This document shows, piece by piece, positions 1-43,312 of a stretch of DNA of 43,312 nt; position 1 is the first letter of the stretch, and each line of letters opens with the position of its first letter. A model generated the notes under the pieces. That model was given only the letters and a program-made list of their open reading frames with translations. It was not told the origin of the DNA and searched no databases. The position numbers and the translations under genes are program-made. Origin of the DNA: Caldifarciminota bacterium (GTDB lineage: Bacteria; Hydrothermota; UBA3073); contig JAGMCL010000082.1 in NCBI GenBank assembly GCA_023129165.1, positions 1-43,312 of the forward strand, read 5' to 3'.

Positions 1-196
1 GAAAGGCGTCCCAGTGGAATAGATAGTGAATTCCACCCCGTACGCTATCGCTACAGGACAGGCGGGATAAATAAGGCGAATAGAGTAAAGCACTATAGAC
101 TAAGCAGTAAGTACTACCGAAAGACAAAAGACAACCCTGTGAAGCTCCTTTGGAGCAACAGGGTATGTATGGCAAGCAGGGCAAGCAGACCAGGGA
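1..196. repeat. Intergenic palindromic repeat modules (CCC...GGG family)
   Basis: This stretch has no gene. Positions 9-80 hold a module also seen near 15440-15610 and 20190-20290: a GTGGAAT/ATTCCAC palindrome, then a CCCCGTACGCTATCGC segment, then a tail ending GGGATAAATAAGG. Positions 134-175 hold a CCCTGT...ACAGGG hairpin module. On the minus strand this lies downstream of the outer-membrane protein gene that ends at 197. Confidence 0.7.
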
Positions 197-1858
197 TTAG
201 GGTTTGAATTGAGTGATGGGTATTCCTTTTGAAATGAGATAGTTTTTTATAGACTCTATCCTCTTTTTCGTTAAATTTCTTTGAACTTCACTTTCTTCAG
301 GTAGTAAAGTAGTAATATCAATTATTAAATGAGGATTGTGTTTGAGTGTGAGAACAATCCCGTCAAGAATTTCCTTTGCAGCATAATCCAGAGAGGATTT
401 ACCCGGTGCGAATTTTATGCGCAATGACTCAATCTCCTCGAGTGAGAACCCTGCTTCAGGAATGGTTGGACCCAGGGATAGTAAAAAATTAACCCACAAT
501 TCTTTTCCTTCCTCAATACTGACCTCTTTTACTGCAGATATATAACCTTCACTCGTTGCTTCCAACCGATATTTACCAGGATTTAAATAAATACTATAAT
601 ATCCTTCTATATTGGCAGCTACTTGAAATGTCGCTGTATCCTCTCCATCAATCAATATCGATGCCTGAATTGGTTTGCCAGTATCCCTATCCATTACCTT
701 TCCTGCTAAAGTAATATTCTCAGGAGTAAGGGTGAATAAAAGATTCATTGTAGTTCCAGGTTTAAGGAAGACCTCTTTCTCTAAGGTTCTATAGCCCTGT
801 GCTGAGAGAATTAACACAACCGTTTCTTTTTTGAAAGACACATCGAATCTTCCATTATTATCAGTCTTTTTAGGTTTAACATTAGTATTAGGAAATCTTA
901 TATCTGCTAAAACAGGTTTTCCAGTCTCTGAATCAATTATTTCACCAACTAACATTGTTTTATCAATGATTGGCTTGCCCAATGTGTATTTTGCTCCTAA
1001 GGTTATTGCCCAGGGTTGGGACCTTCCTGGACCTGCAGTTATATAATTATCACTTATCCAGTCTGTTGGGTGTGTTCCACCAAAATATTCCTCCCAGGAT
1101 ATTCTAATATCAACAGCAAAGAGTAGTGAGAGATTAGAAAAAGGATTGTAGACCAGTCCTGGTGTGAGATACATAATGTCTGAACCATATTTCTCTGAAT
1201 CGTCTGTATTAAAACCTGCTCTATCCTCTCCTATTACCTCTATAAATGGTCTAAACTCACCAAGCTCATAGCAAACTCCAAATTGTCCAATATATTTATC
1301 ATCAAGACCATGGTATATGTAGGCACCGCCAGCAGTAAATCTAATATCTTGAATTTTATAACTTAATGCCGTTTTAACACCTAAGTCCACTCTACCTGTG
1401 GTGAAGGACCTGAACTGTCCTTCTCCTTCTTCTGGACCCAATATGCCCTTTCCCAGGGGTGTAATTATATATGGCTCGATGGATAGTATATCATTGATAC
1501 TATATTTAAGTCCAATTCCGACATCACCAAAACCAATATCTCTGCAAGACCAGTTTGTTTTTATATCAAGATAAAATGGCATCCAAAGTCTTGCAGAAAG
1601 ATTATCTACTATTCCATAATCCAGACCAAGTGTAAGACTTCCGCCTCTATAGGTCTGTGTCTCTTCTTCTGGGTCATAGTTAAATCCCCTTAAGGCAAGT
1701 CCGATACTGAAGTTTCCTTGAGGTATTCCAGTTGCAGGTTCTAAACGGAGAAATCCTGAGTTGGCAATCGATGCAGGGGAGATGTCGAAGCCTGGTTCAC
1801 TAAAGGCCGTGGGAGATAAAAGAAGTAAGCTTAAGGATATAAATAAGAGTTTTTTCAT
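197..1858 (-). CDS. Outer-membrane barrel protein with two carboxypeptidase-regulatory-like domains and an OmpA-like C-terminus
   Basis: A 553-residue protein with a signal peptide (about residues 1-20, cleavage near AFS-EP). Residues ~25-295 are rich in alternating aromatic/glycine strands and look like an outer-membrane beta-barrel. Two consecutive beta-sandwich modules follow (~300-378 and ~379-462), each starting with a V-G/A-G-x-(I/V)-x-D-x-(E/D)-TGKP pattern typical of carboxypeptidase-regulatory-like/CNA-B folds. The last ~85 residues (FAPGKSSLDYAAKEILDGI onward) resemble the OmpA C-terminal peptidoglycan-binding domain, but short. The start is well supported: AGGAGG lies 5 nt upstream of the ATG. 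The gene at 2832-3752 is a barrel-only paralogue with many shared positions. Likely role: an envelope protein linking the outer membrane to peptidoglycan; ligand unknown. Confidence 0.75.
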   Translation of the reverse strand: MKKLLFISLSLLLLSPTAFSEPGFDISPASIANSGFLRLEPATGIPQGNFSIGLALRGFNYDPEEETQTYRGGSLTLGLDYGIVDNLSARLWMPFYLDIKTNWSCRDIGFGDVGIGLKYSINDILSIEPYIITPLGKGILGPEEGEGQFRSFTTGRVDLGVKTALSYKIQDIRFTAGGAYIYHGLDDKYIGQFGVCYELGEFRPFIEVIGEDRAGFNTDDSEKYGSDIMYLTPGLVYNPFSNLSLLFAVDIRISWEEYFGGTHPTDWISDNYITAGPGRSQPWAITLGAKYTLGKPIIDKTMLVGEIIDSETGKPVLADIRFPNTNVKPKKTDNNGRFDVSFKKETVVLILSAQGYRTLEKEVFLKPGTTMNLLFTLTPENITLAGKVMDRDTGKPIQASILIDGEDTATFQVAANIEGYYSIYLNPGKYRLEATSEGYISAVKEVSIEEGKELWVNFLLSLGPTIPEAGFSLEEIESLRIKFAPGKSSLDYAAKEILDGIVLTLKHNPHLIIDITTLLPEESEVQRNLTKKRIESIKNYLISKGIPITQFKP

Positions 1859-1890
1859 GATTCCTCCTGGTATTGTTAGTTCTTTTTTTT

Positions 1891-2090
1891 AACAGAGACT
1901 TATAAGAGACTATATCCTTATTTAAAAGGCTTATTTAACAGGGACTTGAACGAGACTCTTAAGAGACTTTTTATTTAAAAAGACTAATTATAACAGGGAC
2001 TTGCAAGAGACTCTTAAGAGACTTTATCTTTATTTAAAAGGCTTTTTTAACAGGGACTTGAACGAGACTCTTAAGAGACTTTACATATTT
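1891..2090 (+). repeat. Array of four ~46-57 bp repeats (AACAGGGACTTG family)
   Basis: Four units start at about 1891, 1937, 1992 and 2049. Each has AACAGRGACTT, then a GAGACTCTTAAGAGACT segment containing the perfect palindrome CTCTTAAGAG, then a T/A-rich TTTATTTAAAAGGCT segment. The array ends at the stop codon of the minus-strand gene at 2098. Similar units resume beyond that gene at 2518 and recur at 10386-10470 and 10820-10850. Confidence 0.85.
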
Positions 2091-2097
2091 TGATTCA

Positions 2098-2508
2098 TTA
2101 ATCAAGTCTCAATCCATTCTTTTCTATTTCATAAAAATTATCAAACCTTTTAAATTCCACTTCCTTTTTGCTAAAGTTTACAAGAAACCCAATTAGTATT
2201 TTACTTACTCGCAGCTGTGATATTATCTGTGCTTTATGGTCTTCACAAAATCCCTGTACTACTTTAACTTCAACTATAATTTTATGCTCTATTAACAAGT
2301 CAGGTACGTACTTACTAACTTCCTGAGTCTCGTATATAACAGGAAATTCTTTTTCAGAATCAACTTTAAAATATTTACTTAATTCAATTAAAAGAGCGTT
2401 GTGATAAGCTTTTTCTAACAAGCCTGGACCAAGAGAATCATGAACCTTGTAGAATGACTTAATGATTTTGTCAGTGATGGGTCTATATTTAGAATCGTCC
2501 CATTTCAT
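2098..2508 (-). CDS. GxxExxY family protein (PD-(D/E)XK nuclease-like fold)
   Basis: A complete 136-residue protein matching the GxxExxY family by its motif: GPGLLEKAYHNAL near residues 27-39 gives G-x-x-E-x-x-Y. A V-P-D-L-L-I...I-I-V-E-V-K-V segment (~67-82) gives the D...ExK pattern of the PD-(D/E)XK-like fold, and the usual QIISQLRVSK...GFLVNF helix-strand end follows. The ATG has AGGAGA about 6 nt upstream. The molecular function of this family is not established; a nuclease or nucleic-acid role is inferred from the fold only. It is tightly flanked on both sides by copies of one ~55-bp repeat, so it may be a cassette inserted in a repeat array. Confidence 0.85.
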   Translation of the reverse strand: MKWDDSKYRPITDKIIKSFYKVHDSLGPGLLEKAYHNALLIELSKYFKVDSEKEFPVIYETQEVSKYVPDLLIEHKIIVEVKVVQGFCEDHKAQIISQLRVSKILIGFLVNFSKKEVEFKRFDNFYEIEKNGLRLD

Positions 2509-2517
2509 ATTTCTCCT

Positions 2518-2775
2518 TTGACAGGAATTTTTAAGAGATTTTTTTAACAGGGACTTGTAAGAGACTTTTAAGAGACTATATCTTTATTTAAAAAGACTAA
2601 TTATAACAGGGACTTGAACGAGACTCTTAAGAGATTATATCTTTATTTAAAAGGCTTATTTAACCATAATGTAATAAAGTGAAACATTACACCCTGTTAG
2701 ATAGTTAACACATCTAACAGGGCAAGTATGGCAAGCCCCATACGCTATCACTACAGGGCAAGCAGGGTAAACGAT
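2518..2775 (+). repeat. Repeat array continuation plus palindromic modules
   Basis: A truncated unit (2520-2545) and two full units (about 2546 and 2605) of the AACAGGGACTTG family occupy 2518-2660, in the same orientation as the array at 1891-2090. From 2669 come CCC...GGG family modules: a GTAATGT...ACATTAC hairpin, CCCTGTTAGAT...ATCTAACAGGG, and CCCCATACGC...TACAGGGC. No gene is seen between 2509 and 2831. Confidence 0.8.
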
Positions 2776-2831
2776 TTACTTTTTTACTTTTTACTTGTCT
2801 TTTAACTTAACAGGGGGACTTTTTTCGTGTA

Positions 2832-3752
2832 TCAATACTCACGCCCAAAAAGGGATTCTTCAGCTGATTGTATTTTAAATGAGTATTTAACTGCAAGATT
2901 AATTGCCCAGGGTTGGGATTTTCCAGGACCGGCAGTAATAAAGTACTCATTCCTCCAGTCTGGAAGATATTCACCACCGAACAATTCCTCCCAATTTACT
3001 CTAATATCAATACCAAAAAGTATTGAGAGATCTGGATTGAGATTATATACAAATCCAGGTGTGAGATACGCAAGGTCAGGTCCACTTATAGTGCTCTCGT
3101 CTGTGCCAAATCCCCCTCTGTCTCCGGCAATTAAATCTATGAAGGGTTTAATCTTTCCAAAGTCAAAACTCAAACCAAGTGACCCTATATATTTATCAAT
3201 AGTACCATGGTATATGTACCCCCCACCAACTGTGAGCAGTATATTTTCTGTTGTATAGGTTATAGCTGCCTTCACACCGATGTCTATCCTTCCTGTAGTA
3301 AAATATCTGAATTTACCTTCCCCTTTTTCTGGACCGAATATTCCATTACCTGTTGGGAGTATAATAATGGGTTCAATTGCAAATATGTCATCGATACTAT
3401 ATTTTAATCCGATACCAATATCACCAAACCCACTTTCTCTATGAGACAGGTTTGACTTCGCATCCAGGTAATGAGGCATCCAGAACCTTAAAGATACATT
3501 GTCCTCCATTCCATAGTCCAGACCAATCATAAGACTCCCACCTGTATAATTACAGGACTCATTATTTGGACTATAATTAAATCCTCTTAAGGCAAGTCCA
3601 ATACTGAAGATGCCTTCTTTGATACCAATTGCAGGTTCTACCCTTAGGAATCCCGTATTACCCATTATCGCAGGAGAGGTATTGTAATACGTTTCAGAGA
3701 GTGCAATGGTAGATAAGTGAGTTAATAATATTATGATGATAATTTTGTTCAT
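2832..3752 (-). CDS. Outer-membrane beta-barrel protein, barrel-only paralogue
   Basis: A 306-residue protein beginning MNKIIIIILL with a signal peptide ending near LSET. It aligns along nearly its full length with the N-terminal barrel of the gene at 197-1858: NTGFLRVEPAIGI versus NSGFLRLEPATGI, IGLALRGFNYSPN versus IGLALRGFNYDPE, and ITAGPGKSQPWAI versus ITAGPGRSQPWAI. It lacks the regulatory-like and OmpA-like domains. The reading frame stays open upstream to 3803, but those extra residues translate a palindromic repeat (positions 3772-3800), so the internal ATG before the hydrophobic signal is preferred. No clear Shine-Dalgarno is seen. It probably arose by duplication with loss or gain of the C-terminal domains. 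Ligand or pore role unknown. Confidence 0.75.
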   Translation of the reverse strand: MNKIIIIILLTHLSTIALSETYYNTSPAIMGNTGFLRVEPAIGIKEGIFSIGLALRGFNYSPNNESCNYTGGSLMIGLDYGMEDNVSLRFWMPHYLDAKSNLSHRESGFGDIGIGLKYSIDDIFAIEPIIILPTGNGIFGPEKGEGKFRYFTTGRIDIGVKAAITYTTENILLTVGGGYIYHGTIDKYIGSLGLSFDFGKIKPFIDLIAGDRGGFGTDESTISGPDLAYLTPGFVYNLNPDLSILFGIDIRVNWEELFGGEYLPDWRNEYFITAGPGKSQPWAINLAVKYSFKIQSAEESLFGREY

Positions 3753-4235
3753 AGAATAAGGGTAGACCACCCCGTTGAAATAGATATTCATTTCACGGGG
3801 CAAGCAGACTGCAGACTAACTGAAAATGACTAATTTCTAATGACCAAAGGTAATAATTTACTATAGCATAACACTTCAATCCTCTATGCATTACCAAGGT
3901 AATGCCTGCCTGACGGTAGGCTGGCACTCCAGATACCAGTGAAAGGAAAAAGGATAAAGGGAAAAGGATAAATTTCTAATTGCTCTAATTTCTAATGCCT
4001 AATTAAATCCCAATGACTAATGACCCTGATGAAATAGATACTCATTTCACCCTGTACGCTATGCTACAGGACAGGCGGGGCAAGCACCTGATGAAATAGA
4101 TACCCCGTTGAATAGCTTCCTGCAGAAATAGCTCCCTCATGGAGTAGTTTACACACTTCACGGGGCGAGAAGCATATCACAGGACAAGTCGCTTCCACGG
4201 GGCAGGGAAGTAGGCACTATTCAGGCAAAAGACTT
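3753..4235. repeat. Repeat-filled intergenic region ending at the tRNA-Leu 3' end
   Basis: There is no gene here. A simple unit CCCCGTTGAAAT...ATTTCACGGGG lies at about 3772-3800. A CCTGCCTGACGGTAGGC module lies at 3903-3922. From about 4023 to 4196 runs a composite block of nested CCC...GGG palindromes closely related to the 172-bp block at 10474 and 29674. The final segment GGAAGTAGGCACTATTCA also occurs at about 6422-6440. Short ACTAATTTCTAATGACCA-type tracts fill the rest. Confidence 0.75.
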
Positions 4236-4320
4236 GCCGGGAGTCGGACTCGAACCGACACGGCTTCTAAAAGCCAGCAGATTTTAAGTCTGCTGTGTCT
4301 ACCAATTCCACCATCCCGGC
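4236..4320 (-). tRNA. tRNA-Leu (anticodon UAA)
   Basis: Read on the minus strand, the 85-nt gene begins GCCGGGATGGTGGAATTGG and ends CCGACTCCCGGC. The acceptor stem pairs (GCCGGGA with TCCCGGC). The anticodon arm is GCAGA-CTTAAAA-TCTGC, which places TAA at positions 34-36. The long variable arm (TGGCTTTTAGAAGCC) is typical of class II tRNAs. The T arm contains GGTTCGAGTCC. CCA is not encoded (AAG follows), so it must be added after transcription. Repeat blocks abut it on both sides. Confidence 0.97.
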
Positions 4321-4597
4321 GGGTTGATTGATTGACTATTTACGATTGAATATTGACGAATAGAGACAAGGCAAATGTAAAATGTAAAATGGCAAAAGGC
4401 AAATGTAAAATGTAAAATGGCAAAAGGCAAATGGAAAAGGGCAAATGTAAAATGGAAAAAGTAAAAGGGCAAATGTAAAAAGGCAAATGTAAAATGTAAA
4501 ATGGCAAATGTAAAATGTAAAATGGCAAATGGAAAAAGTTAACACAATAAACCCAACAAACTCAATAAACATACAAGTTGATTGGTTGATTTGGGTA
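4321..4597. repeat. Low-complexity AAATGTAAAATGGCAAAAGGC tract
   Basis: Between about 4371 and 4536 the plus strand is an irregular tandem of 10-11 nt words such as AAATGTAAAATG and GGCAAATGG, containing very little C. Open frames here give only Phe/Tyr/Cys/His-rich repetitive peptides and are not genes. The last ~40 nt before 4598, read on the minus strand just after the stop codon, are G/T-rich (GTTTATTGAGTTTGTTGGG). On that strand the sequence then becomes C/T-rich toward the tRNA. Confidence 0.8.
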
Positions 4598-6313
4598 TTA
4601 TTTTAGAATGACGACTTTTTGGGTTTTTATAGACTGTCCTGTTGATAAGTTTATAAAATATATTCCTGTAGGTATATTTTTTGTGTTCCATTCAATGGCA
4701 TGTTCGCCAACATTGTATTTCCCTTTGGTGAGTTCAGTCACCATCTGACCTAACATATTATAGACCTTTAATGAGATGGCGCTCTCTTTTGATAGTGTAA
4801 ATGATATTTTAGTATTGTCTCTAACAGGATTCTCTATATTATTTAGGGAGATTAAGCAACGAGTTTCTTCTATTCCAACAGCAGTGAGGTCTCCCACATC
4901 TCTGGGTAGAATCTGGTAGTTTGAGTCATACGGTGCTGAGTTGTCATACTGATCCATTATACCTACTATGTCTATAGGCCAGCTTGGTTCTGGACTACCA
5001 TCAATATCCGTTTTATAATATACTCTCAATGTTACCGTATCTGATTCTGTGTCATTTGTTATAAGCATATTAGCGGTGCTACCGGTACCAGGCCAGTCAT
5101 CACCGCCTGCATAGTATACATTTTCGACTCTTATTAGACTGCCCTCATTGTCCTCTCCAAATTCCGATAGAAGAACTGTTTGAGGTGATGGCACACCAGC
5201 CTGACCAATTATTTCAAATCTCGCCAGGTTCTTTATTTCAGTTGTTCCTGTATACTGAGCAACCTCTCCTGCAACCTTTGCTATGTCTCCTCTTAATATA
5301 CCTGGATCAAACCCTGGGGTATAGATATTAATTCCCGCTGTGGCATCTTGAATGAAACAGGCACTCGATGATATAATATACCACTCAACAGTCGCAGTTC
5401 CTTCTACTGTTATTATATCTCCTTTCTTATCTGGTATAAAGTCTGAATCAAGATCTTCCCTTGCAGATGCAATAGTAGAAATACCACCCCAGAAGTAGGT
5501 TGTATCACCCGGCATAGGATTTCCTGCAACATCCTCCACGTTAGTAATAATCAGGGTGTAGAAAACATTACTCTGGGCTGATGATGTAAGATGGACAAGT
5601 GTGGCATCGGAGGCATCAAGCTCTGCGTTTGTTATACTAATACCCTGGTCTATGTTATAGTTGAGTATGTTTTCTGCAGTCGTTGGATCAAGGGGTTCAT
5701 TGAAAATTACCTCAATAGAATTTTGTCCCCATGAGAATGCACATTCAATATCCGGTGGGGTTACATCACCACCTCCACCTATCAGAGATGCATCATCTAC
5801 ATAGAATAGAGCATCTCCATCCCAGTTTGCTACTACATCATAACCTCTTATTTCAACCCTTAATGATTCAGCATTAGTAGGAGCAGTTCCAGTGTATGAA
5901 GATTGCTGCCAATTGGTATTATCTTCAGTATATACATCTGGTCCCTCACTGCTTATAAAGCTTCCCGATGCATCTAACCAGGTCAACCAAACGCGCATTC
6001 TACCTGCTGGGTCGTTATCATATGCCCAGAATTCAAATGTATAATCCGTATTGGAGGCTATGTTACCTACGGTTTGAGTAAACTTCTGAGTACTTGTTGC
6101 AGAGGTAAGATAGAGTCTAACGCTGTAACTACCTCCATGGATTGTATCTGAATGCTGGGTTGCATTGAAATCATCAGTAAGTTCAACCCAATTATCAGGT
6201 GGTTCAGTCGCTCCTCCTGACCAGGTCTCAAAGTCACCATTTATCAGGAGATTTTGGGCTCCTACTATACTTAGGGTGAATATTATAGAAAATAATATGA
6301 TATATATTCGCAT
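4598..6313 (-). CDS. Secreted multidomain protein with T9SS/FlgD-like C-terminal tail
   Basis: A 571-residue protein with signal peptide MRIYIILFSIIFTLSIVGA. The first ~160 mature residues (NLLINGDFETW ... FYVDDASLIG) look like a carbohydrate-binding-module-type jelly roll, and a related domain starts the protein at 6822-10292. Next comes a bacterial Ig-like module (IECAFSWGQNSIEVIFNEP), then an OB-fold-like domain (GDIITVEGTATVEWY ... SLIRVENVYY) of a kind often found beside secreted nuclease or lamin-tail domains, though no nuclease is present. The last ~80 residues (NPVRDNTKISFTL ... GIYFINLSTGQ...KTQKVVILK) match type A T9SS sorting/FlgD Ig-like tails. This start is preferred over an upstream in-frame ATG because it begins the signal peptide and has GGGGG upstream. 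Probably surface-displayed; substrate unknown. Confidence 0.7.
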   Translation of the reverse strand: MRIYIILFSIIFTLSIVGAQNLLINGDFETWSGGATEPPDNWVELTDDFNATQHSDTIHGGSYSVRLYLTSATSTQKFTQTVGNIASNTDYTFEFWAYDNDPAGRMRVWLTWLDASGSFISSEGPDVYTEDNTNWQQSSYTGTAPTNAESLRVEIRGYDVVANWDGDALFYVDDASLIGGGGDVTPPDIECAFSWGQNSIEVIFNEPLDPTTAENILNYNIDQGISITNAELDASDATLVHLTSSAQSNVFYTLIITNVEDVAGNPMPGDTTYFWGGISTIASAREDLDSDFIPDKKGDIITVEGTATVEWYIISSSACFIQDATAGINIYTPGFDPGILRGDIAKVAGEVAQYTGTTEIKNLARFEIIGQAGVPSPQTVLLSEFGEDNEGSLIRVENVYYAGGDDWPGTGSTANMLITNDTESDTVTLRVYYKTDIDGSPEPSWPIDIVGIMDQYDNSAPYDSNYQILPRDVGDLTAVGIEETRCLISLNNIENPVRDNTKISFTLSKESAISLKVYNMLGQMVTELTKGKYNVGEHAIEWNTKNIPTGIYFINLSTGQSIKTQKVVILK

Positions 6314-6821
6314 AAGACCCCCGGGGTAAAGTTGAAAATTAAAAATTATAGACATCAGACCACCCCGCAAAGTCGCTCCGCTCCAACGGGGCAGGCAGGG
6401 CGAGCTACATTTTACAGGGCAAGGAAGTAGGCACTATTCACTAAGCAGACCAGAATTACTAATTGCTCTAATTTCTAATGCCTAATTAAATCCCAATGTC
6501 CAATGACTAATGACCATGATGAAATAGATACCCTATTGAATAGCTCTACTTCCACAGGGCAGGCTACATTTCACCCTGTACACTACACTACAGGGCAGGC
6601 GGGGCAAGCAGACATGAGACCACATGGAGTAAGCAGTAAGCACTAATAAGACCAATGACTGTTGACGATTTACGATTGACAATTTACGGTCAACTGATAA
6701 CATTAAACATTTAACATCCAAAATTTAACATCCAACATTCAACATTAAACATTTAACATCCAACATTTAACATTTCACATTAAACATTTCACATTAAACA
6801 TCCCACATTCCACCTTATGCT
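6314..6821. repeat. Repeat-filled spacer between two secreted-protein genes
   Basis: Palindromic modules occupy about 6362-6446 (CCCCGCAAAG...CAACGGGGCAGG) and 6515-6612 (GATGAAATAGATACCC... CCCTGTACAC...TACAGGG). From about 6706 to 6815 the plus strand is an array of 7-nt-like words (AACATTT, AACATCC, AACATTA) that is almost free of G. On the coding (minus) strand this is a G/T-rich ATGTTNA tract directly after the stop codon of the 6822-10292 gene. No gene is seen. Confidence 0.75.
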
Positions 6822-9800
6822 CTATCTCACTATTACCATCTTCCTTGTATCCACAAAATCGCCTGTTTCAAATCTTATGAAGTATAAACCACCTGGTAGT
6901 GATTTATTATTACTATCTGTTCCATCCCAGGATGTTGTGTAAATACCTGGTTTTTCCTCTCTTTCTAATATAGTTTTAATAAACCTTCCACCTATGTCGT
7001 ATATCTTTAGAGATATATTTACACATTTACTATTATTACTACCACTTATAAGCCCTGGAACAGTATATCTTATACTTGTTTCGCCAATAAACGGGTTGGG
7101 ATAATTGGTCTCAAGTCCGGGTTTGAGATGCTGAAACTCTGCTACTGCACATATAGGTCCAAACCAGGCAGTATCACCATATTCATCTATTGATGTCAAC
7201 TTATAGTAGTAAATCTCCTGGGCCAGGACAAGCGTATCATCATATCGATATTCTGTTTCATGGGGGATGGTACCCTGTCCATTTAGTTCCGTTATTTTTA
7301 TGTAATTTTCTTCCTCTTCTTCTGTCCTGTATACGACCCATTTGCTGTTCTGTGTCTCGGATGCGGTTATCCATTGTAGGGTAATATATCCAGGTCCGGG
7401 TAGTGCATCGAAATAAACGAGTTCTACAGATAAAGCACCCACACCACCAAGTGTAAATGGTGAAAATTCACTAATATTTGTTACCTCGACCCAATGAGGA
7501 TTTTCTCCAAACCCAACACCATTGGTTGTATTTTCTTCAGGTAAAAGCTGCCAGTGAGAGATGGTAGTATTCCATCTATTCATCGGCATTTCGTCCGCAG
7601 GTGTGCTACCTCGTTCACCCTCATAGTAGTATATCCTTATTGTGGCAGTTCCTGTGTTGTCTGGTACAATGTTAGTAAATCTACTAACACTTGTTATACC
7701 AGAAGCACAACCGCTTCCAAATGCATTCTGTGGAATCATGGAGCCACATCGGGTATGAACCCTTACAGAATCTATACTTCCACTGGTTGGTGTAAATACA
7801 AGTGCATCTCTTCCAAATCCATCATTGAATGTGGCACTCTTGGTGCTCACCTTTTTTTTCTGTATCTTCTGTATAGAGCCCCAGTTATAACAGGTATCAA
7901 GGTTTGTTACCGAGATAAAACTAGTTATATCAGTTGAGTCAACATCCAATATAGTACCATCGACTGTTAGGTCATAGAATTCTGGAGAACCTGTTACAGC
8001 GACTGTTGCCAGTCCACCCTTATTGAAAGTCACACACTTGTTATTATGATAAAATGTTCCGTTCTCAACTATGAAATTTTCCTTGATTGTTATGTTAGAA
8101 TTGAGCTTAATACTATCACTGTTCTGAGATTTGTTTATTGTTATGTTACTAAAATAACTGCTGTCACCCATATATACATTACTATTTATATTACCATCGA
8201 ATATCACAATTCCACCAGACGGCTGGAATCCTGCATCGGTTGTGTCATGAAAATCCCCGTCACAAAGTATCGTTCCATTTGTTATTTCTGTTATTGCTTG
8301 ATGAGATGGTCCTTTGTTCAATATAATACCTTCATCTAAATCGAGTGTATCTGCAGCATTGTTCATTCTGAGTCCACCATTGGTTCCCACAAAAAGTACT
8401 GCATCTGTAACGGCTGTCTTGTGCCCTCCAGGAGAATAGACACCAGTGGTTATATTGAAACTATCTGCAGTTATATCAGTAAGTGCCGTAACACTATCCA
8501 TTGAATCGGCAGCAGCAGTTGCCTCTATCTTGAGGAAATTGAAATAATTACCACTACCGGATACGGATATTGTATTGTAGTCAATATTTCCGTTCATACG
8601 AACCTGACCACTGTCTGATGTAAAGATATTGTCTCCTGAGATGGAAAGATTGCCTGCACATTCCAGACGTGCCTGGGGTTTTAGGAAAATATAATGGGAT
8701 GAAATACTTACACTCCCTGCAACGTCAATCTTACCATTATTTCCTAACATCACGTATCTTCCACCAGCAAGAGTAAAATCTGAGTCAACAGTAAAATCCT
8801 GCTGTTCTTGCTTGAATGTTCCCTGATTTATATTGAAGTTGTTTGCCCATATGGAGTCACTCGAGTTTGCCATTATCGTATCATTTATAGAAGATAATCC
8901 AATAATAAGGTTATGGAATCTTTCCCTTGCGCCAGCACCTGTATTCTTGTTTATTTCCTTATTGCCTGAACCCATGAATGCTACTGTTGAGCTTCCTCTG
9001 TTGAACGTGCCATCATTCTCCCAGTTTCCATATATAAACAATGTATCGTCGCTTCCACCACTGTATGTAAGTGTTCCATCTATGAATAAATCCTTACAAT
9101 AGGCATCTCCTCCTGCATCTCTTATTGTAACTGTCTTGCTGGAGTTTATTTGAGCTCCAAAGTCCTGGGTAGGCACACCCTCTGGTGTCCAGGTAGATGT
9201 TTGGTCCCAGTAAGTTCCAGAATTTCCAGTAGTTGATATCCATCTAAAGGTTGAATTTGTATCACCTGGTGTGCCATAGTTTTCCGTTGCAGCAAGCCAG
9301 TTTGCACCCTGTGTATTGTCGAGCTCTGGATTGATTAGCTCAAGAGACGGACCATTTCCATTAGCTTCTGTGGGCCAGGGAGATGTTATCCCATATGAGA
9401 GACTGTCAATGAACTTATTATCTCCATTACGTACTACTACCTCATCACCACTGTTGCTCAATGTAAGTCCTGAGGCTGTAGTAACATAGTCGTTCCCTGT
9501 TCCAAGGTTATCGCTGTATTCACTCTCATTAATTATAGAATTAGGATTTGAGGGTATGATTATGAAATGCCAGGGAGGTATTATTGCACCTCCAGGGATA
9601 TCAAAAGTATCTTCAACATCAGTAATAGTCCATCCACTCACATCCATAGTATCTGAATCGATATTCCATAGTTCTATCCACTCAAAATTGGCATCACTGC
9701 CCTGAGTCAATGAGGGATTATACATTATCTCGTTTATAACAACATTTCCAGAGTCTGTGCTCGGGTACGAGCCAAAATACACGTTGTCAATATAAAAAAC

Positions 9801-10292
9801 AGCATCTCCATCCCAATTGCCGGCTACATCATAGAATCTAAGAGTAGGTTTGGCCCAGGTTGCACCTATGGGTGTGGTCCATTCATAGGATAGCTGCTGC
9901 CAATTAGAATTATCAACACTATAAATACCAGTATATATAATACCTGCGTTGTATTGTATGCACAGCCTTACTCTACCTGCGTCGTCGTTATCATACACCC
10001 AGGCAGTAAAGGAATACTCCTGACCTGCGGTTACTGATATCTGAGAGGTATGCCAGAAATCTGTTTCTGCTTGTGTTTGTGTGGTGCAGACAACCTGAGC
10101 GCTGTAACTGCCACCATGTATAGTATTTGTCTCCTGACTCAGGATTATTTTATTGTCGCTGCTCCAGTCATCAGGATTCCCTGCTGTCCAGTTTTCAAAA
10201 CCTGGATTGTTAGCCAGATTGGCGGATAGGAGTATAGAGGGTGGTGCGAACAATAAAGTGCAAACAATAATATAAGCACATTTTCTGAACAT
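6822..10292 (-). CDS. Large secreted protein: CBM-like, lamin-tail, adhesin-like repeats, Fn3-like and T9SS/FlgD-like tail
   Basis: About 1156 residues, signal peptide to about residue 24. Domains in order: a carbohydrate-binding-like jelly roll (NNPGFENWTAG ... DAVFYIDNVYFG), paralogous to the N-terminus of the 4598-6313 product; a lamin-tail domain (VVINEIMYNPSL ... FEWIELWN ... SGWTITD); a long beta-helix-like region of short repeated motifs (GNWENDGTF, LTDITADSFNI); an Fn3-like domain (ITLQWITASETQNSKW ... YYYKLTSIDEYGD); and a C-terminal NYPNPF ... LKIYDIGG ... GLYFIRFETG ... KMVIVR tail of the T9SS type A/FlgD-like kind. The ATG at 10292 is chosen over one 12 nt upstream because GGAGG sits 7 nt before it. 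Likely a cell-surface or secreted adhesion or polymer-binding protein. No catalytic residues are recognised. Confidence 0.75.
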   Translation of the reverse strand: MFRKCAYIIVCTLLFAPPSILLSANLANNPGFENWTAGNPDDWSSDNKIILSQETNTIHGGSYSAQVVCTTQTQAETDFWHTSQISVTAGQEYSFTAWVYDNDDAGRVRLCIQYNAGIIYTGIYSVDNSNWQQLSYEWTTPIGATWAKPTLRFYDVAGNWDGDAVFYIDNVYFGSYPSTDSGNVVINEIMYNPSLTQGSDANFEWIELWNIDSDTMDVSGWTITDVEDTFDIPGGAIIPPWHFIIIPSNPNSIINESEYSDNLGTGNDYVTTASGLTLSNSGDEVVVRNGDNKFIDSLSYGITSPWPTEANGNGPSLELINPELDNTQGANWLAATENYGTPGDTNSTFRWISTTGNSGTYWDQTSTWTPEGVPTQDFGAQINSSKTVTIRDAGGDAYCKDLFIDGTLTYSGGSDDTLFIYGNWENDGTFNRGSSTVAFMGSGNKEINKNTGAGARERFHNLIIGLSSINDTIMANSSDSIWANNFNINQGTFKQEQQDFTVDSDFTLAGGRYVMLGNNGKIDVAGSVSISSHYIFLKPQARLECAGNLSISGDNIFTSDSGQVRMNGNIDYNTISVSGSGNYFNFLKIEATAAADSMDSVTALTDITADSFNITTGVYSPGGHKTAVTDAVLFVGTNGGLRMNNAADTLDLDEGIILNKGPSHQAITEITNGTILCDGDFHDTTDAGFQPSGGIVIFDGNINSNVYMGDSSYFSNITINKSQNSDSIKLNSNITIKENFIVENGTFYHNNKCVTFNKGGLATVAVTGSPEFYDLTVDGTILDVDSTDITSFISVTNLDTCYNWGSIQKIQKKKVSTKSATFNDGFGRDALVFTPTSGSIDSVRVHTRCGSMIPQNAFGSGCASGITSVSRFTNIVPDNTGTATIRIYYYEGERGSTPADEMPMNRWNTTISHWQLLPEENTTNGVGFGENPHWVEVTNISEFSPFTLGGVGALSVELVYFDALPGPGYITLQWITASETQNSKWVVYRTEEEEENYIKITELNGQGTIPHETEYRYDDTLVLAQEIYYYKLTSIDEYGDTAWFGPICAVAEFQHLKPGLETNYPNPFIGETSIRYTVPGLISGSNNSKCVNISLKIYDIGGRFIKTILEREEKPGIYTTSWDGTDSNNKSLPGGLYFIRFETGDFVDTRKMVIVR

Positions 10293-10330
10293 AATGTCCT
10301 CCATTTTTAGGATAAGGAAACCTATATATG

Positions 10331-10359
10331 ATTATAGCATAAAAATTGGGATTTTGCAA
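10331..10359 (-). promoter_or_regulatory. Sigma70-type promoter for the large secreted protein
   Basis: On the minus strand, TTGCAA (10354-10359) and TATAAT (10331-10336) are separated by exactly 17 nt, with TG one base before the -10 (extended -10). It lies about 40 nt upstream of the ATG at 10292. Confidence 0.7.
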
Positions 10360-10377
10360 GAAAATTTTTAAAAAAAG

Positions 10378-10470
10378 AACTAAAAACAGGGACTTATTTA
10401 ACAGGGACTTGGACGAGACTCTTAAGAGACTACATCTTTATTTAAAAAGATTTATTTAACAGGGACTTGT
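10378..10470 (+). repeat. AACAGGGACTT-family repeat units
   Basis: Two or three partial units of the family that flanks the GxxExxY gene (AACAGGGACTT, GACGAGACTCTTAAGAGACT, TTTATTTAAAAAG) lie here, 8 kb from the main array. A further partial unit lies at about 10825-10855. Confidence 0.75.
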
Positions 10471-10473
10471 AAT

Positions 10474-10645
10474 TGACCCTGATGAAATAGATACCCCGTT
10501 GAATAGCTTCCTGCAGAAATAGCTCCCCCATGGAGTAGTTTACACACTCCACGGGGCGAGAAGCATTTCACAGGACAAGTCGCTTCCACCGTAATGTAAT
10601 AAAGTGAAACATTACATATGGCAGGCAGGGCAGGCTACATTTCAC
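10474..10645 (+). repeat. 172-bp nested-palindrome block, copy 1
   Basis: Identical base for base to 29674-29845, exactly 19,200 nt away. It consists of CCC...GGG palindromes nested inside one another's loops; the structure is set out at the second copy. Identity ends at 10645/29845, just before the last bases of the outermost arm. Here that arm reads ATTTCACGGGG, against ATTTCACAGGG in the other copy. Confidence 0.95.
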
Positions 10646-10684
10646 GGGGCAAGCGGGATAAATAAGGCGTAAGGCGTAGGGAGT

Positions 10685-10821
10685 GAAACGGAGAAACGGA
10701 GAGGAGAGTAGGTACTAAACACTATGCAGTAAGCACTAAGTAAACTCAATAAACACAATGAACTCAACAAACTTAAGTACTTTTTACTTTTGCCTTTTTA
10801 CTTTTTACTTGTCTTTTAACT
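10685..10821 (+). repeat. 137-bp dispersed repeat, copy 1 (second copy 23182-23318)
   Basis: It begins GAAACGGAGAAACGGAGAGG and ends with a C/T-rich tract (TTTTTACTTTTGCC ... CTTGTCTTTTAAC). By eye it differs from 23182-23318 at only two positions. The copies lie upstream of pyrG and murD respectively. The left half is G/A-rich and the right half A/C- then C/T-rich. Confidence 0.9.
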
Positions 10822-10932
10822 TAACAGGGACTTGGACGAGACTACATCCTTATTTTAAAAGTATATAATACTGTAAGTTTTTTTCAATATCTATATAATC
10901 TGCTTAATCCGTTTAATCCGATGATTTTTTCC

Positions 10933-10961
10933 TTGACAGTGGAACGAATTTGTGATATAAT
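10933..10961 (+). promoter_or_regulatory. Consensus sigma70 promoter for pyrG
   Basis: TTGACA at 10933-10938 and TATAAT at 10956-10961 are both perfect consensus hexamers with a 17-nt spacer. Transcription from about 10968 would give a ~300-nt pyrG leader containing the long hairpin at 11018-11241. Confidence 0.85.
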
Positions 10962-11017
10962 TTGAATAAGTATATTCCATGTGTAGCTATAAAAGTATAA
11001 AGGAAAAAAGGGAATTG

Positions 11018-11241
11018 CCCACGAAGGACACCCCGATACAGTCATTCTTCCCTACGGGGCAAGCGGAGTACACGAAAGATATAAATTAAAAAGAAAAAGA
11101 ATTAAAAAATTTCGTGCATTTCGCTTGCCCCGTGAAATGAGTATCTATTTCATCGGGTGCCTGCCCCGTAGGGAGGTTTATCCCGTTAAATGCGAAGCAA
11201 TATTTAATGGGGAATGACCGTATCGGGGTGCATTTCGTGGG
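11018..11241 (+). repeat. Long inverted repeat (hairpin) in the pyrG leader
   Basis: The left arm 11018-11047 pairs with the right arm 11212-11241 at 26 of 30 positions (both end in CCCACGAA/TTCGTGGG). Within it, 11054-11077 pairs with 11110-11133 (CGGGGCAAGCG with CGCTTGCCCCG, CACGAAA with TTTCGTG). The extra sequence on the right side (about 11134-11211) is a simple CCCGTGAAAT...ATTTCATCGGG palindrome plus a CCCGTTAAAT...ATTTAATGGGG palindrome, consistent with later insertion. The structure ends 24 nt before the pyrG start codon. Confidence 0.85.
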
Positions 11242-11265
11242 AGAAAAAGAAAAAGGAAAAAAATT

Positions 11266-12948
11266 ATGGAAAAGTATGTAGTTATAATTGGAGGGGTTAT
11301 ATCGGGTGTTGGGAAGGGAGTTGCGGCTGCTTCTATAGGTAAGATACTCCAGGAATATGGTTATTCAGTAACTGCAATAAAAATAGATCCTTATATAAAT
11401 TATGATGCAGGAACCCTCCGTCCTACTGAACACGGTGAGGTTTGGGTAACTTATGATGGTGGTGAGATAGACCAAGACCTTGGAAATTATGAGAGATTCC
11501 TGGGGATTTCTATTTCAAAACAAAATAATATTACAACAGGACAGATATATAGTGCTATAATTGAGGGTGAGAGAGGAGGTAAATATCTTGGTGAGACTGT
11601 CCAGTTTATACCACATATACCAGATGAGATTAAAAGAAGGATAAAAAAAGCAGGTAAGGGGTACGATATATCAATTATTGAGATAGGTGGGACAGTTGGG
11701 GACTATGAAAATATACCTTTTTTGTTCGCTGTGAAAGGCATAGAAAGGGAATTGGGTAAAGAAAATGTATGTTACGTTTTAATAACCTTTTTGCCAGTGC
11801 CAGACCATATTGGAGAAATGAAGACAAAACCAACTCAACAGGCAGTAAAGCTACTTCAAGAGAATGGTATTAATCCAGATGTAATACTTTGTAGGGGTCA
11901 TAAATCCCTTGATATGGTTAGAAAAAAGAAAATAGAGATATATGCAAATATAAAAAGTGATTACGTAATATCTGCACCTGATATCGAGATTTTATATGAA
12001 GTTCCTCTCAATTTCGAGAAAGAACATCTTGGCTTAAAACTTCTTGACAAACTCGATCTCTCTTTACGGAAGAAACCTGACTGGTACAGATGGAAGAATC
12101 TCCTGTCAAGAATCAGAAACCCTAAGAAGCGTGTAAGTGTTGGAATTGTAGGGAAGTATCTGAAGATTGGGGACTACAGTCTCAAAGACTCCTATATTTC
12201 AATAAATGAGGCACTTATTCATGCTGGGGCAAGACTAAATACAGGTATAGATGTTGAGTGGCTTAACTCTGAAACTATAACTTCTAAAGACCTTTCCAGA
12301 CTCGATGGTATATTGGTGCCAGGAGGATTTGGTGAGGGGGGGACAGAAGGTAAAATAAGAGCAATTAAATATGCAAGAGAGCATAATAAACCATTTTTAG
12401 GTCTTTGTTTGGGGATGCAATTAGGAGTTATAGAATTTGCAAGAAATGTGTTGGATATGGATGCTGATTCAACAGAATTTAACCCAGATACAAAATGCCC
12501 GGTCGTTGATATACTTCCCTACCAGAGAAAATTATTAAAAGAAGATAGATATGGCGGAACCATGAGACTCGGGGCATATGCTGCTTTTATAAGAAAGGGA
12601 ACTTTAGTTCAGCGTCTTTACAAAAGAGAAAAGAGGTTCGAAAAGGATATGTCAATTAGGATTGATTCTTTTCGGATTGGAAAGGTTATACCGGATGCAA
12701 AATATGTTCTTGAGAAACATAGACATAGATATGAGATTTCGCCTGATTTTATTCCAATATTAGAAAAAGCTGGAATGGTGTTCTCGGGTTTACATCAACC
12801 TCTAAATGGTCCTACTTTGATGGAGTTTGTAGAACTTCCAGAACATAAGTATTTTGTAGCAACTCAGGCTCACCCCGAATTTACTTCAGATTTAACCGCA
12901 CCAGCACCCCTCTTTATTGGTTTTATAGAGGCAATGGTCTCAGGTTAG
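11266..12948 (+). CDS. pyrG: CTP synthase
   Basis: A 560-residue enzyme making CTP from UTP, ATP and glutamine in the cytosol. The N-terminal amidoligase domain has the P-loop-like GGVISGVGKG (9-18), KIDPYIN (39-45) and GGTVGD (141-146). The C-terminal class I glutamine amidotransferase has the nucleophile Cys381 in GLCLGMQ and the His536/Glu538 pair in QAHPEF. GTMRLG (431-436) and HRHRYE are also present. Length is normal. Some positions are unusual: the stretch after KIDPYIN reads YDAGTLRPTEHGEVWVT rather than the common VDPGTM-x-P-x-x-HGEVFVT. AAGGAAA precedes the ATG. It stands alone between its own promoter and the mraZ promoter, and the leader hairpin could affect expression. Confidence 0.97.
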   Translation: MEKYVVIIGGVISGVGKGVAAASIGKILQEYGYSVTAIKIDPYINYDAGTLRPTEHGEVWVTYDGGEIDQDLGNYERFLGISISKQNNITTGQIYSAIIEGERGGKYLGETVQFIPHIPDEIKRRIKKAGKGYDISIIEIGGTVGDYENIPFLFAVKGIERELGKENVCYVLITFLPVPDHIGEMKTKPTQQAVKLLQENGINPDVILCRGHKSLDMVRKKKIEIYANIKSDYVISAPDIEILYEVPLNFEKEHLGLKLLDKLDLSLRKKPDWYRWKNLLSRIRNPKKRVSVGIVGKYLKIGDYSLKDSYISINEALIHAGARLNTGIDVEWLNSETITSKDLSRLDGILVPGGFGEGGTEGKIRAIKYAREHNKPFLGLCLGMQLGVIEFARNVLDMDADSTEFNPDTKCPVVDILPYQRKLLKEDRYGGTMRLGAYAAFIRKGTLVQRLYKREKRFEKDMSIRIDSFRIGKVIPDAKYVLEKHRHRYEISPDFIPILEKAGMVFSGLHQPLNGPTLMEFVELPEHKYFVATQAHPEFTSDLTAPAPLFIGFIEAMVSG

Positions 12949-12979
12949 GAGTTATTGGTTAATTGTTATTTGCCACTAA

Positions 12980-13060
12980 GCCACTAAGACACTAAGTTTT
13001 TTTATTCTTTTTTTAAATAAATAAAATTATATCTTTTCTTTGTGTCTTTGTGGCAGTTTT
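12980..13060 (+). terminator. Possible pyrG terminator-like stem-loop
   Basis: GCCACTAAGACACTAAG at 12980-12996 can pair (about 14 of 17 positions) with CTTTGTGTCTTTGTGGC at 13038-13054, followed by AGTTTTTTAG. The loop is long and T-rich, so it could equally be another dispersed repeat. CACTAAGACACTAAG-like words recur near 13062 and 31444. Confidence 0.35.
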
Positions 13061-13650
13061 TTAGCCGCTAAGACACAGAGTATTCAAAAATTATATCTAC
13101 CTTTACAAAGATAAGTTATTGAGTCTTAGAATCTTATATATGACACGGTTTATTGAGTCCCAGTGAAATATGCTTCCCGATGAAATAGTTAGACAATTCA
13201 CGGGACAAGTCGCATTTCACGGGGACGCTTTACGCACTACGCTTTTCGCTCTTCATTCATCGCAACCGGGAGGTTGCTCCTACCAATCGCCCCGCCAAAT
13301 GCGGGACTCATACCACCTAACACCTGTATCCTAAAACCTCTCACCAACATTCAACTAATTAACTATTCAACCAATTAACTCTTATTCCATTTCTCCCATT
13401 CACCGTTTCTCAATTCATCGCCCTACGACCTACGCTCTACGTTATACTCTTTCCCCTTCTGTTATTTTGCATTGCTAATTGCTAATTTTGCATTGTTAAT
13501 TGACTTCCTCCTTCCCTTTTCGCCCCGCCAAAGGCGGGGCTCCTACCCTCCTTTTATCTTCCCCCTAAAAAATTATTTTAGTGTTATTTTTTTCAGTTTT
13601 TTAACGTAAAAGTTGGCCAGTAAACAAATAAGGTGGAAATTAGCCATTAA
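13061..13650. repeat. Repeat-filled region upstream of mraZ
   Basis: No gene is seen. At 13157-13223 there is a 67-nt two-level nested palindrome (outer CCCAGTGAAAT...ATTTCACGGG, inner CCCGATGAA...TTCACGGG). It is the exact reverse complement of 26143-26209 upstream of murG. REP-like hairpins on the minus strand lie at 13261-13283, 13288-13313 and 13521-13546. About 13345-13400 carries the A/C-rich AACTAATTAACTATTCAACC tract, the complement of the tracts found after stop codons elsewhere. Confidence 0.8.
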
Positions 13651-13701
13651 GACCATTTTGAAAAAATTCTATAAATGGGTAAATTTTCTTTATTTTTTTC
13701 C

Positions 13702-13730
13702 TTGACAAACCGGGTTTTTTGGTGTAAATT
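13702..13730 (+). promoter_or_regulatory. Promoter of the dcw cluster (PmraZ)
   Basis: TTGACA (13702-13707), a 17-nt spacer, then TAAATT (13725-13730). The predicted start site near 13737 coincides with the first MraZ box, so MraZ bound there would block initiation. Confidence 0.8.
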
Positions 13731-13738
13731 ATATATGA

Positions 13739-13764
13739 GTGGTGAAAAGTGGTGAAAAGTGGTG
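13739..13764 (+). promoter_or_regulatory. MraZ operator: three GTGGTG boxes at 10-bp spacing
   Basis: GTGGTG occurs at 13739, 13749 and 13759, separated by AAAA, so the boxes repeat once per helical turn directly between the -10 and the mraZ start. MraZ proteins are known to bind arrays of GTG/TGGG-type boxes at 10-bp spacing upstream of their own gene; in Mollicutes the box is AAAGTG-like. The third box lies where the Shine-Dalgarno would normally be. Confidence 0.8.
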
Positions 13765-13767
13765 ATT

Positions 13768-14196
13768 ATGTTTAATGGTTTTGAGATACATAATATAGAA
13801 GAAAAAGGAAGGCTTGCTATACCTGCAAAGTTCCGCAAGACTATCGAGGATAGCATGGTGGTTACAACAAGGGGTTATGACGGGTGTCTTACAGTATATA
13901 CATTAAATGAATGGCGTTCTTTTGAGGAGAGATTAAGCAGATTATCGATGGCTGATTCAAGAGCAAGAAGAATCAAAAGGTGGTTTTCAAGTAATGCAGA
14001 GGTCTTAAAAATGGATAGACAGGGTAGAATAAATTTACCGCAACATCTTATTGAATTTGCGGGAATTAAGAAAGAGGTGGTCATAACCGGTGTTCTTGAC
14101 CATCTTGAGGTTTGGAGCGTAGAGTACTATGAGAAACAGAATCTTAGTGGCGATCCCTCAGAAATTGAGGGATTAGATGGATTGGAGGTATTATGA
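13768..14196 (+). CDS. mraZ: Transcriptional regulator MraZ
   Basis: A 142-residue DNA-binding regulator of the division cluster. It has the two AbrB/SpoVT-like halves of the family: the first with MFNGFEIHNIEEKGRLAIPAK and the second with VLKMDRQGRINLPQHLIEFA. The ATG is chosen because family members begin M-F-x-G. Two GTG codons just upstream are part of the operator. It overlaps the next gene by 4 nt (ATGA). Autorepression is likely from the three boxes in its promoter. Length is typical of the family. Confidence 0.96.
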   Translation: MFNGFEIHNIEEKGRLAIPAKFRKTIEDSMVVTTRGYDGCLTVYTLNEWRSFEERLSRLSMADSRARRIKRWFSSNAEVLKMDRQGRINLPQHLIEFAGIKKEVVITGVLDHLEVWSVEYYEKQNLSGDPSEIEGLDGLEVL

Positions 14197-14522
14197 AAAA
14201 AGTAGAGGTAACAGATAGAGTGGTCAAGATTTTGATATCGGGTATGCTTACAGAGAAATGTTTCTATGGTGTAGAAGACCTAATTGAGGGGCTTATCACC
14301 ATGGGAAAGAAATATTTCGTACTCGATATGCGTAAAACCACTCACATACACTATAAAATTGGTGAGTTGATAGACAGGCTGAAGGATACATTATATCTTT
14401 ATGACGCCGAACTACGTGTTGTATGTGACGACCCTTATCTTCTTGAGATAATGAAGTTTGCAACAGGGGAAGCCTATCCTTTAGTATACACAAGTGTTAG
14501 AGAGGCAAGTAGAACCTTTTAG
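14193..14522 (+). CDS. STAS-like domain protein in the dcw cluster
   Basis: A small cytoplasmic protein (109 residues) translationally coupled to mraZ by a 4-nt overlap and ending 5 nt before the rsmH start. Its order of strands and helices, VTDRVVKILISGMLTEKCF ... EGLITMGKKYFVLDMRKTT ... IGELIDRLKDTLYLYDAELRVVC, resembles anti-sigma-factor-antagonist (STAS) domains. The usual D-S-S-G phosphorylation loop is not present; the corresponding stretch reads HIHYKIGEL. If the fold is right, it is a non-phosphorylatable STAS-like module, perhaps a partner-binding protein acting with division or envelope proteins. This is a fold guess from sequence feel, not a confident homology call. Confidence 0.5.
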   Translation: MKKVEVTDRVVKILISGMLTEKCFYGVEDLIEGLITMGKKYFVLDMRKTTHIHYKIGELIDRLKDTLYLYDAELRVVCDDPYLLEIMKFATGEAYPLVYTSVREASRTF

Positions 14523-14527
14523 GATTG

Positions 14528-15397
14528 ATGCTTCACACACCAGTTTTAGTCGATAAAGTACTCTGGTATGTAAAGGGTGGGGTGTGGGTAGATGCTACTA
14601 TTGGTACAGGAGGGCATACAGAGGCTATACTTACCAGATATAAAGAAGTATTTATATATGGTGTCGATATAGATGGAGAAACGCTCGATGTTGCTCGGAA
14701 GAGGTTGAGAAAATTTAAGGGAAGGTTCAAATTAATCCAGGGGAACTTCCGCAATCTAAATAAACTCATACCCGGTTATTTTGATGGAGTGCTCTTTGAC
14801 ATCGGAGTATCTTCTTTCCAGTTGGATGATGCAAAAAGAGGGTTTTCGTTTAGATTTGATGGTCCCCTTGATATGAGAATGGATAGAAACAGTGGCGTAG
14901 CACTATATAGACGATTTAAATATCTTAGAAAGATGGAGATAGAGGAGATTATCAGGAATTATGGTGAGGAAAGGTATGCGAGAGTGATAGCAGGGAGATT
15001 ATACGATTTAAAGGATAAAATTCGTACTACAGGTGAATTTCGAAGCCTTATAGGGAGGAATCCCAAAACACTCTCAAGGGTTTTCCAGGCTTTCAGGATA
15101 TTCATGAACGAGGAATTAGAAAATCTTAAGGGGGGACTGCAATTTGCTGTTTCTAAGCTTAAGGAGGGTGGTAGAGTCGCTGTTATATCCTATCACTCGC
15201 TTGAAGATAGGATTGTTAAGCAATTTTTTAAAGATAATGATAATCTTAGGATTTTGACGAAGAAACCAATAACACCATCTTATGAAGAGATTAGTTTAAA
15301 CTCCCGTGCAAGAAGTGCCAAGATGAGAGTTGCGGAGAAAAGGGAATTGCAATTGACTATTGACCCTGATGAAATAGATACTCATTTCACAGGGTAA
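14528..15397 (+). CDS. rsmH: 16S rRNA (cytosine-1402-N4)-methyltransferase RsmH
   Basis: A SAM-dependent methyltransferase acting on 16S rRNA C1402. Family motifs: HTPVLVDKV at the N-terminus, DATIGTGGHTEAIL (SAM loop), GVLFDIGVSSFQLD, RGFSFRFDGPLDMRMD, AVISYHSLEDRIVKQFF and SRARSAKMRVAEK. The ATG is chosen because M-L-H-T-P-V-L is the conserved N-terminus; an in-frame TTG lies 3 nt upstream. The last 17 residues (bases 15344-15397, from ELQLTIDPDEIDTHFTG) are not family sequence. They translate a dispersed repeat whose palindrome CCCTGATGAAAT...ATTTCACAGGG supplies the final codons, with the TAA stop completed just after it. Confidence 0.96.
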   Translation: MLHTPVLVDKVLWYVKGGVWVDATIGTGGHTEAILTRYKEVFIYGVDIDGETLDVARKRLRKFKGRFKLIQGNFRNLNKLIPGYFDGVLFDIGVSSFQLDDAKRGFSFRFDGPLDMRMDRNSGVALYRRFKYLRKMEIEEIIRNYGEERYARVIAGRLYDLKDKIRTTGEFRSLIGRNPKTLSRVFQAFRIFMNEELENLKGGLQFAVSKLKEGGRVAVISYHSLEDRIVKQFFKDNDNLRILTKKPITPSYEEISLNSRARSAKMRVAEKRELQLTIDPDEIDTHFTG

Positions 15398-15657
15398 ACG
15401 ATTGATGATTGACGATTGCGAAGGGCGTCGGGCGTCCCAGTGAAATATGCTTCCTGTTGAATAACTTCGTTTCCACAGGACAAGTCGCATTTCACCCCGT
15501 ACGCTATCGCTACAGGACAGGCACCCGATGAAATAGATACCCCGTTGAATAGCTCCGCTTCCACGGGGCAGGCTACATTTCACGGGGCAAGCGGGATAAA
15601 TAAGGCGTAAGGTCTAGGGAGTGAAACGGAGAAACGGAGGGGAGAGAAGGGTAGAAG
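15344..15657 (+). repeat. Composite palindromic repeat block starting inside rsmH
   Basis: It begins with GAATTGCAATTGACTATT (also near 20326), then a simple CCCTGATGAAAT...ATTTCACAGGG unit (15363-15395). A longer composite at 15436-15610 includes CCCAGTGAAATATGCTTCC, CCCCGTACGCTATCGC and CCCGATGAAATAGATAC with the CCCCGTTGAA...TTCCACGGGG unit nested inside it. It ends in the GGGATAAATAAGG tail and a G/A-rich stretch. No gene lies between 15398 and 15863. Confidence 0.8.
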
Positions 15658-15846
15658 TCAATTAACAATGCAAAATTAGCAATTAGCAATCCGCCGGCTT
15701 CAAGTCATTTAGTAACTGAGTCATTACGTCATTAAAGAAATAGTCAATTGTCAATAGTCATTCGTCAATCAACATGTAACATATAACATTTAACTTGTCC
15801 TTTTAACTTTTGCCTTTTTACTTTTAACTTGCCTTTTAACTCAATA
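15654..15846 (+). repeat. Dispersed repeat upstream of ftsL (second copy upstream of murE at 18205)
   Basis: 15654-15794 matches 18205-18345 with one difference (15727 C versus 18278 T). It includes the words GCAATTAGCAATCCGCCGG and TCAAGTCATTTAGTAACTGA. Similarity continues through a C/T-rich tract to within about 20 nt of the start codon in each case, apart from a 7-nt ATTTAAC duplication in the murE copy. Confidence 0.9.
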
Positions 15847-15863
15847 ACCAATACTTTGATATT

Positions 15864-16166
15864 ATGCGTGCTCCTATGTACATATTAATAATTGCAGGGA
15901 TATTTATACTTTCCTTTTTATATCTCTATTTACACTCAGTAACAATACAGCTCACACTTAGACTTGACGAGAAGCAAAAGGAACTCTCAAGCATCGATGA
16001 TGAAGTAGAAAAATTGAGAGTTAGCATTGCGCGTCTTCTTTCTTACCCAAGAATTGAGGAAGTTGCCTTACAAATAGGTTTCAGGCATCCTTCAGCTAAA
16101 GAAATAATAGTTATCTATGATATAGATTCGACAGTTGTTGATAGCCAAAGCTTCGATAGCCTATGA
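15864..16166 (+). CDS. ftsL: FtsL-like cell division protein
   Basis: A 100-residue bitopic membrane protein with one transmembrane segment (about residues 5-23, MYILIIAGIFILSFLYLYL). A coiled-coil-like stretch follows (RLDEKQKELSSIDDEVEKLRVSIARL), then RIEEVALQIGFRHPSAKEIIVI, the usual FtsL end that aligns it with the periplasmic domain. The assignment rests on size, topology and its place between rsmH and ftsI, because FtsL sequence is poorly conserved. In the divisome FtsL would act with FtsB/FtsQ to activate FtsW-FtsI; no ftsQ or ftsB is seen here. There is no Shine-Dalgarno. The leader is a repeat-derived C/T- and A/C-rich tract. Confidence 0.8.
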   Translation: MRAPMYILIIAGIFILSFLYLYLHSVTIQLTLRLDEKQKELSSIDDEVEKLRVSIARLLSYPRIEEVALQIGFRHPSAKEIIVIYDIDSTVVDSQSFDSL

Positions 16167-16273
16167 TAGGTAATTGATTTCACAACAGCAATTTTAGTCC
16201 GCATCCCATAATAAAACATCGATTCTAACTTTTTAATTAATAATCTACAAATATCACTCATCCATTCTGCGGG

Positions 16274-16303
16274 TTGAGGATATGCTGTGTATATAACTAT
16301 AAT
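16274..16303 (+). promoter_or_regulatory. Possible internal promoter upstream of ftsI
   Basis: TTGAGG (16274-16279), 18-nt spacer, TATAAT (16298-16303). Other TATAAT words at 16343 and 16365 lack good -35 partners. The 230-nt ftsL-ftsI spacer is one of the few in the cluster without obvious dispersed repeats. Confidence 0.4.
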
Positions 16304-16396
16304 GGTGACCTCTTGTTTGAATCTATTATCCGATGTAAAAAATATAATTTAATATAAAAGTTGTTATAATTATATTTCACTTTATCCTTATATTTT

Positions 16397-18004
16397 ATGC
16401 ATACTCGTCGCTTATTCTTTACGATCTTCTGCTTATTAGCTATAGAGGTACTTCTACTTGGCAGGATTGTCTGGCTTCAGACTGCAAAGTGGGGAGAATA
16501 TAAAAAGATGGTAGATGATCAAGCGACCTGTAATATAACCTTTAGACCAAAAAGAGGGAGAATATACGACTGTAATTTTGAGCTTCTTGCCACGAGTATA
16601 AAAACAAAATCACTTTATACAATTCCTGCAATACTTGAAAACCCCAGAGTAACCGCAAAAATCCTTGAAGAAAAAGGCTTTGGTTCATACCAGGGATATA
16701 GAGCCAGGTTCGAAAAATACCCTAAGTTCATCTGGATTAAAAGGCATATCAACACAGAAGGTGATGAGAAGATTGAGGGTGTTTATATTTCTGATGATGT
16801 TAAAAGGGTATATCCTCTTAAGTTAGGAACATCTGTTATAGGTAAAACAGATCCATACGGAGTAGGACTTGCTGGTATTGAATATAAATTTAATAAGATG
16901 TTAGAGGGAGAGCCGTGTACTATAACCATGGGAAAAACACCTGCTGGACGATTATACCCCCATCCTTTATATGTACTAAAAGAACCCAAGCGGGGCTGTG
17001 ATATAATACTTACCATAGATGCTACAATTCAGTCCACAATAGAGGAAGAGTTGAAAAAAGGGGTAGAAAAATTCAAAGCAAAAGGGGGAATGGCAATTGT
17101 GGTTAATCCTAAGACAGGTGAGATTCTTGCTATGACATCTATAGGTAAGAATGGTAACAGTACTGTTGAAGCACAATTTGAACCTGGCTCTACATTTAAA
17201 ATAGTTACTCTTGCCAGTGTTCTTGAAGATAGTCTCGTATCATTTGATACAATTGTGGAAGATGGTACTGGAAGTTGTGTTGTAGGGAGAAAGGTAATAA
17301 AGGATGAAAGAAAGCATGGGCCTTTTACTCTTAGGCAGGCAGTTGCACGAAGTTCAAATGTTGCATTTGTTAATTTAGCAAATATGGTAGGGAATAAGAA
17401 ACTATACGAAATGGCAATTATGTTTGGATTTAGTCAAAAGACTGGTATAGGTCTGCCATGTGAAGTGTTAGGAAATATTTATCCTTCTTCGGAGTGGACA
17501 CCACTTAGATTGGCAAATGTCGCATTTGGTCAGGGGGTCTCATGTACATTCCTTCAACTCTCTATGGCGTATGCCAGTATTGCAAATTGGGGTTTATTGC
17601 TCAAACCTTATATTGTGAAAGAGATAATTGATGGCAATGGAAAGGTATTATATACCACTGAAACAGAGGTAGTCAGAAGGGTTATTGATGAATCAACTTC
17701 CAGAGATATGATTGACCTTCTAATGGGTGTTGTAAGTGATACTGGAACAGGAGTTCTTGCACAGGTGAGGGGTCTCAATATCGCTGGGAAGACAGGAACA
17801 GCGCAAAAATTTAAGAATGGGAAATATACAGAGGATTATATTTCAAGTTTTATTGGGTTTTTCCCTGCAAATGATCCATCCTTTCTTGTGGGGGTATTGA
17901 TTGATGAACCAGAGGATATACATTTTGGAAGTCTTGTAGCTGCTCCACTGTTTAAAAATATTGTCACGAGAATAATCTCCTCAGAGATGATCGCGAGATA
18001 TTGA
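16397..18004 (+). CDS. ftsI: Peptidoglycan D,D-transpeptidase FtsI (PBP3)
   Basis: A septal class B penicillin-binding protein of 535 residues. It has an N-terminal membrane anchor (about 6-28) and a dimerisation domain beginning RPKRGRIYDCNFELLATS (50-67). The transpeptidase domain carries all three active-site motifs: S265-T-F-K268, S319-S-N321 and K465-T-G467. No PASTA domain is present. It cross-links septal peptidoglycan with FtsW, which is encoded downstream in the same cluster. No Shine-Dalgarno is visible before the ATG. Confidence 0.96.
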   Translation: MHTRRLFFTIFCLLAIEVLLLGRIVWLQTAKWGEYKKMVDDQATCNITFRPKRGRIYDCNFELLATSIKTKSLYTIPAILENPRVTAKILEEKGFGSYQGYRARFEKYPKFIWIKRHINTEGDEKIEGVYISDDVKRVYPLKLGTSVIGKTDPYGVGLAGIEYKFNKMLEGEPCTITMGKTPAGRLYPHPLYVLKEPKRGCDIILTIDATIQSTIEEELKKGVEKFKAKGGMAIVVNPKTGEILAMTSIGKNGNSTVEAQFEPGSTFKIVTLASVLEDSLVSFDTIVEDGTGSCVVGRKVIKDERKHGPFTLRQAVARSSNVAFVNLANMVGNKKLYEMAIMFGFSQKTGIGLPCEVLGNIYPSSEWTPLRLANVAFGQGVSCTFLQLSMAYASIANWGLLLKPYIVKEIIDGNGKVLYTTETEVVRRVIDESTSRDMIDLLMGVVSDTGTGVLAQVRGLNIAGKTGTAQKFKNGKYTEDYISSFIGFFPANDPSFLVGVLIDEPEDIHFGSLVAAPLFKNIVTRIISSEMIARY

Positions 18005-18204
18005 GAAACGGTGAAGCGGAGAAACGGAGAAACTGAGAGTAAGTACTAAGCAGTAGGCAGTATGCAGTATTAAGAGAGATGGAATGGGGGAAACGGAGAA
18101 GCGGGAAATGTTAAATGACAAATGGAAAAAGGCAAATGTGTAAAGTTAAAAAGACAAATGGTAGGAGCAACCTCCTGGTTGCGATAAGGGAAAGAGGGAA
18201 GAGG
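18005..18204 (+). repeat. G/A-rich tract and REP-like hairpin after ftsI
   Basis: Directly after the stop codon comes a purine-rich, C-poor stretch of GAAACGGAGAAACGGAG and AAATGGAAAAAGGCAAATG words. A REP-like hairpin follows at 18161-18186 (GTAGGAGCAACCTCCTGGTT, then GCGATA; stem GCAACC/GGTTGC). Confidence 0.8.
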
Positions 18205-18403
18205 GAAGTCAATTAACAATGCAAAATTAGCAATTAGCAATCCGCCGGCTTCAAGTCATTTAGTAACTGAGTCATTATGTCATTAAAGAAATAGTCAATT
18301 GTCAATAGTCATTCGTCAATCAACATGTAACATATAACATTTAACATTTAACTTGTCCTTTTAACTTTTACCTTTTTACTTTTAACTTGTCTTTTAACTC
18401 AAT
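18205..18403 (+). repeat. Dispersed repeat upstream of murE (copy of 15654-15846)
   Basis: It has the same order of words as the block upstream of ftsL, with one substitution in the first 141 nt and one 7-nt tandem duplication (ATTTAAC) at about 18342. The block ends in a C/T-rich tract leading into CAATGAACCCAATAAACCC and the murE leader. Confidence 0.9.
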
Positions 18404-18433
18404 GAACCCAATAAACCCAAATAGGAAAATGTT

Positions 18434-19867
18434 ATGCTTCTAAGGGAAATTATACCAAATGCAATAGAGGAGTTGAAGATTGATTCAGAGCTTGCTAATA
18501 TTGATATTAAAGGAATTGCATATGATTCAAGAGATGTTAAACCCGGGTACGTATTTTTTGCCAGAAAGGGCGAGAAGATAGATACGCATAATTATATTGA
18601 GGATGCTCATAATAGAGGTGCAGTTTTGTTTATAGTAACAAAGGATGTTGACAATCCGTATCCAAAAATAGTTGTAAAAGATTCAAGGAAAATGCTTGCC
18701 GTTCTCTCCGGCAGATTCTATGGTAGTCCCTCAGAGAAAATGAAGGTTGTAGGGATAACCGGTACAAATGGAAAAAGCACAGTAACCATCATATTACATT
18801 CAATTTACGAAACCAGTGGTATTCCATGCGGACTTATTGGAACCATTTTTTACAAAATATCCTCATCTACTCTTTCTGCGAATCTGACAACCCCTGAGTC
18901 ACTTGATATTGCGAGGTTGATGCATAGGATGTTAAAAAGGGGCGTAAATAATATTGTTATGGAGGTATCCTCACATGGCATAGCACAGAGTCGTATAGAA
19001 GGAATAGATTTTGATATTTCAGGTCTTACATGTATTGGCAGAGACCATCTTGATTATCATCTGACATTTGAAAATTATCTTGAGACCAAGCTATCTTTCT
19101 TCAGGGGATTAAAGAAGCAAGGTTTAGCAGTGTTACCACAGGGAGATTATTTTGAACTATTTAAATCCAGTACCCGTGCAAGGACATTAAGCTATGGTTA
19201 CACAGGTGGATTGGATTATTGTGGAAATATAATCTCAATAGGAATGGAGGGTATGGAGTTGGAGTTTGAAACACCTTATGGTAAGGAAAGATTTCATTCA
19301 AGGATGACTGGAAGACACAATGCTTTAAACATACTTCTGGCATATACAATCGCAAAAGAGGATGGTCTTCAGCCATCAGATATAATTGAAGGTATTAAAA
19401 AGGTTAGTATGATTCCTGGAAGATTCGAACGCATTGGAAATGTCATCGTGGATTTTGCTCATACGCCGGATGCAATGACTGCTGTTTTGAAATCGGCAAA
19501 GGGTTTTACAAGAGGAAAGTTAATTACCGTATTTGGGTGTGGAGGAGATAGAGATAAAGGTAAAAGACCCTTAATGGGAGAAGTTGCAGCCAGTTTATCT
19601 GACTACGTATTCATAACATCAGATAATCCAAGAACAGAGGACCCTTATACAATAATAAAAGACATAGAAGAAGGGATAAGTGGGAAAAATTATGAGGTTA
19701 TCTTAGATAGAAAGAATGCTATAAGAAAGGCGTTAAACTTAGCTCGTGAGAATGATATTGTGCTTATACTTGGTAAGGGACACGAAACATACCAGATAAT
19801 TGGCGAAGAGAAAAGACCCTTTAATGATAGGAAGGTTGTGAGGGAAATATTATATGGAAAATGTTAA
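18434..19867 (+). CDS. murE: UDP-N-acetylmuramoyl-L-alanyl-D-glutamate--2,6-diaminopimelate ligase
   Basis: A 477-residue cytosolic Mur ligase adding the third stem-peptide residue. N-terminal substrate domain: IAYDSRDVKPGYVFFARKG. ATP site: GITGTNGKST (about 107-116). Also TTPESLD, MEVSSHG and HTPDAM. The D397-N-P-R400-TEDP motif is the meso-diaminopimelate selector, so the wall is predicted to be DAP type. AGGAAA precedes the ATG. The last seven codons lie in a 21-bp unit (19851-19871) that is repeated exactly in tandem at 19872-19892, so the downstream repeat tract begins inside the gene. Confidence 0.96.
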   Translation: MLLREIIPNAIEELKIDSELANIDIKGIAYDSRDVKPGYVFFARKGEKIDTHNYIEDAHNRGAVLFIVTKDVDNPYPKIVVKDSRKMLAVLSGRFYGSPSEKMKVVGITGTNGKSTVTIILHSIYETSGIPCGLIGTIFYKISSSTLSANLTTPESLDIARLMHRMLKRGVNNIVMEVSSHGIAQSRIEGIDFDISGLTCIGRDHLDYHLTFENYLETKLSFFRGLKKQGLAVLPQGDYFELFKSSTRARTLSYGYTGGLDYCGNIISIGMEGMELEFETPYGKERFHSRMTGRHNALNILLAYTIAKEDGLQPSDIIEGIKKVSMIPGRFERIGNVIVDFAHTPDAMTAVLKSAKGFTRGKLITVFGCGGDRDKGKRPLMGEVAASLSDYVFITSDNPRTEDPYTIIKDIEEGISGKNYEVILDRKNAIRKALNLARENDIVLILGKGHETYQIIGEEKRPFNDRKVVREILYGKC

Positions 19868-20035
19868 ATGTTATATGGAAAATGTTAAATGTTGAAGGTG
19901 GAATGAAATGTTACATGTTAAATGTTTAATGTTAAATGTTGAAGGTGGAATGTTAAATGTTTAATGTAGAATGTTGAGTAGAATGTTAAATGTGTAATGT
20001 TAAATGTTTAATGTTGAATGAGATAAGAGTTGATT
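19851..20035 (+). repeat. 21-bp tandem duplication and 7-nt ATGTTNA tract after murE
   Basis: TATATGGAAAATGTTAAATG-T occurs twice in a row (19851-19871, 19872-19892), the first copy covering the murE stop codon. Then follow about 140 nt of ATGTTAA/ATGTTTA/ATGTTGA words (7-nt steps) with almost no C. Such tracts carry stops in several frames. Confidence 0.85.
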
Positions 20036-20117
20036 AGTTGAATAGTTAATTGGTTGATTAGGTTAAATGATATTGGAAAGCAATCGTAAATCGACAATCG
20101 AAAATAGTAAATTAATG

Positions 20118-20405
20118 GTAGGAGCAACGTCCTCATTACAAAAATAGGTAGGAGAGACTTCATAGTCTCGATAAAAGCGTATGGCGAAATGCGTCCCAGT
20201 GGAATAGTTGACACATTCCACCCCGTACGCTATCGCTACAGGACAGGCACCCGTTGAAATAGATACTCATTTCACGGGGCAGGCGGGATAAATAGGGAGT
20301 GAAACGGAGAAACGGAGAGGAGCGGAATTGCAATTGACTATTTACTATTGACGATTGAAGATTAACGAATAACAATTAACCAATAACCAATAACTAATAT
20401 GGATG
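20118..20405 (+). repeat. REP-like hairpins and palindromic block upstream of murF
   Basis: REP-like elements lie at 20118-20139 (stem decayed: GCAAC versus ATTAC) and 20148-20172 (GAGACT/AGTCTC). A CCC...GGG block at about 20192-20290 contains GTGGAAT...ATTCCAC, CCCCGTACGCTATCGC and a simple CCCGTTGAAAT...ATTTCACGGGG unit. Then come a G/A-rich stretch and an A/C-rich leader (AACCAATAACCAATAAC) before the murF ATG. No gene is seen from 19868 to 20409. Confidence 0.8.
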
Positions 20406-20409
20406 AGAT

Positions 20410-21729
20410 ATGCAGCTTACAACAAACGAGCTTATCAAGGTAGTAGAAGGAAAGGCAATAGGAATATCCTATGATAACATTGAAATCGCTGGGATTTCTG
20501 TGGACTCAAGAACAATAAGGAAAAATGAGGTCTTTTTTGCCATAAAGGGGGAAAGATATGATGGACACGATTTTCTTGATGAAGTTCAGGAAAAAGAGGG
20601 AGTGTTTAGTGTAATCGAGAAAGACGAGAACTCAAGGGGTATATTGGTTAAGGATACTAAGTTAGCTCTTTGTCATCTTGCCCGATATTATCGAAGTAAA
20701 TTCGAACCCATAACAATAGCTATAACAGGTTCGAATGGCAAGACTACAAGTAAATGTCTCACCAATCTTGTTCTTAGACAAAGATTCAATGTCCTTTCAT
20801 CTCCCCGTAGTTATAATAACGAGATTGGGGTCCCACTTACAATATTTAAGCTTCAGAAAGAGAATGAGGTTCTTCTTCTTGAATTTGGCATGAACCACAA
20901 GAATGAGATTAAACATCTATCCGATATAGCGAAACCAGATATCGGGGTAATTACGAATATCGCTCCTGTTCATATTGCTAATTTCAGTTCCATTGATGAA
21001 ATACTACGAGAAAAAATCCAACTTGCAAGGTCTTGCAATACCGTTTTGTTAAATGCAGATGACGATATGCTAATGGGAGCTTTAGAGGATATAAATTCAA
21101 AAAAGGTTATAACCTTTGGAATAAAGACAGGTGATATTAGAGCAATAGATATCACCCTTGACAAAAGTGGTTCTAAATTTAAATTAAATAATAATGATTT
21201 CTTTCTGCCACTTTTTGGAAAACATAATATATATAACGCATTGGTTTCTATAGCCTTAGGTGATATACTTGGGGTAGGCAGAACAAACAGTATGTTCGCT
21301 CTTATGAAGGCAACCCCAGAGAGTGGAAGGGATAAACAGATATACATAAATGACTCCATAATTGTAGATTCAACATACAACTCTAACCCTGTGTCGCTTA
21401 TATCATCACTTGAGGGTATAAGGTTAATAAAGGGAAGAAAAATAGCAGTTATTGGTGATATGCTTGAATTGGGTAAAAAGGCGGCTCAGTACCATAGAGA
21501 AGTTGGTAAAAGATTAAAAGAATTAGATATTCAGGCGCTTTTTACTTATGGAGAATTAGCAAGAGAAATTGCAGAGTATGCAAGGCTTCCATTTGTCTCT
21601 TCATATCACGACATTGATAAGCTTGTAAGAGAACTAAAGAAATTCATAAGAGATGGGGATGTCATCTTAGTCAAGGGTTCAAGGAAGATGAAAATGGAGA
21701 GAGTGGTGGAGGGGATAAGGGAGAAGTAA
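20410..21729 (+). CDS. murF: UDP-N-acetylmuramoyl-tripeptide--D-alanyl-D-alanine ligase
   Basis: A 439-residue Mur ligase that adds the D-Ala-D-Ala dipeptide to the UDP-MurNAc-tripeptide made by MurE. Motifs: ISVDSRTIRKNEVFFAIKGERYDGHDF in the substrate domain, the ATP loop ITGSNGKTTSK, SYNNEIGVPLT, LEFGMNH, GVITNIAPVH, DSTYNSNPVS and the C-terminal KGSRKMKMERVVE. Length is normal. Only a weak GGATGAG precedes the start. No ddl gene to supply the dipeptide is present in the window. Confidence 0.96.
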   Translation: MQLTTNELIKVVEGKAIGISYDNIEIAGISVDSRTIRKNEVFFAIKGERYDGHDFLDEVQEKEGVFSVIEKDENSRGILVKDTKLALCHLARYYRSKFEPITIAITGSNGKTTSKCLTNLVLRQRFNVLSSPRSYNNEIGVPLTIFKLQKENEVLLLEFGMNHKNEIKHLSDIAKPDIGVITNIAPVHIANFSSIDEILREKIQLARSCNTVLLNADDDMLMGALEDINSKKVITFGIKTGDIRAIDITLDKSGSKFKLNNNDFFLPLFGKHNIYNALVSIALGDILGVGRTNSMFALMKATPESGRDKQIYINDSIIVDSTYNSNPVSLISSLEGIRLIKGRKIAVIGDMLELGKKAAQYHREVGKRLKELDIQALFTYGELAREIAEYARLPFVSSYHDIDKLVRELKKFIRDGDVILVKGSRKMKMERVVEGIREK

Positions 21730-22004
21730 AAAGTAAAATGTAAAAAGTAAAAAGTAAAATGTGGAATGGAATAAAAGTTGATTAGTTGAATAGTTAATTA
21801 GTTGAATGGGATAGAAGTTGAATAGTTGAATAGTTAATTAGTTGAATGTTAGATGTGGAGTGTGAAATGTTATATGTTGAATGTTATATGTTGAATGACT
21901 AATTTGAGACAGCAGACATCAGACCACAGACTCAAGACAAAAGATCAAAGAGAAACGGGGAAGAGGGGAGTCAATCGTAGATTGTAAATCGCCAATTATC
22001 AGCT
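21730..22004 (+). repeat. Stop-rich and low-complexity spacer, murF-mraY
   Basis: It begins at the stop codon with AAAAAGTAAAATG words. Next come GTTGATTAGTTGAATAGTTA tracts (about 21775-21850) that place a stop every 4 nt, then TGTTATATGTTGAATG words. Finally there is a CAGACATCAGACCACAGAC-type tract and a short mraY leader without Shine-Dalgarno. Related CAGAC tracts occur near 31380-31420 and 29636-29660. Confidence 0.75.
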
Positions 22005-23081
22005 ATGCTTTATTATTTCTTATATCCACTTGCAGAAGAGGTTGGGCTATTTAACCTCTTCAGATATATAACCTTCAGAGCGGCTTACGCTGGTACAACT
22101 TCACTTCTTATCATGATTTTGTTTGGACCGTACATAATAAGATGGCTCAAAAACAAGGGGTTCGTTTCAGGTATAAGAGAACCTTCCCTCAAAAAACATG
22201 AGGTTAAGAAAGGTACTCCACTTGCGGGACCCCTTATTATTATGTCAATAATCGTTTCATCCCTTCTGTGGACATACATACAAGAACCCTATTTCTGGAT
22301 TATGATGTATACTGTTACTACGTTAGCAATTCTTGGGTTTTCAGATGATTTAAAGAAAATAAGATTGGGAAAAGGTGTATATGGTAGATACAAGTTTTTG
22401 TGGCAGATTCTAATCGCTATACCCATTGCAGTATTTATGGTGGTTTTCCCCAGAAGACCCGATTTTGCTACTATGACCACGCTTCTATTTTTAAAGAATA
22501 TGTTCTGGAATTTAGGAATCTTTTACATACCTTTTGTAATAATTGTCTTAGTTGCAACTACAAACAGCGTTAATATTGCTGATGGAATAGATGGTCTTGC
22601 CTGTGGTCTTGTTGGAATTGCTACGGTTGCATATGTAGTACTCTCATATCTGACAGGGCATTACAAATTTGCCTCTTATCTGAATATTCTCTTCATTCCT
22701 GGCAGTGGAGAGGTTGCAGTTGTTCTTGCATCCGTTGTGGGAACAGCTATAGGATTCCTGTGGTTTAATGCACATCCTGCAGAGGCATTTATGGGTGATA
22801 TGGGGTCACTTCCACTTGGAGGATTATTGGGAGCTTCAGCCATTCTCATAAAACAAGAGATTTTGTTGATAATTGTATGTGGAGTTTTTGTGGCAGAAGC
22901 ATTATCCGTTATAATACAGGTTTTATTTTATAAAAGAACGGGTAGGAGAATTTTCAAAATGGCTCCACTTCATCATCATTTCGAGCTCATGGGAGTGTCT
23001 GAGGCTAAGCTTGTTGTTAGGTTCTGGATAGTGGGGATAATATTTACACTGATTGCAATATCTACTCTAAAGATTAGATGA
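22005..23081 (+). CDS. mraY: Phospho-N-acetylmuramoyl-pentapeptide transferase
   Basis: A 358-residue polytopic inner-membrane enzyme that transfers phospho-MurNAc-pentapeptide to undecaprenyl phosphate (lipid I). The N-terminus MLYYFLYPLAEE...NLFRYITFR is characteristic. Also visible are K-K-G-T-P-L-A-G, the aspartate-rich LGFSDDLKK, NSVNIADGIDGLA, WFNAHPAEAFMGDMGSLPLGG and APLHHHFELMG near the C-terminus, the last containing the conserved His triplet. Ten hydrophobic segments are expected for the family. No Shine-Dalgarno is visible. Confidence 0.97.
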   Translation: MLYYFLYPLAEEVGLFNLFRYITFRAAYAGTTSLLIMILFGPYIIRWLKNKGFVSGIREPSLKKHEVKKGTPLAGPLIIMSIIVSSLLWTYIQEPYFWIMMYTVTTLAILGFSDDLKKIRLGKGVYGRYKFLWQILIAIPIAVFMVVFPRRPDFATMTTLLFLKNMFWNLGIFYIPFVIIVLVATTNSVNIADGIDGLACGLVGIATVAYVVLSYLTGHYKFASYLNILFIPGSGEVAVVLASVVGTAIGFLWFNAHPAEAFMGDMGSLPLGGLLGASAILIKQEILLIIVCGVFVAEALSVIIQVLFYKRTGRRIFKMAPLHHHFELMGVSEAKLVVRFWIVGIIFTLIAISTLKIR

Positions 23082-23392
23082 GTTGCAAGATGTTGAATGT
23101 TTAATGTTAAATGTGAAATGCGTGAAGCGTAGGGTGTAGAGCGTAGAGTGTAAGGCGTATAGCGAGAAAGGGAGAATGGGAGAAACGGAGAAACGGAGAG
23201 GAGAGTAGGTACTAAGCACTATGCAGTAAGCACTAAGTAAACTCAATAAACACAATGAACTCAACAAACTTAAGTACTTTTTACTTTTGCCTTTTTACTT
23301 TTAACTTGTCTTTTAACTAAACAAACTCAATAAACTAAACGAACTAAACAAACCCAATAAACTGAGTAAACTCAATAAACACAACAAACAGT
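23082..23392 (+). repeat. Spacer mraY-murD with a G-to-C composition switch
   Basis: After the stop codon, 23082-23235 is G-rich and C-poor (GTTGAATGTTTAATG, GCGTAGGGTGTAGAGCG, GAAACGGAG words). From about 23236 to the murD ATG it is C-containing and almost G-free (CAATAAACTCAACAAAC, TTTTTACTTTTGCC, AAACAAACCCAATAAAC). 23182-23318 is a near-identical copy of 10685-10821. No gene is seen. Confidence 0.85.
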
Positions 23393-24715
23393 ATGAATCT
23401 TGTAGATAAAAGAGTATCTGTGGTTGGGCTTAGAAGAAGTGGAAGTGCGGTTGTATCTCTTCTTAAAAGGCGAGGTGCATTCGTGTTTGGTAGTGATACT
23501 GATAGGACATTGGATGTGTCATCTCTTGATATACCACTTGAACTTGGTAGGAATACGAAGAGGATACTCGATGCAGACCTTATTGTTGTGAGCCCGGGTG
23601 TCTCTTTAAATAATCCGATAATTAAGGCTGCCAAGAAAGAGGGTATCAAAATTATTGGCGAACTTGAGCTCGCATCCTACTATATACAATCTAAAATTAT
23701 AGCTGTAACCGGCACAAACGGTAAGACTACAACATGTCTGTTAATAGATAGTATAATGAAGGCTGCATCAGTTGATTCTGTGGTGGCTGGTAATATATAT
23801 CCTGGAACACCTCTTTCTCTTATAGTTGATAAAATATCCCCTGATACTGTGGTTATAGTTGAGGTTTCTTCCTTCCAATTGGAAACAATTGAGAAGTTCA
23901 GACCATATATTGGTGTTTTACTTAATGTAACACCTGATCACCTTGACAGACACCCATCTATGGAGGAATATATAAAAATAAAGTCGAGAATTTTTGAAAA
24001 CCAGACAGAGGAAGATTTTGCTGTTATGAATTATGACGATATAAATATAAGGAATTTACCAATTAACACAAGGTCAAAGAGATATAATTTTTCAATTACT
24101 GAAGGTCCACTGATGAGTGTGTATACGAAAAATGGTTTCATTTGTTTTAATGAAAAACAACTTATGGAGATCCCTGCAATTGATGTACCACTTGAGGATA
24201 TACTTGCAGCAATCAGTGTGGTAGGTATATGTGGTATCAGAAAAAATTCAATAATAGAAGGGCTTGGCACATTTAAGGCAGCACCTCATAGAATGGAACA
24301 TATAGGAGAGATATACAAAAGAACATTTATAAATAATTCGATGTGCACAAATCCCTCATCCTTTGTAAAGTCACTCGAGGTTCTTACCAAAAGACCCGTC
24401 TTGATTATGGGTGGTAAATCAAAAATGGTTGATATTGAACCTATTCTCGATTCGATAGTTAAGGAAGTAAAATTTTGCGTTGTTGTAGGTGAGGTAAGCA
24501 AGCTCATTATAACTGGTTTAAAGAAGAAGAATTACTGTGATTTCTATGTTGCGAAAGAAATGAAGGATGCTGTTAGAAAGGCATATTCAGTTTCCTTACC
24601 TGGTGATATAGTTATACTTTCACCAGGGTTTGCATCATTCGATATGTTTGAAAATTTTGAGGAGAGAGGAAACACCTTTAAAAAAGAGGTAGATAATTTA
24701 TTTGAGGATTGGTGA
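23393..24715 (+). CDS. murD: UDP-N-acetylmuramoylalanine--D-glutamate ligase
   Basis: A 440-residue Mur ligase adding D-Glu to UDP-MurNAc-L-Ala. It has the N-terminal Rossmann motif VSVVGLRRSGSAV, LIVVSPGV, the ATP loop AVTGTNGKTTT, VEVSSFQLE, LNVTPDHLDRH, NNSMCTNPSSF (where N-D-S-K-A-T-N is common) and LSPGFASFDMFENFEERG at the C-terminus. The ATG follows an A/C-rich, G-poor repeat leader with no Shine-Dalgarno. Four nt separate its stop from the ftsW ATG. Confidence 0.95.
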   Translation: MNLVDKRVSVVGLRRSGSAVVSLLKRRGAFVFGSDTDRTLDVSSLDIPLELGRNTKRILDADLIVVSPGVSLNNPIIKAAKKEGIKIIGELELASYYIQSKIIAVTGTNGKTTTCLLIDSIMKAASVDSVVAGNIYPGTPLSLIVDKISPDTVVIVEVSSFQLETIEKFRPYIGVLLNVTPDHLDRHPSMEEYIKIKSRIFENQTEEDFAVMNYDDINIRNLPINTRSKRYNFSITEGPLMSVYTKNGFICFNEKQLMEIPAIDVPLEDILAAISVVGICGIRKNSIIEGLGTFKAAPHRMEHIGEIYKRTFINNSMCTNPSSFVKSLEVLTKRPVLIMGGKSKMVDIEPILDSIVKEVKFCVVVGEVSKLIITGLKKKNYCDFYVAKEMKDAVRKAYSVSLPGDIVILSPGFASFDMFENFEERGNTFKKEVDNLFEDW

Positions 24716-24719
24716 ACAT

Positions 24720-25802
24720 ATGGAACAAGCCAAAAAAGGATTAGACGTAACTCTATTACTTGTAACAGTAACCCTTCTTCTCCTGGGGTTACTTGCAATC
24801 TATTCTTCAAGCTCATTCCATGCTATTAGGAGTAAGGATAACAGTCTATTTTATATTGTAAATCAGTTAAGGCCACTTTTTATAGGAGGTCTACTTGCAT
24901 TAATATTAAGTAAGATAAATTACAAAATTTGGGGAAAACTTTCGCCGGTCTTTCTGTTATTTGCCTTGTTTTTACTCTTCTATGTTGTATATTTCAGCAA
25001 ACCAATAAATGATGTTCAGAGATGGATAAAAATTGGTGGTGTGTCCATACAACCCAGTGAATTTGCCAAGATAGCAATTATTCTCTGGCTTTCCTATTAT
25101 CTCACCAGATACAGGGAAAAGATAAAAAGGCTGTGTTGGCTTTTACCAGTGGTTTTGGTCTCTTCTGCTGTAATTGTTTTACTCATACTTGAGCCATCTT
25201 TTGGTGTGGCGTTCACAATCTGCCTCTCTGTGTTAATCCTGATGTTTGTTGGAGAGGTTAAAATGAAATATATTATTATCTTTACAGGTCTTGTTGGAAT
25301 CATGTTATTATTAAGTATGTCCAAAACTCCATATGCAAAAACACGGTTTGATAATTATTTATCAGGTGAGGTATATCAGGTAACCCAGTCTATGCAAGCC
25401 ATAGGCTCGGGTGGAATTTTTGGTGTGGGTCTTGGACAGGGTAAAGAGAAATTATTCTTTTTACCTTACCCACATACAGATTTTATCTTCGCAAGTTTTG
25501 CAGAGGAAATTGGTTTGGTTGGTTCTATTCTGATATTGGGTCTTTTTTCTATATTCTTTTTACGAGGGATAAGAATATCCGCACATGCTCCAACAAAATT
25601 TGGGAGTCTTCTTGCATTTGGGCTATCCTTAAACATATTTCTCTCAGCGCTACTACACATAGGTGTTGCTTCTGGTTTAATTCCAACCACCGGTATTCCT
25701 TTGCCGTTTATATCATATGGAGGAAGTTCACTTGTAGTCAACCTTGTATCTGTAGGAATACTTCTGAATATATCAAAACAGGGAAAAGTGTTGAATAGTT
25801 GA
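24720..25802 (+). CDS. ftsW: Peptidoglycan glycosyltransferase FtsW
   Basis: A SEDS-family inner-membrane glycosyltransferase (360 residues from this ATG) that polymerises septal glycan with FtsI. Motifs: LLGLLAIYSSSSFHA in the first membrane span, W-I-K-I-G-G-V-S-I-Q-P-S-E-FAKIA, YQVTQSMQAIGSGGIFGVGLGQG, LPYPHTDFIFASFAEEIGL and PTTGIPLPFISYGGSSL. An in-frame TTG at 24702 would overlap murD; the ATG is preferred. The stop codon lies inside a TTGAATAGTTGA word that opens the stop-rich tract downstream. Confidence 0.96.
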   Translation: MEQAKKGLDVTLLLVTVTLLLLGLLAIYSSSSFHAIRSKDNSLFYIVNQLRPLFIGGLLALILSKINYKIWGKLSPVFLLFALFLLFYVVYFSKPINDVQRWIKIGGVSIQPSEFAKIAIILWLSYYLTRYREKIKRLCWLLPVVLVSSAVIVLLILEPSFGVAFTICLSVLILMFVGEVKMKYIIIFTGLVGIMLLLSMSKTPYAKTRFDNYLSGEVYQVTQSMQAIGSGGIFGVGLGQGKEKLFFLPYPHTDFIFASFAEEIGLVGSILILGLFSIFFLRGIRISAHAPTKFGSLLAFGLSLNIFLSALLHIGVASGLIPTTGIPLPFISYGGSSLVVNLVSVGILLNISKQGKVLNS

Positions 25803-25895
25803 ATAGTTAATTAGTTGAATAGTTAATTAGTTGAATAGTTAATTGGTTGAATAGTTGTTTAGTTGAATAGTTGATTGGTTGATTGGTTGAATGTT
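25788..25895 (+). repeat. 4-nt-stepped stop-codon tract after ftsW
   Basis: A run of TTGA-ATAG-TTAA-TTAG words begins inside the last codons of ftsW. Successive stop codons (TGA, TAG, TAA, TAG) occur every 4 nt, so each reading frame meets a stop within about 12 nt. Similar tracts follow murF, murB, ftsA and lpxA. Confidence 0.9.
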
Positions 25896-25997
25896 TAATG
25901 TGGAATGTGAGAAGCATATGGCGTAAGGCGATTGACGAGTACCAGAGTATATCAGTATATCAGCAGATCAGTAGGCAGAATATCAGATTATCAGGAG

Positions 25998-26209
25998 GTA
26001 GGAGCAACATCCTCGTTGAGATAATTTAATCGGGGTTAGGAAACCCCTCCTACAAAAAGGAAGGTAGGAGAAACGGAAAAACGGTGAATTGCGAATTTCT
26101 AATTACAAATATCTAATTTATAAATGAACCCAACAAATTTATCCCGTGAAATGCGACTTGTCCCGTGAATTGTCTAACTATTTCATCGGGAAGCATATTT
26201 CACTGGGAC
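25998..26209 (+). repeat. REP-like hairpin pair and inverted 67-nt palindrome upstream of murG
   Basis: REP-like elements: 25998-26022 (plus strand, GCAACATCCTCGTTG) and about 26030-26054 (minus strand, GGGGTT/AACCCC stem), facing each other. 26143-26209 is the exact reverse complement of 13157-13223, a two-level nested palindrome. The ftsW-murG spacer contains no gene. Confidence 0.9.
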
Positions 26210-26227
26210 TAAATAAACCAAACAATT

Positions 26228-27277
26228 ATGAAGGTTCTAATAGCAACTGGGGGAACGGGTGGACATATATTTGTAGCTCTTGCATTAGCTCGTGAGTTGA
26301 ATAAGTATGGTATTAATACAGTTTTTACAGCATCAGGTAACCAGGATGATTTTAAGGAATGGCCTTGCTATTACATACATATGAAAGGGCTTTTGGGGAA
26401 AAATATTATGAAGAAGTTAATGTTCCCATTCTCATTTTCTTTATCGATGGTGGAGTCATTTCTTGTAATTGTCAAGGAGAGACCACAGGCAGTACTTGGT
26501 ACGGGTAGCTATCCTTCGGTTACACCGGCTCTTGCATCGAAGTTCTTTCTCATACCTTTATTTATTACAGAGATAGATTCTGTACCTGGTATGGCAACAA
26601 GATTGCTCTCGTTTTTTGCCTCAAGGATTTACTTGTGTTATAAGGATGCAACAAGATGGTTGCCAAAAAGCAAAATAAGGGTGTTCGGCTGTCCGGTGAG
26701 GGCGTTAAGGTTCATAAATAACAATACAGCAAAAGAAGAGCTCGGTTTTAATTCCAGTTTACCTTTAGTTTTTGTATTCGGAGGTTCAAGCGGAGCAAGA
26801 AGAATAAATAATCTAATGGTTAATTTAGTGCCCCAGTTAGGGGGTATTCAGTTTCTTTTATCTACAGGTATAAGGGATTATAATGAAATAAGCGAAAAGT
26901 TGGAAGGTTATAATAATGTGAAGATATATCCATTTATTGATGATATGGGACTTGGTTACAGTGCAGCAGATTTGTTAATATCAAGGGCAGGAGCACTAAC
27001 CCTTGCAGAAATCATTAAATTTAAAAAACCTGCTATTTTGATACCATTTCCCTATGCGACACTACAACATCAATATAGAAATGCCAGGTCTCTTGAGGAG
27101 ATGGGTTGTGTAAGGGTAATAACTGAAAAGGTTCTTTCGGCTGAGAAGTTGAAAGAAGAGATAGAAGATTTAATAGAGGATGCTGACCTAAGAAAGACTA
27201 TGACAAACTGTTTTCCTGATGCAAATAATGGGGCAAAGAATATTTCCAAAGATATAGCTAAATGTTTAGGCATATAA
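26228..27277 (+). CDS. murG: UDP-GlcNAc--lipid I N-acetylglucosaminyltransferase MurG
   Basis: A 349-residue GT28-family enzyme on the inner face of the membrane that makes lipid II. It has the first glycine loop ATGGTGGHIFVALALA, AVLGTGSYPSVTPALA, SVPGMATRLLS, the second loop VFGGSSGARRIN, SRAGALTLAEI, and PYATLQHQYRNA near the C-terminus. Two conserved stretches are altered: the usual GGYxS reads GSYPS, and the usual E-Q-N (N-x-x-x-G) segment reads E115-I-D117-SVPG. MurC overlaps its end by 16 nt, so the two are translationally coupled. No Shine-Dalgarno is visible. Confidence 0.95.
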   Translation: MKVLIATGGTGGHIFVALALARELNKYGINTVFTASGNQDDFKEWPCYYIHMKGLLGKNIMKKLMFPFSFSLSMVESFLVIVKERPQAVLGTGSYPSVTPALASKFFLIPLFITEIDSVPGMATRLLSFFASRIYLCYKDATRWLPKSKIRVFGCPVRALRFINNNTAKEELGFNSSLPLVFVFGGSSGARRINNLMVNLVPQLGGIQFLLSTGIRDYNEISEKLEGYNNVKIYPFIDDMGLGYSAADLLISRAGALTLAEIIKFKKPAILIPFPYATLQHQYRNARSLEEMGCVRVITEKVLSAEKLKEEIEDLIEDADLRKTMTNCFPDANNGAKNISKDIAKCLGI

Positions 27278-28617
27278 ATCATATACATTTCGTTGGTATT
27301 GGCGGCTCTGGAATGAGTGGAATTGCAGAGGTACTTATTCACTCAGGTTATAAGGTTACAGGGTCTGATATAAAAAGGTCAGCTGTAACCGATAGACTTA
27401 CGAGACTCGGTGCAGCTATAGTGTACAGGCATAGAGGAGAAAATGTAAAGAATTCAGAAGTGCTTGTTTATTCGTCCGCAATAAAGTATTCCAACCCTGA
27501 AATCGTGGCTGCTCAAATGAAGGGAATACCAATTATACCAAGAGCAGAAATGCTTGGTGAGTTAATGAGAATGAAACAGGGTATAGCCATTGCGGGAACG
27601 CATGGGAAGACAACCACAACCTCGATTGTTGCCAGAATACTTGAATTTTCTGGTTATGACCCTACTGTTGTAGTTGGAGGTAGAATAAAGAATATAGGAA
27701 CGGGTGGAAAACTTGGAGAAGGCGAGTATTTTGTATGTGAAGCAGATGAGAGTGACCGGTCTTTTTTATGTTTATCTCCAGTAATATCAATGATAACATC
27801 AATTGACGCTGATCATCTTGATAAGTACAAGGATATTGAGGAAATAAAAGCTGCATTTGTTGAGTTTGCTAATAGAGTTCCTTTTTATGGGTTTTTAATA
27901 CTTGCTTATGATGATGAAAACGTTAAGGGTATAATAGAGAAGGTGAGAAGAAGAACCATTACATATGGTCTTTCTCGAGGTGTGAATGTGCTAGGATATG
28001 ACTTGTCTCTTGGTGTGACCTCAGAATTTAGTGTGAAGAAGAATAGGGATAAAATTGGTAGGTTCTCTTTTCCCCTTCCGGGTAAGCACTATGTAACAAA
28101 TGCTGTTGGTGCAATAGCCCTTGGTTTAGAATTGGAGATTCCAGGAGGTTGTTTGAGAGATGCAGTTGCAGGTTTTGAAGGAGTGGAAAGGAGATTTGAA
28201 TTCATCAGGAAAGAGAATATTAAAATTATAGATGATTATGCCCATCATCCAAAGGAAATAGAGGAAACTATAAAAGCCGCGAGACTTATACAGGATAAGA
28301 GGATAATTGTTATATTTCAACCACACCTCTACTCAAGGACCTTTAAACTTCTTGATGGTTTTGCAAAAAGTTTGGGTATGGCAGACGAAGTTATAGTAAC
28401 GGATATATATCCTGCCAGAGAGGAGCCAATTCCCGGGGTAACTGGAAAGATTATTGTAGATAAGATGATTAAAAATGGAAAAAAGGCTTTGTATATCCAG
28501 GAAAGTAGGGAGATAGCGAAATATGTTAAAAAAATGGTAAAGAGAGACGATATGATTCTAACACTTGGGGCAGGTAATATCCGAAAGGTAGCATTAGAAA
28601 TTAATAAAATCCTATGA
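27262..28617 (+). CDS. murC: UDP-N-acetylmuramate--L-alanine ligase
   Basis: A 451-residue Mur ligase catalysing the first stem-peptide addition. It has HFVGIGGSGMSGIAEVL (UDP site), GTHGKTTTTS (ATP loop), EADESDRSFL, SIDADHLD, GVERRFE, DDYAHHPKEIE, FQPHLYSRT and YPAREEPIPGVTG. Length is normal. The start overlaps murG by 16 nt and the stop overlaps the murB ATG by 4 nt, giving a tight murG-murC-murB unit without repeats between the genes. Confidence 0.97.
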   Translation: MFRHINHIHFVGIGGSGMSGIAEVLIHSGYKVTGSDIKRSAVTDRLTRLGAAIVYRHRGENVKNSEVLVYSSAIKYSNPEIVAAQMKGIPIIPRAEMLGELMRMKQGIAIAGTHGKTTTTSIVARILEFSGYDPTVVVGGRIKNIGTGGKLGEGEYFVCEADESDRSFLCLSPVISMITSIDADHLDKYKDIEEIKAAFVEFANRVPFYGFLILAYDDENVKGIIEKVRRRTITYGLSRGVNVLGYDLSLGVTSEFSVKKNRDKIGRFSFPLPGKHYVTNAVGAIALGLELEIPGGCLRDAVAGFEGVERRFEFIRKENIKIIDDYAHHPKEIEETIKAARLIQDKRIIVIFQPHLYSRTFKLLDGFAKSLGMADEVIVTDIYPAREEPIPGVTGKIIVDKMIKNGKKALYIQESREIAKYVKKMVKRDDMILTLGAGNIRKVALEINKIL

Positions 28618-29456
28618 AATTACTTCAGAATGAACCACTAAGGCATCACACGACTATGGGTGTTGGGGGAAATGCAAGAATGTTCGCATATCCTGAGACA
28701 TTCGATGAATTTCTCATGCTCCTTAAGGAAAGATATTTCATCATTGGAAGGGGTAGTAATCTTATATTTACTGACAATAATTTCGATGGTACAGTTATAT
28801 CTTTGGAAAAATGTTTTAATGCACTTTCTTTTGAACAAATCGACAGTAAAAGGAAACTTGTAAAAGTTGGGGGTGGAGTTTCCCTTAAGAGACTTCTTAG
28901 AGAGTGTGTAAGAGAAGGGTTACATGGACTTGAATTTCTATGGGGAGTTCCTGGAAGTGTGGGGGGGGCTTGTCACACAAATACAGGTGCATTTGGTTCT
29001 TCATTTCTTGAATATATCAAGGAGATACAAATTGTAAATCAAGATGATAAAGGCATTAAATCCCTAAAAAGGGAGGATATTATCTTCTCAGATAGAGTTG
29101 GCGTTAAGTCTGTAATTGTAATAGATGCCCTCCTCATACTTGAAAGGGGTGAATCAGAAGAAAGATTGTCAGAATTTCGTAAATGGCGACGCGGACATCA
29201 ACCAATTGATAAAAAAACAGCAGGATGCATTTTCAAAAACCCTCCAGGAGATTATGCAGGCAGGCTAATTGAGAAGGTGGGATTAAAAGGAGAAAGAATT
29301 GGTGATGCTGGAATATCCGAAAAACATGCAAATTTCATAGTCAACTTTGGGAAAGCGACATTTAGAGATATTTTGTCTCTAATAGAAATGATGAGTGAAA
29401 AGGTTTTTGAGATGTTTGGAGTAAAACTTGAGTTAGAGGTTGAGATTGTAGGATAA
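28614..29456 (+). CDS. murB: UDP-N-acetylenolpyruvoylglucosamine reductase
   Basis: A 280-residue FAD/NADPH enzyme forming UDP-MurNAc. It has LRHHTTMGVGGNA, GRGSNLIF (FAD site), LHGLEFLWGVPGSVGGACHTNTGAFG, WRRGHQPI, and the catalytic segment TAGCIFKNPPGDYAGRLIE...GISEKHANFIVN. The proton donor normally written S in (S)AGSxFKNP is cysteine here (Cys205); cysteine in this place can retain function in this enzyme class. The C-terminal Glu lies in LELEVEIVG. Its ATG overlaps murC by 4 nt. Confidence 0.96.
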   Translation: MKLLQNEPLRHHTTMGVGGNARMFAYPETFDEFLMLLKERYFIIGRGSNLIFTDNNFDGTVISLEKCFNALSFEQIDSKRKLVKVGGGVSLKRLLRECVREGLHGLEFLWGVPGSVGGACHTNTGAFGSSFLEYIKEIQIVNQDDKGIKSLKREDIIFSDRVGVKSVIVIDALLILERGESEERLSEFRKWRRGHQPIDKKTAGCIFKNPPGDYAGRLIEKVGLKGERIGDAGISEKHANFIVNFGKATFRDILSLIEMMSEKVFEMFGVKLELEVEIVG

Positions 29457-29579
29457 AAGTTGATTAGTTGAATAGTTAATTAGTTGAATGTTGGTGAGAG
29501 GTTTTAGGATACAGGTGTTAGGTGGTAGGAGTCTCACCTTTGGCGGGGCGATAGGTAGGAGCAACGTCCTCGTTGCGAA
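29457..29579 (+). repeat. Stop-rich tract and REP-like hairpins after murB
   Basis: GTTGATTAGTTGAATAGTTA begins 2 nt after the murB stop. REP-like elements lie at 29525-29552 (GTAGGAGTCTCACC..., stem partly decayed) and 29555-29579 (GCAAC/GTTGC). Next come TCTAATTTCTAATTAAAT and CAGACTGAAGACCGCAGAC tracts. No gene (and so no ftsQ or ddl) lies between murB and ftsA. Confidence 0.85.
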
Positions 29580-29673
29580 GAGCGAATTTCTAATTTCTAA
29601 TTAAATACAAATGACTAATGTCAAAAGGAAAAGACCGCAGACTGAAGACCGCAGACAGCAGACTGAAGAAAAA

Positions 29674-29849
29674 TGACCCTGATGAAATAGATACCCCGTT
29701 GAATAGCTTCCTGCAGAAATAGCTCCCCCATGGAGTAGTTTACACACTCCACGGGGCGAGAAGCATTTCACAGGACAAGTCGCTTCCACCGTAATGTAAT
29801 AAAGTGAAACATTACATATGGCAGGCAGGGCAGGCTACATTTCACAGGG
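29674..29849 (+). repeat. Four-level nested palindrome block, copy 2
   Basis: Identical to 10474-10645 over 172 nt. Arms, outermost first: 29677-29688 with 29839-29849 (CCCTGATGAAAT/ATTTCACAGGG); 29694-29703 with 29784-29789 (CCCCGTTGAA/TTCCAC, right arm interrupted); 29710-29720 with 29765-29774 (CCTGCAGAAAT/ATTTCACAGG); 29726-29736 with 29746-29756 (CCCCATGGAGT/ACTCCACGGGG). A further hairpin, GTAATGT (29791-29797) with ACATTAC (29809-29815), interrupts the second-level right arm. Confidence 0.9.
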
Positions 29850-29969
29850 CAAGCAGGGCAGGCAGGGTAAACGGGATAAATAAAGATAATAACTAATGTC
29901 TAATGACGAATGACTAAATAATCAATCTTCAATAGTCAATCGTAAATTGTCAATTATTCAGGGGGAATT

Positions 29970-31199
29970 ATGAAGAATGAAATTATTGCTGGGCTTGACC
30001 TCGGCACAACAAAGGTTGCTTGTATTATAGCCAACGTTATACAAAAGAACAATGTCGAGATAATAGGATTAGGAATTAGTCCCTCAACAGGTTTGAGAAG
30101 AGGAATAGTGGTCAATCTCGAAAGAACTACAGAGTCTGTCAGAAATGCAGTAAATGAGGCAGAGAAAATGGCGGGGATAAAGCTCACACAGGCATATACC
30201 GGTATTGCAGGAGACCATATAAGGGGTCAGACCTCAAGAGGGGTTATTGCAATATCAAGACCTACAAAGGAGATTAGTAAATCAGATATTGACAGGGTGA
30301 TAGAACAAGCAAAGGCAGTCTCTATACCCATGGATAGGGAAATAATACATGCAATCCCACAGGGGTTTATCGTTGATGACCAACCTGGCATAAAAGATCC
30401 GGCAGGAATGTCAGGAGTGAGACTCGAGGCAGACGTCCATATAGTAACTGGTGCAGTTACATCGGCACAGAATATATACAGGTCGGTTGAGAAAGCTGGA
30501 ATTCAGGTAAGGGATCTTGTCCTGCAACCCATTGCCTCAAGCTATGCTGTAATAGACCCTGAAGAAAAGGAACTTGGTGTAGCACTAATTGATGTAGGCG
30601 GAGGAACAACAGATACTGCACTGTTCTATGATGGCACCATAAGAGATACTTTCGTTATTGGACTCGGTGGTGTAAATGTAACAAATGATATTGCTGTAGG
30701 ATTGAGGACACCCAGGATGTATGCTGAAGAGATAAAGATAGGTCAGGGTGTGGCGAGAAATAACCTGGTAGGTGATACTGAAACAATAGACGTTCCTGGT
30801 ATCGGAGGAAGGCCAGATAGAAAAATAAAACGTAAGCTTCTTGCCAGCATAATACAACCCAGGCTTGAAGAGATATTCACACTCGTATATAGAGAACTTC
30901 GTAGAAGTGACTATATAGATCTCATATCAGCGGGTATAGTATTGACAGGTGGGGCTGCCAAGATGGATGGCATAGAAGAACTCGCCGAAAGTATCTTTGG
31001 ATTACCAACAAGGGTGGGGATTCCCAGTGGAGCAGGAAGTATGGCAGACATGGTTAGGGACCCCATACACTCTACAGGCGTAGGACTCGTTTTATATGGA
31101 TATGAACACAGAGGAAGAGCTGGTATAGGAAGGCCGGGAGTAGATGGCTCTTTGTTTACAAAAATCCTTGAGCGAATGAAAAGATGGCTTTTGGAATAA
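29970..31199 (+). CDS. ftsA: Cell division protein FtsA
   Basis: A 409-residue actin-like ATPase that tethers FtsZ to the membrane. It has IAGLDLGTTKVACI (phosphate 1), a SHS2-like insert (TGIAGDHIRGQTSRGVIAIS), ALIDVGGGTTDTALF (phosphate 2), GLGGVNVTNDIA and VLTGGAAKMDGIEELAE (adenosine site). The C-terminal FTKILERMKRWLLE is an amphipathic membrane-targeting helix. A strong GGGGGA precedes the ATG. It is separated from ftsZ by a 332-nt repeat-filled spacer rather than by the usual few bases. Confidence 0.97.
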   Translation: MKNEIIAGLDLGTTKVACIIANVIQKNNVEIIGLGISPSTGLRRGIVVNLERTTESVRNAVNEAEKMAGIKLTQAYTGIAGDHIRGQTSRGVIAISRPTKEISKSDIDRVIEQAKAVSIPMDREIIHAIPQGFIVDDQPGIKDPAGMSGVRLEADVHIVTGAVTSAQNIYRSVEKAGIQVRDLVLQPIASSYAVIDPEEKELGVALIDVGGGTTDTALFYDGTIRDTFVIGLGGVNVTNDIAVGLRTPRMYAEEIKIGQGVARNNLVGDTETIDVPGIGGRPDRKIKRKLLASIIQPRLEEIFTLVYRELRRSDYIDLISAGIVLTGGAAKMDGIEELAESIFGLPTRVGIPSGAGSMADMVRDPIHSTGVGLVLYGYEHRGRAGIGRPGVDGSLFTKILERMKRWLLE

Positions 31200-31531
31200 T
31201 TAGTTGAATAGTTGAATAGTTGATTAGTTGAATGTTAGATGTTGAATGCCAATTAAAGATTGACTATTGACAATTTACTTTTTACTTTTACCTTTTTACT
31301 TTTGACTTGTCTTTTAAGTGGTAGGAGCAACGTCCTCGTTGCGAAAAGTAGGTTAAATGTTGAATGACTAATTTGAGACCACAGACCACAGACATCAGAC
31401 AACAGACCCAAGATAAAAGACCAAAGAGAAACGGTGAAAAGGACTCTAAGACACTAAGACACAATGACTTTATTACTTAATAACTTAATAACCAATAACG
31501 AATAACTAATAACCAATAATAAGGGGGAAAT
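31200..31531 (+). repeat. Repeat-filled ftsA-ftsZ spacer
   Basis: TTAGTTGAATAGTTGAATAG stop-rich words overlap the ftsA stop. A C/T-rich ACTTTTTACTTTTACC tract (about 31277-31317) follows, then a REP-like hairpin at 31321-31345 (GCAACGTCCTCGTTGC). Next are CAGACCACAGACATCAGAC words, ACTCTAAGACACTAAGACAC, and an A/C-rich AATAACCAATAACGAATAAC leader with GGGGGA before ftsZ. No gene or clear promoter is seen. Confidence 0.8.
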
Positions 31532-32653
31532 ATGCGGTTTTTATTTCCAGATGATGGTTCGCGAAAGTGTAAGATAAAGGTTGTTGGAGTTGGAGGGGGT
31601 GGTGGTAATGCCGTTAACAGGATGATTGATGCAGGATTGAAGGGGGTAGAATTCGTCACCTGTAACACAGACATGCAGGTTCTCTCGCTTAATAGAGCTC
31701 CAATAAAGGTTCAAATCGGGGCTAAACTCACCTGTGGGCTTGGCTCAGGTGGTAATCCTGAAATAGGGAAAAAAGCAGCAGAGGAGAGCCGAGAAGATAT
31801 TAAGACCTCACTTAGGGGAGCTGATTTAGTTTTTATAGCATGTGGAATGGGAGGAGGAACCGGCACAGGGGCATCTTCTATCATTGCTGAAATAGCGAAA
31901 GAGGAGAATGCATTCGTTGTTGGGGTTATAACCAAACCTTTCCAGTTTGAAGGAAAGAAAAGGATGCAGCAGGCTCTGGAAGGCGTACGAGAGCTAAAGC
32001 AGAGATTATCTACTGTCATTGTAATACCAAACCAAAAGTTAACAGAGGTGGCTCCAAAGAATGTAACCTTTGCAGAGGCATTTAGGATGGTTGATAATAT
32101 ACTACTACTTGCAACGAGGAGTATTTCTGAATTGATTACGGAGGCGGAGCTAATAAACCTTGATTTTGCAGACATTAAGAGTGTTATGGCTGAACAGGGT
32201 AATGCAGTTATGGGTGTTGGGAGTGCTGTGGGTGAAGACAGGGCTATTCATGCAGCTGACATTGCCATAAATTGTCCCCTTCTCGAAGACTCAGACATAA
32301 GGGGTGCACGTGGAATACTTGTAAATGTAAAGGGTGGGTCTAATATGACATTACATGAGGTAGAGGATGCAGTTTCTCTTATAAAAGATACTGCAGGTGG
32401 TGATGCAAATATAATATTTGGCGCAGCTGTATCAGATAAGGAAAAGAAGCAAATCGAGGTAACAGTGATTGCTACAGGTATTGAAAGAGAAACCAAAATC
32501 GAGGGTAAGATACTGAAGAGTTACAGTCTTGAAATTCCAGCATTCCAGAGAAGAGAATTAAGAGAAGACTTGACAGGTGATAGAGAAAAACCCTCAATAT
32601 ATAGCAAAGAAGACCTTGAAATACCGACATTCATACGTAGACAGATGGATTAG
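31532..32653 (+). CDS. ftsZ: Cell division protein FtsZ, with a duplicated C-terminal peptide
   Basis: A 373-residue tubulin-like GTPase forming the division ring. GTP site GVGGGGGNAVNRM, signature G107-G-G-T-G-T-G113, T7 synergy loop N209-L-D-F-A-D214. The C-terminus is unusual. The conserved tail that binds FtsA and other partners occurs twice: SLEIPAFQRRE at 332-342 and DLEIPTFIRRQ at 361-371, separated by a short charged linker. A strong GGGGGA precedes the ATG. Inference: two partner-docking sites per subunit. Confidence 0.98.
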   Translation: MRFLFPDDGSRKCKIKVVGVGGGGGNAVNRMIDAGLKGVEFVTCNTDMQVLSLNRAPIKVQIGAKLTCGLGSGGNPEIGKKAAEESREDIKTSLRGADLVFIACGMGGGTGTGASSIIAEIAKEENAFVVGVITKPFQFEGKKRMQQALEGVRELKQRLSTVIVIPNQKLTEVAPKNVTFAEAFRMVDNILLLATRSISELITEAELINLDFADIKSVMAEQGNAVMGVGSAVGEDRAIHAADIAINCPLLEDSDIRGARGILVNVKGGSNMTLHEVEDAVSLIKDTAGGDANIIFGAAVSDKEKKQIEVTVIATGIERETKIEGKILKSYSLEIPAFQRRELREDLTGDREKPSIYSKEDLEIPTFIRRQMD

Positions 32654-32739
32654 ATAGTTCATGGACTGTAAGTATGTTATATATAATATAGAATTTAACA
32701 TCTATATGATAATATATTTTAATCTTTAACTAATAGGAT

Positions 32740-33735
32740 ATGAAATTATCAATAATAGGTGCAGGTAATTGGGGTACAACCCTCGCCATACTTCTTTCAA
32801 GGAATTTTGAGGAGGTTTATCTTTACTCAAAAGAGGGGTTTGATATCTTCCAAAAAAGGGAAAACATAAAATATCTCCAAGGGTTTAAAATCCCAGATGA
32901 GGTTAAAATTTCAGACGACATAGAAGAATCTGTGGTTGCCAGTGACATAATAATGTTAGTTGTTCCAAGTATTTGCCTTCGAGATGCACTACAACAGGTA
33001 AAAAAATACTACAAGGGCTCTATAATCGTAAGTGCCGTCAAGGGAATTGAGGAGGAGACTCTTCTGCGTCCATCACAGATAGTAGAGGATGAAATGGGTG
33101 ATGTAAACGCAGCTATTATTGTAATGTCAGGACCAAACATTGCTCGAGAGATAGCTTCGGGTATGCCTGCAATTACTGTATGTGCATCAAAGGATGAAAA
33201 ATTAGCACACAAGATACAGTTTTTACTTAAGACGCAGATATTCAGGACCTATAGAAGCTCAGATGTGATTGGAGTGGAGCTGGGAGGAGCACTGAAGAAT
33301 ATCATAGCAATTGGCTGTGGAATATCTGATGGGCTAGGGTTCGGAGCAAACGCAAAAGGTGCTCTTATTACAAGGGGGCTTGCAGAAATAAGTAGACTTG
33401 GGGTAAAGATGGGTGCAGACCCCTTGACCTTCTCTGGTTTATCGGGTATGGGTGACCTTGTTACTACTGCCATGAGCAGGAATTCAAGAAATAGGTTTGT
33501 GGGTGAAGAAATAGGTAAAGGTAGAAAATTAGACGAAATTCTTTCTTCCATGGTTATGGTTGCTGAGGGTATCTATACAACAAGATCTGCTATTCGACTC
33601 TCCGAGAAATGGGGAGTAAGGATGCCTATAACAGAGGAAGTCTATAACGTGCTTTTTAAATCAAGATCCCCTGAAGAAGGAATAAGGGCACTTATGGAAA
33701 GGACTCTTAAACCTGAGATATGGGGTAATTTTTAA
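32740..33735 (+). CDS. gpsA: Glycerol-3-phosphate dehydrogenase [NAD(P)+]
   Basis: A 331-residue cytosolic enzyme reducing dihydroxyacetone phosphate to sn-glycerol-3-phosphate for phospholipid synthesis. Motifs: GAGNWGTTLAILL (NAD site), VVPSICLRD, SAVKGIEEET, MSGPNIAREIASGMP, ELGGALKNIIAIGCGISDGLGFGANAKGALITRGLAEI and TFSGLSGMGDLVTT. Catalytic Lys lies in GGALKN. It follows ftsZ by 86 AT-rich nt and may be co-transcribed with it. GGAT is the only Shine-Dalgarno-like sequence. Confidence 0.97.
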   Translation: MKLSIIGAGNWGTTLAILLSRNFEEVYLYSKEGFDIFQKRENIKYLQGFKIPDEVKISDDIEESVVASDIIMLVVPSICLRDALQQVKKYYKGSIIVSAVKGIEEETLLRPSQIVEDEMGDVNAAIIVMSGPNIAREIASGMPAITVCASKDEKLAHKIQFLLKTQIFRTYRSSDVIGVELGGALKNIIAIGCGISDGLGFGANAKGALITRGLAEISRLGVKMGADPLTFSGLSGMGDLVTTAMSRNSRNRFVGEEIGKGRKLDEILSSMVMVAEGIYTTRSAIRLSEKWGVRMPITEEVYNVLFKSRSPEEGIRALMERTLKPEIWGNF

Positions 33736-33830
33736 AACCCACCTAATATGACCCTCTCCGAGGTTTAGTTTCTAATCAAATCCAGTTTTAGTTTGCTATG
33801 TTTTGTCACTTTTGTGTCAAGGGAAAAAAC

Positions 33831-33859
33831 TTGACTTTTAATGAAAAATGTAGTATACT
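33831..33859 (+). promoter_or_regulatory. Sigma70-type promoter for tgt-lpxA
   Basis: TTGACT (33831-33836), 17-nt spacer, TATACT (33854-33859). A leader of ~130 nt would result. A very strong Shine-Dalgarno-like AAAGGAGG (33954-33961) lies 32 nt upstream of the tgt ATG, too far for normal use; a GTG at 33981 would give only a six-codon peptide overlapping the tgt start. Confidence 0.75.
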
Positions 33860-33984
33860 TATTTCTATACAACTATTTAATATTTATAATTAGGGAATGT
33901 CTATAATTAGTTATTAAGTTTGAAATCCTTAGAGGAATTCTTTATAAGCATCTAAAGGAGGAAAACTTTTAAATCCACTTGTGA

Positions 33985-35839
<1,855 letters not shown>

Positions 35840-35849
35840 AATGTAACTA

Positions 35850-36215
35850 TAGTTAATTGGTTGAATAGTTGATTGGTTGAATAGTTAATTGGTTGAATAG
35901 TTGATTGGTTGAATAGTTAATTAGTTGATTGTGGAATGTTAGATGTGGAATGTTTAATGTTTGATGTTGGATGTGATGGTAGGAGAGACTTCTCTACCTG
36001 TCAGTAGACAGGCTAGTCTCGATAAATTCCCATACTGGTTAATCGGGGTTGGGAAACCCCTCCTACAAAAAGGAAGGGTAGGAGTCCGTCGTTAGACGGA
36101 CGATAATAGGTAGGAGCGACTTCCCAGTCGCGATAGAGGATGGATGTTGGATGTGGAATGTTTAATGTTAGATGTGGAATGTTTAATGTTAAATGTTTAA
36201 TGTTGAATGTGAAAG
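35850..36215 (+). repeat. Stop-rich tract, REP-like cluster and 7-nt words after lpxA
   Basis: TTGGTTGAATAGTTGATTGG words (35854-35930) follow the stop. REP-like elements: 35979-36022 (GAGACT/AGTCTC stem with a second hairpin CTACCTGTC/GACAGGCTAG set in its loop), 36041-36065 (minus strand, GGGGTT/AACCCC), 36078-36105 (GTCCGTC/GACGGAC) and 36110-36135 (GCGACT/AGTCGC). The rest, 36138-36215, is ATGTTGGATGTGGAATGTTT-type words. No gene is seen. Confidence 0.85.
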
Positions 36216-36238
36216 GTTGATTTATTTTTTTATATAGT

Positions 36239-37195
36239 ATGACAGGTAGTAAGAAAATAAGGGCTGGTGTTATAGGAGTTGGTTATCTTGGAAAGCATCA
36301 TGCTCGAATATACAGTGCAATACCAGGTGTAAAGCTCATCGGTGTCAGTGATATCAATCGAGATATAGGGATGGAAGTTGCAAAGAACCTTGGTATCTAT
36401 TTTTATGAATCTCCATCTAAACTTCTTAAAGAGGTGGATGCAGTAAGTATATCCACTCCGACATCAACACATTACAAACTGACAAAAGAGGTATTACTTT
36501 CCGGAAAACACACCCTGGTGGAAAAACCTATAACCGAGAAGGTGGAAGAGGCAAGCGAGATTATAGATTTAGCGAAAAGCAAGGGACTTGTCTTACAGAT
36601 CGGACATATAGAGAGATTTAACCCGGCAATAATCGCAGTATCCAAGTTTATAAACAATCCTTTATTCATTGAGGCACAAAGGATAGCCACTTATAATGAG
36701 CGTGGGACAGATGTTGCAGTAGTGCTGGACCTAATGGTTCATGATATTGATATTATTCTCGCCTTTATCCATAGTAAAGTAAATAAAATTGATGCAGTAG
36801 GAGTACCTGTACTTTCAGATGAATATGATCTTGCTCAAACAAGACTGGAGTTTGAAAATGGAACAATAGCCTGCCTTACCAGCTCAAGGGTTTCAGATAG
36901 GAAGGAAAGAAAAATAAGATTTTTTCAAAGGGACATGTTTATTTCGGTAGATTATATCTCTCATCTTGCTGGCGTATGGAGGAAGATTAAAATAAACGGA
37001 AAATCGTTCATAAAAAAGGAAAAACTGGAGATAATCCCGAAGGATCCACTAAGATCAGAGATTGAGTCCTTTGTCAGATGTATTAAGGAAGGAGATACTC
37101 CTATTGTTACCGGTGAGGATGGAATGAAGGCTATAGAATTAGCATACAGAATAATAGATAATATGGATAGGCACCGCGAAATCGTCGGTATTTAG
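36239..37195 (+). CDS. Gfo/Idh/MocA-family NAD(P)-dependent sugar oxidoreductase
   Basis: A 318-residue dehydrogenase with an N-terminal Rossmann fold (AGVIGVGYLGKHHARIY), the family motif TLVEKPITEKVEEA, GHIERFNPAI and a metal-free active-site region VVLDLMVHDIDIIL. It lies between lpxA and lpxB, so it probably acts on a nucleotide sugar in the lipid A pathway. One precedent is GnnA, which with the aminotransferase GnnB makes the diamino sugar used in some lipid A molecules. No GnnB-like gene is in the window, so this is only a suggestion. It ends 9 nt before lpxB. No Shine-Dalgarno is visible. Confidence 0.85.
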   Translation: MTGSKKIRAGVIGVGYLGKHHARIYSAIPGVKLIGVSDINRDIGMEVAKNLGIYFYESPSKLLKEVDAVSISTPTSTHYKLTKEVLLSGKHTLVEKPITEKVEEASEIIDLAKSKGLVLQIGHIERFNPAIIAVSKFINNPLFIEAQRIATYNERGTDVAVVLDLMVHDIDIILAFIHSKVNKIDAVGVPVLSDEYDLAQTRLEFENGTIACLTSSRVSDRKERKIRFFQRDMFISVDYISHLAGVWRKIKINGKSFIKKEKLEIIPKDPLRSEIESFVRCIKEGDTPIVTGEDGMKAIELAYRIIDNMDRHREIVGI

Positions 37196-37204
37196 GTAGA
37201 GACT

Positions 37205-38275
37205 ATGAGGATATTCGTTTCCGCCGGGGATGTTTCAGGAGATAGACATGCAGCAAGGCTTATAAAGGAACTTCGCAGTCTAAAAAAGGGGTTGGAGGTT
37301 TATGGTATTGGAGGAGATGAACTTAAGAATGAAGGTGCCCATATTTATTTCAATCTTGAAGAACTATCCGTTGTGGGGATAGTTGAGGTTTTTGAAAGAC
37401 TCCCAGCTATTCTGAGAGCAAAAAGAGGTGCAAGAAAAATACTGAAGAGTTTACCTCCAGATGTGGTTCTTCTTGTTGATTACCCAGGATTTAATCTTTC
37501 ACTTGCAAGGTATGCCCATAGAATGGGTTTGAAGGTGGTTTATTATATACCACCACAGATTTGGGCCTGGGGTTGTTACAGGGTAAAATATCTTCAGAAG
37601 TGGGTTGATAGGATTATAACCATATTACCTTTTGAGGTTCCCTTTTACAGGAAACACGGTATAGATGTATGTTTCGTAGGGCATCCCCTTTTAGATGAAA
37701 TAGATATAAAGAAGGAAGATGAGCATCTTATCGCACTTCTTCCTGGTTCGAGGATGAGCGAGATCAAACAAATACTTCCCCTCCTGTTATCTATTTCAAA
37801 TAACTTTCCAGAAGAAAATTTTGTGATTCCCCTGGCATCTTATAAACATAAAGATTATGTAGATTCACTGGTAAAGAGAGGAAATCCAATGGTGGATGTT
37901 GAGGTGGGCTCAACGATGGAGATTCTAACACATGCCAGACTTGCCGTAGTTGCCTCAGGTACAGTGACACTTGAGTGTGCAATAATTGGAGTGCCGCTGA
38001 TTATTGTTTACAAAGTATCTCCCCTTACACGAATTTTTGCAAAGGCAGTAGCAAAAGTACCTTATATTGGTCTGGTTAATCTTGTTGCAGGAAGGAAAAT
38101 AGTACCTGAATTCTTGCAAACAGAAGCGACTACTGAGAATATTGTACCGGTTATGAGAAGAATTATTAAGGAAAAAGGAGAAGATATGAAGGTCGAGTTG
38201 TATAAGGTCAGGAGAATGTTGGGTGAGAAAGGTGCATCAAGAAAAGCTGCTGAGATTATTGCGGGTTTGAGATAG
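37205..38275 (+). CDS. lpxB: Lipid-A-disaccharide synthase
   Basis: A 356-residue GT19 enzyme, peripheral to the inner membrane, joining lipid X and UDP-diacylglucosamine. Motifs: FVSAGDVSGDRHAARLI, GIGGDELKNEGA, ELSVVGIVEV, LVDYPGFNLSLA, YYIPPQIWAWG, TILPFEVPFYRKHGIDVCFVGHPLLD, LLPGSRMSEI and VVASGTVTLECAI...PLIIVYKVSPLT. Length is typical. Downstream lies a shortened acyltransferase-like gene; other lipid A genes (lpxC, lpxD, lpxK, kdtA) are not in the window. Confidence 0.97.
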   Translation: MRIFVSAGDVSGDRHAARLIKELRSLKKGLEVYGIGGDELKNEGAHIYFNLEELSVVGIVEVFERLPAILRAKRGARKILKSLPPDVVLLVDYPGFNLSLARYAHRMGLKVVYYIPPQIWAWGCYRVKYLQKWVDRIITILPFEVPFYRKHGIDVCFVGHPLLDEIDIKKEDEHLIALLPGSRMSEIKQILPLLLSISNNFPEENFVIPLASYKHKDYVDSLVKRGNPMVDVEVGSTMEILTHARLAVVASGTVTLECAIIGVPLIIVYKVSPLTRIFAKAVAKVPYIGLVNLVAGRKIVPEFLQTEATTENIVPVMRRIIKEKGEDMKVELYKVRRMLGEKGASRKAAEIIAGLR

Positions 38276-38290
38276 AAGAATTTTCATATT

Positions 38291-38671
38291 ATGAGATTTA
38301 CTGAACAAAAATTCAGAACTATAGGAATCCTTGGTAGTCTATTAGTTTTAATTATAGGCGTTACTTTGAGATTCAAAGTACTTGGGATATATCCAAAGAG
38401 AAATTTTGTGGAGAGACTTGGTTATAATGTCTTCAGGGGTTCCTCTGAAGATAGGGGTCTGGGAACTTTGAGAGGTCTTCTGAATTTGAAATCTATAATT
38501 GCTATTACACCGGATGGGCCCAAAGGCGAACGTTGTAAGTTAAAGGATGGTTCAAAATGTGTTCTTAATATCTCTCCTCCAATAGACCCACACAAAATAG
38601 AAAAATCCTCTCTGGAGGTTCTATTCATTAAGATAGATAATGAGGCAGAGGAATTAGTTAAATGTCTTTAA
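38291..38671 (+). pseudogene. Internally deleted DUF374/LPLAT-like acyltransferase remnant
   Basis: A 126-residue open frame. Its N-terminus (MRFTEQKFRTIGILGSLLV ... TLRFKVLG) resembles the first membrane segment of DUF374-type lysophospholipid acyltransferases, and ERLGYNVFRGSSEDRGLGTLRGLL plus IAITPDGPKGERCKLKDG match the family core. The expected block between them, which carries the H-G-R and S-x-S-x-D-G motifs, is missing. So is the expected tail, with its SWDRF/PKPF-like segment. The family is usually about 200 residues or more. It is probably a decayed or nonfunctional gene, though a short functional form cannot be excluded. It sits 15 nt after lpxB, where such genes often occur. Confidence 0.6.
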
Positions 38672-38701
38672 TTGTTTCATTCTCTTTACAATGGAGATTT
38701 T

Positions 38702-39994
38702 ATGATTGATAGATACTGTCTCAAGGAGATGAAGAAGATCTGGAGTAAGCAAGGAAAGTATAAAAGGTGGCTTATGGTTGAGCTTGCTGTAATTGAGGCA
38801 AGGGCAGTATTGGGAGAGATACCGTCTATTGTATTTGATGTGATAAGAAAGAAGGCTAATTTTGACATTATGGAGATAGAAAAATTAGAGGCAACTCTAC
38901 ATCACGACCTAATTGCATTTGTACAGAATGTACAAAGTTATCTTGAAAAATACGCAGGATATTTTCACTATGGTCTTACATCATATGATATTGAGGACCC
39001 TGCTCTGTCTCTACTTATTGAGGATGCTTCCAGTTTAATAATAAGAGATATTAAATCAGTTATAGATATATTGAAGAAGCGTGTAAAGGAATTTAAGGAT
39101 ACCATTATGGTCGGTCGCACACATGGAGTTCATGCAGAACCAATAACATTCGGGTTTAAACTTTGTGTGTGGATGGATGAAATGAGGAGGAATCTTAAGA
39201 GGATTAAATCAGCGAAAGAGGAATTGCGAGTAGGTAAAATATCAGGTGCATGTGGAACATATCCGATACTAAGTCCTGAGGTTGAGAGAATTGCACTGGA
39301 GAGATTGGGGCTCAGGGTGGCTCCAATATCCACTCAGATTCTTCAACGAGATAGACATGCTAATTATCTTTCTGTACTTGCAGTGATTGCATCATCTCTT
39401 GAGAACTTTACAGTTCAGATAAGACTCATGCAACAGACAGAGAGGGGAGAAGTAAGAGAACCATTCTCAAGGGGTCAGAGGGGATCTTCAGCAATGCCTC
39501 ACAAACAAAACCCCATAATCTCTGAGAGAATAAGTGGATTAGCAAGGGTAGTTCGCTCTAATGCACTTTCTTCAATGCAGAACATGGCTTTATGGGACGA
39601 AAGAGATATATCCCATTCTTCTGTGGAAAGAATTATAATACCCGACTCTACAATTCTATTAGATTATATATTGAACAAATTTAGATATATAATAGAAAAT
39701 CTTGATGTGGATAAAAAAAGGATGTACGAGAACCTTGAGATGTCGAAAGGTTTGGTTTTTTCTCAGACAGTTAGACTGGCTTTAATAGAAAAGGGTATGT
39801 CACCAGATGATGCATATAATATCATTCAGAGGGCAGCATTCAGGAGTAGGGAAGAAGATAGGAAGTTTAAAGAGATACTATTGGATGAGAAAGAGATACG
39901 TAATTACTTATCCGCTGAGGAGTTAGATACTTGCTTTGACACTGAGAAGGTACTTAAAAATATCTCATACATTCTTGATAGATTCGGAATTTGA
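38702..39994 (+). CDS. purB: Adenylosuccinate lyase
   Basis: A 430-residue fumarase/aspartase-superfamily enzyme acting twice in purine synthesis (SAICAR and adenylosuccinate cleavage). It has the early W-L-M-V-E-L-A-V-I-E-A-R segment, HHDLIAFVQNV, the catalytic region MVGRTHGVHAEPITFG, QILQRDRHANYL, and the flexible signature loop QRGSSAMPHKQNPIISE. The ATG is chosen over an upstream in-frame TTG because GGAG lies 5 nt before it and the family N-terminus begins here (IDRYCLKEMKKIWS). It ends 22 nt from the convergent PhoU-like gene with no obvious terminator. Confidence 0.97.
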   Translation: MIDRYCLKEMKKIWSKQGKYKRWLMVELAVIEARAVLGEIPSIVFDVIRKKANFDIMEIEKLEATLHHDLIAFVQNVQSYLEKYAGYFHYGLTSYDIEDPALSLLIEDASSLIIRDIKSVIDILKKRVKEFKDTIMVGRTHGVHAEPITFGFKLCVWMDEMRRNLKRIKSAKEELRVGKISGACGTYPILSPEVERIALERLGLRVAPISTQILQRDRHANYLSVLAVIASSLENFTVQIRLMQQTERGEVREPFSRGQRGSSAMPHKQNPIISERISGLARVVRSNALSSMQNMALWDERDISHSSVERIIIPDSTILLDYILNKFRYIIENLDVDKKRMYENLEMSKGLVFSQTVRLALIEKGMSPDDAYNIIQRAAFRSREEDRKFKEILLDEKEIRNYLSAEELDTCFDTEKVLKNISYILDRFGI

Positions 39995-40016
39995 CAACCT
40001 GAACCCATTTCTCCGC

Positions 40017-40667
40017 TTATTCTGGTTTGAACCCTATTTGGTGGAACGGATTTACAATACTGGATGCAACATTACCAATATGAGCAGTTACCCTCTTAAT
40101 ATATCTGAATAGGAGTGAATAGACTACTGCTGGCCTTACCCTGATTAGCTCATCTATAATTATTTCATTGATTAATCCATCGCACTTCTTACAAATCCAG
40201 TTTTTCTCATCCATCAATTTTTTTGCCGCTTCTATGTCTCCATCTTTTAATGCATCATTAACCTTAAGGAGCATATTCCTAATATGTTGAGTTATTCTTT
40301 TCGCCTCTTCATAGTATCTGATTTGATCATCTACGGTATGAATAAGAGACAATTCATATATGTTTTTTAAGTAATCTCCGATTCTTTCAATATCTATTAC
40401 AATAGTGCTGAGAATCAGTGATGATGTTATATCCTGCTTTGGATGAATTGATAGATGTTCGTATATCTTTTTTCTTATCTCTATTTCCTGAACGTTTACT
40501 GACCTATCCATCTCATATATATCCTCATCCCTTTTAATTCCTTTAAGAAAGCTTCCAGTTGAAAGGTCGAACATCTCTGAGATTGTTTTAAGCATATCTG
40601 CAATACCCTCAAGTGCTCCTTTTAGAAGGATATCTTCTTTCCACCAGGTAAATAAATCCTCAAACAT
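40017..40667 (-). CDS. PhoU-domain protein, partner of the adjacent Na+/phosphate transporter
   Basis: A 216-residue helical cytosolic protein with PhoU-like helices: a first bundle around EMDRSVNVQEIEIRKKIYEHL and the family-typical IVIDIERIGDYLKNIYEL, then a second bundle through RVTAHIGNVASSIV. A C-x-x-C pair (WICKKC) is unusual for the family. GGAGG precedes the ATG. It lies 72 nt downstream of a Na/Pi cotransporter, and PhoU domains are commonly fused or adjacent to such transporters as regulators of phosphate uptake. Confidence 0.85.
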   Translation of the reverse strand: MFEDLFTWWKEDILLKGALEGIADMLKTISEMFDLSTGSFLKGIKRDEDIYEMDRSVNVQEIEIRKKIYEHLSIHPKQDITSSLILSTIVIDIERIGDYLKNIYELSLIHTVDDQIRYYEEAKRITQHIRNMLLKVNDALKDGDIEAAKKLMDEKNWICKKCDGLINEIIIDELIRVRPAVVYSLLFRYIKRVTAHIGNVASSIVNPFHQIGFKPE

Positions 40668-40739
40668 AAGAACCTCCAGATCTAATTTATTTCAAATTTT
40701 AGTATACAATGTTGTATACAAATCACAGATATCATGTAT

Positions 40740-41810
40740 TTAATGAGTTAAAAGCACGAGTAGAAAAGGTAATAAATAAAATATAAGTATTGTATATGCA
40801 ATTGCAATATATTTCCCCTTAAATGCCATGTTTCCCAGTCCTTTTGCAAGACCTATGGGTATCCATCTAAATGGATATACTATGAAAATACCAAGTATGT
40901 TAAATATCAGGTGTGATAGAGCAATCGTTAATGATGCAGGTACACCAGTGGCAAGTGCAGCAAGGAACGCTGTCACAGTAGTTCCAAGATTTGCACCAAG
41001 TACATATGGAAAGATGGACTCCACAGTGAGTATACCTGATGCAACAAGAGGAACCATTATAGATGTAGTACAGGAACTTGACTGAACAATAGCCGTTAAG
41101 ATAAGTCCTATAGTAAAACTTCTAAAAGGATACTTGAAAATCTTCTGCTCAAGGTAGAACTCTGTACGTGCTGATACATAATATCTTAAAATGCTGGAAA
41201 AGAGCCAGAGGGATAGGAATAGAATAATTAGTGCAAATATAAGAATAATTACAGGATGTTGTAGGTGACCAGATAAAAAATTGACTACTGGCTGGGTTGC
41301 TATTTTCAGTGGGCTTTTGAAGTCTAATCCTGTTCCCTGTGTCATTGTGGGAGATAGAAATCTGGCTGCCCTCTCTATTATATGAAATCTTATCTCCAAT
41401 GGAAGTAATATAACAACAGAGGTTAGGTTGAAGAAATCGTGAATAGTCGCTCCGCTTATTGCCTTTTTATACTCCTGTCTTCTTGTTATATGTGCAAGTG
41501 ATACAATTGTGTTCGTAACCGTTGTTCCTATGTTTGCTCCCATAACTATTGGAATAGCGTTTGTTATCGTCATACTGCCAGATGCGACAAGACCTATAAG
41601 TATTGAGGTAGTAGCAGAAGAACTCTGAATTAATGAGGTTGCAAGGATTCCAATGAACAGGCCAACAAATGGGTTAGTTGTTCCTTTAATAAGTACAGCA
41701 GCAAAGTCATTACCCATCAGTTTAAATGCCTGGCCCATTAGGTTTATTGAAATAAGGAATACGTAGATTATTCCTACAATGATAAGAAAAACCAATAGTT
41801 TTTTATTCAT
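40740..41810 (-). CDS. Na+/phosphate cotransporter (Na/Pi-cotransporter II family)
   Basis: A 356-residue polytopic inner-membrane protein. It carries the family's inverted repeat with two Q-S-S-S motifs: ATSLIQSSSATTSILIGLVASG and TAIVQSSSCTTSIMVPLVASG, each followed by a GAN-I/L-GTTVT segment. The expected hydrophobic spans are present. The fused C-terminal PhoU domain found in many relatives is absent; a separate PhoU-like gene follows. Likely function: sodium-driven phosphate uptake or export. A consensus promoter lies ~90 nt upstream. No clear Shine-Dalgarno. Confidence 0.9.
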   Translation of the reverse strand: MNKKLLVFLIIVGIIYVFLISINLMGQAFKLMGNDFAAVLIKGTTNPFVGLFIGILATSLIQSSSATTSILIGLVASGSMTITNAIPIVMGANIGTTVTNTIVSLAHITRRQEYKKAISGATIHDFFNLTSVVILLPLEIRFHIIERAARFLSPTMTQGTGLDFKSPLKIATQPVVNFLSGHLQHPVIILIFALIILFLSLWLFSSILRYYVSARTEFYLEQKIFKYPFRSFTIGLILTAIVQSSSCTTSIMVPLVASGILTVESIFPYVLGANLGTTVTAFLAALATGVPASLTIALSHLIFNILGIFIVYPFRWIPIGLAKGLGNMAFKGKYIAIAYTILIFYLLPFLLVLLTH

Positions 41811-41898
41811 ATATAGCAGAAAGGTGGCAGAACAACCTTATCCAATACTTAGATACAGACTATTTAATAAGCCTTAGGTCTTACAATAAACTTTTGTA

Positions 41899-41927
41899 AT
41901 TATAACATAATAAACATAAATTGTCAA
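41899..41927 (-). promoter_or_regulatory. Consensus sigma70 promoter for the Na/Pi transporter-PhoU pair
   Basis: On the minus strand TTGACA (41922-41927) and TATAAT (41899-41904) are perfect hexamers separated by 17 nt, about 90 nt upstream of the transporter start. No Pho-box-like direct repeats were noticed. Confidence 0.85.
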
Positions 41928-41985
41928 TAAGTTTTTTTCTTGCTCTTTGCATATTCGTATATGAAACTGTTCACTTATAGCATTT

Positions 41986-42149
41986 ACCTGTCTACCCTGC
42001 CTACCGTCAGGCAGGCGACAGGTAGAAATGAATTACTTCTTACTAAAATGGGGAAGAACCAAAATTGATAATAAGCGATGAGATTGCCACGTCCGTCAAG
42101 AAGTGCGACGGATTGACGGACGACCTGCCTGCCGACAGACGAAGCAATC
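41986..42149 (+). repeat. CCTGCCT-type hairpins between the transporter and alaS
   Basis: 41986-42023 forms a two-part hairpin (ACCTGTC/GACAGGT outside, CCTGCCT/AGGCAGG inside). 42090-42122 forms a perfect 10-bp stem CGTCCGTCAA/TTGACGGACG with a 13-nt loop, enclosed by GATTGC/GCAATC (42083-42149). The related words CCTGCCTGACGG and CAGACAGGC occur at 3903-3922 and 36010. No gene is seen between 41811 and 42362; 42250-42320 is AAAGTAAAAAGTAGAAAGG low-complexity sequence. Confidence 0.75.
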
Positions 42150-42212
42150 GTATGTTGGCAAGGAATTGGAGAAGCACCTAATTATTTGATGTAAACTGGA
42201 TTTAAATTTTCG

Positions 42213-42241
42213 TTGACAAACGATGCATTTTATGGTATAAT
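42213..42241 (+). promoter_or_regulatory. Consensus sigma70 promoter for alaS
   Basis: TTGACA (42213-42218), 17-nt spacer, TATAAT (42236-42241), all perfect consensus. The leader to the alaS ATG is about 115 nt and mostly A/G-rich low-complexity sequence. Confidence 0.85.
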
Positions 42242-42362
42242 AGGTTATAAGGATAAAGTTAAAAGTAAAAAGTAGAAAGGTAAAATGTAAAAAGGATGAA
42301 GGATAAAGTAAAAAGAAAAAAAAATTGAAAATCAACAGTTGAAAATTAATAATCGAAGGGCT

Positions 42363-43312
42363 ATGTATACGTCAAATCAATTACGCAGGATATATATAGA
42401 ATTTTTTAAAGAAAGGGGACATACACCTGTACCATCCTCACTTCTTGTCCCAAAGAACGATCCAACGTTGCTTTTTACATCTGCAGGGATGGTTCAGTTT
42501 AAGAATCTCTGGCGAGGGGATGTGCCACTTCCCTATAAAAGGGCAGTAAGTATACAGAAATGTCTACGGGGTAGTGATATTGAAGAGGTCCAGGTTAGCG
42601 GTAGACACCATACATTTTTTGAGATGCTTGGTAATTTTTCATTTGGTGATTATTTTAAGGTTGAGGCAATAAAATGGGCATGGGAATTTATAACTGAGGT
42701 TTTGGATATAAACAAAGACAGACTAAGTATATCTGTGCATTTGTCGGATGACGAATCATATGATATTTGGAAAGATGTGATAGGCATACCCGTAGAAAAA
42801 ATTATGAGGATGGGAGATGAGGATAACTTCTGGGGTCCTGCTGGTGGTTCTGGTCCATGTGGACCATGTACAGAGATACTCTATGAAAACTCTAAAGAAC
42901 TAATCGAGATCTGGAATATTGTATTCCCACAATATTATCAGGATAAAACAGGAAGAAAGAAATCCCTGAAGAATAAAGGTGTTGATACAGGAATGGGTCT
43001 TGAGAGGTTGACAATGATATGTCAGTTTAAAGAGACCACATATGAAACAGATCTATTCTGGCCAATTATAGAAGAGATAGAGAGACTTCTATCCTGTCAG
43101 TATATTGAAAGAAAGGAATCTTTCCACATCATTGCCGACCATATAAGAGCACTTGTTTTTGCACTCTCCGAAGGTGTATACCCCTCAAATGAGAAAAGGG
43201 GTTATTTTGTGAGAAAAATTCTAAGAAGGGCGTTGCTGGAGGGAAACAGATTAGAGGTGGATAAACCTTTTCTCTATAGTCTTGTACCTGTAGTAACAGA
43301 TGTTATGAAGAA
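42363..43312 (+). CDS. alaS: Alanine--tRNA ligase (5' part, runs off the window)
   Basis: The frame is open from the ATG at 42363 to the window edge (316 codons), so only the class II catalytic domain and the start of the tRNA-recognition domain are seen. Motifs: FFKERGHTPVPSSLLVPKNDPTLLFTSAGM, SGRHHTFFEMLGNFSFGDYFK, GPCGPCTEI, EIWNIVF, VDTGMGLERL, IIADHIRALVF and GYFVRKILRRAL. The segment before RHHTFFEML reads KCLRGSDIEEVQVSG. It is shorter than the GGKHNDLENVG form of proteobacterial AlaRS and nearer the CxRxxDIxxVG form of other lineages. Shine-Dalgarno is weak (GAAGG). The family is usually about 870 residues, so most of the gene lies outside. Confidence 0.97.
   Translation, partial: MYTSNQLRRIYIEFFKERGHTPVPSSLLVPKNDPTLLFTSAGMVQFKNLWRGDVPLPYKRAVSIQKCLRGSDIEEVQVSGRHHTFFEMLGNFSFGDYFKVEAIKWAWEFITEVLDINKDRLSISVHLSDDESYDIWKDVIGIPVEKIMRMGDEDNFWGPAGGSGPCGPCTEILYENSKELIEIWNIVFPQYYQDKTGRKKSLKNKGVDTGMGLERLTMICQFKETTYETDLFWPIIEEIERLLSCQYIERKESFHIIADHIRALVFALSEGVYPSNEKRGYFVRKILRRALLEGNRLEVDKPFLYSLVPVVTDVMK

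Follow-up and report, generated by a model that had tools for sequence, protein, structure and literature searches.

Nested hairpins between murB and ftsA of a WOR-3 bacterium: a probable stack of serial insertions by miniature mobile palindromes

What process places one palindrome inside another, several levels deep, in a single bacterial intergenic region? Such a structure lies between murB (28614-29456) and ftsA (29970-31199) in the window, the 43,312-nucleotide stretch analysed here, which is a complete contig (C135) of the 3.03-Mb, 153-contig genome of a WOR-3 bacterium (G000). The earlier note on this DNA had described four nested arm pairs and a fifth hairpin at 29677-29849. All of them were present: the gap contains five hairpin units, of which four are nested and one lies within a stem. 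They were recovered by an automatic parser, which removes the innermost hairpin of the form CC...GG plus tail and then searches again, iteratively. The units as delimited by this parser, and a second copy of the whole nest, are as follows.

29677..29853, + strand: O2, the outermost unit, which carries all others; CCCTGATGAAATAGATA...ATTTCACAGGGCAAG
29695..29834, + strand: I1, the second unit, in the O2 loop at GATA^CT; CCCGTTGAATAGCT...GCTTCCA...CAGGGCAGG
29710..29779, + strand: I2', the third unit, in the I1 loop at GCT^TCGC; CCTGCAGAAATAGCT...AAGCATTTCACAGGACAAG
29726..29760, + strand: I3, the innermost unit, in the I2' loop; CCCCATGGAGTAGTTTACACACTCCACGGGGCGAG
29789..29825, + strand: N, the fifth unit, in the 3' arm of I1 at CCA^CAGGG; CCGTAATGTAAT...ATTACATATGGCAGG
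10477..10653, + strand: the five-unit nest again, complete, 176/177 identical, flanked by TTGA^CGGG

Two of the earlier boundaries were changed. The 3' arm of I1, placed at 29784-29789, is real, but it is split by the fifth hairpin and resumes at about 29826-29834. The fifth hairpin, placed at 29791-29815, exists, but its true extent makes it a complete unit (29789-29825). The second copy of the nest had been overlooked. The two 177-bp copies (29677-29853 and 10477-10653) differ by one base and stand in unrelated flanks; therefore, the five-unit composite was copied as one unit. The focal nest is flanked by ATGA^CAGG, which obeys the A^C rule described below. Folding of the 177-nt strand as DNA gave -27.6 kcal/mol, with a z value of -4.0 against shuffled sequences.

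The closest named match to the window is the WOR-3 MAG JAUWGP010000012.1 (L016), which has the same FtsA protein and approximately 97% identical DNA and belongs to a sister genome (G001). The counts given here cover approximately 753 kb of G000 and 636 kb of G001, with smaller samples of other genomes; the stretches were selected around hits, and absolute densities are therefore biased upward. The parser found 35 insert-hosting units in G000 (753 kb), versus 2 in the same sequence read backwards. The corresponding values were 34 versus 6 in G001 and 6 versus 0 in a second relative.

A unit comprises about 27-42 letters. It begins with CC, continues with a stem of 8-11 bp (often with one bulged base) and a small loop, and closes with GG followed by a short conserved 3' tail, G/A-C/T-A-R-R. 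The tails are CAAG, CAGG, TAAA and similar ones, corresponding to the tags CTTG, CCTG and TTTA on the complementary strand. For the unit type O1, stem covariation over 28 distinct variants was 0.202, compared with 0.106 in shuffled sequences, and none of 500 shuffles was as high. The pair 8-24 was GC in 15 variants and AU in 13 with no exceptions, which indicates compensatory changes. Besides the two nests, the window contains the following units and composites; the first four had been proposed earlier as un-nested relatives and proved to be real.

3770..3804, + strand: un-nested O2 unit, common to the sister genome
11124..11157, - strand: un-nested O2 unit
15364..15398, + strand: un-nested O2 unit at TTGA^CGATTG
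20250..20283, + strand: O2 unit adjoining an M unit, within an O1 unit (20195-20292)
15524..15591, + strand: O2 with I1 alone (I1 at 15540-15572), an intermediate stage of the nest
13159..13224, + strand: O1 with I2 (13176-13209) in its loop
26138..26207, - strand: O1 with I2 in its loop
2664..2735, + strand: N unit hosting a T unit (2692-2726), 3' arm site TTACA^TATGG
4024..4210, + strand: O2 with M at its 3' foot, then a partial nest O2[I1[I2'[I3]]], with I3 at 4135-4169 and the outer right arm missing
15436..15600, + strand: composite of O1 (loop insert, and M in the 3' arm) followed by O2[I1], ending in GGGATAAA

The intergenic DNA of the window, for example at 19845-20384, 25781-26208 and 29452-29915, is a mosaic of further short repeats (TTGAATAGTTAATTAG, AGACCACAGACATCAGACC and CAATCGTAAATTGTCAATC).

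We consider, with a probability of about 0.93, that the nest was built up by miniature mobile hairpins inserting one after another. The earlier note had proposed a family of tiny mobile palindromes whose members enter older copies, and this proposal is borne out by restored hosts, by intermediate stages and by orthologous hosts in the occupied and empty states. When the insert is excised, as had been suggested, the host becomes a simpler unit known elsewhere: it was identical to a free unit in 4 cases and one edit away in 16. In a boundary test, the restored host was within one edit in 18 of 31 cases at the true boundary, and in 0 of 31 when the cut was shifted by 3 nt or more.

Furthermore, the stages of the nest coexist. 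Empty O2 gave 15 matches in the sampled stretches. The stage O2[I1] is found at 15524-15591 in the window and in L213 and L214 (G001 also has O2 with only I1). An I1-type host carrying I2' without I3 occurs in L308 (G001) and in L304 (G002), the latter itself inside an O1-like unit, and I1[I2'[I3]] without N occurs in L294/L137. The complete nest is present twice in the window, with a diverged copy in L154/L296. Inner units always found with the same outer units had been named as an argument against serial insertion. This is the pattern of I3 (CCCCATGGAGTAG...), for which all copies (8/8) lie inside its host; that host, I2', also occurs without I3, in G001 and G002. A second, independent series is formed by the T unit CCCCGTTAGATAGTAAACATCTAACAGGG, which here is the host. 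It is empty at L134:14090 and 14380, and at L156:4221 and L154:3499 it is occupied by exactly 33 bp, TCCC...CAAG, between AGTA and AACATC.

The insertions follow simple rules. Within the host, only two positions are used, the apical loop and the 3' arm. Nested units have the orientation of their host, in ratios of 53:1 and 39:0 (same to opposite) in the two genomes; eight apparent cases of opposite nesting turned out to be read-through of adjacent units and contained no true nests. The duplication at insertion is 0-1 bp, and none is seen in two clear cases, AGTA^AACATC (L134 versus L156) and AGCT^AAGC. Class A units, with the tails CARG or GTAAA, have A^C at 77 of 137 distinct flanks, AC accounting for 4.9% of the dinucleotides of the genome. 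Class B units, with the tail GGGATAAA, have GT^T at 58 of 67 flanks. A^C is thus the target of most subfamilies and GT^T that of one. The rule concerns this dinucleotide (A^C or GT^T), and the tetranucleotide varies among sites. A^C also holds for un-nested insertions in plain repeats.

The commonest hosts contain few such sites. The O1 host CCCAGTGAAATATGCTTCGCATTTCACGGGATAAA has AC at TTTCA^CGGG alone, and the O2 host at GATA^CTC and TTTCA^CAGGG alone; all of these are used by class A inserts. The loop sites of I2 and I3 (T^T and C^A) fall outside the A^C rule and may derive from a small number of events. A rule that placed 3' arm sites opposite the bulge was dropped, as most of these sites are covered by A^C. 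The first letter of a unit is C, and a new insertion therefore restores A^C on its left side; tandem arrays in which, for example, ...CAAG is followed by CC... would be explained in this way. At L135:4200-4289, at least four M-like units (CCCTGCACATTACCACTACAGGGCAGG) stand head to tail, as is expected if insertion re-creates its own target.

These features suggest how the units might move. They would do so as folded single-stranded DNA, with cutting and joining in trans by a transposase of the HUH/Y1 type (RAYT or IS200/IS605-like). The units land in host orientation and duplicate no more than 1 bp, class A mostly at A^C and class B mostly after GT. The loops and 3' arms of the units supply such target sites, and a finished composite can travel as one larger hairpin, as the two 176/177 copies of the nest illustrate. 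A HUH/Y1 transposase is our best guess because of the hairpin shape, the bulged stems, the lack of real duplication, the strict orientation and the tag-plus-hairpin arrangement on the complementary strand, where CTTG, CCTG or TTTA lies 5' of the hairpin foot as in the REP layout. As the mover it is put forward tentatively, at somewhat under even odds. The full account, serial insertion together with single-stranded HUH/Y1 movement, is the best explanation that we can offer and is fairly probable as a whole.

Y1 transposase genes are present in all five genomes of the family, with eight in G000. The NCBIfam model for REP-associated tyrosine transposases identifies one of them clearly and matches two more below its cut-off. 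None of the 30 Y1 loci inspected in the five genomes was flanked by units; they had other palindromes or none. Beside the Y1 genes of L130 (the clear NCBIfam match) and L131 (just below the cut-off), on C50 and C90 of the same genome, lie GTAG-type palindromes (GTAGGAG..., GTAGCCGCAACC...), which also occur at 29541-29585 in the window and elsewhere. This means that ordinary REP families coexist with the nested family.

An autonomous element bounded by widely separated unit arms was sought in approximately 1.4 Mb, and the search gave only long-loop or nested units of 63-177 bp. Arm pairs at kilobase distance were rejected as a full-length element, being chance arm matches whose ends do not match. 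Seven ORFs had units on both sides, and none (0/7) was transposase-like by eye. A 62-bp unit version with a long loop (CCCTGTGGAATAAAAC...CTATCTATTCCACGGGGCAAG) was seen at L149:12512, L153:12192 and L156:14952 in the same genome and at L228:3606 in G001. These copies have longer flanks in common and lie near contig ends in two of the own-genome stretches; the version may be part of a larger repeat. At L134:14999-15123 (C12 of the same genome), two long-loop units overlap, TTTACCCCGTGGAAT...ATTCCACAGGGTAAA, with arms lengthened by TTTA/TAAA. A further nested palindrome family, CCCCGCACTTATGC[CCCGCACCTAATAGGTGCGAGGG]TATGCATAAGTGCGGGGCAGG, is found at L137:14388-14441 and L158:6578-6631; its stem sequence is unrelated, and it has a CAGG tail as in the nested family.

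Movement of the units as MITEs, that is, as tiny inverted repeats handled by a double-strand DDE transposase with a 1-bp duplication or none, seems improbable, although it is the strongest of the alternatives. The paired arms do resemble terminal inverted repeats, and a 1-bp duplication (C...C, T...T) is one possible reading of the class A and B junctions. However, a DDE substrate of approximately 35 bp would be very short, duplication is absent in the two clear cases given above, nesting is strictly in one orientation, and a full-length element with such ends is absent from the approximately 1.4 Mb. A target site duplication of at least 2 bp, as for DDE MITEs, was not found, the comparison of empty and occupied hosts giving 0-1 bp.

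It had also been proposed that the units prefer hairpin loops. This holds in part. Among 26 distinct combinations of insert and host, 12 use the apical loop, but 14 lie in the 3' arm near its base, four to nine bases before the arm end, and the largest class targets A^C inside and outside hairpins alike. Even so, the data point to units as favoured targets. Units nested in another unit number 39 of 154 and 35 of 140 in the two genomes (approximately 25%), far above their 4.1-4.3% share of the sampled noncoding DNA; this excess is only indicative, because composite copying inflates the count (copies of one composite are not independent events) and the stretches were chosen around hits. The subfamilies show preferred hosts and positions: I2 is in the loops of O1 and I1, I1 in the loop of O2, T in the 3' arm of N, and M and N inserts in the 3' arms of O1, O2 and I1. 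It is possible, but rather doubtful, that the hairpins serve as mutual attachment sites, with preferred hosts and positions for each subfamily, re-creation of the target, and a single-strand DNA recombinase that moves units and composites.

The search for occupied and empty sites in relatives, as had been suggested, gave orthologous hosts of both states in the sister genome. One O1 unit, without any insert in G000 (L146:7009-7043), contains both a loop insert and a 3' arm insert in G001 (L218:6923-7017). The flanks match over approximately 65 bp on the left (two mismatches) and 23 bp on the right, with 18 extra bases to the left of the G001 unit. At L159:14967-15063 and L155:639-768, two sites of G000 are filled, their G001 counterparts being empty (L159/L204 and L155/L219). 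The O1 units at 13159 in the window and at L215:258 have a loop insert in one genome and a 3' arm insert in the other; they share 34 bp of left flank, the right flank being different, and are likely orthologous, forming a reciprocal pair. Such comparisons between relatives are compatible with either ancestral state. Precise gain is preferred over loss, because the ends of the inserts share at most one base, which is too little for ordinary slippage deletion.

The intergenic DNA of the window is almost wholly unlike that of the sister genome (L016), the flanking genes being approximately 97% identical. This fast turnover, the arms and tails common to units, which make exchange easy, and the recurrence of whole composites might suggest that the nests arose by recombination or template switching among repeat copies (modular exchange, gene conversion) with no transposition. 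This seems quite unlikely. Inserts with unrelated stems stand at the identical host position, and the A^C rule is followed also by the un-nested insertions in plain repeats. Moreover, the 3' half of the occupied host in L218 has the variant of its own empty orthologue in L146 (CGTATTTCA), not the common form.

The right end of class A and B units is present in 5/5 genomes of the GTDB family, reversed controls being near zero. Of 147 genomes of the WOR-3 phylum, 10 (6 genera) have the O1 pattern. An identical 35-mer is found in other families of the phylum, and a variant has 13 copies in G136. The pattern was absent from 50 genomes reached via FtsA matches, mostly of other phyla, and a scan of IMG/VR gave no match; the simple O2 pattern is limited to the genus. 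The scattered identity of O1 across families suggests that the units may have spread horizontally with a shared enzyme, or may use one. An Rfam covariance-model search of the window at the gathering score gave a tRNA at 4235-4320 alone and no unit match. RNA-mediated copying, of the kind proposed for the GC clusters, hairpin elements of yeast mtDNA that would retrotranspose (PMC4478555), is very improbable, as the reverse transcriptase domain RVT_1 was found in none of the five family genomes. An immobile conserved structured RNA or regulatory element, with arms under selection, would account for the compensatory changes and for the exact 35-mer in other families, but it is equally improbable, for Rfam matches are absent and orthologous intergenic sites vary in the presence, number and kind of units.

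Among bacterial kinds, the nested family is nearest to REP, BIME and REPIN sequences, which are likewise intergenic 20-40 bp hairpins, often bulged, with a tag at one foot (PMC3116915, PMC3733652, PMC6006769). Movement of REPs and REPINs as single-stranded DNA in trans by Y1 transposases has been proposed (the same papers), and Di Nocera et al. located GTAG-15, GTAG-23 and CGTC-1 elements inside palindromes. The units are indeed mostly intergenic and present in many copies, with 154 per 753 kb of G000, 11 of them overlapping ORFs (15 of 140 in the other genome). They are not classed as REP, because the tails have no GTAG/GTGG tag at the hairpin foot and linkage to a RAYT (REPtron) was not found, 0 of 30 Y1 loci having units on both sides. 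In addition, REPINs are head-to-head dimers, whereas the present units form nests of one orientation, several deep. The CGTC superfamily, defined by a CGTC (TGTC, CCTC) tag, an 8-9 bp stem starting with AT, a loop of 4-5 nt and a tail near CCA (PMC3733652), was rejected: CGTCCC precedes some O1 copies only by virtue of a GCGT flank, and other flanks and subfamilies are without it.

As in IS200/IS605 elements, insertion is without target duplication and in fixed orientation (0-1 bp; 53:1 and 39:0). No ends in common with a full-length tnpA element were found among the Y1 loci or the long-loop pairs. For IS200/IS605-derived miniature elements, insertion 3' of a particular tetra- or pentanucleotide would be expected; the unit sites show the dinucleotide rule A^C or GT^T and no constant tetranucleotide. 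Cyanobacterial SDRs (Elhai et al. 2008, cited in PMC3116915) are reportedly very small mobile repeats of bacterial intergenic DNA without a gene of their own, and resemble the units in these respects. Insertion sequences that target REPs also insert at specific sites within palindromic units, but they are full insertion sequences with their own transposase, whereas in the nests a tiny hairpin inserts into members of its own family (PMC1525189).

The earlier note recognised no described family with such nesting. For bacteria this stands: in openly accessible papers, no family with multi-level, same-orientation, fixed-position nesting was found. It does not stand for organelle DNA. In Volvox carteri, mitochondrial and plastid palindromes are often inserted within one another, in composites of up to 633 nt; they are likewise small noncoding hairpin elements, with large composites at several locations (PMC2670323). 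They differ in belonging to algal organelles and in their short loops, mostly TAAA/TTTA, and the accessible part of that paper does not report constant insertion positions, uniform orientation, a target dinucleotide or a stepwise series of empty and occupied hosts. The GC clusters of yeast mitochondria (PMC4478555) and the sponge RHE (PMC2800124) are also short mobile hairpins, and GC42 has an AG target dinucleotide and constrained stems (PMC4478555). They are organelle elements, for which the available parts of both sources do not report multi-level site-specific nesting; a possible RNA route is proposed for the GC clusters, in contrast to the absence of RVT_1 here.

The spread of REP-like hairpins in bacteria is a long-standing question, since an individual insertion into plain DNA is difficult to retrace. 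In the present family the elements enter one another, and each nest is thus a dated stack that shows the boundaries, target, orientation and succession of events with a precision of one base. The coexistence of empty, intermediate and occupied stages provides precise substrates for testing what moves bacterial hairpin elements, and the nested family would be a bacterial parallel to the nested palindromes of Volvox organelles.
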